Made by a program: the position numbers and the translations under genes | In this document: positions 1 to 64,000 of the stretch, piece after piece | Layout of the letters: each line of letters opens with the position of its first letter | How positions within the stretch are numbered: the stretch's first letter is position 1 | Notes under the pieces: generated by a model | Database searches by the model: none | What the model was told of the DNA's origin: nothing | The model's input: the letters and a program-made list of their open reading frames with translations, nothing else | DNA from: Chryseobacterium gleum | Lineage (GTDB): Bacteria; Bacteroidota; Bacteroidia; Flavobacteriales; Weeksellaceae | Assembly (NCBI RefSeq): GCF_900636535.1 | Contig: NZ_LR134289.1 | Span: forward strand, 3,985,001 to 4,049,000 | Reading direction: 5' to 3' | DNA: 64,000 bases

Positions 1-81
1 TGCTTTGATAAAAACGGACACTTTAAATGGAAAACGGAAGGGGGAAATATCCCTGCCCATTTCGCTTTTTTATACAAATAA
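1..81 (+). CDS. C-terminal end of an unidentified protein (partial)
   Basis: An open frame runs from the first base to a TAA at 79-81 and encodes the last 26 residues of a protein, ending in FAFLYK. It lies 15 bp before the next lipoprotein gene on the same strand, so it is probably the upstream member of the same operon. The fragment is too short to assign. An outer-membrane or surface protein is plausible from context only. Confidence 0.6.
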   Translation, partial: CFDKNGHFKWKTEGGNIPAHFAFLYK

Positions 82-96
82 CCAAACATTAAAGAA

Positions 97-1290
97 ATGA
101 ACAGAAATAGCTTTACTTATTTAAAAGCCGGAATCCTATCATGCTTCCTTATAGGAGTAATAGCGTGTAAACACGATGACGAAGATGAATTTATATTTAA
201 AGGGCTTGATGATTCTTACACTATTGAACGCTTGAAAGTATTAAGTATTCCTACGAATGCATCAGGATCGGTTACGTGGAGTATTAACGATTCTATTATT
301 TCTCAAAACCCTGAGCTTGAATTTATAAGTCTGAATGCAGATGCTTATCCTCTGACTTTAAAGATTAACAGTAAAGGAAACGAACAGGTTTTTCATTCTA
401 AAATCATTGTTACCAAAGAAAAAACACCTTATAGTAAATACATTTCAAAAGTATTGGAGTTCCGTCCTGCGGTAGGGCAGTTCATGAATGAAATCCCGGA
501 ATATTTACCAGGAAATACTGCTGCGAATATGCTTCAGAAAGCCAATGAATCTTTGGTGGGAGGAAATTCTACCATGATCAGCCTGGGAGGATATGGAGGA
601 TATGTAGTGTTCGGTTTTGATCATACCATTCCGAATTTAAATGGACGTGATTTTAAAATACTCGGAAATGCATTCTTTGGAAATGATGCCGCGGATCAAC
701 GTTCTGGATCTTGCGAACCGGGAATTATTATGGTAGCCTACGACAGAAATAAAAATGGGAAACCGGATAATGATGAATGGTATGAAATTGCTGGCAGTGA
801 ATATTTTAAAAACACAACCGTAAAAGATTACAGCATAACCTATTATAAACCTAACGAAAATAAAACACCTGTAGCCGGAACTGAATTCTGGCAGACGGAT
901 GTGGAATATATCAGGTGGAGTGACAATCTGGGGAATCAGGGATTTAAAACCAAAAATACCTTTCACGCACAAAGCTATTATCCTTTGTGGTTTACCGATA
1001 GTTCTTACGGCTTTTCGGGAACAAGGCTTGCAAATAATTTCTTCGATCAGAATGGAGACGGTTCCTATTGGGTAGGAAAATCGTATGAGTTTGGATATGC
1101 TGATAATGCTCCGAATAATGATGAAGCTTCCAATATCGATATTTCCTGGGCAGTAGACAGAAGCGGAAAATATGTAAAACTTCCCGGAATTGATTTTATG
1201 AAAATATATACAGGAGTCAATCAGGAAGCCGGCTGGCTTGGAGAAGTTTCTACAGAAGTGGCAGGAGCTTACGATTTACATTTTAAATAA
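97..1290 (+). CDS. Cell-surface lipoprotein with PKD-like N-terminal region
   Basis: This encodes 397 residues with a lipoprotein signal peptide whose lipobox VIAC puts the lipidated Cys at residue 24, followed by an acidic stretch (KHDDEDE) like the lipoprotein export signals of Bacteroidota surface proteins. Residues about 35-110 resemble a PKD/Ig-like module. The remainder is one large domain rich in Gly, Asn and aromatic residues with an acidic DRNKNGKPDNDEW loop that could bind calcium. The next gene follows after 36 bp and is a T9SS-sorted beta-propeller-like protein. Similar pairs occur beside TonB-dependent receptors in Bacteroidota, including vitamin B12 loci, so a role in surface capture of a nutrient is possible. 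That is inference from family context; the ligand is unknown. Confidence 0.75.
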   Translation: MNRNSFTYLKAGILSCFLIGVIACKHDDEDEFIFKGLDDSYTIERLKVLSIPTNASGSVTWSINDSIISQNPELEFISLNADAYPLTLKINSKGNEQVFHSKIIVTKEKTPYSKYISKVLEFRPAVGQFMNEIPEYLPGNTAANMLQKANESLVGGNSTMISLGGYGGYVVFGFDHTIPNLNGRDFKILGNAFFGNDAADQRSGSCEPGIIMVAYDRNKNGKPDNDEWYEIAGSEYFKNTTVKDYSITYYKPNENKTPVAGTEFWQTDVEYIRWSDNLGNQGFKTKNTFHAQSYYPLWFTDSSYGFSGTRLANNFFDQNGDGSYWVGKSYEFGYADNAPNNDEASNIDISWAVDRSGKYVKLPGIDFMKIYTGVNQEAGWLGEVSTEVAGAYDLHFK

Positions 1291-1326
1291 TAAGTCAATA
1301 ATACAATCTATTTAAATTAATAAAAA

Positions 1327-3585
1327 ATGAAAAAGTTTTATCTTTTTATGATGCTTTTTCTGTTTGCATGTTTATCCAATGCACAGATAAAAGTTCAGGG
1401 TGTACCCAGAAATGATATTTCAGGGATCAGTCAACTTAATACCACTACGATCAGTTTTTCTGATATTCAGTATTGGGTAGGATCAGGAGCCAACCAGGCT
1501 GCTTTTGTAGTACAGTGGAATGACGCTAAAAATCCTGATGCTATGGTCTGGGGATTCAAATGGGATGGAAATGCCACAGGAGAAGACATGCTGAAAGCCA
1601 TTGCTAAAGCAGATCACAGGCTGTACACATTGCTGTATCAGGGAACACAGTTCGGATCAGCAGTCGGGGGAATAGGTTTTGATCTTAACGGTCAAGGTAC
1701 CAATGCTCTCATTAAAAACGGAAATACCACATATCCGTTATATCCTGTAAACGGTTTTGTAAACACAACGGCTTATGATTTTGACAGCTATACAATTGTA
1801 GACGCTGCCAATGATCACTGGCAGTCAGGATGGACCGTTAACGGATACTGGGCGTATTGGGTGAAAAATCCGGCTGATGCAGATTTCGGATATTCCAGTG
1901 TTGGAGCTTCCTCACGTACATTGCAAAATGGTTCATGGGATGTATGGAATTTCAATGTAGGATTTAATGAAACACCTGTTTCCTCTACCATTACTCCGGT
2001 TTCTCCATATATAGCTTCTACGAACTATACCAACGGATATTTTATGGTGAACGAAGAATGGTTTGGTCATACCAACGGTTCTGTAAACTTCATTGACAAT
2101 AATGGTCAGATCAATTACCGAGTGTACAGTAATGCCAATAATAACCAGGCTTTCGGTGCCACTACACAATATGGAACAATCTACGGGGATAAATTTTACT
2201 TCGTATCAAAGCAGGCTGCCGATGGAGGAGATACTCAGTATACTCCGGGTGGAAGACTGGTTGTTGCCAATGCGCAGACCATGCAGAAAATTGCAGGATT
2301 TAATAACATCGGAGGTGGTGATGGAAGATCTTTTGTAGGGGTGAATGTACATAAAGGTTATATCGGTACTTCTACCGGAATTGTCCTTTTCAATATTGAT
2401 AATCTGCAGGTAGGTTCTCTGATTGCCGGAACCGGCGGGACCGGCCAGATTGGAAACATGATCCGTACTTCACAATATGTATTTGCAGTAAAGCAGGGTG
2501 TCGGAATTTTAGTAATCGATCCCAATACGGATACCATCGTGAGCACTGTTGCCGGAGGATTCTATTCAGTAGTTCAGGCTAAAGACGGGAGTGTATGGGG
2601 AATTCAGGATCAGAAGCTGATCAGCATTAACCCTACCACTTTTGCAACACAGGTTTACAATATTCCTACCACTAAATACATTGGGGACTGGGGAGCATGG
2701 AATGCAGGTAGATTTACAGCGAGTAGCAAAGAAAATGCTTTATACTGGATTAATTCAATCAGCAGCTTTAGTTCAGGAACACAGATTGTAAGATTTGATG
2801 TTACAACAAAAACGTTTAATGAAAACTTTGCCGCAATTCCGGGACAGACAGGACAGTTTAAGCAAATTCCTTATGGGGCAGCTCTTCGTGTAAACCCAGT
2901 TACCGGTGAACTTGTTCTGAATACCACAGAAAGCGGGTATGGTGCACACTTCCAGAAAAACTGGATTCATACCTACAATATGAGCGGAACGCTTACCAAT
3001 ACCAAAACATTGAATGATTATTATTGGTTCCCTGCGTTGACGGTATTTACCAATAATTCGGTTCCTGTTGTAAGCAATATTTTACCTTCACAGATTACAG
3101 CAGCAAATACGACTTCAATCGATCTGAAATCAGTAATTTCTGATGCAGACAATATGGCGGTATCCGTTGTTAAAACTATAAAATCAAACAGCAATCCTAC
3201 AGCCGTTTCTGCAGTAATTAATAATAATGATGAACTTATTTTGACACCACTGGTTTCAGGAACATCTGATATTGTGATCAGCTTTAACTCTAACGGTAAA
3301 TTAGTGGAGAAGACACTTACGGTAACTAGTACAACGTCCACTTTAGCTACTGCTGAGGTGAAGAAACTTGAGTTCAGTATCTATCCTAATCCGGTTACTG
3401 ATATTCTTACCATAAAAACACATGAGAAAATTCAGAATGTTTCCATTTATGATGCTTCGGGCAGAGTCATCAATGCACAGCTGAATAATGGGCAAATCAA
3501 TGTAAGTGCTCTTCCAAAGGGGATTTATATTGTAAAAGCAGTAACAGATAAAGCGGTATATCAGCAAAAAGTTATCAAAAACTAA
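1327..3585 (+). CDS. T9SS-sorted DUF5074/YncE-like beta-propeller surface protein
   Basis: The 752-residue product has a cleavable signal peptide (to about residue 19, ending SNAQ). A first domain of about 200 residues follows, then a region with repeated short beta motifs typical of YncE/DUF5074-type propellers (about 230-570), an Ig-like stretch (about 575-660), and a C-terminal type A sorting domain with the signature SIYPNPVTD and an ending YQQKVIKN. The protein is therefore predicted to cross the outer membrane by the type IX system and stay on the cell surface. It forms an operon with the preceding lipoprotein and ends just before a strong terminator. In Bacteroidetes cobalamin loci a surface propeller (BtuG) works with a TonB receptor. 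An analogous role here is a guess; the propeller reading is moderately supported. Confidence 0.75.
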   Translation: MKKFYLFMMLFLFACLSNAQIKVQGVPRNDISGISQLNTTTISFSDIQYWVGSGANQAAFVVQWNDAKNPDAMVWGFKWDGNATGEDMLKAIAKADHRLYTLLYQGTQFGSAVGGIGFDLNGQGTNALIKNGNTTYPLYPVNGFVNTTAYDFDSYTIVDAANDHWQSGWTVNGYWAYWVKNPADADFGYSSVGASSRTLQNGSWDVWNFNVGFNETPVSSTITPVSPYIASTNYTNGYFMVNEEWFGHTNGSVNFIDNNGQINYRVYSNANNNQAFGATTQYGTIYGDKFYFVSKQAADGGDTQYTPGGRLVVANAQTMQKIAGFNNIGGGDGRSFVGVNVHKGYIGTSTGIVLFNIDNLQVGSLIAGTGGTGQIGNMIRTSQYVFAVKQGVGILVIDPNTDTIVSTVAGGFYSVVQAKDGSVWGIQDQKLISINPTTFATQVYNIPTTKYIGDWGAWNAGRFTASSKENALYWINSISSFSSGTQIVRFDVTTKTFNENFAAIPGQTGQFKQIPYGAALRVNPVTGELVLNTTESGYGAHFQKNWIHTYNMSGTLTNTKTLNDYYWFPALTVFTNNSVPVVSNILPSQITAANTTSIDLKSVISDADNMAVSVVKTIKSNSNPTAVSAVINNNDELILTPLVSGTSDIVISFNSNGKLVEKTLTVTSTTSTLATAEVKKLEFSIYPNPVTDILTIKTHEKIQNVSIYDASGRVINAQLNNGQINVSALPKGIYIVKAVTDKAVYQQKVIKN

Positions 3586-3617
3586 TAACTATTTAGATAG
3601 TTAATCTTGTTAGTCTA

Positions 3618-3645
3618 ACCCTGGCCAAATTGGTCAGGGTTTTTT
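3618..3645 (+). terminator. Rho-independent terminator after the surface-protein operon
   Basis: A 10-bp stem (3618-3627 with 3631-3640, one G-U pair) with a three-base loop is followed directly by a run of T. It sits 33 bp past the stop of the T9SS propeller gene. Confidence 0.85.
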
Positions 3646-3660
3646 ATAAGCATGAATTGT

Positions 3661-3696
3661 AAATAAAAGCCCGGCAAGCTTTTAAGCTTGCCGGGC
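3661..3696 (-). terminator. Terminator for the minus-strand T9SS gene
   Basis: A perfect 13-bp GC-rich stem (3669-3681 with 3684-3696) is followed on the minus strand by TTTTATTT. It lies just beyond the stop of the gene at 3719-4507 and stands back to back with the plus-strand terminator at 3618. Confidence 0.8.
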
Positions 3697-3718
3697 CCGA
3701 TCTATTATGTATTTTTTG

Positions 3719-4507
3719 TTACTTAATGGTCACTTTTTTAGAATATGTTTTTCCTTCTTTTGTAGTGATGTTCAGAATGTATACTCCCTGTGGCTGCTTG
3801 GTTTCAAAAGTATTTGATGTCAGCTTGGAACGGAATACCTCTTTTCCTGAAGTATTCGTAAGCGTTACTTCTGAACCGGCTGTTGAAATATTTTTATCAA
3901 GAGTAAACTGTCCGTTTTGGTTATGAGCCATAAAATTGATGTATGGATCTTTGTACTGATAAGCATAGTATACTCTAAGTTCACCACCAATATTCAATAA
4001 TCCTGAATTCACATTAATTTTAATACGGTCAAAAGGGATGTTCATTGTAAGCTCAATTTCACCTTTGCTTGGATCTCCTGCGCCAAGGGTGATAATTTGT
4101 GTGTCAAGCGTTTTGTAATCATTATTGGAAACATCTCCATTAAATGTTTCAATAGAAACGCCACCTAACACCTGAGCAGATAAAGGCGTGCCATTTGAAC
4201 CAATCGCCAGAACAAGCTTATTGGTATTATTTGCAATGTTGGTAGTAGGGAAGATCAATGTCTGCTCTGTTCTCGCCAGGAGCCCCACTGAAACTTGCAA
4301 AGTAGAGTAGTCATTCTCGTTGCTCCCTACAGCATTCTGTGGATTCAATACACCGCAACCAAGACATATTCCAAGGACCTGATTGGTCTGACTGCTTGCA
4401 TAAGTTTTTACAATCTGTGCAAAAGACATTGCGCTTGTTAAAAATAAGAACGATGCCAAAATTGCGGCTTTCATCGCGCGTTGGCTAAGTAATAAATAAG
4501 TTTTCAT
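3719..4507 (-). CDS. Secreted protein with T9SS type A sorting domain, function unknown
   Basis: This 262-residue protein has a signal peptide ending at SFAQ (about residue 31; the first Met gives a rather long n-region, and the Met at residue 12 is an alternative start). The central domain of about 150 residues is beta-rich with a CLGCG motif near residue 48 and no family that I recognise. The last 70 residues form a type IX sorting domain ending YSKKVTIK, with GVYILNITTKEG typical of the family. It is predicted to be exported and anchored or released at the cell surface. It is monocistronic, with a terminator on its 3' side and a long AT-rich region upstream. Confidence 0.8.
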   Translation of the reverse strand: MKTYLLLSQRAMKAAILASFLFLTSAMSFAQIVKTYASSQTNQVLGICLGCGVLNPQNAVGSNENDYSTLQVSVGLLARTEQTLIFPTTNIANNTNKLVLAIGSNGTPLSAQVLGGVSIETFNGDVSNNDYKTLDTQIITLGAGDPSKGEIELTMNIPFDRIKINVNSGLLNIGGELRVYYAYQYKDPYINFMAHNQNGQFTLDKNISTAGSEVTLTNTSGKEVFRSKLTSNTFETKQPQGVYILNITTKEGKTYSKKVTIK

Positions 4508-5020
4508 ATGTAGAAAATTTTGGGTTTTAGCTTTTTTGTAAATTTATAAATAAAATGATTATGTTGGCTAATTTATTTCATATTTGTGTGATTTGTTAAT
4601 AATTTATTGATATTTGTGATTATGAATTTATTTTATTTAATAGTGGTTTTCTTTTCGTATCACTTTGAAAATGAATGAAAAATACGCAGTTTAAAAATAT
4701 ATCGTACTTATATTATTACGATTAAATTTTTTAATTACAATTTAATAAACAGGTTTTCTTTATTGCGCTTTACATATTTTACAGTGAATAGTTTAATCAA
4801 ATATAAGTATAATAGGAGTAAAAAGAAAATAATATTTCCACAAATGGTGATATTTTTAATGAAATTTAATATAGCTTTCTCATTGAAAATGAAATAGCAT
4901 TATTGGTTTGAGTAATGGAATGATAATTGAGAAAGTTATTGCGTAATCTGAGATCAGAAGATATCCAGAAGTTACCATCTATCTATAGTTTGAAATAATA
5001 GCTGAATATAGATGTATGAA
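4508..5020. other. AT-rich non-coding stretch of about 510 bp
   Basis: No frame of useful length and no RNA that I recognise lies here. The composition is very AT-rich, with tracts of T and A. It presumably carries the promoter of the minus-strand T9SS gene, but I found no clean CAAAnnTA (minus-strand -7) near its start codon. Confidence 0.6.
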
Positions 5021-5052
5021 AACGAAAAAAGGACTTCCGAAAAAGTCCTTTT
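5021..5052 (-). terminator. Terminator after tRNA-Glu copy 1
   Basis: A 10-bp stem (5027-5036 with 5043-5052) is followed by a run of T on the minus strand. It abuts the 3' end of the first tRNA-Glu. Confidence 0.75.
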
Positions 5053-5053
5053 G

Positions 5054-5125
5054 TAGCCCGTAGGGGAATCGAACCCCTCTTACCAGAATGAAAATCTGAG
5101 GTCCTAACCGATAGACGAACGGGCC
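5054..5125 (-). tRNA. tRNA-Glu(TTC), copy 1
   Basis: The 72-nt cloverleaf folds fully: acceptor GGCCCGT with ACGGGCT, D arm, anticodon loop TTTTCAT with anticodon TTC, T arm AGGGG-TTCGATT-CCCCT and discriminator A. No CCA is encoded. It is identical over this span to the copies at 5189 and 5342. Confidence 0.97.
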
Positions 5126-5188
5126 CTCTATCTTCTATTACCGGAGTAATAGGTTAGTTTTTGTTTTTATAAGTATCAACTCTTATTG

Positions 5189-5260
5189 TAGCCCGTAGGG
5201 GAATCGAACCCCTCTTACCAGAATGAAAATCTGAGGTCCTAACCGATAGACGAACGGGCC
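5189..5260 (-). tRNA. tRNA-Glu(TTC), copy 2
   Basis: This has the same 72-nt sequence and cloverleaf as copy 1, with anticodon TTC and no encoded CCA. It is separated from copy 1 by 63 bp of unrelated sequence that contains a 7-bp hairpin (5135-5152) without a T run, so copies 1 and 2 may share a transcript. Confidence 0.97.
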
Positions 5261-5300
5261 GGTTAGTTATGTTTTATATAGCTTTACTACATTGTCTTTA

Positions 5301-5330
5301 AAAAACCACTGATGTTATACAGTGGTTTTT
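5301..5330 (-). terminator. Terminator after tRNA-Glu copy 3
   Basis: An 11-bp stem (5301-5311 with 5320-5330) includes A/T tracts on both sides, so it could end transcripts from either direction. It separates tRNA copy 3 from copy 2. Confidence 0.7.
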
Positions 5331-5341
5331 CAAGATGTAAG

Positions 5342-5413
5342 TAGCCCGTAGGGGAATCGAACCCCTCTTACCAGAATGAAAATCTGAGGTCCTAACCGAT
5401 AGACGAACGGGCC
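5342..5413 (-). tRNA. tRNA-Glu(TTC), copy 3
   Basis: This third identical 72-nt tRNA-Glu gene has anticodon TTC and no encoded CCA. It starts 10 bp beyond the stop of rpsT on the same strand, so it may be co-transcribed with rpsT and released by processing. Confidence 0.97.
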
Positions 5414-5423
5414 GGCTATATTG

Positions 5424-5678
5424 TTACGCTAATTTATTAACGTGCTTTGTTAATTTGCTTTTCAAGTTAGCCGCTTTGTTTTTGTGGATAATATTTTTCT
5501 TAGCTAATTTATCCAATAAAGCGATAACTTTTGGCAATTGTTCTGTAGCAGCAGCTTTGTTCTCTTCATTTCTTAAAGCTTTTAAAGCTGTTCTAGCAGT
5601 CTTGTGGTAATATCTGTTACGAAGTCTTCTAGTTTCGTTTTGTCTGATTCTCTTTAGTGCTGATTTATGATTTGCCAT
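5424..5678 (-). CDS. rpsT: 30S ribosomal protein S20
   Basis: S20 binds 16S rRNA early in small-subunit assembly. The 84-residue product begins [10 protein letters not shown] and is Lys/Arg-rich throughout, with the family's usual length and all-helical character. A frame open seven codons further upstream exists, but that earlier Met falls inside a -7 promoter box (5697-5704), so the start at 5678 is preferred. The gene leads directly into tRNA-Glu copy 3, which begins 10 bp after its stop. Confidence 0.95.
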
Positions 5679-5696
5679 ATCGTTTAAATGTGAGTG

Positions 5697-5727
5697 CAAA
5701 ACTATAAACTTTTTTTTAAACTACCAA
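5697..5727 (-). promoter_or_regulatory. Promoter of rpsT
   Basis: On the minus strand TAGTTTTG (5704-5697) matches the TAnnTTTG -7 box, with TTG at 5727-5725 placed 20 bp upstream as the -33 element. The predicted transcript starts around 5690, giving a very short leader to the S20 start. Confidence 0.65.
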
Positions 5728-5744
5728 ATTTATTTTTAAAAAAA

Positions 5745-6065
5745 TTAATTTTCTTCTGATAGGTACTTTCTGAGTTTATTTATTGCCTGTTCTATTTTTA
5801 AATTTTCTTGTTCTTTTTCTAATTTTTTGATCGTATTTCCGAGCATGATCAGTGCATTGTTCCATTCTCCAGTAGTATTGGTGAAAGTAAGTCCGTCAAT
5901 TGTTACTTCAAAAGCAACCCTTTCTCCAGTCCTGTAAAGTCTGAAACTGATTTTATCATCTTTGCCTGTAATCCCGTCTTCATTGATTTGTAAATCATAA
6001 CTTTTTGGGTTAGAGTGGATTTTCTTAAAAAGCAATTTCGCTTCTTGTATTTTTAAATCCGGCAT
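5745..6065 (-). CDS. Small conserved hypothetical protein
   Basis: This encodes 106 residues from the preferred start MPDLKIQEAK; an earlier Met nine codons upstream is possible. The protein is soluble, with no signal peptide or membrane segment. The first two-thirds alternate like a small alpha/beta or beta-sheet domain, and the last 35 residues are a charged helix likely to form a coiled coil. I do not recognise the family. It is transcribed alone toward rpsT, with 46 bp between its stop and the rpsT promoter. Confidence 0.65.
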   Translation of the reverse strand: MPDLKIQEAKLLFKKIHSNPKSYDLQINEDGITGKDDKISFRLYRTGERVAFEVTIDGLTFTNTTGEWNNALIMLGNTIKKLEKEQENLKIEQAINKLRKYLSEEN

Positions 6066-6092
6066 GATATAAAATTTGATAGCCTGTAGCAA

Positions 6093-6365
6093 ACTACAAA
6101 CAATGATTTATCAATATTATTTTTCATCAGTGTGACCATATTGTGTGACCAACTATGGCTAAAATTTTTGCAAATATAATGCTTTTGTTACATATAACAT
6201 ATATAGAATACCTTTTTCAGGCAAAAAGTAAATGTAGTTTTAATATGATTATAGTAATTTTCAGTATTGTTGTCTGCTATCATTTGACTGCAATATTTTA
6301 ATTACAATCACGCCATCTGAAATGTATTTAGAAGATTTTAATGGGAAAATGAGAAAAAGCAGCCC
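6093..6365. other. AT-rich spacer without genes
   Basis: I see no coding frame, tRNA or strong hairpin between the hypothetical gene and the terminator of the fourth tRNA-Glu. Confidence 0.5.
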
Positions 6366-6402
6366 ATAAAAAAACCTTTAACTGCATAGCTAAAGGTTTT
6401 AT
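6366..6402 (-). terminator. Terminator after tRNA-Glu copy 4
   Basis: The stem AAAACCTTTA with its complement around a loop of about 10 bases is followed by T7 on the minus strand. It lies just past the tRNA 3' end. Confidence 0.8.
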
Positions 6403-6409
6403 ATTTTCG

Positions 6410-6481
6410 TAGCCTATAGGGGAATCGAACCCCTGTTGCAAGAATGAAAATCTTGAGTCCTGACCACTAGACGAATAGGCC
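6410..6481 (-). tRNA. tRNA-Glu(TTC), divergent copy 4
   Basis: This 72-nt cloverleaf has anticodon loop TTTTCAT (anticodon TTC), acceptor GGCCTAT/ATAGGCT and T arm AGGGG-TTCGATT-CCCCT. It differs from the three tandem copies in the acceptor, D-loop and anticodon stems while keeping the same anticodon. No CCA is encoded. Confidence 0.96.
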
Positions 6482-6539
6482 AAATTTTGAGGTTGCAAAA
6501 GTAATAATTAACTTTTTAACTTCAAAATTATTTCCGGAT

Positions 6540-7826
6540 TTATTTGTAGACTTTTTGTATCACTGTATTTTTGATGCCTTTAGCCTCAAGCTCCTTCTGA
6601 AGCTTCACTGCATCTTCTAATGTGTACACTTTTCCATAGGTATAATAGAATACTCCATTGTCTTTTTCTCTTTCCACATCTTTCAGATTCTGAAGAATAT
6701 AAGAATTACCATTCAGCTTATCTCCGGCATATACTTCTATTGTATAATAACCCATATTGATTCTCTGATTTGGCATAAATCCAACAGCAAAAGCATTTCT
6801 GAATCCTGCATCCTTGGCGGTCTTAAGATTAATATCTTTTACAGACGCCAGATTGGTCACAGCATAGTAATACTTATATTGTCCGTTTTCTTTAAGGGTA
6901 AGAATATAATTCAGACCTTTAAGTGCAGGATCATTTTCATTGTATTTCATAGGAGAGCTCATCAGAAGGATTCTGAAGTCATTTTTCAGGGGAACTTCTG
7001 CTGGTTTTTCAGGCTCAGGTTTTCTGACAGCAATAGAACCTCCGGATTTTCTGTCAATTGCTTTTTTATAGTCAATAACAGCATTGTAGATACTTTCTGC
7101 AATCTCAGTCTGTCCTTTGTCAGAAGCAATATAGTGACTTTCCTCAGGATGATTGATAAATCCTGTTTCTATCAGTACAGATGGCATCGCATTCATACGC
7201 AGAACGTGAAGGTTTTTCTGGAATACTCCTCTTGAAGATCTTTTGTCCTTATTTACAAAGTTATCTTCCACCAATCCTCCCAAAAGAAGACTTGATTCCA
7301 GATATTTACTCTGCTGAAGTTTCAAAGCAATCAGAGATTCCGGGGAATCAGGATTATAAGAACCAAAGATCTGCTTATCCTTTTCATCCAGGAAGATCAC
7401 ATCATTTTCCCTTTTGGCTACCTCCAGGTTTTCGTTATTCTGGTTGGGTCCCTGTACATAAGTTTCTGTACCATAAGCTGTAGGTCTCTGGGAAGAGTTA
7501 CAGTGAATAGATATGAAAAGATCTGCTTTGCTCCTGTTGGCCAGGTTGGTCCTGTCGGAAAGAGATGGATACTCGTCTATTTTTCGGGTATAAATTACTT
7601 TGAAATCCTTGTTCTTTTCTAACATGGCACCCACTTTTAAGGTGATAGCAAGTGTAATGTCTTTTTCGGCAATTCTTCCGATATCGGAATAGGTCCTGTT
7701 GGCCCCGTGATCACTTCCTCCGTGTCCGGCATCTAAAACGATCGTAAACTTCTTCTGAGAGAAAATAAAGTTACTGGCAAGGATAAGGAGAAATGATAAA
7801 ATTATTTTAAAATTTTGTTTGTGCAT
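6540..7826 (-). CDS. N-acetylmuramoyl-L-alanine amidase (Amidase_3) with SPOR-like C-terminus
   Basis: This periplasmic zinc amidase cleaves the bond between MurNAc and the stem peptide, for cell separation or wall turnover. The 428 residues contain a signal peptide (to about residue 23), then an Amidase_3 domain (about 26-255) with zinc ligands His35 in DAGHGG, Glu54 and His108 in SIHCNS, and the catalytic ETGFINHPEE. A linker leads to a C-terminal region of about 140 residues whose last part (GKVYTLEDAVKLQKEL) resembles an SPOR module for binding denuded glycan. The gene is divergent from lptD with only 53 bp between the starts, which links two envelope-assembly functions. Confidence 0.9.
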   Translation of the reverse strand: MHKQNFKIILSFLLILASNFIFSQKKFTIVLDAGHGGSDHGANRTYSDIGRIAEKDITLAITLKVGAMLEKNKDFKVIYTRKIDEYPSLSDRTNLANRSKADLFISIHCNSSQRPTAYGTETYVQGPNQNNENLEVAKRENDVIFLDEKDKQIFGSYNPDSPESLIALKLQQSKYLESSLLLGGLVEDNFVNKDKRSSRGVFQKNLHVLRMNAMPSVLIETGFINHPEESHYIASDKGQTEIAESIYNAVIDYKKAIDRKSGGSIAVRKPEPEKPAEVPLKNDFRILLMSSPMKYNENDPALKGLNYILTLKENGQYKYYYAVTNLASVKDINLKTAKDAGFRNAFAVGFMPNQRINMGYYTIEVYAGDKLNGNSYILQNLKDVEREKDNGVFYYTYGKVYTLEDAVKLQKELEAKGIKNTVIQKVYK

Positions 7827-7848
7827 CTTACAGTTATAAAAATTATAT

Positions 7849-7856
7849 TAATTTTG
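7849..7856 (+). promoter_or_regulatory. -7 box of the lptD promoter
   Basis: TAATTTTG is an exact TAnnTTTG match. Transcription would begin near 7863, 17 bases before the TTG start codon of the LptD gene. I see no TTG at the usual spacing upstream. Confidence 0.5.
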
Positions 7857-7879
7857 GGCCTTAATTATATAGTATAAAA

Positions 7880-10465
7880 TTGGCCAAAACCGTCTTCAAA
7901 AATATATTACAAATTTTAATTATCCTAATTTTTAACAATTTTTTAGCACAGAAAACTCCTGAAAAATTGCCTAAAAATGCGGTTAATGATACTATTTCCA
8001 AAAAGGATACCATAGTTGTAAAAAAGGAAGCTTTAAATGATGTTCTTCGTACAAAAGCAGACGATCAGAGGAGAGATGTTCCGAAAAAAATGACATTCCT
8101 GAATAAAAATGCGCAGGTAAAATACCAGGATATGCAGATTGATGCAGATTATATCTCTATTGATGATAACAAAAACCTGATCTACGCCAGAGGAAAACAG
8201 GACTCATTGGGAAAGATTATTGAACCTGTCATTACAACACAGGCCGGAAAAAAATACGAAACCAACGAGTTCAGCTATAATACAAAAACGAAACAGGCTA
8301 TCGCTTTCAATGCAAGAACAGAAGAAAGTGAAGGAGTAATTATAGCACAGAAAACAAAAAAATACAATGACTCCGTATTCGCGATGAGAAAAGCGGATTA
8401 TACAACGGATGATTATTTTATCAAGAAAAAAGATACGGCAGCGGATTACTTTATGAGAGCTTATAATATTAAGCTGATTAAAACCAAAACAAAATCCCAG
8501 ATCGTAACAGGGCCTATCCAGATGTTTATTGAGCAGGTTCCTACACCCCTTTATCTTCCGTTTGCCATTTTACCATTCTCTGATAAAAGAGCTGCAGGTA
8601 TTCTGATCCCGAGTTTCGGGGAAAGGGAAGATGTAGGTTTCTTCCTGAACGGGATAGGATATTATCAGCCTATCGGGGAACACTTTGACCTTAAAGTTTT
8701 AGCAGACATTTATACCAAAGGAAGCTGGAACCTGCGTCCTCAGGTGAATTACCAGAAGAAATACCGTTACTCAGGAAACTTTACGGCAGATATTGGTACC
8801 ATGGTAAGAGGAATTAAAGGTCTGGATGATTATACCAAAAACAGTACATACAGAATCAACTGGACCCACTCTCAGGATTCTAAAGCCAATCCTTTCCTTA
8901 CATTCAGTGCTTCTGTGGATATTGTAAGTACCAAGTTCTATAATAACCCGCTTAACAACAATTACATTTTCAACCAGAATGTACTGAATACCCAGCAGAA
9001 CTCTACGGTAACCCTTACCAAAAGATTTCTGAAGCTTCCGATGACTATTACAGGAACAGCTTCTTATTCTCAGAACTTTGCAACGGGATTGGCAGACCTT
9101 CGTCTTCCACAGATGAACGTAGCGATCAATCAGTTCTATCTGTTTAAATCAAGAACAGGGATCAGACAGGGACTTCTTGAAAATATCACGGTAAATACCG
9201 GATTTAACCTTACCAATTTCGTAAATACTCAGGAAAATGAGCTGTTTAAAAAAGAAATGTGGGATAAAATGCAGACCGGACTTAAAAATAATATCGCATT
9301 GGCAACCAATACAACGGTGGCTAAATACTTTACATTCAGCTTAAGTGCCAATATTGACAATGCTCTGACTACAAAAACACTGAACAGGTATTATGATCCT
9401 GTAAAAAATGTAACTGTTGATGAGATTCAGAAAAATTTTAGCGGATACTCTACATTCTCTACTTCAGCCAGTCTTCAGACTACATTGTACGGAATGCTGA
9501 AGTTTAAAAAAGGTTCAGCGGTGGAAGCTGTAAGACACATGATGACTCCAAGTGTAAGCTTCACATATTCTCCGGATTTCTCAAGTCCTAATTTCGGATA
9601 CTATAGAAACTATTATAATGCTACAGGAGCATTGACGCCTTATTCTATCTTTGAAAAAGGGATTATCGGAAGTCCGTCAAGCGGAATGCAGGGAGCTTTA
9701 GGTTTCAATATTGGTAACAATATCGAGATGAAAATAAAGTCTAAGAGCGATTCTACAGGAGTGAAGAAAATCAAAATCTTTGAATCCTTAAACCTTGCGG
9801 GAAGCTATAATTTCGCAGCTAAAGACCACCCTTGGTCTGTATTTTCAATCAACGGGCAGTCTTCTTTTTTCAATAATAAATTAACGGTTAATACCAGTCT
9901 TGCACTTGAACCTTATAAGATTGATTTCTTACCAGGACAGGACACAGGAATAAGAACAGAGCAGTTCGGGCACTTCAGTGTACAGGGATTCAACGTTCAG
10001 TTATCTTATCCTTTAAGCAGTGAGATTTTTGGAGAAAAAACAGATTATGCCAAAAAGTATTCTTCTAAGGGAGAGGTCCGAAATGAAAATTATTATTTTG
10101 ATGATGATCATTATGCACATTTTGATCAGGCATGGACTTTAAATATCAGCGCCAATTACGCATATTCTAAAGGACTGAGCAGATTTGGTAATAAAATTGC
10201 ATCCCTAGGATTAGATGGCAGCATCAAGCTGACGCCTTACTGGAATATTAACGGAAGTACCCATTATGATATGGTGACCAAAGAATTGGCATATACAAGA
10301 ATTGGTTTTTCAAGAGATCAGCGAAGTTTTACAATCAATTTCAACTGGGTTCCGTTCGGACAGTATAAAGTATACGACTTCTTTATCGGCATCAAAGCCA
10401 ATATCTTAAGTGATGCACTGAAGTACAAAGACAGAAGCTTTACCCAGCCTAATGCGCCTTTCTAA
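7880..10465 (+). CDS. lptD: LPS-assembly protein LptD (OstA family)
   Basis: LptD is the outer-membrane beta-barrel that inserts lipopolysaccharide into the outer leaflet. The 861-residue product has a signal peptide ending NFLAQ, a periplasmic OstA/LptA-like domain (about 85-200) with the IDADYISID start typical of the fold, and a long barrel of alternating aromatic strands. It carries the family motif LPFAILPFSDKRAAGILIPSFG near residue 225-246, described here in pieces: a Pro-rich strand followed by DKRAAG. The start codon is TTG: an in-frame stop lies at 7862-7864, and the next ATG would remove the signal peptide. Bacteroidota LptD are longer than the E. coli protein. It is transcribed divergently from the amidase gene. 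Confidence 0.88.
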   Translation: MAKTVFKNILQILIILIFNNFLAQKTPEKLPKNAVNDTISKKDTIVVKKEALNDVLRTKADDQRRDVPKKMTFLNKNAQVKYQDMQIDADYISIDDNKNLIYARGKQDSLGKIIEPVITTQAGKKYETNEFSYNTKTKQAIAFNARTEESEGVIIAQKTKKYNDSVFAMRKADYTTDDYFIKKKDTAADYFMRAYNIKLIKTKTKSQIVTGPIQMFIEQVPTPLYLPFAILPFSDKRAAGILIPSFGEREDVGFFLNGIGYYQPIGEHFDLKVLADIYTKGSWNLRPQVNYQKKYRYSGNFTADIGTMVRGIKGLDDYTKNSTYRINWTHSQDSKANPFLTFSASVDIVSTKFYNNPLNNNYIFNQNVLNTQQNSTVTLTKRFLKLPMTITGTASYSQNFATGLADLRLPQMNVAINQFYLFKSRTGIRQGLLENITVNTGFNLTNFVNTQENELFKKEMWDKMQTGLKNNIALATNTTVAKYFTFSLSANIDNALTTKTLNRYYDPVKNVTVDEIQKNFSGYSTFSTSASLQTTLYGMLKFKKGSAVEAVRHMMTPSVSFTYSPDFSSPNFGYYRNYYNATGALTPYSIFEKGIIGSPSSGMQGALGFNIGNNIEMKIKSKSDSTGVKKIKIFESLNLAGSYNFAAKDHPWSVFSINGQSSFFNNKLTVNTSLALEPYKIDFLPGQDTGIRTEQFGHFSVQGFNVQLSYPLSSEIFGEKTDYAKKYSSKGEVRNENYYFDDDHYAHFDQAWTLNISANYAYSKGLSRFGNKIASLGLDGSIKLTPYWNINGSTHYDMVTKELAYTRIGFSRDQRSFTINFNWVPFGQYKVYDFFIGIKANILSDALKYKDRSFTQPNAPF

Positions 10466-10472
10466 TATCAGA

Positions 10473-10503
10473 TTGGCATTTGTGAATATAAATTTTATAT
10501 TTG
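10473..10503 (+). promoter_or_regulatory. Promoter of ridA
   Basis: TTG at 10473-10475 and TATATTTG at 10496-10503 are separated by 20 bp and match the Bacteroidota promoter consensus. It lies immediately after the lptD stop. Confidence 0.65.
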
Positions 10504-10610
10504 CAACCAAAAGAATTTCTGATGCAGCCACTGCCGGCAGATTCGAATACCGAAGAATTTAAAAGGCAGTGACAGTCTATGAATTTAGAAAAAAAATTAA
10601 ATATCCACAT

Positions 10611-10991
10611 ATGAAACAAGTAATCAACACAGTTAATGCACCTGCAGCTATCGGGCCTTATTCACAAGCTAATATGGCAAACGGGGTTTTGTATATCTCC
10701 GGACAGATTCCTGTGGACCCTGCAACTGGAAAATTGGTTGAAGGAATTGAAAAAGAAACGCACCAGGTAATGAAAAACCTTGAAGCGATCCTTACTGAAG
10801 CCGGCATGACTTTCAAAAACGTTGTAAAAGCTACAATCTTCTTAAAGAATATGGATGATTTCGCTGTAATGAATGATATCTATGCTTCTTACCTGGACTC
10901 TGAAAGCTATCCTGCCCGTGAAACAGTACAGGTTTCATGCTTGCCTAAAAATGTGGATATCGAAATTTCTATGATTGCACATCAGGATTAA
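10611..10991 (+). CDS. ridA: RidA family enamine/imine deaminase
   Basis: RidA hydrolyses reactive 2-aminoacrylate and related enamines or imines to ketoacids, protecting PLP enzymes. The 126-residue protein begins MKQVINTVNAPAAIGPYSQA and has the family signatures SGQIPVDPATG, ATIFLKNMDDFAVMN and SYPARETVQVSCLP, in which the Arg is the substrate-carboxylate ligand. Length is exactly the family norm. A longer frame starting 14 codons earlier lacks family support. The gene overlaps the next one by a single base in TAATG, so the two are probably translationally coupled. Confidence 0.93.
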   Translation: MKQVINTVNAPAAIGPYSQANMANGVLYISGQIPVDPATGKLVEGIEKETHQVMKNLEAILTEAGMTFKNVVKATIFLKNMDDFAVMNDIYASYLDSESYPARETVQVSCLPKNVDIEISMIAHQD

Positions 10992-11440
10992 TGAACTTTA
11001 TAAGAAATACAATTGCGGTTCTGATAGGCCTTGGTATTGCAGGGCTTATAATCACTCTTGGTATAAGGGCTTTTCCGCAATGGGTAACTTTTGAGGCTTT
11101 TGCTCCGTTTGAGCACTGGCAGAGGTTTCTTTTCAGCATGAAAGACGATAAGGCATTCTTCGGCTTCCTTTTGTTTATTTCCGGACTGGGAACTACAATA
11201 GGAGGAGTTGCGACTGCAATCATCGTTAAATATGCTAAAGTAGCCTATGCTATTCTGATCGGTTTTATTATGCTCTTTATCGCAATGCTGGATGTAATTA
11301 TTTTTCCTTATCATCCTACATTTTATAAAATTTCTATTTTCCTTACATTCTTTCCTTTTTCCTGGATCGGGGGTAAGATTGTAGAAGTAATCTACGAGCG
11401 CAATAAGAAGAAAAGAATTGCTGAAAAAATGAATAAGTAA
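10991..11440 (+). CDS. Small four-helix integral membrane protein
   Basis: The 149-residue protein is mostly hydrophobic, with segments at about 5-25, 47-68, 75-95 and 102-122 predicted to cross the inner membrane, and a basic C-terminal tail (RNKKKRIAEKMNK). I recognise no named family. Its ATG overlaps the ridA stop, and the pair ends at a symmetrical terminator, so it belongs to the ridA transcript. Function unknown. Confidence 0.75.
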   Translation: MNFIRNTIAVLIGLGIAGLIITLGIRAFPQWVTFEAFAPFEHWQRFLFSMKDDKAFFGFLLFISGLGTTIGGVATAIIVKYAKVAYAILIGFIMLFIAMLDVIIFPYHPTFYKISIFLTFFPFSWIGGKIVEVIYERNKKKRIAEKMNK

Positions 11441-11453
11441 TAAATAAGTAAAT

Positions 11454-11486
11454 AAAAAACGCTGCAGATTTCTGCAGCGTTTTTTG
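11454..11486. terminator. Bidirectional terminator between the ridA operon and degP
   Basis: An 11-bp stem (11458-11468 with 11471-11481) is flanked by A6 on one side and T6 on the other, so it can serve both convergent transcripts. Confidence 0.85.
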
Positions 11487-11516
11487 TTGATATGAAAAAC
11501 TAATTTAGTTTCTTAA

Positions 11517-13046
11517 TTAAGGCATTTTAAACCCTCTCTGATAATTTCTTCCGTAGTCGTCCATATATTTTATTTGTGCGGTTCCGGAGAACTTATTTAA
11601 TAAACTTTCTACGTCTTTCTGAGAGTTTATAGGCTTACCATTGATTTCTGTAATGATATAACCGTCTACAATTCCTGCTTTGGCCATTTCTCCTCCCTCT
11701 ATGACATTTTTGGCAACAACGCCGCTATTCAGGCCGTAATATGCTTTTGTTCTGTCATCAATGCTCTGGAACTCTGCTCCGATTTTTTCAGTTACGCTAA
11801 GATCTGCTTTTGTTCTTGTGGAAGTTCCTCCTTTTTGATCTCTAAGCGTCACATTCGTTGTTCCTTCTTTACCATTTCTCACATACGTCACCTGTACTTT
11901 ATCACCCGGACGCTTGCTTCCGATAGACATAGAAAGATCTGCGAAATCAGTAATGTCATAGCTGTCTACTTTCGTAATAATATCTCCTTTTTTCAAACCT
12001 GCATCTTCAGCACCGCTGTTTTCACCAAATCCTGTAATATAGATTCCGGACCCTACTTTTAGGTTCGTTTTATATTGCTGATTGTATGAACTTACCAATT
12101 GATCATTTGAAAGATCCAGAGACTGAACTCCTAAGAATCCACGCTGTACAATACCGAATTTCTTGATATCCTCAACGATTTTTCTTGCCAGGTTGGAAGG
12201 AACTGCAAATCCGTATCCCTGGTAATATCCTGTAGTAGATTGAATTGCCGAGTTAATCCCGATAAGCTCTCCATTAGTATTCACCAAAGCACCTCCGGAG
12301 TTACCCGGGTTGATGGCTGCATCCGTCTGAATGAAACTTTCGATAGGGTTAGCCGCTTTTCCCTGGCTTCCTAAAATTCCGATACCTCTTCCTTTCGCAG
12401 AAACAATACCGGCCGTTACTGTAGAGTTTAACCCCAGCGGATTTCCTACTGCAAGCACCCATTGTCCTACATCAATATTGTCAGAGTTGGCAAAATTCAG
12501 ATAAGGCAGACCTTTTTCTTCAATCTTTAGTAAAGAGATATCTGTGTTAGGGTCTGTACCTACCAAGGTAGCAATATATGATTTTTTGTTGCTTAATACG
12601 ACTTCCAGCTTATTAGCTCCGGCCACAACGTGGTTATTTGAAATAATATAACCATCCGGCGAGATGATTACCCCTGAACCCATTCCTGATGGCATATTAT
12701 CAGGAGCCTGCTGCTGCTTCTGTCTCTGCTGGCCTCTTCCCCCGAAAGGATCTCCGAAGAAAAAGTCAAACAAATCCTGCTCTGAAGCTCTGCTTGAAGT
12801 TCTGCTTTGATAATTTTTAATGGTAACTACAGCCGGAACGGTTGTTTTAGCTGCTTTTACAAAGTCATCACCTACAGCTGCCGTATTCATTCCTGCGAAC
12901 GACGTGTTTGGTGCGGCTGTTGTGAAATAAGATTGATCTCCATTGTTGGAACCAGGTCCGAAATATTGTAAAGCTCCAACGGTAGTAGCTCCGGAAATTA
13001 CCCCAACTACTGCAAATGGTAATAGTTTTTTTAAAGTACTCTTCAT
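11517..13046 (-). CDS. Do/DegP-like periplasmic serine protease (HtrA family)
   Basis: This envelope quality-control protease/chaperone has 509 residues. A hydrophobic N-terminal segment (about 7-28) acts as signal or anchor. A trypsin-like domain carries the triad His139 (ISNNHVVAG), Asp169 (DPNTDISLL) and Ser250 (INPGNSGGALV). Two PDZ domains follow (about 310-395 and 415-505). A Gln-rich insert (RGQQRQKQQQ) with Phe/Gly runs sits in the LA-loop region, as in many HtrA proteins. It is monocistronic and convergent with the ridA pair. A minus-strand -7 box lies 53 bp upstream. Confidence 0.93.
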   Translation of the reverse strand: MKSTLKKLLPFAVVGVISGATTVGALQYFGPGSNNGDQSYFTTAAPNTSFAGMNTAAVGDDFVKAAKTTVPAVVTIKNYQSRTSSRASEQDLFDFFFGDPFGGRGQQRQKQQQAPDNMPSGMGSGVIISPDGYIISNNHVVAGANKLEVVLSNKKSYIATLVGTDPNTDISLLKIEEKGLPYLNFANSDNIDVGQWVLAVGNPLGLNSTVTAGIVSAKGRGIGILGSQGKAANPIESFIQTDAAINPGNSGGALVNTNGELIGINSAIQSTTGYYQGYGFAVPSNLARKIVEDIKKFGIVQRGFLGVQSLDLSNDQLVSSYNQQYKTNLKVGSGIYITGFGENSGAEDAGLKKGDIITKVDSYDITDFADLSMSIGSKRPGDKVQVTYVRNGKEGTTNVTLRDQKGGTSTRTKADLSVTEKIGAEFQSIDDRTKAYYGLNSGVVAKNVIEGGEMAKAGIVDGYIITEINGKPINSQKDVESLLNKFSGTAQIKYMDDYGRNYQRGFKMP

Positions 13047-13098
13047 TGTATATCTTTCTTGTTTATTAATTAATTTCTTTTTTATGTTTTTGAGTAAA

Positions 13099-13125
13099 CA
13101 AATTTAATGTTAAATAAGTAAGCAA
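13099..13125 (-). promoter_or_regulatory. Promoter of the degP-like gene
   Basis: On the minus strand TAAATTTG (13106-13099) matches TAnnTTTG. A TTG at 13125-13123 lies 16 bp upstream, a little closer than ideal. The remaining bases up to the trhO promoter hold no gene. Confidence 0.5.
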
Positions 13126-13345
13126 TTAGTATGCTATGTTTCAATTTTAACTAAAATTTAACGGCTATTATATCATTTTGTGTCTTAAATCATAATTGTT
13201 AATGTCACAGTTAACAAAACTTAAAAAAAAATTAAGGAAAATATGTCAGACTTTCTCAAGATAAGGTATTATTTAATATTCATTGCTTATCACTTATTGA
13301 ATATAGCTGTGATTCTTATCATCAATCAATTTAATTCTAAATGAT

Positions 13346-13353
13346 TATCTTTG
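13346..13353 (+). promoter_or_regulatory. -7 box of the trhO promoter
   Basis: TATCTTTG matches TAnnTTTG exactly and lies 34 bp before the ATG. No TTG is found at the standard -33 distance. Confidence 0.5.
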
Positions 13354-13387
13354 CAAAAATTTTATTCTCACTTAAAACGTTTATAGC

Positions 13388-14749
13388 ATGCAACTGTATA
13401 ACACCTTAAGCGCAGAAGAAAGAGCTAAACTTATTGATGAAGCCGGTAAAGACCGCCTTACTTTGTCTTTCTATGCGTATGCCAAAATTGAAGATCCCAA
13501 AAAATTTCGCGACGAATTATTTATAGCCTGGAATGCACTGGATGCACTTGGCCGTATTTATGTTGCTACTGAAGGAATTAATGCTCAGATGAGTGTTCCT
13601 GCAGATCAGTTTGAGGCTTTTCGTGATACGCTGGAAGCTTATGACTTCATGAAAGGAATCCGCTTGAATGTAGCGGTAGATCAGGACAATTATTCTTTTT
13701 TAAAATTAACCATAAAAGTCAGAAACAAAATTGTTGCTGACGGTCTGAATGACGAAACTTTTGATGTTACCAATAAAGGTATTCATCTTAAAGCTAAGGA
13801 GTTCAATAATATGCTGGAAGATCCTAATACGATTGTAGTAGACTTCAGAAACCATTACGAGAGTGAAGTGGGGCACTTTGAAGGAGCCATTACGCCGGAT
13901 GTGGAAAACTTCAGGGAAAGTCTACCGATTATTAATGAACAACTGCAGGATTTTAAAGAAGATAAAAACCTGTTGATGTATTGTACCGGTGGTATCCGTT
14001 GTGAAAAAGCCAGTGCTTACTTCAAACATCAGGGCTTCAAAAATGTTTATCAGCTGGAAGGTGGAATCATTGAATACACGCGACAGATAAAAGAAGAAGG
14101 TATCAAAAGTAAGTTCATTGGTAAAAACTTTGTATTTGACCACCGTTTGGGAGAAAGAATTACAGATGATATTATCGCACAGTGCCACCAGTGTGGTAAG
14201 CCTTGTGATAATCATACGAACTGTGCTAATGACGCTTGCCATTTGTTATTTATCCAATGTGAAGAATGTAAAGCTGCCATGGAAAACTGCTGTTCTACAG
14301 AATGCCTGGATACCATACATTTGCCTTGGGATGAGCAGGTAAAACTGAGAAAAGGACTGCAGGTTGGCAATAAAGTATTCAGAAAAGGAAAATCGGATGC
14401 TTTGAAGTTTAAAAAATCAGGTGACTTACCGGACAAGCCTCTGGCAAAAGCTGAAACAAAAAATATCCGTCAGAAAATTGCTGTTAAAAAAGAGCTGATC
14501 GGAAAAGCGGAACATTACTATTCAAAATCAAAAATTGCACAGTTCTTAATTGAAAACAAAGACCTGTCAGTAGGAGATAGAATATTGATTTCAGGTCCTA
14601 CAACGGGAGAGCAGGAAATTACTGTTAATCAGATCTACGCCAACGGAGGTCCTTGTGAAACTGCAAAACCGGGAGATCAGGTTACTTTCGAGCTTCCGTT
14701 CAGAGTTCGTCTGTCTGATAAACTGTATAGAATTTTGGAGAACGCATAA
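13388..14749 (+). CDS. trhO: tRNA uridine(34) 5-hydroxylase TrhO (rhodanese family)
   Basis: TrhO uses molecular oxygen to hydroxylate U34 of certain tRNAs, the first step toward (c)mo5U. The 453-residue product has the N-terminal UPF0176 domain (TEGINAQMS signature, about 20-115), a rhodanese domain (about 125-230) with catalytic Cys199 in YCTGGIRCEKA, and a Cys-rich segment (about 262-310) with several CxxC pairs that could bind zinc. About 100 basic residues then extend beyond the usual end of the E. coli protein. The extension (about 340-453) contains a RILISGPTTGEQEITV stretch and looks like an RNA-associated add-on. The gene is followed 50 bp later by the cyclo-ligase gene. Confidence 0.9.
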   Translation: MQLYNTLSAEERAKLIDEAGKDRLTLSFYAYAKIEDPKKFRDELFIAWNALDALGRIYVATEGINAQMSVPADQFEAFRDTLEAYDFMKGIRLNVAVDQDNYSFLKLTIKVRNKIVADGLNDETFDVTNKGIHLKAKEFNNMLEDPNTIVVDFRNHYESEVGHFEGAITPDVENFRESLPIINEQLQDFKEDKNLLMYCTGGIRCEKASAYFKHQGFKNVYQLEGGIIEYTRQIKEEGIKSKFIGKNFVFDHRLGERITDDIIAQCHQCGKPCDNHTNCANDACHLLFIQCEECKAAMENCCSTECLDTIHLPWDEQVKLRKGLQVGNKVFRKGKSDALKFKKSGDLPDKPLAKAETKNIRQKIAVKKELIGKAEHYYSKSKIAQFLIENKDLSVGDRILISGPTTGEQEITVNQIYANGGPCETAKPGDQVTFELPFRVRLSDKLYRILENA

Positions 14750-14799
14750 TCCAAAGCCTGTCTTGTAACAATTATTTCAGTTAAAACAACTTGATAATT

Positions 14800-15375
14800 A
14801 TGCTGAAAGCTGAGCTTAGAAAAAAATATACCCAAAAAAGAAAAGCCTTGTCTGATGATGAGGCTTTCTTGTTATCGCAGAAGATTTTTGAAAACTTTAT
14901 TAAGTATTTCAAGCCGAAAGAGAGGGAAAAAGTACACATTTTCATCCCGATTCCGGCTAGAAAGGAAATTGATACCCAAATCTTCATAAAGTTTTTTTTA
15001 GAGCGAAATATCAGGGTTTATGTTCCTAAGATTGTTGCTGATAAACTGATTAATATAGAAATCTTCGAGGATACTGTTTATGAAACCAATAGTTGGGGCA
15101 TTACAGAACCTGTTTCCAATGAAGATTCCGGTGAAAATTACTTTCATTACGTCATTACACCCTTACTGTATTGTGACAGAAATGGAAATCGGGTAGGATA
15201 TGGAAAAGGATTTTATGATGGTCTGTTTCAAAGTATTTCTCCTGAGACAAAAAAAATCGGAATCAATTATTTTGATCCCGATGAATATGTGGATGATGTC
15301 TGGGAAAATGATATTCCCCTTGACTATTTGGTTACTCCTACAGAAGTGCTGTCTTTCTTAAGCGGTTTGGAATAA
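14800..15375 (+). CDS. 5-formyltetrahydrofolate cyclo-ligase
   Basis: This enzyme converts 5-formyl-THF to 5,10-methenyl-THF with ATP. The 191-residue product starts MLKAELRKKYTQKRKAL and shows the N-terminal basic helix that binds ATP phosphates, the IPARKEIDT substrate loop, and the C-terminal nucleotide motif RVGYGKGFYDGLF. A frame open three codons earlier begins with TTG and is less likely. Its last 52 bases overlap the 3' end of the convergent lipoprotein gene, so there is no room for a separate terminator. Confidence 0.9.
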   Translation: MLKAELRKKYTQKRKALSDDEAFLLSQKIFENFIKYFKPKEREKVHIFIPIPARKEIDTQIFIKFFLERNIRVYVPKIVADKLINIEIFEDTVYETNSWGITEPVSNEDSGENYFHYVITPLLYCDRNGNRVGYGKGFYDGLFQSISPETKKIGINYFDPDEYVDDVWENDIPLDYLVTPTEVLSFLSGLE

Positions 15376-15905
15376 AAATCTAAAAAGTAGAATTTAAATT
15401 CTTTCTTCAGTTTTGAAGTAGACAATAAGATGTATTGTGCATTCTTTTCAAAGCTTCCCAGAGACTTGTTTTTATTATCGAAGTATTCTACATTGAATTT
15501 AGCATAATCCAATGTGTCTTTTTTATAAAATTCTTTATAAACATTCAGGTTGCTCACCTTTGCTGTTTTCACTTTCATACTGTCCAGTTCTTTCAGCAGC
15601 CTTTTAAAAGTAAGGGAATCAGGCTTGTGGAAGTAGCTTTCCATCTGGGAATAGATCAGCGTGTCTATTTCTGTATTTCTGTTTCCACTCAGGTAAAGAG
15701 TCGACAGGTCGAGAAGCTCCTGGACTTTTTGTTTAGTGATGGAGTTAATGGCCTGCATACTGTCCATCTGTACGGCAGGATAACTTTTTTCATTGTTGCT
15801 GTTTCGTAGTTTATCGAGGTCGCTTACCTCTGAAGTCTTATTATTGCAGGCAATAAATAAAGTCAGAAGCACGGAGAAAATTAAAAAATTATTTATTCTT
15901 TTCAT
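15324..15905 (-). CDS. Lipoprotein of unknown function
   Basis: The 193-residue protein begins MKRINNFLIFSVLLTLFIAC, so the lipobox FIAC makes it an SPII lipoprotein. The mature part is charged and probably helical in its first half, with a mixed C-terminal half (FYFLDFYSKPL). No family is recognised. The start at 15905 lies inside the end of the upstream gene (overlap 17 bases), implying one transcript with the 393-residue membrane protein. Its 3' end overlaps the convergent cyclo-ligase gene by 52 bases. Confidence 0.75.
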   Translation of the reverse strand: MKRINNFLIFSVLLTLFIACNNKTSEVSDLDKLRNSNNEKSYPAVQMDSMQAINSITKQKVQELLDLSTLYLSGNRNTEIDTLIYSQMESYFHKPDSLTFKRLLKELDSMKVKTAKVSNLNVYKEFYKKDTLDYAKFNVEYFDNKNKSLGSFEKNAQYILLSTSKLKKEFKFYFLDFYSKPLKKDSTSVGVTK

Positions 15906-17070
15906 CTGTGGTAGCAATTTTAAATTTGATGGATACAATCTTACCTTTGTTATCCTTTTTCATTTCTATTACATTCAGGTTTTTCAGTGAGGTCGTTGGA
16001 GTGGTTACAAGAGTGATATATTTCTGTTTATCCAGTCTTTCTATTCCATAAGTATCGTTATCGTACACCTGATAGATTACCGCATTGCTGCTAATCAGAT
16101 TCTCAAGCTGACTTCTTTTCTGCTTGATAAGAGCAACTTGTTCATCAGGATTTCCCCCCTTGATATCTTTTATAGAGAAATAATAGACAGCCATCTTATA
16201 ATCATCTGGCTTTAATTCTATTTTTTCTTCTTCGGGAGCATTTTCAAGGTTTCTGTTTACTTCCAGAGGCTCGTAGAAAGGAGCGCTGATCCGCATTTTT
16301 AAATTTTTATCCTTCGTAGAATAGTAAAAACACTCGCCCGGCTTTATTTTATACATCAGTGGAGATTCATTTTCTTTCACTACCATTATCTCTAAAGTAT
16401 TGATCACAGAAACTCCCCTGTCTTTATCAATGAAACAATATTTATATGTTTTCGAAAAAAGTACATCTTTAAAACCTAAAATACCGGTAATGGTAATCAA
16501 AACTGAGGTAACAAGTGCCCAGGCATTCTTTTTAAAGAAATTTTTCTTTGGCGGAACAGATGAAATTTCAACTTCATTTGTTGTAATGTTATTTTGTTTA
16601 ACTATTTGATTTTCAGTAATTGATTTTTGTAAATCAGCGTTTTCCGGGGTACTGATTTCGATTTTTTTAGGCTGAATTTCAGTTTTTGGAAGTTCAGGAG
16701 CTTCAGAAACCGTTTTCTCCAGTTCTTCGATTTCTTCTTCGTCAGGATTTTCATTTTCCTGCAATAATTCGCCGGCAAAAAGATGCTGTTTTTTGAATTC
16801 ATACCAGGAGTCGTAACCCGCATAAATACTCAGTAAATTGAGCATATCTATTCTTGGTAATTTGGTAACCGGCGAAGTTTTAAAATAAGTATAAAATGAC
16901 TTTTCACTGATGTTACCTTTTGCTTTTTTTCGCAGGTCTTCCTGAAAATATATAATATCTATACCCTTCCACTTGGAAATATCATCGTGGGAAGGGGTAT
17001 ATTCTTTTAAGTATTGACTCTGAACTTCCTTTTTCAGTTGCTCAAAGTGTAATAGATCTAAATCTGTCAA
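15889..17070 (-). CDS. Single-pass membrane protein with cytoplasmic HTH-like N-terminus
   Basis: The 393 residues are arranged as a cytoplasmic N-terminal domain (about 1-95), an acidic linker (about 100-165), one transmembrane helix (about 183-203, after KKNFFKKNAW) and a periplasmic C-terminal domain (about 210-393). The N-terminal part (GNISEKSFYTYFKTS, LPRIDMLNLLSIYAGYDSW) looks like a helical DNA- or protein-binding module. The topology recalls transmembrane regulators, but I cannot name a family and see no kinase or anti-sigma signature. It is co-transcribed with the downstream lipoprotein, suggesting that the two work together in the envelope. Confidence 0.7.
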   Translation of the reverse strand: MTDLDLLHFEQLKKEVQSQYLKEYTPSHDDISKWKGIDIIYFQEDLRKKAKGNISEKSFYTYFKTSPVTKLPRIDMLNLLSIYAGYDSWYEFKKQHLFAGELLQENENPDEEEIEELEKTVSEAPELPKTEIQPKKIEISTPENADLQKSITENQIVKQNNITTNEVEISSVPPKKNFFKKNAWALVTSVLITITGILGFKDVLFSKTYKYCFIDKDRGVSVINTLEIMVVKENESPLMYKIKPGECFYYSTKDKNLKMRISAPFYEPLEVNRNLENAPEEEKIELKPDDYKMAVYYFSIKDIKGGNPDEQVALIKQKRSQLENLISSNAVIYQVYDNDTYGIERLDKQKYITLVTTPTTSLKNLNVIEMKKDNKGKIVSIKFKIATTDEKNK

Positions 17071-17130
17071 TTTTTCAAAAAATAATTAAATTGTTGATTA
17101 TCAGCTATGTTTTTTTGTAAAACGATTTTA

Positions 17131-17161
17131 CAAAGGTATTACAATTATTTTTCATAGACAA
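17131..17161 (-). promoter_or_regulatory. Promoter of the membrane-protein/lipoprotein operon
   Basis: On the minus strand TTG (17161-17159) and TACCTTTG (17138-17131) are separated by 20 bp, a full match to the Bacteroidota promoter. The same -7 sequence is used in the opposite direction at 17177. Confidence 0.65.
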
Positions 17162-17176
17162 ACTTTCTAACTGCTC

Positions 17177-17184
17177 TACCTTTG
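17177..17184 (+). promoter_or_regulatory. -7 box of the Ala-rich lipoprotein gene
   Basis: TACCTTTG matches TAnnTTTG. It implies a leader of about 65 bases before the ATG at 17254. No clear -33 TTG. Confidence 0.5.
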
Positions 17185-17253
17185 TCTTGTTCAAATAACA
17201 GAACAGAAGAAAATTTTATAAAACAATATTAACAAAATTAAATTTAATTTATT

Positions 17254-17595
17254 ATGAAAAAGTCATTATTCGTAGCTGCTATCGCTGCAATCTCTCTAGT
17301 TGCTTGTAAAAAAACTGAAGCTACTTCTACTGAAGGTAATGCTGATTCTGCTGCTGCTAACGTAGCTGATTCTGCTGCTGTAGTTTCTGATTCTGCTGCT
17401 AAAGTTGTTGATTCTGCTGCAACTACTGCTGTAGAAGCTACTAAAGATGCTGCTGCTGCTACAACTGCTGCTGGTGCTGAAGTTGCTAAAGATGCTGCTA
17501 AAGGAGCTGGAGAAGCTGCTAAAGGAGCTGCTGATGCTGCTAAAGGTGCTGCTGACGCTGCTAAAGATGCTGCAAAAGACGCTGCTAAGAAATAA
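17254..17595 (+). CDS. Small Ala-rich repeat lipoprotein
   Basis: The 113-residue precursor has the lipobox LVAC with the Cys at residue 18. The mature part is almost entirely Ala, Lys, Asp and Ser or Gly in short repeats: DSAA units at about 30-60, then DAAK/GAADAAK units to the end DAAKKK-like terminus. Such sequence should form an amphipathic helix or stay extended, like LEA-type or Lpp-like spacer proteins. The codons are strikingly uniform (GCT and AAA dominate), which is typical of highly expressed genes. It has its own promoter and a strong terminator. Function is unknown; a periplasmic structural or stress-protective role is a guess. Confidence 0.8.
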   Translation: MKKSLFVAAIAAISLVACKKTEATSTEGNADSAAANVADSAAVVSDSAAKVVDSAATTAVEATKDAAAATTAAGAEVAKDAAKGAGEAAKGAADAAKGAADAAKDAAKDAAKK

Positions 17596-17621
17596 TTTTA
17601 GCATACGCTTAATAATAAAAG

Positions 17622-17651
17622 AACCGTTTCACCCAGTGAAGCGGTTTTTTT
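17622..17651 (+). terminator. Terminator of the Ala-rich lipoprotein gene
   Basis: An 11-bp stem (17622-17632 with 17636-17646, one T-G pair) with a CCA loop is followed by T. Confidence 0.85.
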
Positions 17652-17726
17652 ATGCTTAGTCATTGCCTGCCAAAGGCAGAAGCAATTTCATTTATAACAA
17701 AATTAAACAAGAATAGCCAAAGATAA

Positions 17727-18494
17727 TTAGCCTTTCTTCTGTCTCAAAGATTCATAACAGGTAATCGCTACGGCATTGCTCAGATTCAAAGAATCAATAC
17801 TTCCTGCCATAGGGATCAGGGTATTTTTTCCTTTTCCGATCCAGAAGTCACTTAATCCGGAATGTTCTGTACCGAATAACACAGCAGAGCGTTGTCTGAA
17901 ATCTCTCTTATAAAGATCTTCAGCACTTTCATCCATAAGCGTTGTATAGATATTGAAGCTGTTTTTTTGCAAAAATTCCAATGTCTCTTTATTTTCAGCC
18001 TGATACACTTCCATTCCGAAAAGGCATCCCACACTTGATCTGATGACATTGGGGTTATAGAAGTCCGTTTTTCCGTCAGCAACAATCAGTGCATCAATTC
18101 CAAATGCTTCGCAGCTTCTTAAAATTGCCCCAAGATTTCCTGGTTTTTCTACACCTTCAACAATAATAACGGTAGAATCTTTTTGGGGAGTAAAAGATGA
18201 AAGAGGAATTTCCTTTGTGTGGTAAACCCCGATAATTCCTTCTGAACTTCCTCTGTAAGCTATTTTCTCATATACTTTCTCGCTTACGTAATGAATTTTT
18301 CCATCGGGAACGGCTCCTTTGAAAATACTTTCACAGATAAAGAACTCCAGGGGTTCAAAATCATACTGAAGGGCTCTTTCATTTTCCTGCTGGCCTTCTA
18401 CTACAAAAACTTTTGATTTTTTACGAAATCTGTTGTCAGTAAGGAGCTTAGTGACATTTTTTATTTTATCGTTCTGGAAACTTTCTATCAACAT
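17727..18494 (-). CDS. TrmH/SpoU-family RNA 2'-O-methyltransferase
   Basis: The 255-residue SPOUT enzyme transfers methyl from AdoMet to a ribose 2'-OH of rRNA or tRNA. It has an N-terminal substrate-binding domain (about 1-90, with KSKVFVVEGQQ) and the three SPOUT motifs: EKPGNLGAILRSCEAFG, VLFGTEHSGLS and IPMAGSIDSLNLSNAVAI, which build the trefoil knot. The substrate nucleotide cannot be read from sequence. It stands alone on the minus strand, convergent with the Ala-rich lipoprotein gene. Confidence 0.88.
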   Translation of the reverse strand: MLIESFQNDKIKNVTKLLTDNRFRKKSKVFVVEGQQENERALQYDFEPLEFFICESIFKGAVPDGKIHYVSEKVYEKIAYRGSSEGIIGVYHTKEIPLSSFTPQKDSTVIIVEGVEKPGNLGAILRSCEAFGIDALIVADGKTDFYNPNVIRSSVGCLFGMEVYQAENKETLEFLQKNSFNIYTTLMDESAEDLYKRDFRQRSAVLFGTEHSGLSDFWIGKGKNTLIPMAGSIDSLNLSNAVAITCYESLRQKKG

Positions 18495-18574
18495 GCTGCA
18501 AAATTATGCAAAATTTATGATTGAACTTCCCTGTCTTTGATAAAAAGGTTTCCCAGTTAATTTTGAACAGAACT

Positions 18575-18829
18575 TTATTGGGAAATATGAGTTTGCTTAG
18601 CAGTTCTAATAAAAATAGTATTTCCTAAGATCATTGAAATACAGCAAGTTGCTGTAATAAGAAGAGGATTGGCCATCCATGCGATGCCTCCACCATTCAT
18701 TTCTACCCATCCTAATAACAGACAAGTCAAGCCATCCAAATTATGAGGTTCCGTATATACTGCTGTAAAGGGAAGGGAAAGTATAAAAATAAAGATACTT
18801 ATAATGATGATGGCAAATGGCTTTTTCAT
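18575..18829 (-). CDS. Small two-helix membrane protein
   Basis: This 84-residue protein has hydrophobic segments at about 5-24 and 50-70 separated by a loop containing GLTCLLLGWVEMNGG, and a short polar C-terminus. No family is recognised. It starts 5 bp after the rmuC stop and so is the second gene of the rmuC transcript. Confidence 0.7.
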   Translation of the reverse strand: MKKPFAIIIISIFIFILSLPFTAVYTEPHNLDGLTCLLLGWVEMNGGGIAWMANPLLITATCCISMILGNTIFIRTAKQTHISQ

Positions 18830-18834
18830 GGCAC

Positions 18835-20340
18835 TTAGCTTTCTGATGGTTCAATAAGATTGCTGTTGTCAATGAGACTCTGCGGCAGGTCTTTTTTATT
18901 TTTAATTCCTAATGACTTCAGTTTTTGGGTCTGGATGACAAGGTTGTCATTTCCGGTATGAAGCTGTTTATAAGCCTCATTATAGACGTTCTTTGCCTGG
19001 TCAAGATTTCGTCCCACTTTTTCCAGATTGTCTACGAATCCTACGAATTTGTCATAGAGCTTGGCTCCGCGTTCGGCAATTTCCATAGAATTTCGGTTTT
19101 GATATTCCCGTTTCCAAAGATCGGCAATCAGCTTCAGGGAAGTGATCAGATTGCTTGGATTAAGAAGCAGGATTCTTCTTTCATAAGCATAATTCCAAAG
19201 ATTCTGATCTGCCTGCATTGCTGCGATATAAGCAGGTTCGCTAGGAATAAACATCATCACGAAATCTAATGATTTTCCATAGTCATCATATGCTTTCTGA
19301 CTTAGCTGGTTAATGTGGTTTTTTATGGATCCAAGGTGCTGGCTTAGCTTTATGGCATAAACATCGACATCGGTTTCATCTACCAATTCTGTGAAAGCTG
19401 TAAGAGAAACTTTAGAGTCAATAATCACGTTTCTTTCATCAGGATATTTTACAACAGCATCCGGACGCATTTTTTTTCCGGAGAATTCCGAGAATAAAGC
19501 ATTATTATCTTCGTCACGTAATTCATGTTCCAGGAAATATTCCCTTCCTTTTACCAGCCCTGATTTTTCAAGAATACTTTCAAGGATCATTTCTCCCCAG
19601 TTTCCCTGGGTTTTACTTTCTCCTTTCAGAGCGCGGGTGAGTTTTTTGGCATCTTCAGAAATCTGCTGGTTCAGTTCTGCAAGCTCTTTTACTTTTTCCG
19701 CCAGAGAGAAACGTTCTTTGTTTTCCTTTTCATAAGCTTCATTGACTTTGTTCTTTAAATCAGCAATTTTCTCCTGAAAAGGCTCAAGGATATTTTTTAA
19801 GTTATTTTGATTTAAAGTAGTAAACTTTTCAGTTTTCTCTTCTAAAATTTTATTGGCCAGGTTTTCAAACTGGAGTTTAGACTCCTCCTGAATTTTGATG
19901 ATTTCTTCTTTCTGGGTATCAAGAGACTTTTGAAGGCCTTCATTTTTTGCCAGAAGTTCAGAGTTTTTAGCAAAAAGCGTTTGTTTTTCAAGGATATGGG
20001 TTTCAATCTGTGAGATTTGTCTCTGATTGATTTGTTTTAATTCCTGAAACTGGATGTTTAAAGAAGAATATTCAGCAGAGATTTTAGAAAACTCATTTTT
20101 CAGATCATCCATTAAATCCTGCTGCAGCATATTGACTTCTTTTTCTTTACTGATGTTCTGCGTAAGTTCCTGAATTTTCAGGTTGGAGTTTTCAAGCTCA
20201 GACTGAGCTTTAATAGATAAGGCGTTCAGTGTATCATAAGAACTCCTTGATACTGTTGATGATTTCAGTGCAAAATACAGTATAATGGCTCCCAGTAAGC
20301 CGCCGGCAACAAAGCCAATAATTAAATATATCATCTCCAT
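18835..20340 (-). CDS. rmuC: DNA recombination protein RmuC homologue
   Basis: RmuC proteins limit inversions at short inverted repeats; the core carries a PD-(D/E)XK-like nuclease fold. The 501 residues contain an N-terminal transmembrane helix (about 3-25), a long coiled coil (about 35-200), then the conserved RmuC domain (about 205-470) with QGNWGEMILESILEKSGL, RPDAVVKYPDERNVIIDSK and MFIPSEPAYIAA. Length and order fit the family. The start could also be the Met at residue 3. It is co-transcribed with the small membrane-protein gene. Confidence 0.92.
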   Translation of the reverse strand: MEMIYLIIGFVAGGLLGAIILYFALKSSTVSRSSYDTLNALSIKAQSELENSNLKIQELTQNISKEKEVNMLQQDLMDDLKNEFSKISAEYSSLNIQFQELKQINQRQISQIETHILEKQTLFAKNSELLAKNEGLQKSLDTQKEEIIKIQEESKLQFENLANKILEEKTEKFTTLNQNNLKNILEPFQEKIADLKNKVNEAYEKENKERFSLAEKVKELAELNQQISEDAKKLTRALKGESKTQGNWGEMILESILEKSGLVKGREYFLEHELRDEDNNALFSEFSGKKMRPDAVVKYPDERNVIIDSKVSLTAFTELVDETDVDVYAIKLSQHLGSIKNHINQLSQKAYDDYGKSLDFVMMFIPSEPAYIAAMQADQNLWNYAYERRILLLNPSNLITSLKLIADLWKREYQNRNSMEIAERGAKLYDKFVGFVDNLEKVGRNLDQAKNVYNEAYKQLHTGNDNLVIQTQKLKSLGIKNKKDLPQSLIDNSNLIEPSES

Positions 20341-20524
20341 CTTCCAAAATTATGAAAAAAGGCTGGAAGCTGTATGGGCAAAATAATAGTTGTTTGTTCT
20401 ACTATTTTAAATATTGATAAAATGTCTGAGAAGATTTACCAGAGCTCCATTACTTCTCTCTTCCGGCCTCCCGGCTTCCTTTCTGAATTAGAATACCTAT
20501 ATTTATGGGAAATTTCAGAGACTT

Positions 20525-21199
20525 ATGAATATTTTGTTGGTAGAAGATGATCAAAGAATCAGCAATTTTCTGATAAAAGGCCTTTCTGAGGCCGGTTACA
20601 ATATAACCCTTGCCGATTCAGGAGAAAAAGCACGTGAACTTCTTCATACCTATGATTTTGATATTATTTTAATGGATATCATGCTTCCCGGGCTGGACGG
20701 AATGCAGCTTACACAAATTATAAGATTTAAAGGAAATTATACTCCTATTTTGGTCTTGAGTGCCCTGAACAGTCCTGACGATAAGATTAAGATGCTGGAT
20801 ATGGGAGCAGATGATTATTTATCAAAGCCTTTTCATTTTGAAGAGCTGATATCAAGAATTAAAGCTTTAACCAGAAGAAATAAATTAAGCTATAAGAAGG
20901 AAGATCAATATTTATCATGCGGCAATATCACTATTGACACAGATCTTCATAAGGTGACGCAGAATGATAAAGAAATAGAATTTTCTCCCACTGAATACAA
21001 ACTTTTTACTTTCCTGATGGAGAATAAAAATAAGGTGCTCAGCAGAACCCAGATTTTACATAATGTGTGGGGAATTGATTTTGATAATACAACAAATGTA
21101 GTGGATGTTTATATTTCCTACATCCGTAATAAGATTGACGAGACAGAACAGAAGATTATCCATACGGTGAAAGGAACCGGCTATTTGATTAAAGACTGA
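20525..21199 (+). CDS. OmpR-family response regulator of the metal-efflux locus
   Basis: The 224-residue regulator has a receiver domain (1-120) with the acidic pocket EDD at 7-9, phospho-acceptor Asp51 in ILMDIMLPG and Lys in LSKPF, and a winged-helix DNA-binding domain (about 128-222) ending KGTGYLIKD. It starts the gene series regulator-kinase-TolC-adaptor-RND pump on one strand, so it most likely activates the efflux genes on metal exposure (CusR/CzcR-like by context). The kinase gene begins two bases after its stop. Confidence 0.92.
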   Translation: MNILLVEDDQRISNFLIKGLSEAGYNITLADSGEKARELLHTYDFDIILMDIMLPGLDGMQLTQIIRFKGNYTPILVLSALNSPDDKIKMLDMGADDYLSKPFHFEELISRIKALTRRNKLSYKKEDQYLSCGNITIDTDLHKVTQNDKEIEFSPTEYKLFTFLMENKNKVLSRTQILHNVWGIDFDNTTNVVDVYISYIRNKIDETEQKIIHTVKGTGYLIKD

Positions 21200-21201
21200 T
21201 C

Positions 21202-22563
21202 ATGACACTCAGAAACAGGTTTACCCTTATTTCAAGCCTTTCATTCGGCATTGTTTCTATCATCACATCTGCGGTGATATTCTTTGCCTATTATGACAGT
21301 ACCAAAATTTTTTATTTTGAAAAACTTCGCAATACGGCTCTTATTTCTGCTATTTATTATCTCGAAAAAGACGAACTTCCGAAAGACCGCCATGCCCAGA
21401 TCAAAAAGGAATATAATCATCTGATTCAGAATAACAGGGTAGCGGTGTATAATCAGAATAACGAGGTTACCTTTGGGCATAACCTTAATGATAAGAATAT
21501 AAAACCTTCCCATTTACAGGCTGTCCGGAATAATAAAGGAATACAGTTTATGTCTGATAACCAATTTTACTATGGTATTTTTTATCCGGATAACCAGGGT
21601 GATTTTGTTGTTTTTGTAAAGTCTTCCAACGATTCATTTCAATCCCAGATATTAAGGCTTTCCATTATTATGCTTTCAGTGCTGGTCATTGGTTTGCTTG
21701 CGATTTATTTTCTGAGCCGGTATCTTTCTAAAGTGGTTTATAAACCTATTTCCAATGTTGTGGAACGCATCAATAAAGTGGATTATAATAATATTTCTAC
21801 AGCAATTACTTCTACCAATACCAATGATGAAGTTGAAGATCTTATTAAATCCTACAATAAACTGCTGGGCAGAATTTCTGAAAATGTACTCTTACAGCAG
21901 AATTTTATCAACTACGTTTCTCATGAATTTAAAACTCCGTTAGCAGCTATCTCCGGGAATCTTGAAGTTTTTGCCCAAAAGGACCGTACACCGGAAGAAT
22001 ATAAAAAGGTAGCAAAAGAGTCTCTGGAAAATGTATATGAAATCGAAAATATTCTCAATAACCTTTTACTGATGTCAGGAATGACCAAACTTGAATCTTC
22101 ACATCAATCAATGAGAGTAGATGAACTGGTCTGGAAAATCTATGAGAAATTAGAACCTAAAGCCAAAGAAAATCATTCCTCCATTAAAATTCAGCTTCAG
22201 GTAACGCAACCCGCTTTGCTTGAATTTCCCGGAAACGAAACGCTGCTGTATCTGGCTTTATATAATATTGTAGAAAATGCCATCAAGTATTCTTATGATA
22301 AACCTGTAATCATTACTCTGTCAGAAAAAAATGCTCAGCTGTATATTGAAGTAAGAGACGAAGGAAGAGGAATTCCGTCCGATGATCTGATGAAAATATC
22401 TGAAACATTTTACAGAGGGAAAAATGTAAATACGATTAAAGGAAGTGGAATTGGCTTATCGTTGTCAAAAAGTATTTTTGATCATCATCATATTGTCATG
22501 AAAATTGATTCTGCTGTCAATGTCGGAACAACTGTCCTTCTTAAATTTCCGGTTCACTCGTAA
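21202..22563 (+). CDS. Membrane sensor histidine kinase of the metal-efflux locus
   Basis: The 453-residue kinase has two transmembrane helices (about 10-30 and 148-168) enclosing a periplasmic sensor of about 115 residues, then HAMP (about 170-225), a HisKA domain with His241 in YVSHEFKTPLAAI, and a HATPase_c domain with N box (IVENAIKYS), G1 (VRDEGRGIP) and G2 (GSGIGLSLSKSI). The sensor region has no Cys and few His, so the metal ligand site is not obvious. It is the partner of the preceding response regulator. Confidence 0.92.
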   Translation: MTLRNRFTLISSLSFGIVSIITSAVIFFAYYDSTKIFYFEKLRNTALISAIYYLEKDELPKDRHAQIKKEYNHLIQNNRVAVYNQNNEVTFGHNLNDKNIKPSHLQAVRNNKGIQFMSDNQFYYGIFYPDNQGDFVVFVKSSNDSFQSQILRLSIIMLSVLVIGLLAIYFLSRYLSKVVYKPISNVVERINKVDYNNISTAITSTNTNDEVEDLIKSYNKLLGRISENVLLQQNFINYVSHEFKTPLAAISGNLEVFAQKDRTPEEYKKVAKESLENVYEIENILNNLLLMSGMTKLESSHQSMRVDELVWKIYEKLEPKAKENHSSIKIQLQVTQPALLEFPGNETLLYLALYNIVENAIKYSYDKPVIITLSEKNAQLYIEVRDEGRGIPSDDLMKISETFYRGKNVNTIKGSGIGLSLSKSIFDHHHIVMKIDSAVNVGTTVLLKFPVHS

Positions 22564-22609
22564 TCGTGTTATTTGTGAAATTATTTGTGCTTTTCGTGTT
22601 TTAAAATTC

Positions 22610-22700
22610 AATAGGAGCGGGTTTTAACCCGCTTACAAAATGCATTCAAAATTCTTCGGCTTTAGCCAAAACATAACTCTTCAAACAAAATTCGCAGGAA
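22610..22700. repeat. Intergenic palindromic element
   Basis: An 8-bp stem around a TT loop (22616-22633, AGCGGGTT core) is followed by a weaker GGCT/AGCC hairpin (22658-22667). It lies between the kinase and TolC genes with no T run, so it is not a standard terminator. The form resembles dispersed short palindromes of flavobacterial genomes; dispersal cannot be seen in this window. Confidence 0.5.
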
Positions 22701-22781
22701 TAAAAATCATTCTAATCAAACTCTAATGTTGAACTAACCGAATTTTAATTTTCTTTAAAATTCCCTCTAATCTTAGACAAA

Positions 22782-22789
22782 TAGCTTTG
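22782..22789 (+). promoter_or_regulatory. -7 box of the efflux operon
   Basis: TAGCTTTG matches TAnnTTTG. It would start a transcript near 22796, just upstream of the TTG start proposed for the TolC-like gene, giving the efflux genes their own promoter separate from the two-component genes. Confidence 0.5.
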
Positions 22790-22809
22790 TGGTCTTAAAA
22801 TATGAGACC

Positions 22810-24084
22810 TTGAAGAAGCTATTTTTTACCCTATTTTATATTCATTGTTTCAGTTTCTTTTCTGCACAGATTTCAGATACCCTGAAAATAAGCAGAAGGG
22901 AAGCTGAAACTATCTTTCTGGCAAAAAACCTTGATCTTATTGCTCAGAAGCTTGAGATTTCACAAGCCGAAGCAAGAGCAGTTCAGGCTAAATACTGGCC
23001 CAATCCCAAATTAAGTATCAGTGAAATCAATCTGTGGAGAACCTATGATATTGAAGAGCAGCCAAAACTGATTGGAAACTGGGGGCAAAACACGCAGGTT
23101 GCCGCTGAAATAGAGCAGGTGATTCAGACAGCAGGTAAAAGACGAAAAAATATTGAACTTCAGAAAATAGAAGTGGAAGGTGAAAAGTATGAACTGCAGG
23201 AGGTTCTGCGTGAGCTTAAGAAAATACTCAGAAATACAATCACTGAAATTCTTTACAATCAGGAACAGCAGAAAATCTATCAGGGCCAGATTGCTTCCAT
23301 TGAGAAATTAACAAAATCCTATAATAATCAATTAAACCTTGGAAACATCAGTAAAGCTGAATATGTACGCTTAAAGGCTCAGGAAATTGAATTCAAAAAG
23401 AAACTTATTTCATTAAAACAGGAAATTGAAGATCAACAGGTGGAGTTAAAAGCTTTGCTGATGCTGCCATCACAATCTTATCTGATGATTTCAGATTCAT
23501 TCTCTATGCCTGAAAAACAAATTTCAGAGCTCGAAGTAAATCAATGGATAGAAAAGGCTAAAGAAAACCGCCCGGATATCATGATCGCAAAAAATAAAGA
23601 GAGGCATGCCGCCAAAAACCTGGAAATTCAAAATGCTATGAAAACTCCCGATGTTGCTGTTTCTATCGAATACGACCGCGGAGGGAATATAATGAAAGAT
23701 TTTATAGGACTAGGGGTTTCTATGGATCTGCCGATCTTCGACCGTAATAAAGGAAATATTCAGGAAGCTAAACTGGAAATTGAGAAAAACAAACTTGAAA
23801 CCCGTAAAGCCATGCTGAAATCTGAGAATGAAATTGTCTCTGTTTTCAGAAACTATATCCGGACACAGCAGGTATCAGAAGAAATCGATGAAAATTATGA
23901 GTCTACACTGGACGGTTTGCTGGTAAGCCATGAAAAAAACTTCAGACTGAGGAATATCAGCATGCTGGAATATATGGATTTTCTGGATACCTACATCGGG
24001 AACAAAATGATCATCCTGGATACCAAAAAAGAACTTAATCAATACTACGAAAACCTGCAGTATGTTGTAGGACAAGATTTATAA
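22810..24084 (+). CDS. TolC-family outer-membrane efflux protein (CzcC/CusC-like)
   Basis: This outer-membrane channel of a tripartite efflux pump has about 424 residues. I prefer the TTG start at 22810, which begins a clean signal peptide (KKLFFTLFYIHCFSFFSAQ after the initiator). A GTG at 22789 also opens the frame but lies in the -7 box. The mature protein shows two OEP repeats of long alpha-helical coiled coil (about 25-210 and 225-420), with the usual periodic Lys/Glu/Gln pattern and GLGVSMDLPIFDRNKG in the second repeat. The adaptor gene follows after 3 bp. Confidence 0.88.
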   Translation: MKKLFFTLFYIHCFSFFSAQISDTLKISRREAETIFLAKNLDLIAQKLEISQAEARAVQAKYWPNPKLSISEINLWRTYDIEEQPKLIGNWGQNTQVAAEIEQVIQTAGKRRKNIELQKIEVEGEKYELQEVLRELKKILRNTITEILYNQEQQKIYQGQIASIEKLTKSYNNQLNLGNISKAEYVRLKAQEIEFKKKLISLKQEIEDQQVELKALLMLPSQSYLMISDSFSMPEKQISELEVNQWIEKAKENRPDIMIAKNKERHAAKNLEIQNAMKTPDVAVSIEYDRGGNIMKDFIGLGVSMDLPIFDRNKGNIQEAKLEIEKNKLETRKAMLKSENEIVSVFRNYIRTQQVSEEIDENYESTLDGLLVSHEKNFRLRNISMLEYMDFLDTYIGNKMIILDTKKELNQYYENLQYVVGQDL

Positions 24085-24087
24085 GAT

Positions 24088-25203
24088 ATGAACAAAAATT
24101 TGACCAAGTACATTGCTGCGGCTTACCTTTCTTCCCTCATTATTTTTACAGGTTGTGCCGGTAAAGCAGAAAATAAGGAAGCCGAAAAAGGATATTGCAT
24201 CAGCAAAGAGCTAAAGAAAGATATTAAACTGGCTAAGGCAGAAATGCTTCCCATAGAAGAAAGTATAACCCTTACCGGAGAAGTGGAAAGTAATTCTGAT
24301 AAGACAGTGCCTTTTGTAAGCCTTGTGGACGGAGTGGTGATGGATACTTATTTTTCCCTTGGTGATTACGTGAAAAAGGGACAGACGCTGGCCAGTGTAA
24401 AAAGTACAGCTGTGAATGAAATGCAGGATGATACCCAGACTTTGCAGGCTCAGCTGGCAGTGGCAAAAAGAAAGCTGTCTTCTGTAGAAGCGATGTATAA
24501 AGATGATATTGCTTCTCAGAAAGATTTACAGGAAGCACGTTCGGAAGTTGCCATACTCCAATCTAATATTTCCAAGACACAGAAAAATATGCAGCTGTAT
24601 TCAGCGGGAGGGAATACCATTCAGATCAAAGCCCCGGCTGACGGATATGTTATTTCAAAGAATATCTCCAAAGGAATGCCTGTTACCACGGGTGGAGATC
24701 AGCTTTTTACCATTTCAAACCTGGATAAGGTATGGGTAATGGCGAATGTCTATGCTACCAACATGAGGCATGTTTATGTAAATCAACCTGTAGTAGTAAA
24801 AACGCTTGCATATCCTGATGACAGTTTCTCCGGAAAGATTGATAATATTTCCCAGGTTTTCAATGAAAATGAAAGAGTACTCAAAGCGAAAATCATTATG
24901 GACAATAATGGAATGAAGCTGAGACCGGGGATGTCTGCAGATGTTGTACTGCCAATTAATTCACAAAACAAAAGCGCTCTGGCTATTCCTGCAAAGGCCC
25001 TGATCTTTGATAACAACCAAAGTTATGTAGTGGTTTACAAAAAAGACTGTGAGTTGGAAATAAGACCTGTTACCGAGATTGCTTCCAACAGCCGGTATAT
25101 TTATGTAGAAGGAAATTTAAAACCAGGTGAAAATGTCATTGCTTCCAATGGGCTGCTGATCTATGAAAACCTGAAAAATCAATTAAACAATTCCAAGAAG
25201 TAA
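24088..25203 (+). CDS. RND efflux periplasmic adaptor (CzcB-like membrane fusion lipoprotein)
   Basis: The 371-residue adaptor links the RND pump to the outer-membrane channel. A lipoprotein signal with FTGC anchors it to the inner membrane. The order is beta-barrel entry (EESITLTGEVES), lipoyl half-motif (GDYVKKGQTLASV), an alpha-hairpin (about 110-165), the second lipoyl half (IKAPADGYVISKNISKGMPV), the barrel domain (VWVMANVYAT) and the membrane-proximal domain. No His-rich metal-binding N-terminus as in some CzcB proteins is present. The stop overlaps the pump start by one base (TAATG). Confidence 0.9.
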   Translation: MNKNLTKYIAAAYLSSLIIFTGCAGKAENKEAEKGYCISKELKKDIKLAKAEMLPIEESITLTGEVESNSDKTVPFVSLVDGVVMDTYFSLGDYVKKGQTLASVKSTAVNEMQDDTQTLQAQLAVAKRKLSSVEAMYKDDIASQKDLQEARSEVAILQSNISKTQKNMQLYSAGGNTIQIKAPADGYVISKNISKGMPVTTGGDQLFTISNLDKVWVMANVYATNMRHVYVNQPVVVKTLAYPDDSFSGKIDNISQVFNENERVLKAKIIMDNNGMKLRPGMSADVVLPINSQNKSALAIPAKALIFDNNQSYVVVYKKDCELEIRPVTEIASNSRYIYVEGNLKPGENVIASNGLLIYENLKNQLNNSKK

Positions 25204-28200
25204 TGCGAAAATTTGTACAGAATATAGTTTCCTTCTCTTTAAAAAACTCATTGATCGTTCTTTTGGGAACTTTTCTATTGCTGGCCGGAGGAATCTATTC
25301 CTATATACATACTCCCATTGAAGCATTTCCGGATGTTACCAATACGAGGGTAAGAGTCATTACCCAGTGGCCGGGAAGAAGTGCGGAAGAAATAGAAAAA
25401 TTTGTCACCTTACCCATTTCAAAGGAAATGAATGCCATCCCGAACAAAACTTCGGTGCGTTCTATTTCCTTGTTTGGATTATCTGTGGTCACTGTGATTT
25501 TTGATGATCATGTCAATGATTTCTATGCACAGCAATATGCTTCCAATAAACTCGGGAATGTAGAGCTTCCTGCCGGAGCAGACTACAGTATTGAGCCTCC
25601 TTCCGGTGCAACCGGTGAAATTTACCGGTATATCATTAAAAGTATGCTTCCTATCAAAGAAGTTACCTCTATTCAGGATTGGGTGGTAGAAAGAGAATTG
25701 CTTGCCGTTCCTGGTGTTGCAGATGTTGTAAGTTTTGGTGGTGAAGAAAAAATATATGAAATAAAAATTAATCCTACAGAATTACATAATTATGACCTTT
25801 CCCCCCTGGATGTGTATGAAGCGGTTTCGAAGAGTAATATCAATGTAGGTGGAGATGTAGTGGCAAAAGGTGATCAGGCTTATGTAGTGCGGGGGATCGG
25901 TCTTTTGGAGAAAAAAGAAGATATTGAGAATATTCAGATTGAAGTAAAAGGTTCTACGCCTATTCTGGTGAAACATGTTGCCGAAGTAAAAGTTTCTGCA
26001 AAGCCTAGATTGGGACAGGTAGGGTATAACAAAGAAAATGATGTTGTAGAAGGAATTGTAATCATGCTTCGTGGAGAAAACCCGAGTGAAGTGATTGCAA
26101 GGCTGAAAGACAGAATTGAACAACTGAACGGGGGAGAACTTCCCGGTGACGTACAGATTGTTCCGATCATTGACCGTACAGAGCTTGTGAATACAACGGT
26201 TCATACCGTTTCCAAAAACCTTATTGAGGGAGTTATTCTGGTTTCCATCATTGTATTTATTTTCCTTTACAACTGGAGAACAACTTTCATTGTAGCATCA
26301 GTAATTCCGTTAGCTTTTCTGTTTGCTATTATTATGTTGAAAATTCAGGGATTGCCTGCCAACCTGATTTCCATGGGAGCACTGGATTTCGGATTACTTC
26401 TGGAAGGAACGCTTGTCATTGTAGAACACGTCTTTGTCGCCCTCGAGCACAAAGCGAAAAAGATAGGACTGCGGAGATTCAACAAAATTTCGAAGCTGGG
26501 AATTATCAAGAAAAGCGCTGGAAGTGTCGCAAGTTATATTTTCTTTGCCCTGCTGATCCTTATCGTTGCCCTGATGCCGATTTTCTCTTTCCAGAAGGTT
26601 GAAGGAAAAATGTTCTCTCCATTGGCATTTACATTGGGATATGCATTGTTAGGATCTTTGATCTTAAGTTTGACCTATGTTCCGGCAATGTGTAAACTGC
26701 TCCTGACTAAGAATATTGAAGAGAAAGAAAATTTTATTTCCAGATTTTTCAGAGTTAATATTTACAAGATTTACGAATTCAGTGACCGTCATAAAAAAGG
26801 CTTCATTATTGGTTTCGTTGCTTTGCTCGCAGTATGTGGATGGAGATTCTCCAATTACGGATCTGAATTTTTACCTAAACTAAACGAAGGTGCAATCTAC
26901 GTAAGAGCTACCCTTCCAAACAGTGTTAATCTCGATGAGTCTGTACGATTGACGAAGGAGATGAAAGAGATTCTCATGAAGTATGATGAAGTAAAATTTG
27001 TTATGACCCAGACTGGCCGCCCGAATGATGGGACAGATCCTACAGGTTTTTTTAATATCGAATTTAATATTCAGCTGAAACCTGAAAATGAGTGGAAGAA
27101 AAAAATATCCAAAGAAGAACTTCTTGAAGAAATGAGAGTTTCTCTTGAGAAATATCCGGGTATTAATTTTGGATTCAGTCAGCCGATACAGGATAATGTG
27201 GAAGAATATGTAGCAGGGGTGAAAGCTCCGCTGGTTATTAAAATTTTTGGAAATGATCTTTTCGAGCTTGAAAACTATGCCAATAAAGTAGCCAATTCCA
27301 TCAGAACCGTTCCGGGAATATCAGATGTAAACGTTTTCAAAAATATCGGACTTCCGGAATTAAGAATACAGCTTCATGATTCCAAAATGGCCAAATATGG
27401 AGTCTCTACAGCAGATGCACAGGCCGTAATCGAAATGACAATCGGAGGGCAGGCTGCTACGAAATTTTATGAAGAGGAAAGAATGTTTGATGTCATGCTC
27501 AGGTTTGAAAAACAATACCGGGACACCCCTGAAAAAATGGGGAATATTCTTATCCCGACTCAGGATAACAAAAAAGTTCCACTGAAGGAAATCGCCACTA
27601 TTGATTATCATACCGGACCGTCATTTATTTACCGGGAAGGAAACAGCAGATATATCGGAGTTGGATTTAATATTGAAGGGCGTGATCTCGGAAGTACCAT
27701 CAAAGAAGCAAAAGAAAAAGTAGAGAAAGAAGTGAAGCTTCCGAAAAATCATAAAATGACCTGGGCCGGAGAATTTGAAAGCAAAGAAAGAGCAGCAAAA
27801 CAGCTGGCTATGGTAGTACCGATTTCTTTAGTTCTTATTCTGATGCTGTTGTATTTCAACTTCGGGAATATTAAAGATACCTTGATTTCTTCCATTACAT
27901 TGGCATTTGCGTTTATCGGAGGGTTTTTATCCCTTTGGTTTACGGGAACCATCTTCGGAATTTCAGCAGGAATCGGGTTTATTATCCTTTTCGGAGTGGC
28001 AACAATAGATGGTATTGTCCTGATTGGAGTGATGAAAGAAAATCTCCAAAACAGACTTTCTCTCAAAGAATCCATTGCAGAAGGAGTGAAGAGTAGAATC
28101 CGCCCTGTGGTGATGATTGCTTTGATGGGTTCTATGGGACTTCTCCCTGCAGCGATGTCGAATGGGATGGGCTCGGAAATTCAGAAGCCTTTGGCCATCA

Positions 28201-28301
28201 TGATTGTAGGAGGATTGATCATCTGTATGCTGCTTTCATTTACAATACTACCTATTATTTTTCATTATGCCTATCGCAAAAAGCATAAGGAAACAATATA
28301 G
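25203..28301 (+). CDS. CzcA-like heavy-metal RND efflux pump
   Basis: The 1032-residue, 12-helix proton/cation antiporter exports divalent metal from the periplasm or cytoplasm. N-terminal helix, large periplasmic domains (about 35-335 and 560-860) and two helix bundles match the HME-RND family. The TM4 motif reads DFGLLLEGTLVIVEH: Asp395 and Glu408 align with CzcA Asp402 and Glu415, but the middle acid is Glu401 instead of Asp. This is closer to Zn/Co/Cd-type (CzcA) than to Cu/Ag-type (CusA) pumps. It is the last gene of the operon and is followed by a strong terminator. Confidence 0.92.
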   Translation: MRKFVQNIVSFSLKNSLIVLLGTFLLLAGGIYSYIHTPIEAFPDVTNTRVRVITQWPGRSAEEIEKFVTLPISKEMNAIPNKTSVRSISLFGLSVVTVIFDDHVNDFYAQQYASNKLGNVELPAGADYSIEPPSGATGEIYRYIIKSMLPIKEVTSIQDWVVERELLAVPGVADVVSFGGEEKIYEIKINPTELHNYDLSPLDVYEAVSKSNINVGGDVVAKGDQAYVVRGIGLLEKKEDIENIQIEVKGSTPILVKHVAEVKVSAKPRLGQVGYNKENDVVEGIVIMLRGENPSEVIARLKDRIEQLNGGELPGDVQIVPIIDRTELVNTTVHTVSKNLIEGVILVSIIVFIFLYNWRTTFIVASVIPLAFLFAIIMLKIQGLPANLISMGALDFGLLLEGTLVIVEHVFVALEHKAKKIGLRRFNKISKLGIIKKSAGSVASYIFFALLILIVALMPIFSFQKVEGKMFSPLAFTLGYALLGSLILSLTYVPAMCKLLLTKNIEEKENFISRFFRVNIYKIYEFSDRHKKGFIIGFVALLAVCGWRFSNYGSEFLPKLNEGAIYVRATLPNSVNLDESVRLTKEMKEILMKYDEVKFVMTQTGRPNDGTDPTGFFNIEFNIQLKPENEWKKKISKEELLEEMRVSLEKYPGINFGFSQPIQDNVEEYVAGVKAPLVIKIFGNDLFELENYANKVANSIRTVPGISDVNVFKNIGLPELRIQLHDSKMAKYGVSTADAQAVIEMTIGGQAATKFYEEERMFDVMLRFEKQYRDTPEKMGNILIPTQDNKKVPLKEIATIDYHTGPSFIYREGNSRYIGVGFNIEGRDLGSTIKEAKEKVEKEVKLPKNHKMTWAGEFESKERAAKQLAMVVPISLVLILMLLYFNFGNIKDTLISSITLAFAFIGGFLSLWFTGTIFGISAGIGFIILFGVATIDGIVLIGVMKENLQNRLSLKESIAEGVKSRIRPVVMIALMGSMGLLPAAMSNGMGSEIQKPLAIMIVGGLIICMLLSFTILPIIFHYAYRKKHKETI

Positions 28302-28324
28302 TTTCTTTTATTTTGTTCATTATG

Positions 28325-28360
28325 AGGCCGGGATCCGTGAGGAAGATCCCGGCCTTTTTT
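28325..28360 (+). terminator. Terminator of the efflux operon
   Basis: A GC-rich 11-bp stem (28325-28335 with 28345-28355) with a nine-base loop is followed by T6. Confidence 0.9.
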
Positions 28361-28393
28361 ATTATAAACTCTTTGTTTTGTAATAAGATTGAT

Positions 28394-28765
28394 TTATTTT
28401 TTTAGTAAGTTTTCTATAAGTTTGCTTTGAGCTTCCAGAAGCTTTGTAATCTGTTCCTGATTTTTTATGATACTTTGTAATAATTCAGGTGACTGAATAT
28501 TAACAGTTGAGTCTTTAGGATAGACTATGTTAGAATTTTCAAAAGTATTATTTGAAATAATAACATTCCCTTCACTTTCAAATAAATCCTGTATTTCGAT
28601 CTCAAAAACCTCAGCAATTTTTCCCAATTTATCCAAAGAAGGCTTTCCCTGATCTGATTCCCATTTATTATAAGCAGGTTGGGAAATATCTAATTTATAG
28701 GCTACTTCAGCCTGAGACCAATTATTACGTTGTCTTAATTGCTTCAATTTGGTTCCTAAACTCAT
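28394..28765 (-). CDS. XRE-family HTH regulator
   Basis: The 123-residue DNA-binding protein has a Cro/C1-type HTH (about 4-60: LKQLRQRNNWSQAEVAYKLD, then ISQPAYNKWESDQGKPSLDKL) and a C-terminal helix (about 88-122) rich in Leu, Gln and Lys that could dimerise. It is transcribed away from a three-gene cassette that starts at 28930. The 164-bp region between them has promoters in both directions and an 11-bp direct repeat, so it probably controls itself and the cassette. Confidence 0.88.
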   Translation of the reverse strand: MSLGTKLKQLRQRNNWSQAEVAYKLDISQPAYNKWESDQGKPSLDKLGKIAEVFEIEIQDLFESEGNVIISNNTFENSNIVYPKDSTVNIQSPELLQSIIKNQEQITKLLEAQSKLIENLLKK

Positions 28766-28778
28766 TGGATGTTTTTTA

Positions 28779-28786
28779 CAAATATA
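28779..28786 (-). promoter_or_regulatory. -7 box of the XRE regulator gene
   Basis: TATATTTG on the minus strand (28786-28779) matches TAnnTTTG and lies 13 bp upstream of the regulator's ATG. Confidence 0.5.
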
Positions 28787-28801
28787 AAATATTTTAGAAT
28801 G

Positions 28802-28834
28802 ATAACTATAGGCTATTAAATTTATAACTGTAGG
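28802..28834. promoter_or_regulatory. Candidate operator: two 11-bp direct repeats
   Basis: ATAACTATAGG (28802-28812) and ATAACTGTAGG (28824-28834) differ at one base and start 22 bp apart, about two helical turns. They lie between the divergent promoters of the XRE gene and of the lipoprotein cassette, next to the -33 element of the latter, as expected for an operator of the XRE protein. Confidence 0.5.
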
Positions 28835-28837
28835 TTG

Positions 28838-28868
28838 TTGTGCAGTTTGAGATTAAATTTTAGTTTTG
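28838..28868 (+). promoter_or_regulatory. Promoter of the JAMM-lipoprotein cassette
   Basis: TTG at 28838-28840 and TAGTTTTG at 28861-28868 are 20 bp apart, a full consensus match. The leader to the ATG at 28930 is about 55 bases. Confidence 0.6.
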
Positions 28869-28929
28869 TGATAGTTCTCGTCGAAGTGAATAGATAAAAT
28901 ATTATATTTAACAATTAAAACTCAAATGA

Positions 28930-30534
28930 ATGAAAAAAAGATTTATTATGGTGCTGCTATTGCTGGCAGTCTTCGGTTTTACTTTACAGTCTTGTAGAAA
29001 TGACCTTCTTCCTGGTCATGATGAAACTTATGACAACAGCAATCAGTTTAAACTTTACTCAAAAATAATTACGCTGAATGAAAGCAAGCATAAATCCAAA
29101 CTGATTTCTGAACTGCAAAAGGTAGAAATTGATTTAAAGAAAACCAAACAATTTTTTGTGGGAAAAACTATTGATTATGATAATTTTATAATAGATACTG
29201 ATCATATTGTCTTTATGGAAAACGGTTCTCATTATCATACATATACTTTCCGGGTTATAAGAAATACTGAAGAGGGAAATGCTTCTGTAGAAAATTTGGT
29301 TTTTACTCCTTTATCAGATGGGACTTATAGAAAATTATTAATTACCTATAATTTTACTCCTCAGGAAAAGGAAATTCTAATGAACGGAGGATATGTTAAT
29401 ACTAAAGGAAAATCTACTGTCACAGAATTGGGGGTAGGCATATTGCCACAAACATTGGGTAAAGGGTCTACACAAAGCTGCGGGTACGTAACAGCGGAAG
29501 CTTATACTTGGTGTAGTGAAGGGGTGCATCACAATGGCGAAACTGATTGTACTGCAGATGAAAAATCACACATAATAACAGTTTTATTATATGTTTGTAC
29601 CAGCGTAGATGATGGAAGCGGAAGTGGTGGAGGTGGAAGTAGTACCGGAGATGGAGGTGGTGGAGATGGTCCGCCGATTACCTGGGTGTGTCCTGATCCC
29701 AAAGTTTTAACAGGACCTCAACAACCAGGCTCAGATTTAGGTGATGAAAGTTGCTATGGGGTGCCTACTGAACCCAATGTAGGGGGAGGCTCTAATAATG
29801 GAGACCCTTGTGCTAAAGCAAGTATTCCTGTAAATATAGTAAATACTTTGTTACATGCGCCAACAATATCTACAGAGCTAAGCGCGCTGGAAAATCATGC
29901 TAAAAATGACCATTATGAATATGGAACTGCCATCATCAGTACGAGTACAACACCAATAGCACAAGATCCTTATTCAAGTAATGATCCTAATGATCCTGGC
30001 CATGTTTCAATCAGTATACCTTCTGTTGGTGATCTTCTTGCCATGGCACATACCCATCCAAGCCATGGGGCATCCCCTCCGTCTGCAAAAGATCTCTATG
30101 TAACGCTCCAATATGCTAAAGAAAGACCAACTTTTCAGGCATCATTTGTTTTTAGTAGTAATGGGACTAAATATGCTTTAGTAGTAACTGACAGAGCAAA
30201 AGCCGAGGCTTTTTTAGTTGCTTATCCTTTTTTAACTAATACAACCAATGAAGGAAGAATATTTAATAAAAATTATGCTGTTGGAAGTGATTTTAACACT
30301 ATCTACAACTATTATATGCAAGGAAGTTTACCATCGTATTCGGGAAGCAGCCAAAATGATGGAATGGAATCAGCGTATGCGCAAATTTTGGAAAAATATG
30401 ATGCAGGTATCAGTTTTGCAAAAACAGATGCTAATGGAAATTTGAAACCACTTAGATCAGTATCTTTTCAATATGAAATCCCAGCATCAGGTGGTAAAAA
30501 AATAACAGGCTATAGAGCAGAACCTTGTCCTTAA
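28930..30534 (+). CDS. Lipoprotein with C-terminal JAMM/MPN-like motif
   Basis: The 534-residue precursor has lipobox LQSC with Cys22. Residues about 35-220 form an unassigned domain with several Cys near its end. A low-complexity Gly/Ser/Asp linker follows (about 227-247), then a Pro/Cys-rich part and a C-terminal domain (about 300-460). Within that domain Glu330 and H374-T-H376-P, with Ser385 and Asp388, reproduce the JAMM pattern HxHP...SxxD used by MPN+ zinc isopeptidases and by bacterial Prok-JAB proteins. It may therefore be a surface or periplasmic metallopeptidase, although folding as JAMM is inferred from the motif only. It heads a three-gene cassette opposite an XRE gene. Function unknown. 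Confidence 0.75.
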   Translation: MKKRFIMVLLLLAVFGFTLQSCRNDLLPGHDETYDNSNQFKLYSKIITLNESKHKSKLISELQKVEIDLKKTKQFFVGKTIDYDNFIIDTDHIVFMENGSHYHTYTFRVIRNTEEGNASVENLVFTPLSDGTYRKLLITYNFTPQEKEILMNGGYVNTKGKSTVTELGVGILPQTLGKGSTQSCGYVTAEAYTWCSEGVHHNGETDCTADEKSHIITVLLYVCTSVDDGSGSGGGGSSTGDGGGGDGPPITWVCPDPKVLTGPQQPGSDLGDESCYGVPTEPNVGGGSNNGDPCAKASIPVNIVNTLLHAPTISTELSALENHAKNDHYEYGTAIISTSTTPIAQDPYSSNDPNDPGHVSISIPSVGDLLAMAHTHPSHGASPPSAKDLYVTLQYAKERPTFQASFVFSSNGTKYALVVTDRAKAEAFLVAYPFLTNTTNEGRIFNKNYAVGSDFNTIYNYYMQGSLPSYSGSSQNDGMESAYAQILEKYDAGISFAKTDANGNLKPLRSVSFQYEIPASGGKKITGYRAEPCP

Positions 30535-30548
30535 CTAAAAATACTATT

Positions 30549-31046
30549 ATGAAAACAAATATTTTACTTACATTTTTTATTACTGTAATTATTTTTACAC
30601 ATTATAAATCACAAACAAGCCAACCTATAAACATAACAGATTATCCCAATTTTTATAATCAGACTGTTTCTAAATTAAATAATCTTATGCCAAATAAGAC
30701 TAACTATTATAATCAGCCGCTCTCAGTTTTCCTCCAGGCATTAGATCAAAATAATATTGCTATAAAAGCTTATGATCCGGGACCATTCGATAATAATTTT
30801 TTAACACTTATGTTTATTAATGATGCAGAAAGCTCTTCAGTTATTTATCAAAATGGATATGTTCAACCTCATATAGCAATAACATTTCAGCAACCTTTTG
30901 ATTTTCAGCAAGCAACCACAATTTTAAATCAATATCATTGGTTTTGGAATTCTACAGTAGAAAATTTCTATAAAAATTTAGTAATCAAAAAGATAGAGTT
31001 TTGGTATGTAAGGGGATTAACAAATAAAGCTCAAGCTCCAAAGTGA
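30549..31046 (+). CDS. Small secreted protein of the cassette
   Basis: The product has 165 residues from the Met that begins MKTNILLTFFITVIIF, a signal peptide cleaved near HYKSQ. A reading eight codons longer overlaps the upstream gene and spoils the signal. The mature part is rich in Asn, Gln, Tyr, Phe and Trp with no Cys, and no family is recognised. The region is much more AT-rich than the housekeeping genes nearby. Its stop overlaps the next start (TGATG), so production of the two is coupled. Confidence 0.7.
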   Translation: MKTNILLTFFITVIIFTHYKSQTSQPINITDYPNFYNQTVSKLNNLMPNKTNYYNQPLSVFLQALDQNNIAIKAYDPGPFDNNFLTLMFINDAESSSVIYQNGYVQPHIAITFQQPFDFQQATTILNQYHWFWNSTVENFYKNLVIKKIEFWYVRGLTNKAQAPK

Positions 31047-31564
31047 TGAAATTTGTTTTTTCTTTTTTTTTAATGCTTTATTTTCTTAGTGCTTGTACTG
31101 TGAAACCAAAATATATGGTTTATCTTTCAACAGGAATTGAAAATGTAAAACTTTTCCCTGCTAATAAAATAGATTCTGCCAGAATAAATATTATAAATAT
31201 AAATACAAAAGGATCTTTAGAAAAATGTTATAGAGAAAAGAATGTAGTATGTATAAATGATTTAGGTGCAATGATTTTGAATGCAGAATTTCCAAAAGGT
31301 ATAAGTAACTTTAGAAATGTTTTATTTGAAAAATTTGAGCTTCCCAAAAATGTAAGAGAAGGAGAAAATAGGATTCGTATAATTCTAGGTATTAATGATA
31401 ATTTAGAAAAGATAGAGATTCTAAAGTATACTGATAAAAATACAAAAAAAGCTCTTGAAGAAGTTTTTAAAGTAAAAGAACTCAATACATGGAAATCAGC
31501 AAAGATGTATGGTATTCCGGTAAAGGAACAGTTTGAAATAAGTATTTTTATAGAAAATAAATAA
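31046..31564 (+). CDS. Small lipoprotein with TonB C-terminal-like domain
   Basis: The 172-residue precursor has lipobox LSAC with Cys17. The last 85 residues (starting near FELPKNVREGENRIRII, then LEKIEILKYTDKN, ALEEVF, LNTWKSAKMYGIPVKEQFEISIFIE) follow the pattern of the TonB_C fold: a strand with regulatory-style hydrophobics, an alpha-helix, and a W-x-P-type closing strand. Unlike TonB it has no transmembrane anchor or Pro-rich spacer, so energy transduction is unlikely. It overlaps the preceding stop by one base and ends the cassette. Confidence 0.7.
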   Translation: MKFVFSFFLMLYFLSACTVKPKYMVYLSTGIENVKLFPANKIDSARINIININTKGSLEKCYREKNVVCINDLGAMILNAEFPKGISNFRNVLFEKFELPKNVREGENRIRIILGINDNLEKIEILKYTDKNTKKALEEVFKVKELNTWKSAKMYGIPVKEQFEISIFIENK

Positions 31565-31616
31565 TAAAAACAAACAACTGACTAGATTGATAAGATTATA
31601 TAAATAAACTTTGATA

Positions 31617-31646
31617 AACAAAACCACTAATTAGGTGGTTTTGTTT
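31617..31646 (+). terminator. Terminator of the JAMM-lipoprotein cassette
   Basis: A 7-bp stem (AAACCAC with GTGGTTT) around a seven-base loop is followed by a T-rich tract, 57 bp past the last cassette gene. Confidence 0.7.
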
Positions 31647-31660
31647 AATTAAATATACTA

Positions 31661-31690
31661 AAAAAGTGAGCCGGAAAGCTCACTTTTTTA
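31661..31690. terminator. Bidirectional terminator before the bacteriocin-like gene
   Basis: An 11-bp stem (31661-31671 with 31678-31688) with A5 and T6 flanks can end the minus-strand peptide gene and back up the plus-strand terminator. Confidence 0.8.
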
Positions 31691-31699
31691 TTCATCAGA

Positions 31700-31936
31700 T
31701 TATGGGGTGATAATGATCGGATCAGGAAATGGTTCTAGAATCAATGGCTTGCACATGGCTGCCGGCTGACAGGTTCCCCCAATGCATATAAAATTAGTCA
31801 TTGTGGTAGTTCCGTCAGGACATCTGATCATCGCTTCACCATGACATCCTCCGGGGCATTGTGCCGGGTACAGTGTCCCTCCGAATACATCTTTCAGTTC
31901 TGTTCTCGAGAGTTTTGTAAAATTCTTTTTTTTCAT
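31700..31936 (-). CDS. Bacteriocin-like peptide precursor with double-glycine leader
   Basis: The 78-residue peptide starts with a basic leader (KKKNFTKLSRTELKDVFGG) that fits double-glycine leaders removed by C39-peptidase transporters, cutting after Gly20. The predicted 58-residue core contains six Cys (27, 31, 39, 51, 56, 62), two of them in CPGGC, and a Pro/Ile-rich tail ending PIIITP. Flavobacterial genomes hold many such orphan leader peptides. No transporter, peptidase or immunity gene lies beside it here, so export would depend on a system encoded elsewhere. Antibacterial activity is not established. Confidence 0.75.
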   Translation of the reverse strand: MKKKNFTKLSRTELKDVFGGTLYPAQCPGGCHGEAMIRCPDGTTTMTNFICIGGTCQPAAMCKPLILEPFPDPIIITP

Positions 31937-32105
31937 GAGATTAATTTTTAATTATAATTTGGTTGTTGGTAACTCGCTCACAATTAAATAAGTAAGCTGG
32001 TTGCTTAATAACTAAATTAATTAAATTAATTCATTATATAAAGAAATATGTTTCAAAATTTAATTTCTTATAAGTAATTTCCTTTTCAGAATCGCACAGA
32101 AAAAA

Positions 32106-33035
32106 TCAGAATCCACTTTTTTCATAAATTTCTCGGGGTGATTTTGTAAAAACATCTTTCCACGAATCTTTGCCATTCTTTAGCACATATTGCTCAATAA
32201 TTTTGTAGCCAATATAATACCCTATTGCACCGGGAAGTTTTTCATTAAGTTTTGTCTCTCTGCTCCTGAAAACATCTATAATGTTATTGTCCTCTGAAAA
32301 TTTATTTTTTTCAAAAAAAGATTTAATTAATTCTATATTTTTTTCGCATAACTTTAATTCTGAATCTGTGTAACCAAGATGTTGGGCAAGAGTATATTTT
32401 TTATTCCAGTATTTTTGATTGACCCAAACGGCAAACCCTTCTCCGATGATTGGTTCCAGTGCTGTCTTGTCATTGTGTTGGTTTGTTTCCATCATAATTT
32501 GATGGGTAATTTCATGAGGTAGAATTTGCTCAATGCTTTCTGTGGACTTATTGTTTTCATGAGATAAGTCAATCACCATCGCGTATCTGCCTAATCCCCC
32601 TAAATCAGTCCATGCAGGGCCGAATAGTATGTACCAGTCACCTTTAGTATCATAGCCGGTCAGAGCTTTCATGCCTTTAGAAAACTTTTGAAGAGATCTG
32701 GTGATTTGTTTTCCGTTCACATCTTTGCTTTTTTCAATCCATTTATCTGTTTGAGACTGATTGTCATTGAGCCACTGTACAACTTTAGCAGAATTTCCAA
32801 GATATCCATTCCATAGCTTTTGATAGGGAGTATAAATAGAATCTGCATATATCCTATTTCTCTGGATAGAATCCGAATTTCTATACTTCTTTAATATTCT
32901 GATTTGTACTGTAGAAACATCAATTGTGTTGATACTTTTTTGCGCAGGAAGACTCTGGAGGAAAATGATAAGGAAGATTGAAAGATATTTTTTCACATTC
33001 AATGTTTTAAGGTTTTTGTTTTGCAATTTCATCAT
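32106..33035 (-). CDS. Secreted HExxH zinc metallopeptidase-like protein
   Basis: This 309-residue protein has a signal peptide ending SLPAQ (about residue 32). The catalytic motif HEITH gives His174, Glu175 and His178, and GEGFAVW 21 residues later supplies Glu199 as a plausible third zinc ligand, so it is gluzincin-like. The surrounding sequence (DWYILFGPAWTDLGGLG before, and a helical C-terminal half) does not identify a named family to me. The ATG pair at 33035/33032 lies within the 3' end of the YCII gene, so the two overlap by 29 bases and share a transcript. Confidence 0.75.
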   Translation of the reverse strand: MMKLQNKNLKTLNVKKYLSIFLIIFLQSLPAQKSINTIDVSTVQIRILKKYRNSDSIQRNRIYADSIYTPYQKLWNGYLGNSAKVVQWLNDNQSQTDKWIEKSKDVNGKQITRSLQKFSKGMKALTGYDTKGDWYILFGPAWTDLGGLGRYAMVIDLSHENNKSTESIEQILPHEITHQIMMETNQHNDKTALEPIIGEGFAVWVNQKYWNKKYTLAQHLGYTDSELKLCEKNIELIKSFFEKNKFSEDNNIIDVFRSRETKLNEKLPGAIGYYIGYKIIEQYVLKNGKDSWKDVFTKSPREIYEKSGF

Positions 33036-33477
33036 GATGCTTAAGGTATAAAGGTAAAGCAGCGGATCCGTACCAAGGAAAAATTTCATAGCTGAAAATG
33101 CCGGCCTGAACTGCAGGATCTGTTTTTACCCACTGTTCAGCTTCTTCCTTAGATTTGGTGTTGAAGATAAACATACCTCGGTAGTTCTCTTTATTTTTTT
33201 CAAGAAAAGGTCCGGCAACAACAATTTTGCCTTCATTGGCCAGCTTACCGATATTGTTCATGTGTCCTTTCATAAGTTCACTCATTTGAGCTTTATCCTC
33301 AATATGGGTAGTGCCTGTTGTCAGCATGACGATAGTATATGGTTTCATGCCGTATTTATCTGCTCCTAAAGATGTTGCCAGTTCCTGATTATATTTAGTT
33401 TTTTCTGGTTTCTTTTCCTGAGCAAAAGACAATACTGATATGAGAAGGCATGTAAGTAGTAACGTTTTTGATTTCAT
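33007..33477 (-). CDS. YCII-domain protein with signal peptide
   Basis: The 156-residue protein has a signal peptide ending SFAQ (about residue 20). The mature part fits the YCII ferredoxin-like fold: MLTTGTTH, the helix around HMNNIGKLANEGKIVVAGPF, and EEAEQWVKTDPAVQAGIFSYEIFPW. Most YCII proteins are cytoplasmic, so the exported form is unusual but known in Bacteroidota. It precedes and overlaps the metallopeptidase gene. Confidence 0.82.
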   Translation of the reverse strand: MKSKTLLLTCLLISVLSFAQEKKPEKTKYNQELATSLGADKYGMKPYTIVMLTTGTTHIEDKAQMSELMKGHMNNIGKLANEGKIVVAGPFLEKNKENYRGMFIFNTKSKEEAEQWVKTDPAVQAGIFSYEIFPWYGSAALPLYLKHHDEIAKQKP

Positions 33478-33547
33478 CTTGTTTATTTTGATAAATATAA
33501 TAAATCCTTACAGATTTCTGTAAGCTGAATTTCAAACGGTGATATGA

Positions 33548-33575
33548 AACAAAAAAACCTCGATGGCTACGAGGT
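33548..33575 (-). terminator. Terminator downstream of pncB
   Basis: A 6-bp GC-rich stem (ACCTCG with CGAGGT) with a seven-base loop is followed by T7 on the minus strand, 25-30 bp past the restored pncB stop. Confidence 0.7.
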
Positions 33576-33601
33576 CTTATCTGATTATTCTGATGAGATT
33601 A

Positions 33602-34781
33602 CTAATTTTTAATTCTTAAAAATTCTTTAGCTAATTCGATCATCTTTGGATCTCCGGTATATTTACCATGTTCATCAGAAAGTTTTACTGTTGGAATCCA
33701 TTCTTTATTGGGAGCCTGAACGCCAATAAGCTTCATGACGATATTCATTGGTTTCAGTCCCACATCATTGGTAAGGTTGGTTCCGATTCCGAATGAAATA
33801 CCAATTTTTCCTCTGCAATAGTTTGGTAATTTCTTCTACCTTTTCAAGATTTAAGGCGTCAGAGAAAATGATATATTTAAACATAGGATTGATACCATTT
33901 TTTTGATAGTGGGCAATAGTCTTATCTGCAAATTCCAGTGCATCACCACTGTCATGACGTACACCATCAAAAAGCTTTGCAAATTTTTTGTCGAACTGCT
34001 GGAAGAAAACATCCGTGGTATAAGTATCAGACAAAGCCACTCCAAGATCTCCTCTGTAAACATCTACCCAATGTTCCAGAGCCAGTTCATTAGCCATTTT
34101 GAATCCATATTCTGCGGCATGGAACATGAACCATTCGTGAGCATGAGTTCCGATAGGCTTAACCCCATACTTCATGGCAAAGTGAACATTCGAGCTTCCG
34201 ATAAAAGTAGAATCCTTTTTTTGAGTCAAAGCTTCCATTACAAGATTCTGTACCTTATAAGAATGTCTTCTTCTGGTTCCGAACTCAGCAAAAGTTACCC
34301 CAAGTCTTCCCAGTGAGTCGGCTTTTTCAATCGTTTTGCTCATGACCACTTCATTAGAATCTCTTTCCATGTGGTTCATTTCATAATGCAGTTCACTGAT
34401 CAAAGCAAGCAGCGGAACTTCCCAAAGGATGGTTCTGTACCAAAGTCCTTCAACAATAACAGAAAGATCGCCTCCCTCCTGATGAATTTTCACTTCAGAC
34501 GGGTCGTAATGATAGCCTTCTAAAAAATCAAGGTAGGGTAGATCTATATAAGGACAGGTTCTCGCCATGAACTTTTTTTCATCTTTCGTAAGTTTAAGTT
34601 CAGCCATTTTATTTACGGCCTCCCTTAAAGCAACGTCAAATCCTTCCGGAAAGTGGTGTTTTCCCCTGTTAATAAATTCGTATTTTACAATAGAACTCGG
34701 GAATAGTTTTACCACGGCATTCTGCATGGTTATTTTATAGAAGTCATTATCAAGGATAGAGTTTAATCTGACGTCGTTCAT
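33602..34781 (-). pseudogene. pncB: Nicotinate phosphoribosyltransferase, frameshifted
   Basis: The enzyme converts nicotinate and PRPP to nicotinate mononucleotide for NAD salvage. The first frame (residues 1 to about 320, MNDVRLNSILDNDFYK with FGTRRRHSYK, HAHEWFMFH and RHDSGD) is intact, then breaks near 33820-33824 and reads out to an early stop at 33765. In the next frame the expected sequence resumes as ITKYCRGKIGISFGIGTNL and continues to a TAG at 33602, giving 392 residues in total, the usual length. The break is explained by one extra base, not in a homopolymer. It could be a true mutation or a sequence error. A -7 box lies 20 bp upstream. Confidence 0.85.
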
Positions 34782-34800
34782 GATATGTGTAATTTTAACG

Positions 34801-34808
34801 CAAATATA
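34801..34808 (-). promoter_or_regulatory. -7 box of the pncB promoter
   Basis: TATATTTG on the minus strand matches TAnnTTTG; predicted start of transcription near 34794, within 15 bases of the ATG. Confidence 0.5.
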
Positions 34809-34820
34809 AAAATAAAAAAT

Positions 34821-34850
34821 AAAATCGCCTAAATGTAAGGCGATTTTTTT
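34821..34850 (-). terminator. Terminator of dps
   Basis: A 10-bp stem (34821-34830 with 34838-34847) is followed on the minus strand by a T-rich tract. It separates dps from pncB. Confidence 0.8.
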
Positions 34851-34876
34851 GAATTATTTCCATGCTTTTGCCGGAG

Positions 34877-35353
34877 TTATTTTCCAAGATAAGAATTGTA
34901 CATCCAAACTTCTTTCTCCTGTTCTGTAATATAATCGCTCATTTGCGAGTTAGTACCTTCATCTCCTGCTTCATCGGTGATATCCAAAAGTTCTCTCTGC
35001 AGATCAATAACTACTTTAAATGAACTTAAAATCTGCTCAACACTTTTGGTGGCATCTGTTACTTCTTTGCTTTCTTTGATGGTTGCTACCTTTAAATAAT
35101 CTGAATAGTTATGAGCCGGTGTTGCTCCTAATGTCAGAATTCTTTCTGCAATTTCGTCAATTTTTAACACAAGACTGTTGTATAATTCTTCGAATTTGGG
35201 ATGAAGGGTAAAGAACTGCTCTCCTTTGATGTTCCAGTGGGAGCCTCTTGTATTCTGATAAAATACAGAGTAGTTGGCTAACAGTACATTTAATTTTTCT
35301 GAGATCTTTTTGCAGTCGGCTTCTTTAAGACCGATAATACTAGCATTTTTCAT
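34877..35353 (-). CDS. Dps-family DNA-binding/ferritin-like protein
   Basis: Dps forms a dodecamer that oxidises and stores iron and protects DNA. The 158-residue protein starts MKNASIIGLKEADC, with a start 11 codons downstream of the longest frame and preceded by AT-rich leader. The ferroxidase signature appears as HWNIKGEQFFTLHPKFEELYN (here shown in part) and IDEIAERILTLGATP, with D/E residues at the usual positions in the four-helix bundle. A candidate -7 box lies about 95 bp upstream (35449-35456). Confidence 0.9.
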   Translation of the reverse strand: MKNASIIGLKEADCKKISEKLNVLLANYSVFYQNTRGSHWNIKGEQFFTLHPKFEELYNSLVLKIDEIAERILTLGATPAHNYSDYLKVATIKESKEVTDATKSVEQILSSFKVVIDLQRELLDITDEAGDEGTNSQMSDYITEQEKEVWMYNSYLGK

Positions 35354-35747
35354 ATGTATATATTTATTTTTTAAAGTTAAATTCAATCACCGGCTTCAGT
35401 TAAAAGCGAAAAGTGTGTGGTGATTCAATGCGTTTATCATTTGTCTTTCAAATTTACGAAATATCGTGCCGAACACGGTTGATTATTAATAGATGATAAC
35501 TATAAGAAAGTTTTTTAAAAGAGTTTGGATGTATCGAATTTACTCCTGAAATCTGTTGGAGAACTAAAAAATTATGAAAAATCTCTCACAGGATAAATTT
35601 CATAATTATTTAATATTCATTTTTTAAGTGTAAAAACAGATGTACTTCTTTGGATTTTTCGCCTGTATATTATACTTCACCGATTGTCATACCGAAACGT
35701 CTTCTGTTTTTGATGTAAGTATTTGATTTTAATTTTTATATAAGTGT
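35354..35747. other. Divergent regulatory region between dps and rpsL
   Basis: This AT-rich stretch has no coding frame. It contains a minus-strand -7 candidate TAAATTTG (35456-35449) for dps without a clear -33 and, at its right end, leads into the rpsL promoter. Confidence 0.5.
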
Positions 35748-35777
35748 TTGCAGATTAAAAAAATATTCCTATTTTTG
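35748..35777 (+). promoter_or_regulatory. Promoter of the str operon
   Basis: TTG (35748-35750) and TATTTTTG (35770-35777) are separated by 19 bp. This is the same layout and spacing as the rplC promoter at 54931. Confidence 0.7.
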
Positions 35778-35801
35778 CACCCTAAAATAAAAAGCAATTA
35801 A

Positions 35802-36215
35802 ATGCCTACTATTCAACAATTAGTAAGAAAAGGAAGAGCCACGCTTGCCAAGAAGAGCAAATCGGCTGCCCTTGATTCTTGTCCACAAAGACGTGGTGTA
35901 TGTACGAGAGTATATACAACTACACCTAAGAAACCTAACTCTGCACTTAGAAAAGTAGCAAGGGTAAGACTTTCTAACGGTAAAGAAGTTAATGCCTATA
36001 TCCCGGGCGAAGGACACAATCTTCAAGAGCACTCGATAGTATTGGTTAGAGGCGGAAGGGTGAAAGACCTACCGGGAGTACGTTACCACATCGTAAGAGG
36101 TGCATTAGACACAGCTGGTGTAAATGGAAGAACACAGAGAAGATCTAAGTACGGAGCTAAGAGACCTAAACCAGGACAAGCAGCTGCTGCGCCTGCAAAA
36201 GGAAAGAAAAAGTAA
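35802..36215 (+). CDS. rpsL: 30S ribosomal protein S12
   Basis: S12 lies at the decoding centre. The 137-residue protein has the conserved [15 protein letters not shown] and [16 protein letters not shown] loops. Lys at the streptomycin-sensitive position within PKKPNSA and the LPGVRYH segment look wild type. The C-terminal tail is extended by an Ala/Lys-rich stretch ([12 protein letters not shown]) beyond the E. coli end. First gene of rpsL-rpsG-fusA-rpsJ. Confidence 0.97.
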
Positions 36216-36238
36216 TCATTAAATAAGGTACAAAAGCA

Positions 36239-36715
36239 ATGAGAAAGACAAAAGCGAAAAAAAGACCGTTGTTACCAGATCCGAAATTTAATGATCAATT
36301 GGTAACGAGATTCGTAAACAACTTAATGCTTGACGGTAAGAAGTCAATCGCATTCAAAATTTTCTATGATGCATTAGATATCGTAGAAACTAAAAAAGGA
36401 GATAACGAGAAAACTGCACTTGAAATTTGGAAAGATGCACTTACAAATGTAATGCCTCACGTAGAAGTACGTTCTAGAAGAGTAGGTGGAGCTAACTTCC
36501 AGATCCCTATGCCAATCAGAGCTGATAGAAAAATTTCTATGGCAATGAAATGGTTAATCAAATATTCTAAAGCTAGAAATGATAAGTCTATGGCTTTGAA
36601 ATTAGCTAACGAAGTTGTAGCTGCTTCAAGAGAAGAAGGTGCAGCTTTCAAAAAGAAAACTGATACTCACAAAATGGCGGAAGCTAACAAGGCTTTCTCA
36701 CACTTCAAATTCTAA
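36239..36715 (+). CDS. rpsG: 30S ribosomal protein S7
   Basis: S7 nucleates assembly of the 30S head and contacts the E-site tRNA. The 158-residue product starts MRKTKAKKR and has the family's [17 protein letters not shown] beta-hairpin and the C-terminal helix with [13 protein letters not shown]. It lies 23 bp after rpsL and 6 bp before fusA. Confidence 0.97.
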
Positions 36716-36721
36716 TCTGAA

Positions 36722-38839
36722 ATGGGAAGAGATCTTAAATTTACAAGAAATATTGGTATTGCTGCTCACATTGATGCAGGTAAGACTACCACTACAGAAA
36801 GGATTTTATTCTATACAGGTGTAAACCACAAAATTGGAGAAGTTCACGATGGTGCTTCTACAATGGACTGGATGGAACAGGAAGCAGAAAGAGGTATTAC
36901 TATTACTTCTGCTGCAACTACTTGTAACTGGAATTTCCCAACAGATCAAGGTAAGAAATTACCTGAAACAAAACCTTACCACTTCAACATCATCGATACA
37001 CCGGGACACGTTGACTTTACAGTAGAAGTTAACAGATCTTTGAGAGTATTGGATGGATTGGTATTCCTTTTCTCTGCAGTAGATGGAGTAGAGCCTCAGT
37101 CTGAAACAAACTGGAGACTTGCAGACAACTACAAAGTTGCCAGAATGGGATTCGTAAACAAAATGGACAGACAAGGTGCTGACTTCTTGAACGTTGTAAA
37201 ACAAGTAAAAGAAATGTTAGGATCTAATGCAGTTCCAATCGTTTTACCAATCGGTGCTGAAGAAGATTTCAAAGGGGTTGTAGACTTAATTAAAAACAGA
37301 GCGATCATCTGGGATGAAGCTGGACAAGGTGCTACTTATGAAGTAGTTCCAATTCCTGAAGACATGAAAGATGAAGTTCTTGAATATAGAGAGAAATTAG
37401 TAGAAGCTGTTGCTGATTACGATGAGACTTTGATGGAGAAATTCTTCGAAGATCCGGATTCAATTTCTGAAGAAGAAATCAACGAAGCTCTTAGAAAAGC
37501 TACTATCGACCTTTCTATCATTCCTATGACTTGTGGTTCTTCATTCAAGAACAAAGGAGTACAGTTCATGCTTGATGCTGTTTGTAAATATCTTCCTTCT
37601 CCACTAGATAAGGATAATATCAAAGGAACAGACCCAAGAACTGATGCTGATATTGAAAGAAAACCATCTGTAGAAGAGCCTTTCTCTGCATTAGCATTTA
37701 AGATTGCTACTGACCCGTTCGTAGGTAGATTAGCATTCTTCAGAGCTTATTCAGGAAGACTTGATGCAGGTTCTTATGTTCTTAACACAAGATCTGGAAA
37801 CAAAGAAAGAATTTCCAGAATCTATCAGATGCACGCTAACAAGCAAAATCCAGTAGAATATATTGAAGCTGGAGATATTGGTGCAGCTGTAGGATTTAAA
37901 GATATCAAAACAGGAGATACATTATCTGATGAAAAGAACCCAATCGTTCTTGAATCTATGATCTTCCCAGATCCGGTAATCGGTATCGCTGTTGAGCCTA
38001 AAACTAAAGCTGACCAGGATAAAATGGGTAACGCTTTGGCTAAATTAGCTGAAGAAGATCCAACTTTCCAGGTTAAAACTGACGAGGCTTCAGGACAAAC
38101 TATCATCTCTGGTATGGGTGAGCTTCACCTTGACATCATCGTTGACCGTATGAGAAGAGAGTTTAAAGTAGAAGTTAACCAAGGACAGCCGCAGGTAGAA
38201 TACAAAGAAGCTCTTACTCAAAAAGCTAACCACAGAGAAGTTTACAAAAAGCAGTCTGGAGGTAGAGGTAAGTTCGCAGATATCGTATTCGAAATTGGTC
38301 CGGCTGACGAAGGTAAAGTAGGTCTTGAATTCATCAACGAAATTAAGGGTGGTAACATCCCTAAGGAATTCGTTCCTTCAGTTGAAAAAGGATTCAGAGA
38401 AGCAATGAAGAATGGTCCATTAGCTGGATTCGAGGTTGAATCAATGAAAGTTACATTGAAAGATGGATCTTTCCACGCAGTTGACTCTGACCAGTTATCA
38501 TTCGAATTAGCTGCTAAATTAGGATTCAAAGAATCCGGTAGAGCTGCTAAAGCTGTTATCATGGAGCCAATCATGAAACTTGAGGTTGTAACGCCTGAAG
38601 AATACATGGGGGATATCGTAGGTGACCTTAACAGAAGAAGAGGTACTGTAAACGGTATGGATGACAGAAACAATGCTAAAGTGATCAAAGCTTTCGTTCC
38701 ACTTTCTGAAATGTTTGGTTATGTAACTTCACTAAGAACATTATCTTCTGGTAGAGCTACATCTTCTATGGAGTTTGAAAGATATGAAGCTGCTCCGCAA
38801 AACGTTGCTGAAGAAGTAATCGCTAAAGCTAAAGGTTAA
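36722..38839 (+). CDS. fusA: Elongation factor G
   Basis: The translocase EF-G moves tRNA and mRNA through the ribosome using GTP. The 705 residues contain the G domain ([31 protein letters not shown]), domain II (about 300-400), domain III ([20 protein letters not shown]), domain IV (about 485-605, [21 protein letters not shown]) and domain V ([11 protein letters not shown]). Length is normal. Third gene of the str operon. Confidence 0.97.
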
Positions 38840-38856
38840 TATTAAATTAGATTAAA

Positions 38857-39162
38857 ATGTCACAAAGAATCAGAATAAAACTTAAGTCTTACGATTACAA
38901 CTTGGTAGATAAATCTGCAGAGAAAATCGTAAAAACGGTAAAGGCTACTGGTGCTGTTGTAAACGGTCCTATTCCATTACCAACAAATAAGAGAATCTTC
39001 ACAGTGTTGAGATCTCCGCACGTAAACAAGAAAGCAAGAGAGCAGTTCCAACTTTCAGCTCACAAGAGACTAATGGATATCTACTCTTCTTCTTCTAAGA
39101 CTGTTGATGCTCTAATGAAATTAGAACTTCCTTCAGGTGTAGACGTTGAAATTAAAGTGTGA
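38857..39162 (+). CDS. rpsJ: 30S ribosomal protein S10
   Basis: The 101-residue S10 ([18 protein letters not shown]) has the normal motifs [19 protein letters not shown] and HKRLMDIY. In Bacteroidota it usually follows fusA and directly precedes rplC. Here the operon stops after rpsJ at two terminators, and rplC is 16 kb away. Confidence 0.97.
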
Positions 39163-39189
39163 TAAATGCATACTTTGCAATGATTATAC

Positions 39190-39225
39190 AGTCCGCCGTC
39201 CCTTTTTTAGGGGCGGATTTTTTTA
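39190..39225 (+). terminator. First terminator of the str operon
   Basis: A GC-rich stem (TCCGCC with GGCGGA and an inner CCC/GGG pairing with a bulge) precedes T5, 28 bp past rpsJ. Confidence 0.75.
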
Positions 39226-39247
39226 TGATATTATTTTACAGAATAGG

Positions 39248-39279
39248 GCAGATTTGTGGCTGGCAAATCTGCTTTTTTT
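39248..39279 (+). terminator. Second, tandem terminator of the str operon
   Basis: A 9-bp stem (39248-39256 with 39264-39272) followed by T7 backs up the first terminator. The rest of the 39163-39476 interval holds no gene and no promoter I can name with confidence. Confidence 0.8.
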
Positions 39280-39476
39280 GTATTGTACTTTTTTTAACCA
39301 TATCAAGTCTGAAGAATAGTACTTATAACGATTGACGATTACTGTTTCAATGTTTTAAAGGCTCCTCATTGCTGATTAATGATCTGATAATTACAGTACT
39401 CTTTAGGGTGACATAAGTCACATTCATTTGTTTATTTAGAATTAATAAAAATAATAATTTTACAAAAAATTAACAG

Positions 39477-41738
39477 ATGAATAAAGTAGTATCCTTTTCT
39501 CTGCTTGTATTGGGTGGGGTTTTTGTAAATGCACAGAAAATTAATGATTCTATTAAAAAGTCGAAGGAAATTGACGAAGTGGAATTATTCGGTGAAAGAA
39601 AAAAGCAGCCGCAAGGTTTGGAAGCCATCACAAGGCTGCCATTGAAAACCAGAGATCAGATTCAGAGTATTTCTGTGATCTCTCACAAAGCAATTGAAGA
39701 ATTAGGAGCTCTTACCGTTACCGATGTTGCCAAAAATGTACCTGGTGTAACGCTGTTTTCAAGTTACGGAGGGGGAAGTGAAAGTATGTCTATCAGAGGG
39801 TATCGAGGAGTTCCTGTATTGAAGAACGGAGTTCAGATGGATTCGGATTTCCGTACTGCAGGGATGATGACAGATATGCAGGGAGTAGAAAGTATCCAGG
39901 TTATTAAAGGTTCTGCAGCCGTAAGCCAGGGAATTGGAAATGGGTTAGGATCTGCAGGAGGAGTCATTAATGTAGTGACCAAAAGACCTCAGTTTATTGA
40001 TCAGACCAATGTAGGATTCCGGTACGGAAGCTGGGATTTTTACAGACCTACAGTGGACTTCCAGAGAGTATTGGACCAGCAGGGGAAAGTAGCGGTTAGA
40101 TTCAATGGAGCATATCAGAACAACAATTCATTCAGGAGCCATGTAAAAGGAGAGAGAATTTATGTGAACCCGTCTATCGCTTTCCGTCCGGACGATAAAA
40201 CTTACATTAATGTAGAGATGGATTATTTACATGATAAAAGAACTCCGGACAGAGGAACTATTAACCTGGCACCTGGAAATATAGAAGCATTATATCATAT
40301 GCCAAAAGGCAAGTTCCTGGGATATACTTCTGATTATTCCATGACGGAAACATATAATTTTGCCACTACAGCTATTCGCCAGCTAAATGACAAGTTTAAA
40401 GTGAGGGCTGCTTTTATAAATTCTGTAACGAATTCAGATAGCGAGGCCTCATCCATCTCTTTACCAACCGGAGGAACAAATTATAATATCAGACAGCGTA
40501 CCATTGGAAAATCCGAGTCATTAGATGTCAACAGGGTTTTGCAGCTGGATTTCATTGGTGAAAACGTAAAAACAGGAATTATTAATCATACTTTCCAGGT
40601 TGGATTTGATTGGAGAGAAACTGAAACATCTTCTGTAACCTATGAAGCATACAAAAACTCTATAGCACCCGGAAATTTAATTACAGCAAGACCTACGGAG
40701 ATTGCAGGTGTGAAGTACGCCGCTAATCCGCTTGATATATTTGATGTAGTAAACGGATCTATTCCGAATACACTTCCTGTAAACGTTATTTATAAAAATC
40801 TTGGACGTTCTAACGCTGTATTGACTCCAAGTATCGGAGCAATGGCTCAGGACGTGATGTCAATCGGTAAATATGTAAAAGCACATCTGGGAATCAGATA
40901 CAGCAGACTGAACGGCTCTGCCAATGAATCTGTAGATACATGGAATCCTAATTTCGGATTGATCATTTCTCCAATTGAAAATATTAATGTTTTCGGATCC
41001 TATACCACAACAACTTCATTAAGATCTTCCAATAACATTCTCCAGGCCGGAGGTTTGGTAGGGCCATCCCATACAAAACAGTGGGAAGCAGGAATTAAAT
41101 CTGATTGGTTTAATGAACGTTTGAGATTTAATGTTACCTGGTTTGACATTAATACAGATAATCTTTCATTCCAGATTCTGGATGCCAACTATAATCCGAT
41201 TAAAGATGCCAATAAAAATATCCTTTACGGATTAGCAGGTAATTTAAGAAGAAAAGGAGTAGAGGTAGAACTTATCGGAAGAATTTTACCAAACCTTCAG
41301 GTAATGTCAGGATGGGCATATCTGGATGCCCAGTATCAGGACAGTCCGGCATATATCAATGGTTCAAGGCCGATGAATGCTCCAAAGCATACAGCAAATG
41401 CATGGCTGAATTACAAATTTAACAAAGGAATATTAGACAGGGTAGATGTTGGAGCAGGGATTTACTACGTGGGACAGCGTCCTGTAGATGAGTGGACACA
41501 AAAGACATTCAGCGCAGGCCACATTAATAGTGTAAAACCGGGAGATCAGCCTTTCGATATGCCACAGTATACAACAGTAGATGCGCAGGTTGGATATTCT
41601 ATGAAAAACGGAATGGGAGTAAGAGTATTCTTTAATAATATTTTTGATAGTGTTGGTTACAGCTCTTATTTCAGAGGTGGATATATCGATCAGATCCAGC
41701 CGAGAAACTTTGCAGTACAGGTAAACTATAAATTCTAA
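39477..41738 (+). CDS. TonB-dependent siderophore-type outer-membrane receptor
   Basis: The 753-residue receptor imports a ferric-siderophore-like ligand with TonB energy. It has a signal peptide (VFVNAQ, about residue 20), a TonB-interaction segment (EIDEVELFGERKKQP), a plug domain (about 60-170: SIRGYRGVPVLKNGV, GSAAVSQGIGNGLGSAGGVINVVTKRP) and a 22-strand barrel (about 175-753) ending in the aromatic NFAVQVNYKF. The plug resembles FecA/FhuA-type iron receptors rather than SusC; no N-terminal carboxypeptidase-like extension is present. Downstream are a small lipoprotein and an iron-permease-like gene. Confidence 0.88.
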   Translation: MNKVVSFSLLVLGGVFVNAQKINDSIKKSKEIDEVELFGERKKQPQGLEAITRLPLKTRDQIQSISVISHKAIEELGALTVTDVAKNVPGVTLFSSYGGGSESMSIRGYRGVPVLKNGVQMDSDFRTAGMMTDMQGVESIQVIKGSAAVSQGIGNGLGSAGGVINVVTKRPQFIDQTNVGFRYGSWDFYRPTVDFQRVLDQQGKVAVRFNGAYQNNNSFRSHVKGERIYVNPSIAFRPDDKTYINVEMDYLHDKRTPDRGTINLAPGNIEALYHMPKGKFLGYTSDYSMTETYNFATTAIRQLNDKFKVRAAFINSVTNSDSEASSISLPTGGTNYNIRQRTIGKSESLDVNRVLQLDFIGENVKTGIINHTFQVGFDWRETETSSVTYEAYKNSIAPGNLITARPTEIAGVKYAANPLDIFDVVNGSIPNTLPVNVIYKNLGRSNAVLTPSIGAMAQDVMSIGKYVKAHLGIRYSRLNGSANESVDTWNPNFGLIISPIENINVFGSYTTTTSLRSSNNILQAGGLVGPSHTKQWEAGIKSDWFNERLRFNVTWFDINTDNLSFQILDANYNPIKDANKNILYGLAGNLRRKGVEVELIGRILPNLQVMSGWAYLDAQYQDSPAYINGSRPMNAPKHTANAWLNYKFNKGILDRVDVGAGIYYVGQRPVDEWTQKTFSAGHINSVKPGDQPFDMPQYTTVDAQVGYSMKNGMGVRVFFNNIFDSVGYSSYFRGGYIDQIQPRNFAVQVNYKF

Positions 41739-41753
41739 CTCAAAAAAAATTGT

Positions 41754-42041
41754 ATGAAAATTATTAGAGCAATACTCTTAATATTGATTGCAGGAGCTGG
41801 TGTAGCGTCATGTTCCGAAGAACATTTGTCCGAAGAAGAACTGAAAACTGCCAGAGAAAATATCGAAAAAAATTACAATAATCCTAAAAGTATATACTCA
41901 TGGGGTAACATTTCTCCATGGAAGGATCACTGGAATAATACATTTTATCCAAAAGCTTTTTCACCTGATCAAATTGGAAAGAGTATGATCGCAGAAGAAA
42001 AGCAAAACCTGGAAAATCATTTCTCGGAAAAAATTAAATAG
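41754..42041 (+). CDS. Small lipoprotein downstream of the TonB receptor
   Basis: The 95-residue precursor has lipobox VASC (Cys20). The mature 75 residues are acidic at first (EEHLSEEELKTAREN), then contain a Trp-rich segment (YSWGNISPWKDHWNN). No family is recognised. It follows the receptor by 15 bp and ends before a terminator, so it is probably an accessory of receptor function. Confidence 0.7.
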   Translation: MKIIRAILLILIAGAGVASCSEEHLSEEELKTARENIEKNYNNPKSIYSWGNISPWKDHWNNTFYPKAFSPDQIGKSMIAEEKQNLENHFSEKIK

Positions 42042-42074
42042 CATAGTTTCAATCATTCATATCAATTTTAATTG

Positions 42075-42111
42075 AAAGCATTAAGACAGTAAGTTGTCTT
42101 AATGCTTTTTT
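42075..42111 (+). terminator. Terminator after the receptor/lipoprotein pair
   Basis: A 14-bp AT-rich stem (42075-42088 with 42095-42108) with a six-base loop is followed by T. It separates the pair from the next gene. Confidence 0.8.
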
Positions 42112-42157
42112 GTAGGTATTTGTTACCTCTTATTCCTCTTAATTTTATACATTTATT

Positions 42158-42676
42158 ATGTTAAAAACCAAGATTATGGGACATACGGGAAATCATTTTT
42201 TTGAAAAATTTTCAAACTGGGCTGTAAAATTTACAGGAAGTCCACATGCTTTTATGGGAGCTTTCATCATCGTTGTGGTATGGGCGGTTACCGGTCCTTT
42301 CTTTGACTATTCTGAAACATGGCAGCTGGTCATCAACACCGGAACCACCATTATTACATTTCTGATGGTATTCCTTATTCAGAAGGCTCAGAATAAAGAT
42401 TCAAAGGCAATACAGATTAAGCTGAATGAGATTATTGCTGCTCATGAAAAAGCCAGTAACAGAATTGTAGATATTGAAGATCTTACAGAAGCAGAGCTGG
42501 ATCAGCTTCATTGCTATTATGAAAGACTTGCCCAACTGGCGAAAAAAGATTATGATATCCATACTTCCCATTCTATTGATGCTGCCCAGAGAAATCAGGA
42601 TTACAAGTATGAATTCTTCAAAAGAAAACACGAAGAATGGATTCAGAAGCAGGAACAAAAAAAGGAATCGAATTGA
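42158..42676 (+). CDS. Low-affinity iron permease family protein
   Basis: The 172-residue protein has two membrane segments (about 33-52 and 59-78) and a long cytoplasmic helical C-terminus. The HFFEKFSNWAVKFTGSPHAF start and VWAVTGPFFDYSETWQL resemble the low-affinity iron permease (FET4-type) domain found in bacteria. The link to the upstream siderophore receptor supports an iron role, but transport has not been shown for such short bacterial members. Its stop lies inside a hairpin shared with the convergent gene. Confidence 0.75.
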   Translation: MLKTKIMGHTGNHFFEKFSNWAVKFTGSPHAFMGAFIIVVVWAVTGPFFDYSETWQLVINTGTTIITFLMVFLIQKAQNKDSKAIQIKLNEIIAAHEKASNRIVDIEDLTEAELDQLHCYYERLAQLAKKDYDIHTSHSIDAAQRNQDYKYEFFKRKHEEWIQKQEQKKESN

Positions 42677-42690
42677 TTCCTTTTTTATTT
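42661..42690. terminator. Bidirectional terminator
   Basis: A 9-bp stem (42661-42669 with 42675-42683) with T run on the plus strand and the complementary T run on the minus strand. It serves the iron-permease-like gene and the large secreted-protein gene that converges on it. Confidence 0.8.
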
Positions 42691-42706
42691 CTATACTTTA
42701 CAATAG

Positions 42707-45430
42707 TTATCTCATGAAATAATTAAAATAACTACAGCTTCCCATTAAACTCTTCGTTGTTTCGGTATCGGAATACTGCGCTTTCAGCTGAGCGAAATAG
42801 GTTCTGTATTTTTGATTTTTAAGTTGGTCCATTTCCTTTTGGCGTGCATCTTCTTTCTCAGACCATTTCGGATCAGAATAATCAAAATCTTTTGGTGCCT
42901 TCGCTTCATATTGGTAATATTTGCCTTGTTCAGCACTTGCCATCTGGAACAGGATTCTTGCTTTTTCTTCCTTGTTATTTGAAAGCTTAAGGGCTTTTTG
43001 ATAATAATTAATTGAAAGATCAAAATTATCAGGTTCAATATATGAAGTATCCAGGAAGTTTTTATAATAATACTGATAAGGATTCTTTCTGTCCGTATTC
43101 CAGAAGTCATATTTACCTCCGTTACTGTTATCAATATCCATCACAAATAACTGACGGTAATATCCTAAGATAGAAGTATTGTACAACAGGTTTCCGATAA
43201 GCTGATTCGCTTTTGCTGCCTTTTCGTCCGTACCGGATCCAATCTTCTTAAGCTGAATCAATGCATCGGCAAGCTCAAGTTTATTCATGCTTGTTTTGAT
43301 GAAAGGGAAGTCGGTATAATTTTCGGCTTCCATACTTTCGTTTTCAGGACTTCCAAAACTTTCCCATACATTATGCCCGAATACAAGATTTGAAATATTT
43401 TTAAATCCGTTGTATTCAGCAGGAGCATACTGTTTAGCTGTAACAGTCTGTCCTTCTTTTTCTGTCCATTCATAATTCTGTCTTGGAATACCGGCAAAGT
43501 TTTTTGCTTTTTCATAATAAGACTTCGCCTTTTCAAAGTCCGCAAGTCTCATGGCTCTGTCTCCGTAAATTGTATTGAAAAAGGCATCAATATCACCTAC
43601 ACTGTCCATATTTTTAGCAATGATCTGCTGTTCAAACTGGGTTTTATTAGGTTTTCTGTAAAATGCTTCCACACTCTTCACAAGGCTTGAGTTAGGGTTA
43701 TATTGCAGATCCGAAAGTTTGTTGTTCATCAGGAATGATTTTCCATCTTCGCCCTGAAGGAAATAACGGTTGGCGAGCACATCTTTAAGGAAATCAGCAG
43801 TAGACGGTACTTCACCGTAATAATCAAAATTATCAGTTGTGGCAGTATCCTTTTCTACCTTTTTCTCTACAAAATACTCCGCATAATCTTTCATCAGGCG
43901 GTCTTCATATGCTGCGTCAATTCTTGGCTGGGAAACGATATCATTCAGAACCTTCATTCTTTTGATTTCTTCCAGATATTCCGGATTGGTAGTTTTGATA
44001 TCGGTAAGGATTTCCGTACTTCCTTTGTAATCTTTTTTAAGGAATTTAAGGTAAGCATCTGCAATCTGCCAGAACTCATCCTTAGACTTTTCTTTGGTTT
44101 TGTCAGTGAACTTCTGAAGGTCGTCAAGATAGTCCTTCATTTTATCATCATAACCATAACCGGAAGTAGTATAGAACGGAATTCTGTTTGGGTTATCCAG
44201 TAACTCATCATCACTCTGATCTGTTTTACTTCCATCAGCGGTTTCTTTTTTAGATCCCCCGAACAGGTTTTTAAAGAATCTCACAATTTTTTGCCAGAAT
44301 GAAAGCTTTTCTTCCTTTACTTCAGTTGTGGAGGTAGCTTTGTCATCCTTTGAAGAGACATTGTTATCTGCTTTTCCTCTTTGTACGTAAGGACTTTTAG
44401 CCGCATCAGAATTGTAATAATACACTGGAAGGTAACTCCTTTCCAGCTCATTGATGCTTCTTGCAGCCATTACCTTCAGGATCTCAGAATCAGGATTGAT
44501 CTCATACATCTTTTCCATCGTAGGAATCGGGTTGTTGAAATCTTCATACCCTAAAAGGAAATAAGCCATATTCTTTTCTTCATTCGTTCCGGCTCTTTTC
44601 ATGATATTGCTGAAAGAGGCAGTATCTGAAAGCTTCATAGAGACAAATGCAGATTCCTTGCGGTCTTTGCTGTTCATGAATACCTGAAAGAAATTCCAGT
44701 TGGCATCGCTGTTCATTTCCAGCCCTCTTTGTGCCCCGGCAAGCTGATCAAGAGCCATGAAATATACCGTTCCTTTTAATTTGACAGGCGCAACATAAGT
44801 TTTGAAAGCCTGTACAGCAGAATCGTAATTTCTGGTATAATGATTCAGACGTACCAGCTGGTATCCGTAGCGCTGCTTGATTTCAGGATTTCTCGCTGCA
44901 TTATATAAAGACGTTAAAGCTGCAATGGTTTTATTGTAATCCAGAGCTGTTGCATTTTTCCTGTTGGCATCTCTGTCGTAGTAAAATGAATTTTCACTTT
45001 CGATATAATTGATGCTCATATAAGGCTCAAGATATTTGGCTTCAATCAAATAATCAATGCCTTCCTTATACTTCTGGTAAAATCCGGTTCCAAGCTTTTG
45101 TAAAAGAGGATTGGTCGGATTTCCGTTCTTTAAGGCATTCAGGTCGTTCATACTCACTTTATAGACCAGATTCTGAGTCTCAGTATAGCTAAGCTGATTG
45201 TTGAAAAACTTTTTCCATGTTTCAACGTTGTCATCAGGAATCAATGCCGGATTGTAACCTCCATAAAACCTGCTTGAATAGTTGTGCAGAAAGGGAAGAT
45301 AAGCTTTGTCTTTAATGATCGTTTGTGTAAAAAGGTTGAAGTAATCATAATCAGGATCCGACCATGCACAGGCATCAGATTGGGTATAGAAAAGTGATAC
45401 AACCGCAAGTGAAAGAATATACTTTTTCAT
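42707..45430 (-). CDS. Large secreted helical-repeat (TPR-like) protein, function unknown
   Basis: The 907-residue protein has a signal peptide and an early CAWSDPDYDY motif after cleavage near SDA. Most of the sequence is helical, with repeated patterns of the kind AxxxxxAxxAYxxAL and recurrent segments such as DFEKAKSYYEKAKNF, which suggest TPR or SEL1-like repeats. A Ser/Thr/Asp-rich linker (about 340-385) includes a strongly basic-hydrophobic stretch (LSFWQKIVRFFKNLFGG). No enzymatic motif is visible. It is followed downstream on the same strand only by the terminator. The gene immediately upstream encodes a lipoprotein that may be its partner. Confidence 0.72.
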   Translation of the reverse strand: MKKYILSLAVVSLFYTQSDACAWSDPDYDYFNLFTQTIIKDKAYLPFLHNYSSRFYGGYNPALIPDDNVETWKKFFNNQLSYTETQNLVYKVSMNDLNALKNGNPTNPLLQKLGTGFYQKYKEGIDYLIEAKYLEPYMSINYIESENSFYYDRDANRKNATALDYNKTIAALTSLYNAARNPEIKQRYGYQLVRLNHYTRNYDSAVQAFKTYVAPVKLKGTVYFMALDQLAGAQRGLEMNSDANWNFFQVFMNSKDRKESAFVSMKLSDTASFSNIMKRAGTNEEKNMAYFLLGYEDFNNPIPTMEKMYEINPDSEILKVMAARSINELERSYLPVYYYNSDAAKSPYVQRGKADNNVSSKDDKATSTTEVKEEKLSFWQKIVRFFKNLFGGSKKETADGSKTDQSDDELLDNPNRIPFYTTSGYGYDDKMKDYLDDLQKFTDKTKEKSKDEFWQIADAYLKFLKKDYKGSTEILTDIKTTNPEYLEEIKRMKVLNDIVSQPRIDAAYEDRLMKDYAEYFVEKKVEKDTATTDNFDYYGEVPSTADFLKDVLANRYFLQGEDGKSFLMNNKLSDLQYNPNSSLVKSVEAFYRKPNKTQFEQQIIAKNMDSVGDIDAFFNTIYGDRAMRLADFEKAKSYYEKAKNFAGIPRQNYEWTEKEGQTVTAKQYAPAEYNGFKNISNLVFGHNVWESFGSPENESMEAENYTDFPFIKTSMNKLELADALIQLKKIGSGTDEKAAKANQLIGNLLYNTSILGYYRQLFVMDIDNSNGGKYDFWNTDRKNPYQYYYKNFLDTSYIEPDNFDLSINYYQKALKLSNNKEEKARILFQMASAEQGKYYQYEAKAPKDFDYSDPKWSEKEDARQKEMDQLKNQKYRTYFAQLKAQYSDTETTKSLMGSCSYFNYFMR

Positions 45431-45509
45431 AGGGTTTGTAGTGTTTTTTTTAAAAGTTTATAATATTGTATGATAAGGTTCAGGCTGGCTGATCTCCATT
45501 TGCCGGAGA

Positions 45510-46487
45510 TTAAAATTTACGGTCTGACACAAATTTACTATCTAATTGATAATAAATAATATTAAAATGTGGTATTTTTTTCTGTAAAAAGTCAATAACG
45601 TCGTTAAGCTGTTCTTCAGATATTTCCTCAACCTTTATTTTAAAGCCTTTGTTTAAATAACTTCCAAAGTAGAAACCGTCTTTCAGAACTTCAGCTTCAT
45701 GATCGGATATCCTCTTAAAATCAGGATTCTCCAAATCTCGTTTTGATAAAGCATTAATCAGTTTGTGCTTGCCTAAATGGTTGGTGATAATTCCCCATGA
45801 GTAAATAGGAAGCGCCACTTCAATTTTCCTGATTGGATAGTCTTCCATTTTTGAAAGATAGCTTTTCAGGATATTCACATCCAGGATAGAATTTTTATCA
45901 GACTTTTCAAGGGGTGATGAAGTAGAGTAACACATTAGATATACTTTCTCTACGGGAGGAATGCCGGTTTGTTTTTTATCTTTAACCTGATGAAGGCGAA
46001 GCGTACAGGTTATTTGTTTTCCTGAGATTCTGTTGAGTTCCTTCAGAAATTTGAAATAATCATTTCTTGTTCCGGCGGTCCAGTCGCAGTCGATCTGAAT
46101 TTCATTATTGGTTTTCAGTTTATATTCTTCAGCTTTCTTCTGAACTAAAAGATGAATACTTTCAGCCAGAAATCCGATTTCTTCTGCAGAAATGCCCAGC
46201 AAAGTCTGATTGGTGATAAAAACCGTAGGAACAACCTGTTTTTCTGTCTGAAAACTCACATCTTTGGTAATCACTGCTACCGGCTGAAATTTCCCATTGA
46301 CTTTATCTACATCAAAGAATCTGGTATATAAATAAGGAACTGTTGCTTTTTCCAATGCTTTCTTTTCTGCATGGTCAAGCTTCAGTTTGGTTTTCCAGTA
46401 ATAAAATGTATAAGGATGATTTTCTTTCCTGCTGCATGATACCATAAGAAAGAGAAGAAATAGAAATAAAATTTTTAAATGTTTCAT
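45510..46487 (-). CDS. Lipoprotein, TIM-barrel-like (DUF3142-type?)
   Basis: The 325-residue precursor has lipobox MVSC (Cys18). The body alternates strands and helices with the glycosidase-like pieces IQIDCDWTAGTRNDYFKF, VYLMCYS and IEVALPIYSWG, reminiscent of a TIM-barrel such as DUF3142 or GH18-like proteins, but the acid/base residues are not certain. It lies 79 bp upstream of the large secreted protein on the same strand, so the two are likely one operon. Confidence 0.6.
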   Translation of the reverse strand: MKHLKILFLFLLFLMVSCSRKENHPYTFYYWKTKLKLDHAEKKALEKATVPYLYTRFFDVDKVNGKFQPVAVITKDVSFQTEKQVVPTVFITNQTLLGISAEEIGFLAESIHLLVQKKAEEYKLKTNNEIQIDCDWTAGTRNDYFKFLKELNRISGKQITCTLRLHQVKDKKQTGIPPVEKVYLMCYSTSSPLEKSDKNSILDVNILKSYLSKMEDYPIRKIEVALPIYSWGIITNHLGKHKLINALSKRDLENPDFKRISDHEAEVLKDGFYFGSYLNKGFKIKVEEISEEQLNDVIDFLQKKIPHFNIIYYQLDSKFVSDRKF

Positions 46488-46635
46488 TGGTGTAAATCAC
46501 CCTTCAAAATTAAAGATATTTTAGCAGAAAATAAACCGTAAAATCCCGGTGATTGGAAATTATAGGGTAGATAAGCAAAGAAATTTGTATTGTAATATTA
46601 TGATTTGTTCAAATGCAGTAGGTTGTATAACTATT

Positions 46636-46712
46636 CCCCTCCTATGGAGGGGTGTCAAATTTATAATTTGACGGGGTGGTTTTGACAAATAATAATAAAA
46701 CCACCCAAATAG
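46636..46712. repeat. Multi-hairpin intergenic repeat
   Basis: Three hairpins follow each other: CCCCTCC/GGAGGGG (46636-46652), GTCAAAT/ATTTGAC (46654-46672) and GGGTGGTTTT/AAAACCACCC (46674-46706). The last is followed by a CCAC/GTGG pairing and a short T tract. The CCCCTCC...GGGTGGT form is the kind of dispersed palindromic element common in flavobacterial intergenic DNA. It may also stop transcripts of the adjacent genes. Confidence 0.6.
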
Positions 46713-46736
46713 TGTGGCTTTTTAATATATTATTTA

Positions 46737-47159
46737 CTACTTGAAAAATTCACTTTCACAGGTGCAGGTCTCTTTAGTGATACTTTCACTGGATGAACAG
46801 CAGCCATCAAGATTCTTTACATTTCCTTTTTCATCGGTAAGGTAGATTTTTTCTTTGTCGAATTTCACAAAAAAGGTTTCCTCATATTTTTTAAAGACTA
46901 CTTTCATTACCTTATTAGGTGCATATTTTCCTGCATTGATGTCTTCCGTTGTTTCTTCCCCATTGGCCTGATTGATCTGAACATAGCCAAAATGTACATC
47001 ACCATTACTTTTTACATCCAGATAATAATGAGGAGTACCGGTGCCGCTATATCCTTTCAAAATATCAAAATTCCTGTATCCGATAAAAGGAACATCCGTT
47101 TGTTGTGCCCATGTAAAAATACTGATGCACAGAACTATTAAACTGAAAAATTTTTTCAT
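46737..47159 (-). CDS. Small secreted protein, function unknown
   Basis: The 140-residue precursor starts MKKFFSLIVLCISIFTWAQ. An earlier in-frame TTG five codons upstream is not needed. The mature part is a single beta-rich domain with FIGYRNFDI near the start and GKYAPNKVMKVVFKKYE in the middle, and Cys residues near the end (CCSSSESITKETCTCE). No family recognised. It is flanked downstream by the multi-hairpin repeat. Confidence 0.65.
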   Translation of the reverse strand: MKKFFSLIVLCISIFTWAQQTDVPFIGYRNFDILKGYSGTGTPHYYLDVKSNGDVHFGYVQINQANGEETTEDINAGKYAPNKVMKVVFKKYEETFFVKFDKEKIYLTDEKGNVKNLDGCCSSSESITKETCTCESEFFK

Positions 47160-47292
47160 ATCTATTTTTTTCAAAAGTAAAAATTTTTAAGCAAAGCATT
47201 CACCGTAAAAACACTGTTGTTTAAAATTAAAAAATTGTAAAAGAAATCTCTTTGATAAAATGAGTTGTGAATTTTGATTTGATGCATGTTTT

Positions 47293-47328
47293 TTATAAAA
47301 ACAAACCACTCCTAAAAGAAGTGGCTTT
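47293..47328 (-). terminator. Terminator of the glp operon
   Basis: A CCACT/AGTGG stem with short extensions is followed on the minus strand by TTTGTTTTTAT. It lies just past the last gene of the glycerol operon. Confidence 0.65.
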
Positions 47329-47350
47329 CTATCATTGCGTATGAATCAGT

Positions 47351-48163
47351 TTAAAAAATAGTTGCTGCAAGCTGAATTCTTGCAAATCTATTAGAAGGAT
47401 TCCACATCGCCATCATTGATACCGGAAGACTGTAATGATCTGTAATCTTAACAACTTTTCCTGCTTTTACTCCTACATTGACAATGTCAAAACTGTTTTT
47501 GCCGTTGCCGTACAAAAAGGTTTTATCATTAAGAGCAAATCCGGCCCCCACAAATGCATCCAGATTGACTTTCTGTCCCTTAATAACAGGATAGCTTGCC
47601 TGAACGTAAGTAGAGTATCTGTTTTTCTTGTAGCTTCCGTCAGGTTCCAGAATTACTTCTCCGGCATTGGCCCCTCCGTACAGCATGATATCCGCTTCAA
47701 TATTGATCGGGAATGAAGGCCCGAAAGTATAATTGGTTCTTAAATCAATAATATGGGCAGTTCTTCTCTGTGAATAACTGAAAATGTCATCTGCCGCCAC
47801 TGCGGTATTGATGTTCCTGGAATTATAAAGATCCCATAATCCAATATAAAAACGTCCGTCAGAATATTGAACATAATAATTGATCTCTTTATAATGGGTG
47901 TTGTCCTTATCATCGGCTAATGCAGAAGCTCCCCAGATTCCTACCTTCCATTTTTTCTCTGCATCCAGGGCGTAAGAAAGATTCCCCATCACGACAGGTT
48001 TATCCGTAATGATAAGCCCTCTCCATAAGTGATTGTTCTGAATGTTGGCCGTAAAATCAAGTCTTCCTTCTCTGGTATCCTTGGTTTCACCATTTTCCTG
48101 TGAAAATAATCTTCCTGTGCCTAAAGCAAGAACGAAGATTCCCTTTAAGATTTTTCTCATCAT
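47351..48163 (-). CDS. Outer-membrane beta-barrel protein of the glycerol operon
   Basis: The 270-residue precursor starts MMRKILKGIFVLALGTG and is cleaved near RLFSQ; the ATG pair at 48163/48160 lies 5 bp beyond the glpF stop. The mature part alternates aromatic strands (LWRGLIITDKPVVMGNLSY, YVQASYPVIKG) and ends in LAATIF, a barrel-type C-terminus. The last gene of glpD-glpK-glpF, it may be a porin for glycerol or a glycerophosphodiester-derived substrate. The substrate is inferred from context. Confidence 0.72.
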   Translation of the reverse strand: MMRKILKGIFVLALGTGRLFSQENGETKDTREGRLDFTANIQNNHLWRGLIITDKPVVMGNLSYALDAEKKWKVGIWGASALADDKDNTHYKEINYYVQYSDGRFYIGLWDLYNSRNINTAVAADDIFSYSQRRTAHIIDLRTNYTFGPSFPINIEADIMLYGGANAGEVILEPDGSYKKNRYSTYVQASYPVIKGQKVNLDAFVGAGFALNDKTFLYGNGKNSFDIVNVGVKAGKVVKITDHYSLPVSMMAMWNPSNRFARIQLAATIF

Positions 48164-48168
48164 TTGTC

Positions 48169-48900
48169 TTATTTTAAAAATCCATATAATACTGCTGCGA
48201 TAATAGCTCCTGTAATAGGACCTACTACAGGAATCCACGCATATCCCCAATCACTGCTTCCCTTTACAGGTAAAATGGAATGCATGATTCTTGGAGCAAG
48301 ATCTCTTGCCGGGTTAATGGCATATCCTGTAGTTCCTCCCAGAGATAAACCGATTGCCCAAACTACAAAGGTAACAGGAATCGCTCCGATGGAACCAAGG
48401 CCTACTTTGGCCGTTGGATCTGCCTGCAGGGAAATACTTGGATCTGCAAAGTAAAATACGCAGAATACCAGTACAAACGTTCCGATGATCTCACTGATAA
48501 GATTGGAAGATGTTTTTCTTATCGCAGGCCCGGTACTGAAGCATGCCAGCTTCGCACCTTCGTCCTCCGTAATAGCAAAATGATCTTTATGAAACAGCCA
48601 TACTAAAAATGCACCCAGCATTCCTCCTATCATTTGCGCTGCGATATAGGAAGGAACAAGGTCCCATGAGAATTTTCCTGCAACAGCAAGGCCAATGGTT
48701 ACTGCCGGATTCAGGTGGGCCCCACTTATTGGCCCTGCAACGGTTACTCCCACAAAAACGGCCAATGCCCACGCGGTAGTAATAACAATCCATCCGGAAT
48801 TATTTCCTTTCGTATCTTTTAAGACAACATTGGCTACAACACCGTTGCCTAACAATATAAGAAGCATCGTACCGATAACTTCTGCAATAAATGGGGTCAT
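48169..48900 (-). CDS. glpF: Glycerol facilitator (MIP/aquaglyceroporin)
   Basis: The 243-residue channel lets glycerol diffuse into the cell. Both half-helices carry the MIP motifs: AHLNPAVT and AINPARD, and the Asp after NPAR is the residue typical of glycerol facilitators rather than water channels. Six hydrophobic segments fit the family. It follows glpK by 23 bp. Confidence 0.92.
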   Translation of the reverse strand: MTPFIAEVIGTMLLILLGNGVVANVVLKDTKGNNSGWIVITTAWALAVFVGVTVAGPISGAHLNPAVTIGLAVAGKFSWDLVPSYIAAQMIGGMLGAFLVWLFHKDHFAITEDEGAKLACFSTGPAIRKTSSNLISEIIGTFVLVFCVFYFADPSISLQADPTAKVGLGSIGAIPVTFVVWAIGLSLGGTTGYAINPARDLAPRIMHSILPVKGSSDWGYAWIPVVGPITGAIIAAVLYGFLK

Positions 48901-48923
48901 ATAAGTTTTTTTTAATAAGTGAG

Positions 48924-50420
48924 TTAATCTTCAATCCAGCTTTGAGCGCTTTTTACAGCTTTCTTCCAGAAGTGGGTCATTTTATTTACCTTCTCTCTGT
49001 CCAGTTGAGGGTGGAAGTCTTTATCTACAATCCATTGTTCCTGGATTTCGTCAATACTTTTCCAATATCCTACTGCAAGTCCTGCAAGGTAGGCTGCTCC
49101 AAGAGCTGTAGTTTCCAATGTTTTGGGTCTTGTAATTTTGAATCCGAAAAGATCAGACTGGATCTGCATCAGAAGATCACTTGCAGAGGCACCGCCGTCT
49201 ACTCTTAATTCAAGGCTGGCTCTTCCGGAATCAGCTTCCATTGCTTTTACAATCTCGTATACCTGAAATGCAATCCCTTCCAGGGTAGCTCTGGCGATAT
49301 GGGCATCGGTAGTTCCGCGGGTAATCCCTACAATCGTTCCGCGCGCATACTGATCCCAGTAAGGAGCACCAAGACCGGTTAATGCAGGAACGAAATAAAC
49401 ACCGCCATTATCTTCTACAGAAGCAGCCAGTTCGTTTACCTGCTCGGAAGAATGAATAAGCTTAAGACCATCTCTCAGCCATTGAATAGCGGCACCTCCT
49501 ACGAATACACTTCCTTCCAGTGCATAGTTAACCTCTCCATTAATTTTCCATGCTACAGTAGTAAGAAGGTTGTTTTTAGAAGAAACAGCTTCCGTTCCTG
49601 TGTTCATTAGCAGGAAGCATCCTGTTCCGTAAGTATTTTTTACCATACCCGGAGTGGTGCACATCTGCCCGAATAAGGCTGCCTGCTGGTCTCCGGCAAT
49701 ACCTGCGATCGGAATTTTGGTAGAGAACAGGGTAGTAGCGGTCTCTCCATATATTTCGCTGCTTTGCTTCACTTCCGGGAGAATATTTTTAGGAATATCA
49801 AATAGCTCTAATAAGTCATTATCCCATTCCAGAGTGTGAATATTCAGAAGCATGGTTCTGCTGGCATTGGAAACGTCTGTGATGAACATTTTTCCACGGG
49901 TAAGTTTCCAAACAAGCCAGGTATCAACAGTTCCGAAACACAATTTTCCTTCTTCAGCTTTTTGTCTTGCTCCTTCTACATGATCAAGAATCCATTTTAG
50001 CTTGGTGGCTGAAAAGTAGGCATCCAAAACAAGTCCTGTTTTTTCTTTGATGGTTTCAGTGTGTCCCTGTTCTTTCAGTTCATCGCAGTATTTTGAAGTT
50101 CTGCGGTCCTGCCATACAATGGCATTGTAGATCGGTTCACCGGTTTCTTTATCCCATACAATGGTGGTTTCACGCTGATTGGTAATTCCGATAGCAGCAA
50201 CTTCCAGTCCGGAGATCCCTGCTTTCGCTATCACTTCTGCTGCTACGGAGATCTGTGAAGACCAGATTTCATTCGGATCGTGTTCTACCCATCCCGGAGT
50301 AGGGAATATCTGTCTGAAATCTTTCTGAGATACATATTTGATTTCTCCACTATGGTTGAAGAGAATCGCTCTGGAGGAAGTTGTCCCCTGGTCTAGAGCG
50401 AGGATAAGCTTTTCATTCAT
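48924..50420 (-). CDS. glpK: Glycerol kinase
   Basis: The enzyme phosphorylates glycerol to sn-glycerol-3-phosphate. The 498-residue protein has the FGGY kinase start [14 protein letters not shown], the [20 protein letters not shown] strand, the IQWLRDGL and [11 protein letters not shown] segments, and the C-terminal signature [16 protein letters not shown]. Normal length for GlpK. It sits 10 bp after glpD. Confidence 0.95.
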
Positions 50421-50430
50421 GTATATAGTG

Positions 50431-52029
50431 CTAATTTAGGTTGATAACTTTAGGTGAATAAGGAGTCAGTAAATATCCTTTTGCCAGTTCAATGAATTCA
50501 TTTTCCTGCTGCTGAGCCCATTCTTCAGAATATCCTTTTTCTTCAGCAATAATTCTTGCTACATTATGAGCACTGTCTATTGCTGCTCTCGCATCCAGGA
50601 ACAACAAACGGACTCTTCTTGCCAGGATATCTTCAATCGTTTCTGCCATTTCTGCTCTCACTGCCCATACAATTTCAGCTACAGTGAAAGGGTGGTCCGG
50701 GTGGATCTTTTGTGCATAACGAGGGTTGCTTTCCTGCAATGCTTTTATGGCTGGAATGTCAGATCCATACACATAAAGGTGGTTGGTTCTGTCTACCTGT
50801 TCAGGTTTTACATTTCCGTGGATGGACATATGCTCTGTTTTTGATGGGCTGTTTCCCAACCTGTGAACTTTCATAGCTTCATCTACGGTATCTTCCGCCA
50901 TTTTACGGTAGGTGGTCCACTTTCCTCCGATAATGGAAACCAATCCTGTTTCTGAAGTAATCACTTTGTGGCTTCGGGAAACTTCTTTTGTGCTTTTGCT
51001 TCCGTCTTTGGGAGCGGCAAGAGGACGAAGGCCTGCGAAAACAGATTTAACATCTTCACGTGTTGGTTTTTTAGCAAGATATTGTCTGGCTGTATTTAAA
51101 ACGAAGCTTATTTCCTCTTCCAGTGCTCGAGGTTCAAAGCTTTCATTTTCAAGAAGAGTGTCTGTGGTTCCCACTAAAGCCCGGTCATGCCATGGCACAA
51201 CAAATAAAACCCTGCCGTCTGAAGTTTTCGGAATCATGATCGCATCATCACTTTTCAGGAAGGATTTGTCCAGTACGAGATGGATCCCCTGGCTTGGTAC
51301 AACAAGTTTACCATGCTTAGGGTTGTTCATATTCAGGATATCATTCGTGAATACGCCGGTTGCATTGATAACTACTTTACCATGAATCTGATATTGCTGT
51401 TTGGAAAACTGGTCTTCTGCAACAACACCGATTATTTTATCAGAAGCGTCTTTTAAAAGGTTGATTACTTTTACATAGTTGACTGCACTTCCGCCTTTTT
51501 CAATAATAGTTTGGGTAAGGTTGATCGCAAGTCTTGCATCGTCAAACTGTCCGTCCTGGTAAACAACACCGCTCATTAAGTGGTTTTGTTCAATAGTAGG
51601 AAGCTTTTCGACTGTCTTTGATTTGCTGATGTATTTTGTTTTACCCAAACTCAGCTTTCCGGCAAGGAAATCATAAACAGACAATCCTATTTTATAATAG
51701 ATTCCTCCCCACCATGTGTAGTTGGGAATAATAAAAGACTGATTTTTTACGATATGTGCTGCATTTTTTGCCAGAAGTCCTCTTTCCTTTAATGCTTCTT
51801 TTACCAATCCGACATCTCCCTGGGCAAGATATCTTACTCCACCGTGTACCAATTTGGTACTTCTGCTGGAAGTTGCTTTTGCGAAATCGTGAGATTCAAG
51901 CAATAAAGTTTTGAATCCCCTGCTTACCGCATCTAATGCTGAACCTAAACCACTGGCTCCTCCTCCTATGACAATAAAGTCCCATTCTTTTACATTGGTT
52001 AATTTACTGAGTTCTTCGTTTCGTTTCAT
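50431..52029 (-). CDS. glpD: Glycerol-3-phosphate dehydrogenase/oxidase
   Basis: This FAD enzyme oxidises glycerol-3-phosphate to DHAP. The 532 residues contain the N-terminal FAD-binding motif [20 protein letters not shown], the substrate region [24 protein letters not shown], and a C-terminal GlpO-type domain (about 385-530). First gene of the operon. Its promoter and a candidate operator lie in the 77 bp upstream, shared with glpR. Confidence 0.94.
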
Positions 52030-52031
52030 AA

Positions 52032-52053
52032 ATGTTTCGTTTATGTTTCGTTT
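52032..52053. promoter_or_regulatory. Candidate GlpR operator
   Basis: ATGTTTCGTTT is repeated twice without a gap (52032-52042 and 52043-52053), and related TTCGTTT copies continue into the start of glpD. The repeats lie between the glpD -7 box and its ATG, where a DeoR-type repressor could block transcription. Confidence 0.5.
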
Positions 52054-52054
52054 T

Positions 52055-52082
52055 CAAATATATAAATTAAAAATGAAAGCAA
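52055..52082 (-). promoter_or_regulatory. Promoter of the glp operon
   Basis: TATATTTG on the minus strand (52062-52055) matches TAnnTTTG; TTG at 52082-52080 lies 17 bp upstream. Confidence 0.55.
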
Positions 52083-52145
52083 AAAGAAAATAAATGAAAT
52101 TTTAAGATGTCGGAAAAAATCGGTAATTTTGAGGAAACGAATAAA

Positions 52146-52910
52146 ATGGAAAAGCTATTACCAAGGCAGGATGAAATACTTAAAGAGCTGGATGATAAAG
52201 GGCATGTGCTTGTGCAGGATTTGTGTGAAAAGCTCAATGTATCTTCGGTTACGATTCGAAAGGATCTGAACTATCTCGAAAGTCTGGGGCTTCTTTTCAG
52301 GAATCATGGAGGAGCAAGTAAGCAGGTAAGGTATGCTTATGAAAAGAATGTAGGGGAGAAAGAAAATATTAATGTAGAGGCGAAGCAGGCTATTGCAAGG
52401 GCTGCACTTCCATTGATCCAGGAGAATGACTGTATTATATTGGCGTCAGGAACTACAATGCATTATCTTGCGAGAATGTTGATGAACTTCGGTCCGCTTA
52501 CAGTGTTGACATCCTCTTTACGGGTGGCAATTGAGCTTTGCAATAATCCTAATATTAATGTGATCCAGTTGGGAGGGGAAGTGAGGAAAAGCTCAACTTC
52601 CATTGTAGGGTCTATTTCAGAAGGAATTCTCAAACAGTTTTCCTGCAATAAACTTTTTCTGGGTGTAGACGGGATTGATCTTGAATTTGGAATCAGTACT
52701 TCCAATGCTGCAGAGGCACATCTTAATCAGGTTATGATCGAATGTGCGGATAAGACCGTGGTTTTGGCGGATTCCTCAAAATTAAATAAGAAAGGTTTCG
52801 GGAAGATCGCTTCACTGGATGAAGTAGATTATCTGATTACAGATGATGGCATAGGTAAGGAAGATAAGTCCGCATTGGAAGAAAGGGGAGTTACAGTTAT
52901 TGTAAAATAA
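52146..52910 (+). CDS. glpR: DeoR-family repressor of the glycerol genes
   Basis: The 254-residue regulator starts MEKLLPRQDEILKELDDKGHV, with an N-terminal DeoR HTH (about 8-60, VSSVTIRKDLNYLE) and a DeoRC sensor domain (about 75-250) with the family motifs GTTMHYLARM and FLGVDGIDLEFGIST that bind a phosphorylated ligand, probably glycerol-3-phosphate. A frame opening 13 codons earlier (52107) is possible, but a -7 box TAATTTTG at 52124-52131 lies between the two starts. It is divergent from glpD with the candidate operator between them. Confidence 0.88.
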   Translation: MEKLLPRQDEILKELDDKGHVLVQDLCEKLNVSSVTIRKDLNYLESLGLLFRNHGGASKQVRYAYEKNVGEKENINVEAKQAIARAALPLIQENDCIILASGTTMHYLARMLMNFGPLTVLTSSLRVAIELCNNPNINVIQLGGEVRKSSTSIVGSISEGILKQFSCNKLFLGVDGIDLEFGISTSNAAEAHLNQVMIECADKTVVLADSSKLNKKGFGKIASLDEVDYLITDDGIGKEDKSALEERGVTVIVK

Positions 52911-52936
52911 GCTACATTTAGCTTGATCAAATAGTT

Positions 52937-52974
52937 AAAACAGAGACATTTTGACTTCAGAATGTCTCTGTTTT
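52937..52974. terminator. Bidirectional terminator between glpR and the GNAT gene
   Basis: A perfect 14-bp stem (52937-52950 with 52961-52974) with a ten-base loop and A4/T4 flanks serves both convergent transcripts. Confidence 0.85.
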
Positions 52975-52992
52975 AATCAAGAATCATTTATG

Positions 52993-53436
52993 TTATACTT
53001 TCCAGAAAAACCTTTCTTTGTTTTTTCTTTCCGCTCCAAGCAAAGTGTAGAATTTGATGGCCCTTCTATTAAAACCTGGAGTCTGCCACTGGATTATCGG
53101 GCAGCCTTGTTCTTTTGAGTAACTTTTTATTAATTCCATTATTTGTTTTCCTGTTCCGTTTCCCCTTGCATTTTCTTTTAAAAACAGACAGTCAACGTAC
53201 ATATAATAGCCGGCGTCCCAGGTGGAGAACTGTCTGAAAAATGTTGCATATCCTATTATTTCAGTATTAGATTCTGCAATCAGGCATTTTATTTCAGAAT
53301 CCGGATTGAGAATGTGTTTAGATAGCTGTTCCTTTTTGTTTTCTTCTTTAAAAGAGCTTCTTTCGTACTGCGCATGGGCTTTACATAATTCAATAATGGA
53401 ACTCAGGTCTTTTTCTTCGGCAAATCGTATTTTCAT
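52993..53436 (-). CDS. GNAT-family N-acetyltransferase
   Basis: The 147-residue protein has the GNAT fold: MKIRFAEEKDLSSIIELC at the start, CLIAESNTEIIGYATFF, and the acetyl-CoA loop LKENARGNGTGKQIMELIKSYS with the R-G-x-G-x-G/K pattern, ending FYTLLGAERKNKERF. The substrate cannot be told. It starts 18 bp after the rhodanese gene on the same strand and shares its promoter. Confidence 0.85.
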   Translation of the reverse strand: MKIRFAEEKDLSSIIELCKAHAQYERSSFKEENKKEQLSKHILNPDSEIKCLIAESNTEIIGYATFFRQFSTWDAGYYMYVDCLFLKENARGNGTGKQIMELIKSYSKEQGCPIIQWQTPGFNRRAIKFYTLLGAERKNKERFFWKV

Positions 53437-53454
53437 GTCTCTCTTATTCTTGGG

Positions 53455-53847
53455 TTAGCAGGCGCATACAAAAGTGGAACCATTGGTAGGCTCGGTTCCT
53501 GCTGTGGCGTAGCCGTCAAATTTCCACCATTCGATTCCTCCAATTAATTCAACGACTTTAAAACCTAATTGAGTCATTTTTAAAGCCCCTTTCGTGGAAG
53601 CATTACAGCCAATCCCGTCACAATAGCAGACATATATTTTTGACTTGTCAAGGTGCTGTGTGCTCTCTTCTGTCATTTCCCGATGGGGAAGATTAATTGC
53701 GGATGGAATGTGCTCTTTGCTGTAGCCATTTGGTCTTCTGGTATCTACTGCTATATAATCTGTACTGTTTTGAAATGCATCATACAGATCTGAAGGGTCC
53801 ATTTCATACATTAATTTTTTCTGGTAGAATTCAATTTGTTCTTGCAT
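53455..53847 (-). CDS. Rhodanese-like domain protein
   Basis: The 130-residue single-domain rhodanese has AVDTRRPNGYSKEHIPSAINLP and an active-site loop YVCYCDGIGCNASTKGA whose first Cys of CDGIGC is the likely sulfur carrier. A Cys pair ends the protein (FVCAC). It is divergent from the LysR-type gene and followed by the GNAT gene. Confidence 0.85.
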   Translation of the reverse strand: MQEQIEFYQKKLMYEMDPSDLYDAFQNSTDYIAVDTRRPNGYSKEHIPSAINLPHREMTEESTQHLDKSKIYVCYCDGIGCNASTKGALKMTQLGFKVVELIGGIEWWKFDGYATAGTEPTNGSTFVCAC

Positions 53848-53869
53848 AATTTTTAAATTGTTTACGATG

Positions 53870-53900
53870 CAAAACTATGTTCGGGTTTGTTCTTTTCCAA
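53870..53900 (-). promoter_or_regulatory. Promoter of the rhodanese-GNAT operon
   Basis: On the minus strand TTG (53900-53898) and TAGTTTTG (53877-53870) are 20 bp apart, a full consensus match. Confidence 0.65.
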
Positions 53901-53967
53901 AGATTGAAATTGAATGCTCTGCAGTTTTAAATGAAATATTTTCAAACATTGTCTTGCGTTATATTGT

Positions 53968-53975
53968 TAACTTTG
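53968..53975 (+). promoter_or_regulatory. -7 box of the LysR gene, possibly leaderless
   Basis: TAACTTTG matches TAnnTTTG and ends five bases before the ATG at 53980. A TTG at 53949-53951 is 16 bp upstream. At this distance the transcript would begin close to the start codon. Confidence 0.45.
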
Positions 53976-53979
53976 CATA

Positions 53980-54876
53980 ATGGAAATCAAGTTTTTAAAG
54001 CTTATTAAAACAATTGCGGAGGAAGGGAGTATTGCGGGTTCTTCCGAAAAGCTTTTTTTGACACAGTCGGCGTTGAGCCATCAGCTTAAGGATCTGGAAA
54101 TCCAGCTTGGTTTTAAGGTGTTTTACAGAACTAGGAACAAATGGGAGCTGACGGATGAGGGAAGTATTCTTTATAAAACTGCATGTACGGTAATAGAAAG
54201 TATCGGGAACGGTTTGAATACCATTCAGCAGATAAGAGCCGGAGCGGCGGGTACTATCAAAATCAGTACGGAATGTTATTCATTTTATCAGGGGCTGCCT
54301 TTGTTTATTCAGAAAATGAAAGTTTTATATCCTGAAATTGAAGTGGATCTGGTGTTGGAGGCGACCCATAGACCTGTTGAAAAAGTCATATCCAATGAAA
54401 TTGATATTGCTGTGGTTACTTCAAAACCTTCCGGTAATAAAGACTTGGTGAGTATTGAGATTTTTGAGGATGAAATTTTTGCTGTTATTCATGAGGAAAA
54501 TATTTTGAACAATACCGAATATCTTGTTGCTGAAGATTTTCTGGATGCTCATTTGATTATTCATTCTTTTCCCTTAAAAACGGTTTCTGTTTATGAGCAA
54601 TTTCTGAATCCTAACGGAATAATGCCTGTGAAAATTTCTGCAGTTCCTTTAACGGAAGTTACTTTGGAAATGGTCCAGGCCAATATGGGGATTACCTGTA
54701 TGCCGAAATGGGCGTTAAATTCATTCAGGCTGTCTGATGAATTAAGTTTTAAAAAAATCGGCAATAACGGTTTAAAAAGAAAACATTATTTGGTAGTAAG
54801 GAAATCGGATGTTGGAAAAAAATATATTAATGACTTTCTTTTAAACTTCAAAGAACATTTTCAAAATTTCGGATAG
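53980..54876 (+). CDS. LysR-family transcriptional regulator
   Basis: The 298 residues contain the winged HTH (about 1-60: LKLIKTIAEEGSIAGSSEKLFLTQSALSHQLK shown in part), a linker helix and the two-subdomain effector domain (about 88-295) typical of MetR/CysB-like regulators. The inducer is unknown. It is divergent from the rhodanese-GNAT pair, which it may control. Confidence 0.88.
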   Translation: MEIKFLKLIKTIAEEGSIAGSSEKLFLTQSALSHQLKDLEIQLGFKVFYRTRNKWELTDEGSILYKTACTVIESIGNGLNTIQQIRAGAAGTIKISTECYSFYQGLPLFIQKMKVLYPEIEVDLVLEATHRPVEKVISNEIDIAVVTSKPSGNKDLVSIEIFEDEIFAVIHEENILNNTEYLVAEDFLDAHLIIHSFPLKTVSVYEQFLNPNGIMPVKISAVPLTEVTLEMVQANMGITCMPKWALNSFRLSDELSFKKIGNNGLKRKHYLVVRKSDVGKKYINDFLLNFKEHFQNFG

Positions 54877-54930
54877 TTTTTTTTCTGAAATCGCTAAATG
54901 ATTAAAAATCAAAATATTTTAGTCGAAATA

Positions 54931-54961
54931 TTTGTCAGTTACAAAATTATTCGTAGATTTG
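54931..54961 (+). promoter_or_regulatory. Promoter of the S10-spc ribosomal operon
   Basis: TTTG (54931-54934) and TAGATTTG (54954-54961) are separated by 19 bp, the same arrangement as in the str operon promoter. The leader to rplC is about 100 bases. Confidence 0.68.
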
Positions 54962-54984
54962 CACACTCATTTTAGGGGCGTGGT

Positions 54985-55047
54985 ATGCCTATATCAAAAG
55001 TAGAAATTACCTCAGACTTCCGAAAAATGGTGATAATTAAAGGATAA
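54985..55047 (+). CDS. Candidate 20-codon leader ORF before rplC
   Basis: ATG to TAA encodes 20 residues (MPISKVEITS then DFRKMVIIKG) inside the rplC leader, 20 bp before the rplC start. No known leader peptide matches. It could be chance, a translated attenuator, or part of a structured r-protein leader. Translation is unproven. Confidence 0.3.
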   Translation: MPISKVEITSDFRKMVIIKG

Positions 55048-55067
55048 ATTTTATTATAATATAAACA

Positions 55068-55694
55068 ATGTCAGGTATTATTGGTAAAAAAATCGGTATG
55101 ACATCTTTGTTTAACGAAGAAGGAAAAAACATTCCTTGTACAGTTATCCAAGCTGGTCCATGCTCGGTTTTACAGGTCAGAACCTTAGAAAAAGACGGTT
55201 ATAAAGCTGTTCAGTTAGGTTTCGATGACAAGAGTGAGAAGAACGTTGGTAAAGCGTTAGCTGGTCATTTTAAAAAGGCTGGTTCTGCTCCTAAAGCTAA
55301 ATTAGTTGAATTCTACAGAGAATTCGTTGATGAAGTAAAAGTAGGAGAAGAAGTAAAAGTTGATCTATTCGCAGAAGGTGAATATGTTGACGTAACAGGA
55401 ACTTCAAAAGGTAAAGGCTTCCAGGGTGTTGTTAAAAGACACGGATTTGGAGGTGTAATGCAGGCAACTCATGGTCAGCACAACAGACTTAGAGCTCCAG
55501 GTTCTATCGGTGCTGGTTCAGACCCTTCAAGAGTATTCAAAGGGATGAGAATGGCTGGAAGAATGGGAGGTAAGCAGGTAACTGTTCAAAACCTTCAAGT
55601 GTTAAAAGTTGATCAAGAACAAAATCTTTTAGTAGTAAAAGGTGCTGTTCCGGGAGCTAAAAATTCTTATGTAATTATCAGAAAATGGAACTAG
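55068..55694 (+). CDS. rplC: 50S ribosomal protein L3
   Basis: L3 is one of the first proteins to bind 23S rRNA and lies near the peptidyl-transferase centre. The 208-residue protein has the typical [14 protein letters not shown] start, the [15 protein letters not shown] loop with the conserved Gln (a possible methylation site), and [16 protein letters not shown]. The next gene overlaps its stop by 10 bases. Confidence 0.97.
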
Positions 55695-56314
55695 TAGTAT
55701 TAAATACATCAGGAAAAGAGACCGGAAGAAAAGTAACTCTAGACGAAACAGTATTCGGAATTGAGCCAAATCAGCACGCGGTTTACTTAGAAGTTAAACA
55801 GTATCTTGCTGCTCAAAGACAAGGTACTCATAAAGCAAAAGAAAGAAGCGAAATTACTGCTTCTACTAAAAAGCTTAAGAAGCAAAAAGGATCAGGATCT
55901 GCTAGATACGGTGATATCAAATCTCCGGTATTCAGAGGTGGAGGTAGAGTATTCGGACCAAAACCAAGAGACTACAGATTCAAATTGAACAAAGCTCTTA
56001 AGAGATTAGCTAAAAAATCTGTATTATCTCAGAAAATGAGAGACAACAGCATTAAAGTTTTAGAAGATATGAGCTTTGCTGCTCCTAAGACTAAAGATTT
56101 CATCAATGTATTAAATGCATTGGAACTTAACGGTAAAAAATCTTTATTCGTTCTTCCTGAAGCTAACAAGAATGTATATTTATCTTCAAGAAACTTACCT
56201 AAAGCTAAAGTAATGAACTTCAACGAAATCAGTTCTTACGATTTAGTAAACGCTGGTGAGATCATTTTCTTCGAAGGTGCAGTTGAAAAATTCCAGGAAA
56301 ATTTAAAGAAATAA
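55685..56314 (+). CDS. rplD: 50S ribosomal protein L4
   Basis: The 209-residue L4 has the internal extended loop with [19 protein letters not shown] and the KKQKGSG segment that lines the exit tunnel. Its ATG overlaps the rplC stop. Three bases separate it from rplW. Confidence 0.97.
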
Positions 56315-56317
56315 ATC

Positions 56318-56608
56318 ATGTCAGTTATTATTAAACCAGTTATTTCAGAAAAGGCTAATTACCTTACAGATTTAAGAGGTTCTTATTCTTTCTTAGTGAA
56401 TCCTAAGGCGAATAAAATCGAGATCAAAAAAGCTGTTGAAGCAGCTTACGGTGTAAAAGTAGCAGACGTTAACACAATGATTTATGCTCCGAAGGTTTCT
56501 TCAAAATACACTAAAAAAGGTCTTCAAGTAGGAAAGACAAACAAATTGAAAAAAGCGGTAATCAAACTTGCTGAAGGTGAGGTTATCGATATTTTTGCTG
56601 TAAATTAA
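56318..56608 (+). CDS. rplW: 50S ribosomal protein L23
   Basis: The 96-residue L23 binds near the exit tunnel and docks SRP and trigger factor. It has IIKPVISEKA at the start, the VNPKANKIEIKKAVEAAYGVKV motif, and the GKTNKLKKAVIKLAEG tail. Follows rplD by 3 bp. Confidence 0.96.
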   Translation: MSVIIKPVISEKANYLTDLRGSYSFLVNPKANKIEIKKAVEAAYGVKVADVNTMIYAPKVSSKYTKKGLQVGKTNKLKKAVIKLAEGEVIDIFAVN

Positions 56609-56630
56609 TTATTAATTATAAATAATAGTA

Positions 56631-57451
56631 ATGTCTGTTAGAAAATTAAAACCTATCACCCCGGGACAGAGATTCAGAATTGTAAACAATTTTGAGGAAA
56701 TTACTACTAACAAACCAGAGAAATCTCTAGTAGTTGGTATTAAAAGTCAGGTGGACGTAACAATACAGGTAAAATGACCATGCGTTACACCGGAGGTGGA
56801 CACAAAAAGAAATACAGAATTATTGACTTCAAAAGAAACAAAGCAAACGTTGAAGCTACTGTAAAATCTGTAGAATACGATCCAAACAGAACTGCATTTA
56901 TCGCTTTATTAGAATACGCAGACGGAGAGAAGAGATATATCATCGCTCCAAACGGTATCAAAGTAGATCAGAAAGTAGTATCAGGAGAAAGCGTTGAACC
57001 AAACGTAGGTAACGCAATGAAATTGAAAAACATTCCATTGGGTACTGTAATTTCTTGTGTTGAAATGAAGCCTGGACAAGGGGCGATTTTAGCAAGAAGT
57101 GCTGGTTCTTCAGCTCAATTAACTTCAAGAGATGGTAAATATGCAATCATCAAGTTACCTTCAGGAGAATCAAGAATGATCCTTACTGAATGTATGGCAA
57201 TGATTGGTTCTGTTTCCAACTCAGATCACCAATTAACTGTATCAGGTAAGGCTGGTAGAAGCAGATGGTTAGGTAGAAGACCAAGAACAAGAGCGGTTGT
57301 AATGAACCCAGTAGATCACCCAATGGGTGGTGGTGAAGGACGTTCTTCAGGAGGTCACCCAAGATCTAGAAACGGTAAACCGGCTAAAGGTTACAAAACT
57401 AGAAAGAAAAACAAAGTGTCTAACCGTTACATCGTATCTAAAAGAAAATAA
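56631..57451 (+). CDS. rplB: 50S ribosomal protein L2, split by an apparent one-base deletion
   Basis: L2 is required for peptidyl transfer and subunit joining. The frame from ATG 56631 ([18 protein letters not shown]) reads 47 codons to GIK, then goes out of frame at an AAAA run (56742-56745) and stops at TGA 56774-56776. Downstream, the ORF from 56774 supplies the missing rest, beginning with [19 protein letters not shown] and ending at 57451. Adding one A to the run restores [22 protein letters not shown] and a 273-residue L2 with the [20 protein letters not shown] motif. Loss of function would be lethal, so a sequence error in the homopolymer is the most likely explanation. Confidence 0.93.
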
Positions 57452-57453
57452 TT

Positions 57454-57732
57454 ATGGCAAGATCACTTAAAAAAGGACCGTTCATTCATCATACTTTAGA
57501 TAAGAAGGTTCAGGCAAATATAGAGTCTGGTAAGAAGACAGTTATCAAAACTTGGTCTAGAGCATCTATGATCTCTCCGGACTTCGTAGGACAAACTATT
57601 GCTGTACACAACGGGAAATCTTTTATCCCTGTATATGTTACAGAAAACATGGTTGGTCACAAGTTAGGCGAATTTTCTCCAACAAGATCTTTCAGAGGTC
57701 ATGGTGGTAACAAAAACAAAGGAAGCAGATAA
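57454..57732 (+). CDS. rpsS: 30S ribosomal protein S19
   Basis: The 92-residue S19 ([15 protein letters not shown]) has [22 protein letters not shown] and the conserved [14 protein letters not shown]. It follows rplB by 2 bp. Confidence 0.97.
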
Positions 57733-57734
57733 TC

Positions 57735-58133
57735 ATGGGATCAAGAAAACAAGATAGTTCAATCGCAAGAAAAGAAGCTAACAAAGACGTTGTAAAAGCT
57801 TCATTAAATAATTGCCCGTCTTCTCCAAGAAAAATGAGATTAGTTGCTGATATCATTAGAGGAGAGCAGGTAGACAAAGCACTTTATATCCTAAAATATT
57901 CTAAGAAAGATGCTTCTAACAAGTTAGAAAAATTACTTCTTTCTGCTATGGCTAACTGGCAAGTGAAAAACGAAGGTGCTGACATTGAGGAAGCAAACCT
58001 TATCGTTAAAGAAATATTTGTGGATAGTGCAAGACAATTGAAGAGACTAAGACCAGCTCCACAAGGTAGAGGGTATAGAATCAGAAAAAGATCTAACCAC
58101 GTTACATTAATCTTAGGTAACAAAGAAAATTAA
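57735..58133 (+). CDS. rplV: 50S ribosomal protein L22
   Basis: The 132-residue L22 lines the exit tunnel. [21 protein letters not shown], the long hairpin and the C-terminal [21 protein letters not shown] match the family. The N-terminus has an extra Ser/Lys/Gln-rich 12 residues. Follows rpsS by 2 bp. Confidence 0.96.
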
Positions 58134-58140
58134 TCAAGGT

Positions 58141-58890
58141 ATGGGACAGAAGACAAATCCAATTGGTAACAGATTAGGTATCATCAGAGGATGGGATTCT
58201 AACTGGTTTGGTGGAAACGATTATGGAGACAGAATCGCTGAAGACTACAAAATCAGAAGATACCTTGAAGCTAGATTATCTAAAGGTGGTATTTCAAAAA
58301 TTTATATTGAAAGAACTTTAAAATTAGTTACAGTAACTATTACTACTGCTAGACCGGGACTTATCATCGGTAAAGGAGGTCAGGAAGTTGATAAATTGAA
58401 AGAAGAGTTGAAGAAATTGACTGGTAAGGATATTCAAATCAACATTTTCGAAATCAAAAGACCTGAATTAGATGCTGTATTGGTTGCTGATAGTATTTCT
58501 AAGCAAATTGAAAACAGAATTTCTTACAGAAGAGCTGTTAAAATGGCAATGGCAAGTACTATGAGAATGGGTGCTGAAGGTATCAAAGTTCAAATTTCTG
58601 GTAGATTAAACGGAGCTGAAATGGCAAGATCAGAATCTTTCAAAGAAGGAAGAATTCCATTGTCAACTTTCAGAGCTGATATCGATTACCACTGGGCAGA
58701 AGCTCACACTACTTACGGTAGACTAGGGGTAAAAGTTTGGATCATGAAAGGTGAAGTTTACGGTAAAAGAGAACTTTCTCCACTAGTGGGACAACAGAAA
58801 AAAGGAGGTCAGTCTGAAAGAGGAAACAGAGGAGGAGACAGAGACAACAGAAGACCTAGAAAAAACAACAACAATAACAATAATAATTAA
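58141..58890 (+). CDS. rpsC: 30S ribosomal protein S3
   Basis: The 249-residue S3 has [20 protein letters not shown] domain [20 protein letters not shown], and the [12 protein letters not shown] domain. The C-terminus is extended by a run of Arg/Gly then Asn residues ([12 protein letters not shown]) beyond about residue 220. A 97-bp spacer with an unusual repeat separates it from rplP. Confidence 0.96.
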
Positions 58891-58987
58891 AATTTTAGAT
58901 TAGAGTTTTGAGTTTTAAATTACCGTTACTTTTTTAAAATAAAAAAAAATCTAAAATCTAAAATCTAAAATCTAAAATTTAGAAATT
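58891..58987. repeat. AT-rich spacer with ATCTAAA tandem repeats
   Basis: Four perfect copies of ATCTAAA (58949-58976) follow an A9 run. A related inverted motif (TTTTAGATT) sits at the left end (58894-58902). The insert lies inside the S10-spc operon, where neighbouring genes are otherwise 0-25 bp apart. Confidence 0.6.
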
Positions 58988-59413
58988 ATGTTACAACCAA
59001 AAAGAACCAAATTCCGTAGAGTTCATAAGATGAAGATGAAGGGGAATGCCCAGAGAGGTAGTCAACTTGCTTACGGAACTTTCGGGATTAAAGCAACGGA
59101 AGGTGCTTGGATCACTGCCAGACAAATTGAAGCTGCGCGTATCGCTGCAACAAGATATATGAAGAGAGAAGGTCAGCTATGGATCAAAATCTTCCCAGAT
59201 AAGCCAATTACTAAGAAACCAGCGGAAGTACGTATGGGTAAAGGTAAAGGTGCTGTTGAATATTGGGTAGCTGTAGTAAAACCAGGTAAAATTATGTTCG
59301 AAGTTGGAGGTGTTCCTTACGAAGTAGCGAAAGAAGCTCTTAGACTTGCTGCACAAAAATTACCAGTAGTTACTAAATTCATCGTTGCTAACGATTTTGT
59401 TAAACCTCTATAA
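58988..59413 (+). CDS. rplP: 50S ribosomal protein L16
   Basis: The 141-residue L16 ([14 protein letters not shown]) has the [18 protein letters not shown] and [19 protein letters not shown] motifs. It follows the repeat spacer and precedes rpmC. Confidence 0.97.
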
Positions 59414-59425
59414 TCTTTGAATACA

Positions 59426-59611
59426 ATGAAAAAAGCTGATATTAAAAATTTAAGCGCGGGTGATATTCAAGCTCAATTAACTGAAGCAAAAGCTCAATAT
59501 TCTAAATTGAAATTGGCTCATGCAATCAGCCCAATTGAAAACCCGATTCAAATCAAAGATTTGAGAAAGACAATCGCAAGACTAAACACTGAGTTAACTA
59601 ACAAACAATAA
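59426..59611 (+). CDS. rpmC: 50S ribosomal protein L29
   Basis: The start MKKADIKNLSAGDIQAQL is chosen over an in-frame TTG nine bases upstream. 61 residues; ends with the KDLRKTIARLNTEL helix. Lies 12 bp after rplP. Confidence 0.93.
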   Translation: MKKADIKNLSAGDIQAQLTEAKAQYSKLKLAHAISPIENPIQIKDLRKTIARLNTELTNKQ

Positions 59612-59623
59612 TTTCATTTTACA

Positions 59624-59878
59624 ATGGAAAGAAATTTAAGAAAAGAAAGAATCGGAGTTGTTTCCAGCAATAAAATGGAAAAGACCATTGTTGTTAGTGA
59701 AACGATGAGAATGAAGCACCCGATGTATGGTAAATTCGTATTAAAGACGAAAAAATATACTGCACACGACGAGAACAACGAATGCAACGAGGGAGATACA
59801 GTTTTAATCCAGGAAACTAGACCTTTGAGCAAGAACAAGAGATGGAGATTAGTAAGAATCATTGAAAAAGCTAAGTAA
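59624..59878 (+). CDS. rpsQ: 30S ribosomal protein S17
   Basis: The 84-residue S17 has [19 protein letters not shown] and the [24 protein letters not shown] signature. It lies 12 bp after rpmC and 2 bp before rplN. Confidence 0.96.
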
Positions 59879-59880
59879 TA

Positions 59881-60249
59881 ATGTTACAAACAGAATCAAG
59901 ATTAAAAGTTGCTGATAACACAGGTGCGAAAGAAGTACTAGTTATCAGAGTTCTGGGAGGAACCAGAAGAAGATATGCTTCAGTTGGTGATAAAATCGTT
60001 GTTACTATCAAGGATTCTACACCATCAGGAAACGCTAAAAAAGGTCAGGTATCTAAAGCTGTAGTAGTAAGAACTAAAAAAGCAGTAAGAAGAAAAGATG
60101 GTTCATACATCAAGTTCGACGACAATGCTTGTGTATTACTAAACGCAGCAGGAGAAATGAGAGGAACTCGTGTTTTCGGACCAGTTGCTCGTGAGTTGAG
60201 AGACAAAGAATATATGAAAATCATTTCATTAGCTCCTGAAGTACTTTAA
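59881..60249 (+). CDS. rplN: 50S ribosomal protein L14
   Basis: The 122-residue L14 ([19 protein letters not shown]) has [15 protein letters not shown] and [16 protein letters not shown]. It follows rpsQ by 2 bp. Confidence 0.97.
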
Positions 60250-60270
60250 TTTTTAAAATTTTTTAAAGAA

Positions 60271-60597
60271 ATGTCAAAGTTAAAAATAAAAAGAGGAGAT
60301 AACGTAATCATTACTACTGGTAAGAAAGATATCAAAGGTAAGACTGGTGAAGTTATTGAAGTGATCAAGAAAGAAGGTAGAGACCCTAGAGTAGTTGTTG
60401 CAGGACTTAACATCATCAAAAAGCACGTTAAGCCTTCAGCTTCAAATCCTCAAGGAGGAATCGTTGAAAGAGAAGCTTCTATTCATATCTCAAACGTAGC
60501 TTTAGTTGGTAAAGACGGAAAAGCTATCAAAGTAGGTTACAAAATCGAAGGAGATAAGAAAGTAAGAATCAACAAAAAAACGGGTGAAACTTTATAA
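60271..60597 (+). CDS. rplX: 50S ribosomal protein L24
   Basis: The 108-residue L24 has a KOW start (RGDNVIITTGKKDIKGKTGEV) and the VKPSASNPQGGIVEREASIH segment. It lies 21 bp after rplN. Confidence 0.96.
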   Translation: MSKLKIKRGDNVIITTGKKDIKGKTGEVIEVIKKEGRDPRVVVAGLNIIKKHVKPSASNPQGGIVEREASIHISNVALVGKDGKAIKVGYKIEGDKKVRINKKTGETL

Positions 60598-60610
60598 TTT
60601 TAAATAACAC

Positions 60611-61162
60611 ATGGAATATATAGCAAGACCCAAAAAAGCATATAAAGAGACAATTGTTCCTGCAATGATGGAAGAATTCGGGTATAAGTCAGTAATGCAA
60701 GTACCTAAATTAGAGAAAATCGTTGTATCACAAGGTTTAGGTGATGCTACTGCAGACAAAAAAATCATTGATTATGCTGTAGAAGAGCTTACAAATATCA
60801 CAGGTCAAAAGGCTGTTGGTACAATCTCTAAAAAAGACGAAGCTGCTTTCAAATTGAGAAAAGGAATGCCTGTAGGTGCTAAAGTAACATTGAGAGCTGA
60901 CAGAATGTATGAATTCTTAGACAGACTTACTTCTTCTGCTTTACCTCGTATCAGAGATTTCTCTGGAATCAAAGCAGATGGTTTCGATGGTAGAGGTAAC
61001 TACAACTTAGGTATTACTGAGCAGATTATCTTCCCTGAAATCGTAATTGACAAAGTGAAAAAAATCCAAGGGATGGACATCACTTTCGTAACTACTGCGA
61101 AAACAGATAAAGAAGCTAAAGCATTATTAACTCACTTCGGTTTACCATTTAAAAAGAACTAA
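60611..61162 (+). CDS. rplE: 50S ribosomal protein L5
   Basis: The 183-residue L5 binds 5S r[41 protein letters not shown] and [21 protein letters not shown] are diagnostic. It lies 13 bp after rplX. Confidence 0.97.
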
Positions 61163-61165
61163 GAA

Positions 61166-61435
61166 ATGGCTAAAGAATCAATGAAAGCGCGTGAGCGCAA
61201 AAGAGAAGCACTAGTTGCTAAATACGCTGCTAAAAGACAAGCTCTTAAAGAAGCTGGTGATTACGAAGGACTTCAAAAATTGCCTAAAAATGCTTCTCCT
61301 GTAAGATTGCACAACAGATGTAAACTGACAGGTAGACCAAGAGGATACATGAGAACGTTCGGTATTTCCAGAGTAACTTTCAGAGAAATGGCAAACAACG
61401 GTCTTATCCCAGGTGTAAGAAAAGCTAGTTGGTAA
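61166..61435 (+). CDS. rpsN: 30S ribosomal protein S14
   Basis: The 89-residue S14 is the longer, zinc-free type: it lacks the CxxC pairs and has a long basic N-terminus ([17 protein letters not shown]). The [24 protein letters not shown] motif (given in part here) is typical. Confidence 0.96.
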
Positions 61436-61486
61436 TAATTACTAATTAAAAATCGGGACAATTAAGTTGTTCAGATACTAAAGATA

Positions 61487-61524
61487 AAAATATCAGACTG
61501 AAGATTTCTGAAGTCTGATATTTT
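61487..61524 (+). promoter_or_regulatory. Hairpin between rpsN and rpsH
   Basis: A perfect 13-bp stem (61487-61499 with 61512-61524) with a 12-base loop stands in the only other large gap of the operon (146 bp). It is followed by a weak T tract (TTTTACTCTTC), so it may be a partial terminator, a processing site or an mRNA-stability element. Confidence 0.55.
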
Positions 61525-61581
61525 ACTCTTCAAGTCTTTGCAAAACTGATTGTTCTTTAACCAATAATTTATAAAAGAAAA

Positions 61582-61980
61582 ATGGTAACAGATCCAATTT
61601 CAGATTTCCTAACAAGAGTAAGGAACGCACAAAGCGCAGGCCACAAAGTGGTGGAAATTCCTGCATCGAAAATCAAAAAGGAGATTACTAAGATCTTATT
61701 TGATCAGGGGTATATCTTAAACTACAAGTTTGAAGATAACGCTGTTCAGGGAGTGATCAAAATCGCTTTAAAGTACGATAAGCAAACTAACAAACCGGCT
61801 ATCAAGTCTATCCAAAGAGCTTCTAGACCAGGTTTGAGACAGTACAAAGGTTCAGCTGAGCTTCCAAGAGTACTAAACGGTTTGGGTATTTCTATCATCT
61901 CTACTTCAAAAGGAGTAATGACTGACAAGAAAGCTAGAGAAGAGAAAGTAGGCGGTGAAGTAATCTGCTATGTTTATTAA
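61582..61980 (+). CDS. rpsH: 30S ribosomal protein S8
   Basis: The 132-residue S8 (MVTDPISDFLTRVRNA) has the RASRPGLRQYKG and GLGISIISTSKGVMTDKKAR motifs, with the C-terminal GGEVICYVY. It starts after the hairpin gap. Confidence 0.97.
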   Translation: MVTDPISDFLTRVRNAQSAGHKVVEIPASKIKKEITKILFDQGYILNYKFEDNAVQGVIKIALKYDKQTNKPAIKSIQRASRPGLRQYKGSAELPRVLNGLGISIISTSKGVMTDKKAREEKVGGEVICYVY

Positions 61981-61997
61981 TTTTTAATCACAGGAAA

Positions 61998-62543
61998 ATG
62001 TCAAGAATTGGTAAAGCAATTATAACAATTCCAGCAGGAGTTACAATCACTGAAAACAATGGTGTAGTAACTGTAAAAGGGGCTAAAGGAGAACTTTCTC
62101 AGGAGCTTACAGCAGGAATTACTTTAGAACAAAAAGATGGTGAACTTAACGTAAACAGACCATCTGATTCTAAACAACACAAAGCGCTTCACGGTTTATA
62201 CAGAGCGTTGATCGCTAACATGATCGTTGGTGTATCAGAAGGTTTCGAAAAGAAACTAGAACTAGTAGGGGTAGGATACAGAGCTTCTCACTCAGGTCAA
62301 AAACTTGAATTAGCTTTAGGATTCTCTCACGGTATCGTATTAGAACTTCCAAATGAAGTAAAAGTTGATACATTGACTGAAAAAGGTAAAAACCCAATTA
62401 TTACTTTAACGTCTCATGACAAGCAACTTCTAGGAATGGTTACTGCAAAGATCCGTTCTTTCAGAAAGCCTGAGCCATACAAAGGAAAAGGTGTAAGATT
62501 CGTTGGTGAAAATGTTAGACGTAAAGCTGGTAAATCTGCTTAA
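61998..62543 (+). CDS. rplF: 50S ribosomal protein L6
   Basis: The 181-residue L6 has two KOW-like repeats and the C-terminal PEPYKGKGVRFVGENVRRKAGK. It lies 17 bp after rpsH. Confidence 0.97.
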   Translation: MSRIGKAIITIPAGVTITENNGVVTVKGAKGELSQELTAGITLEQKDGELNVNRPSDSKQHKALHGLYRALIANMIVGVSEGFEKKLELVGVGYRASHSGQKLELALGFSHGIVLELPNEVKVDTLTEKGKNPIITLTSHDKQLLGMVTAKIRSFRKPEPYKGKGVRFVGENVRRKAGKSA

Positions 62544-62558
62544 TAAATTATAAGTATT

Positions 62559-62912
62559 ATGGCATTAAGTAAATTAGAAAAAAGAATAAGAATCAAAAGA
62601 AGAGTAAGAGGGAAAATCTCTGGATCTTCTGAATTGCCAAGATTATCTGTATATAAAAGTAATAAGGAAATTTACGCTCAGTTAATCGATGATAAAAATG
62701 GTAAAACTTTAGTATCTGCTTCTTCAAGAGAGAAAGGTGTAGACGCTAAAGGTACTAAGACTGAAGTTTCTGCTGCTGTTGGTAAAGCTATCGCTGCTAA
62801 AGCTATCGCTGCAGGAATCGAAAGTATTGTATTTGACAGAAACGGATTCGTATACCACGGTAGAGTAAAAGCTCTGGCTGATGGTGCAAGAGAAGGTGGA
62901 CTTAAATTCTAA
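62559..62912 (+). CDS. rplR: 50S ribosomal protein L18
   Basis: The 117-residue L18 binds 5S r[24 protein letters not shown] and [23 protein letters not shown] are typical. It lies 15 bp after rplF. Confidence 0.96.
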
Positions 62913-62931
62913 TCATTAAATTTCGGAAAAT

Positions 62932-63453
62932 ATGTTAGGACTAGATAATATAGAAAGAGTAAAACCGGGAGGATTAGAATTAAAAGATCGTCTCGTAGCT
63001 GTTAACAGAGTAACAAAAGTAACAAAAGGGGGTAGAGCTTTCGGATTTTCTGCTATCGTTGTAGTAGGAAACGAAGAAGGTGTTATCGGTTTCGGTTTAG
63101 GAAAATCTAAAGAGGTTGCTTCTGCAATTGCTAAAGCAGTTGAAGACGCTAAGAAAAACCTTGTGAAAGTTCCTGTAATGAACCACACTATTCCTCACCA
63201 AACTACTGCTAGATACGGTGGTGCAGATATCTTCCTAAGACCTGCTTCTCACGGTACAGGACTTATCGCCGGAGGTGCGGTAAGAGCGGTATTGGAATCT
63301 GCTGGTATTCACGATATCCTTTCAAAATCTAAAGGATCTTCTAACCCTCACAACGTGGTGAAAGCTACTTTCAAAGCGTTATTAGACATCAGAAGACCTG
63401 AAGAGATCGCTAGAATGAGAGGAATTTCTCTAAGTAAAGTGTTTAACGGTTAA
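62932..63453 (+). CDS. rpsE: 30S ribosomal protein S5
   Basis: The 173-residue S5 shows the dsRBD-like N-terminal motif [24 protein letters not shown] and the [26 protein letters not shown] segment (given in part). It follows rplR by 19 bp. Confidence 0.97.
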
Positions 63454-63464
63454 TAATTAAAACA

Positions 63465-63641
63465 ATGGCAACAATTAAAGTAAAGCAAGTAAGAAGCGCT
63501 ATTGGTAGAACAAAAACCCAAAAGAGAACGCTTGAAGCATTAGGATTAAAAAAACTTCACCAAGTTGTAGAACACGAAGCTACTCCTTCTATCTTAGGAA
63601 TGATCGCTGCAGTAAATCACTTACTTGAAGTTCAAAAATAA
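63465..63641 (+). CDS. rpmD: 50S ribosomal protein L30
   Basis: The 58-residue L30 (MATIKVKQVRSAIGRTKTQ) contains the family's RTLEALGLKKLHQVVEHEATPSI region (shown in part) and ends in LLEVQK. It lies 11 bp after rpsE and 21 bp before rplO. Confidence 0.95.
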   Translation: MATIKVKQVRSAIGRTKTQKRTLEALGLKKLHQVVEHEATPSILGMIAAVNHLLEVQK

Positions 63642-63662
63642 TTTTATAAAAGAGAAATTAAA

Positions 63663-64000
63663 ATGAATTTAAATAACATAAAACCTGCTGCAGGATCTAC
63701 TTTCAACTCAAAGAGAATTGGTAGAGGTCAAGGTAGTGGAAAAGGAGGTACTTCAACAAAAGGACACAAAGGTCAGAAGTCTAGAGCTGGTTATTCTCAG
63801 AAAATCGGTTTCGAAGGTGGACAAATGCCTTTACAAAGAAGATTACCTAAATTCGGATTCAAAAACGTAAACAGAAAAGAGTTTAGAGGAGTAAACCTTG
63901 ATACAATCCAAACTTTAATCGAGAACAAATCCATCACAGGAGATATCACGAAAGAAGTTTTAGTAGAAAACGGTTTAGTTTCTAAAAACGAATTAGTGAA
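63663..64000 (+). CDS. rplO: 50S ribosomal protein L15 (partial, cut by window end)
   Basis: The N-terminal 112 residues of L15 are present: [20 protein letters not shown], the Gly-rich [21 protein letters not shown] stretch (shown in part) and [18 protein letters not shown]. The frame stays open at base 64000. Confidence 0.96.

Follow-up and report, generated by a model that had tools for sequence, protein, structure and literature searches.

Which role is played in Chryseobacterium gleum by a small cassette of exported-looking proteins that faces an XRE-type regulator is the question raised by the locus described here. The window, i.e., the whole stretch of DNA analysed, comprises 64,000 nucleotides, and the features of the locus are listed in Table 1. 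The cassette looks like one member of a large, swappable family of Chryseobacterium weapons, and the most probable reading (about 0.78) is that gene A encodes a toxin acting outside the cytoplasm, with gene B as its cognate immunity gene. The cassette was confirmed as a whole: the coordinates of the four ORFs hold, the XRE gene and gene A are separated by 164 bp as claimed, and the stop codon of gene B overlaps the start of gene C. An earlier note on this DNA had described three AT-rich genes, which is right for genes B and C (27.3 and 24.5% G+C, respectively) but not for gene A (37.3%, versus 36.7% in the window). It had also described all three products as exported; the lipoboxes of gene A (SC22R) and gene C (SAC17) are clear, gene B has a signal-peptide-like N-terminus lacking the Cys present in several homologues, and export is in each case a prediction from the sequence only.

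Table 1. Features of the cassette, in window positions.
Feature	Position	Strand	Basis or remark
XRE/Cro-CI type regulator, 123 aa	28394..28765	-	divergent to cassette; Pfam HTH_3 E 5.6e-16
Candidate operator, two 14-bp direct repeats	28803..28838	.	repeat matching
Gene A, lipoprotein toxin candidate, 534 aa	28930..30534	+	
Gene A signal peptide and lipobox up to Cys22	28930..28995	+	S21, C22, R23 conservation
Gene A constant N-terminal domain, residues 22 to ~225	28993..29604	+	HMM matches
Gene A Gly-rich linker and joint, residues 226 to ~292	29605..29805	+	sequence, pLDDT
Gene A JAMM/MPN toxin domain (predicted), residues 293-534	29806..30531	+	flanked by invariant Cys294, Cys533
Gene A Glu330, JAMM Glu	29917..29919	+	59/59 JAMM-type relatives
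Gene A JAMM signature His374-x-His376 ... Ser385-x-x-Asp388	30049..30093	+	59, 58, 53 (others 3 T, 2 A, 1 Q) and 59 of 59 JAMM-type relatives
Gene B (165 aa, predicted to be exported), putative immunity partner of gene A	30549..31046	+	
Gene C (172 aa), lipoprotein with a predicted accessory or further immunity role	31046..31564	+	start ATG 31046, or GTG 31043; end 31564

Among 50 homologues of gene A, the lipobox residues S21, C22 and R23, the cysteines Cys184, Cys195 and Cys207 and the JAMM-pattern residues E330, H374, H376, S385 and D388 are each at least 90% conserved. The last five sit where the earlier note had placed them, and their conservation indicates that the pattern is not due to chance; by sequence comparison, gene A has the JAMM/MPN+ ligand set of Glu, HxH, S and D. 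The CTD (C-terminal domain) of gene A is predicted to adopt a JAMM/MPN fold, the absence of which had been named as counter-evidence, and its top structural matches are deubiquitinases and homologues thereof. The domain may act as a zinc hydrolase. In the same predicted structure, pLDDT falls below 50 at residues 227-251 and 287-290 of the linker. A lipobox-like motif was found in 71 of 80 relatives of gene A, with an acid (D/E) at position +4 behind it in 65 of the 71 and at +5 in 17. Published surface-export signals of Bacteroidetes lipoproteins (LES; K-(D/E)2, SDDFE) have at least two acids close behind the lipidated Cys, which the +4 acid of the gene A relatives does not clearly match.

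The constant N-terminal domain of gene A was matched by HMM in 90 ORFs (81 loci examined), in which it is fused to differing CTDs. These were clustered from the last 175 residues, since clustering that included the linker had merged everything. Eight tail classes were found on this single N-terminal family, three named toxin domains occur among the tails, and four pairs of proteins share approximately 90% or more N-terminal identity yet belong to different tail classes. Sister toxins on the same N-terminus carry the AHH nuclease, the Tae4 amidase and other domains, which gives the architecture of polymorphic toxins, a constant N-terminal carrier with variable CTDs. The idea that all relatives would carry unrelated CTDs was rejected: 59 of the 80 are themselves divergent JAMM domains, a share inflated by the choice of loci from matches to gene A or gene B, so that class sizes are not frequencies. 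Because most of the CTDs were of this kind, the relatives were split by JAMM subclass.

Gene B, described earlier as a small secreted protein of no known family, indeed gave no match to a Pfam family or a PDB fold. Its family provides the first gene behind the toxin in 24/24 loci of gene A's JAMM subclass. As signal peptides might have joined families artificially, the neighbour clustering was redone on mature parts; the split was unchanged at E<1e-3 (24/24), and at E<1e-5 the family was retained in 19/24 loci, the B-type neighbours of the other 5/24 forming a group of their own, i.e., a looser relative of gene B. Genes A and B are thus regularly found together, contrary to the rare co-occurrence that the earlier note had proposed as a refutation. 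A CTD-specific gene lies directly downstream of the toxin in 24/24, 34/34 and 5/5 loci, and the distances of the CTD and gene B correlate with r 0.95 (versus 0.02). This correlation is one of co-inheritance, also favoured by the direct adjacency of the two, and recombination upstream of the CTD and gene B would yield the same picture without any binding; a CTD-specific immunity gene of the polymorphic-toxin kind is accordingly predicted by co-inheritance only. Putative orphan and multiple immunity genes, another feature of polymorphic toxin systems, are represented by tandem gene B copies in three relative genomes (G003, G009 and G054), by a gene B in G006 with no family toxin within the surrounding 12 kb and by a gene B behind another JAMM toxin in G050. 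One non-JAMM toxin (L075) is also followed, at a distance of 135 bp, by a DUF6705-type gene, so the DUF6705 family is not wholly JAMM-specific. The neighbour families D0 (DUF6705 type), D1 (gene B) and D2 (gene C) resemble each other over just 19-44 columns near the signal peptide, and a common immunity fold is not claimed for them.

For gene C, the family D2 was found among the next genes in 12/24 loci of the subclass. The TonB_C-like character ascribed to it comes down to a weak resemblance in 2/33 family members (best E 0.0048), and the gene C protein of the window gave no TonB_C match in Pfam. In genome G100, gene C is broken beside an open gene B, which suggests that gene C may be dispensable.

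It was proposed for Tox-JAB domains that they are nuclease-type toxins that need to enter the cytoplasm (Zhang 2012, PMC3482391; this and the other papers cited by PMC number are represented here by extracts). The argument given is that the residues of the ubiquitin tunnel are missing from JAB domains of toxins, which might be RadC-like nucleases (PMC3482391), and sister toxins of the gene A family do carry AHH nuclease domains. However, 48/58 neighbours of JAMM toxins and 0/5 neighbours of AHH nucleases look exported, as called by a crude script that recognises 63/80 toxins, fewer than the 71 with a lipobox-like motif, and the invariant Cys pair around the JAMM domain (59/59) suits an oxidising compartment, which makes a cytoplasm-entering nuclease in gene A unlikely. 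A surface-held, deubiquitinase-like effector aimed at eukaryotes (amoebae, insects or plants) would agree with the best structural matches of the CTD and with Amoebophilus APD1/APD2, in which lipobox N-termini are combined with variable effector domains (Zhang 2012, PMC3482391). Against eukaryotes, however, toxins of the JAMM subclasses would not need to be followed by a partner gene specific to the CTD, and the amidase Tae4 is among the sister CTDs; such a target is judged highly improbable. The surface protease with accessory factors suggested by the earlier note, serving nutrition or processing, could account for a lipoprotein with a JAMM fold and for genes B and C being co-oriented with gene A at short or nil gaps. 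It is nevertheless hard to credit, because the accessory genes change along with the CTD: the same N-terminus occurs on nucleases, Tae4 amidases and others, and tandem and orphan gene B copies fit immunity better. The note's interpretation was thus borne out in part, its other suggestion, a contact-dependent factor with immunity components, coming close in view of the constant N-terminus, the swapped CTDs and the neighbours that follow the CTD.

In the preferred reading of a toxin with cognate immunity, gene A would leave the cytoplasm through Sec, receive a lipid at Cys22 and be retained at the outer membrane through its constant N-terminal part, the JAMM domain on the far side of the Gly-rich linker being the toxic part. 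Contact with a related competitor, or vesicle fusion to it, would bring the protein to the competitor's envelope, where the metallo-hydrolase may cut an essential substrate. The products of gene B, and probably gene C, would neutralise the JAMM domain in the periplasm or outer membrane of the producer, and the divergent XRE protein would bind the repeat pair in the promoter region common to both directions, repressing or timing expression. TssC of T6SSiii (PF17541) was found in 145/148 genomes of the genus, including that of the window; PF05943 (0/148) had been misleading, and an argument from lack of a T6SS was dropped. With TssC near-universal, absence cannot argue against T6SS delivery; in G072 and G135 no TssC was found, yet gene A family members are present. 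A more far-reaching proposal is speculative and rather doubtful: a lipid-anchored JAMM isopeptidase as an antibacterial envelope toxin cutting isopeptide-type bonds (e.g., peptidoglycan cross-links) in the periplasm of the competitor, countered by several exported immunity families of separate origin (gene B, DUF6705), with regulator plus operator, carrier and toxin-immunity pair as three separately exchanged modules.

In the literature searched, in which coverage of subscription papers is thin, no description of the gene A family was found. The earlier statement that no such system is described thus stands for the exact content; in its logic, however, the cassette follows the polymorphic toxins, among which JAB domains as toxins and one immunity family of lipoproteins are already listed (Zhang 2012, PMC3482391). 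Tox-JAB-1/Imm65 (PF15659) of Bacteroidetes, like the cassette, combines a JAB/JAMM toxin with a lipoprotein immunity protein, but it sits behind RHS repeats (PMC3482391); no RHS match was found in gene A, and the PF15659 profile gave no match in gene A (cut-off E 1), in 50 homologues (cut-off 0.01) or in the genome of the window. Tox-JAB-2/DUF4329 (PF14220) shares E, H[ST]H, S and D with gene A; its profile fails on gene A (no match at E 1) and matches 1/50 homologues (E 0.007). SitA/SitI of Myxococcus also comprises lipoprotein toxins, whose N-termini are escort domains and whose CTDs are swapped, each followed immediately by its cognate immunity gene (PMC5562445, PMC8546572), and a lipoprotein toxin with a downstream immunity gene is likewise predicted here. 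SitA, set apart by description, has nuclease CTDs with a cytoplasmic target and is moved by TraA/B outer membrane exchange (PMC5562445, PMC8546572), whereas the commonest CTD class found here is JAMM, with exported-looking partners; upstream lies sitB in that system and an XRE gene in many of the present loci. By description, APD1/APD2 (Amoebophilus) and MafB-N (Neisseria) are lineage-specific N-terminal anchors with variable C-termini, as here; the APD types have a lipobox like gene A, but their effectors are predicted to act on a eukaryotic host (PMC3482391). The BSAP antibacterial proteins of Bacteroidales, of the same phylum, are pore-forming, unlike gene A (PMC12853789); the phrase "lipoprotein export signal" occurs five times in that paper, and one relative matches over residues 2-72 (E 0.002), the only link seen in this analysis. 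PMC12483513 and PMC9329510, as far as the extracts go, treat other toxin families. If the preferred reading is true, Flavobacteriia would have a lipoprotein-borne polymorphic toxin system, the "unknown" families DUF6705 and gene B would gain a function, and the targets of JAMM hydrolases in bacteria, where ubiquitin-like conjugation is mostly missing, would become a testable question. As AHH, Tae4 and JAMM share one carrier, a single genus could be informative on lipid-anchored delivery of both envelope- and cytoplasm-acting domains.

An XRE-like ORF (phmmer with the XRE protein of the window) lies divergently within 400 bp upstream of 31/80 toxins, an association judged real from these matches. 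An XRE-controlled toxin-antitoxin or phage-defence unit working inside the producer, to which the divergent gene and its generic helix-turn-helix matches in PADLOC (e.g., HTH_VI 3.6e-12, capH 9.3e-9) might point, is the least credible alternative, given the lipoboxes on A and C, the lack of PADLOC matches for A and B (gene C had one at E 0.02) and the 49/80 toxins with no XRE-like ORF beside them. The XRE protein and its G117 counterpart share 49% identity, against 89, 80 and 87% for A, B and C, respectively. Over 28 of the 31 pairs, XRE distance barely tracks that of the N-terminus (r 0.10; reached in 113/2000 permutations) or the CTD (r 0.13; 43/2000). The candidate operator repeats (28803-28816 and 28825-28838) match at 11/14 positions with a spacing of 22, which ties with a spacing of 18 in the window. 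Across 23 non-redundant of the 31 XRE-toxin intergenic regions (200 shuffles, 18 spacings tried), repeat matching peaks at a spacing of 21 (z 4.0), with z 2.2 at 20 and 2.1 at 22.

Judged from its sequence, the cassette in the window probably encodes a polymorphic toxin on a lipid-anchored carrier in Flavobacteriia. The window (G000:C1:3985001-4049000) belongs to a chromosome that resembles Chryseobacterium, going by its closest named relatives. The gene order is RND-like ORF, divergent XRE regulator, putative toxin gene A, predicted immunity gene B, gene C and bacteriocin-like ORF, with a gap of 14 bp between A and B and an overlap of B and C. The JAMM residues of A named in an earlier note (E330, H374/H376, S385 and D388) were found at those positions.

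Features of the cassette and its surroundings in the window
Feature	Position	Strand	Description
RND-like ORF	25203-28301		1032 aa, flanking the cassette on the XRE side; presumably RND-type transporter-like
XRE	28394-28765	-	regulator, divergent to A
Repeat 1	28803-28816		candidate operator repeat, intergenic
Repeat 2	28825-28838		candidate operator repeat, intergenic
A	28930-30534	+	lipoprotein, 534 aa
B	30549-31046	+	predicted exported protein, 165 aa
C	31046-31564	+	lipoprotein, 172 aa
Bacteriocin-like peptide	31700-31936	-	78 aa, adjoining the cassette
Zincin-like ORF	32106-33089	-	327 aa, HEITHQ motif

The 78-aa peptide matched NCBIfam leader_Chryseo at 23.8 bits, barely above the cut-off of 23.5, and its match to TIGR04149 was weak.

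With A as query, matches were found in 73 of 148 genomes of the genus; many ended near residue 250 inside longer open frames, and others were confined to the C-terminal half. ORFs were called in the window and in 80 stretches fetched around listed matches to A or B, a sample that is non-random because it was selected by those matches. The N-terminal domain was present in 90 ORFs, 80 of which had at least 300 aa (323-744 aa). Clustering of these 80 toxins on their last 175 residues gave eight tail classes, including JAMM (59, the commonest among loci chosen in this way), one class of unknown type (5), AHH (5) and smaller classes. Three non-JAMM classes were named by Pfam searches with representatives: Tae4 amidase (E 1.2e-23 and 4.2e-17), AHH nuclease (2.9e-10 and 3.5e-5) and Tox-MPTase3 (1.5e-8). 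Different tails were carried on near-identical N-termini, such as L083_8 (JAMM) and L083_3 (Tae4 class), with 96% N-terminal identity. Since a constant N-terminus is combined with swapped tails, some of them named toxin domains, the predicted proteins have the architecture of polymorphic toxins. The class of unknown type includes the second family member of the window's own genome (664 aa, G000:C1 about 4748200-4751100, L035 3225-6094), behind which lie first an ORF resembling a membrane protein and then one that looks secreted.

The downstream genes could belong to the carrier or to the tail, and the comparisons point to the tail as their partner. In the 76 toxins having a downstream gene, the tail class and the family of the first gene behind it shared 1.30 bits of mutual information, against a maximum of 0.69 bits in 5000 permutations of the pairing. 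The gene-B family came first behind all 24 toxins of S0, the JAMM subclass of A, and DUF6705-type proteins were downstream of the remaining JAMM subclasses (34/34); one JAMM toxin had no called downstream gene. Clustering without signal peptides gave the identical split at E<1e-3; under the stricter E<1e-5, a separate group was made up of five of the 24 proteins next to S0 toxins. As an exception, a DUF6705-type gene lies 135 bp behind one non-JAMM toxin (L075). The downstream family was common to 119/119 toxin pairs of the same subclass with N-terminal identity <35%, but to just 9/87 pairs of different subclass with identity of at least 70%. In the 19 of 24 S0 loci with both parts long enough, B distances correlated with JAMM-domain distances at r 0.95 (reached by 0 of 2000 permutations) and with N-terminal-domain distances at r 0.02; the values were 0.92 and 0.09 for the 13 S0 loci with an HTHP/HSHP motif as in A, and 0.87 (tail) and 0.04 (N-terminus) for 21 of 24 loci of the DUF6705-linked subclass.

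Several single cases, each of little proof, fit an immunity role of B. Tandem copies are present in three genomes (five next to the toxin in G003, three each in G009 and G054), B relatives occur in G006 (37% identity, L050 5175-5675) with no family toxin within the 12 kb fetched and in G050 behind another JAMM toxin, and in the same gene neighbourhood of G100 (L048 5000-6900) the middle part of the toxin is missing and C is disrupted, with B open and 88% identical. No XRE ORF was called in that G100 neighbourhood. Members of the C family follow closely at 12 of the 24 S0 loci, so it is less certain that C serves as a second immunity protein. In L057, L059, L078, L097, L105 and L110, ORFs of cluster D3 take turns with immunity-type genes; at two of these loci, L057 and L078, the cluster includes fragments of family toxins, and the runs look as if cassettes had been added serially.

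By a crude signal-peptide test, the first downstream protein was export-like in 48/58 JAMM loci and 0/5 AHH loci (other ORFs, 212/717). Immunity proteins are usually located at the toxin's site of action, as Zhang 2012 (PMC3482391) remarks for L,D-peptidase toxins. On this basis JAMM toxins probably act in the envelope and AHH toxins in the cytoplasm; the conserved cysteine pair of the JAMM domain agrees with envelope action. Toxin JAB domains were proposed to be nucleases in the same paper, whereas the JAMM domain here is predicted to be envelope-acting.

Of the 80 toxins, 31 (29 of them JAMM) have a divergent XRE-like ORF no more than 400 bp upstream. Identity to the G117 counterparts was 89% for A, 80% for B, 87% for C and merely 49% for XRE; the G117 XRE is 80-86% identical to those of four other toxins, and XRE distances were nearly independent of the toxin parts (r 0.10 and 0.13). 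In 23 non-redundant of the 31 XRE-toxin intergenics, two similar 14-mers tend to lie two helical turns apart (peak spacing 21 bp, z 4.0, 18 spacings tried). Spacing 18 scores equally in the window, so the repeat pair there remains a candidate operator.

A lipobox-like motif was found in 71/80 toxins; of the other nine, five are without their N-terminal beginning, and in four a Cys at that place escapes the pattern. The following consensus is C-R-(N/T)-(D/E), with a single acid at +4 in 65/71. Because the published surface-export signals (PMC5080379) require at least two acids, surface display is only possible. TssC of T6SSiii (PF17541) was detected in 145/148 genus genomes (own copy G000:C1:5182408-5183682), although PF05943 matched no TssC in the 148. 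TssC went undetected in three genomes, and two of these (G072, G135) nonetheless hold family members; a Sec-lipidated protein would be unlikely T6SS cargo. Delivery by contact or vesicles would be a guess by analogy with SitA (PMC5562445), which the cassette resembles in architecture, judged by sequence.

The toxin-family alignment search gave matches in 76/197 genomes of the taxonomic family and 16/33 genera, many over the JAMM part alone. The gene-B family was found in 8/246 genomes of the order, five in Chryseobacterium and three marginal (3e-4 to 8e-4) outside, and is strong solely in Chryseobacterium. The test for Tox-JAB-1 membership did not place the cassette in that group, and a PF15659 (Toxin-JAB1) search of the window's own genome gave no match. 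PF15659 matches occur in 36/98 genus genomes, and ORFs roughly 1150-3400 aa long contain some of them.
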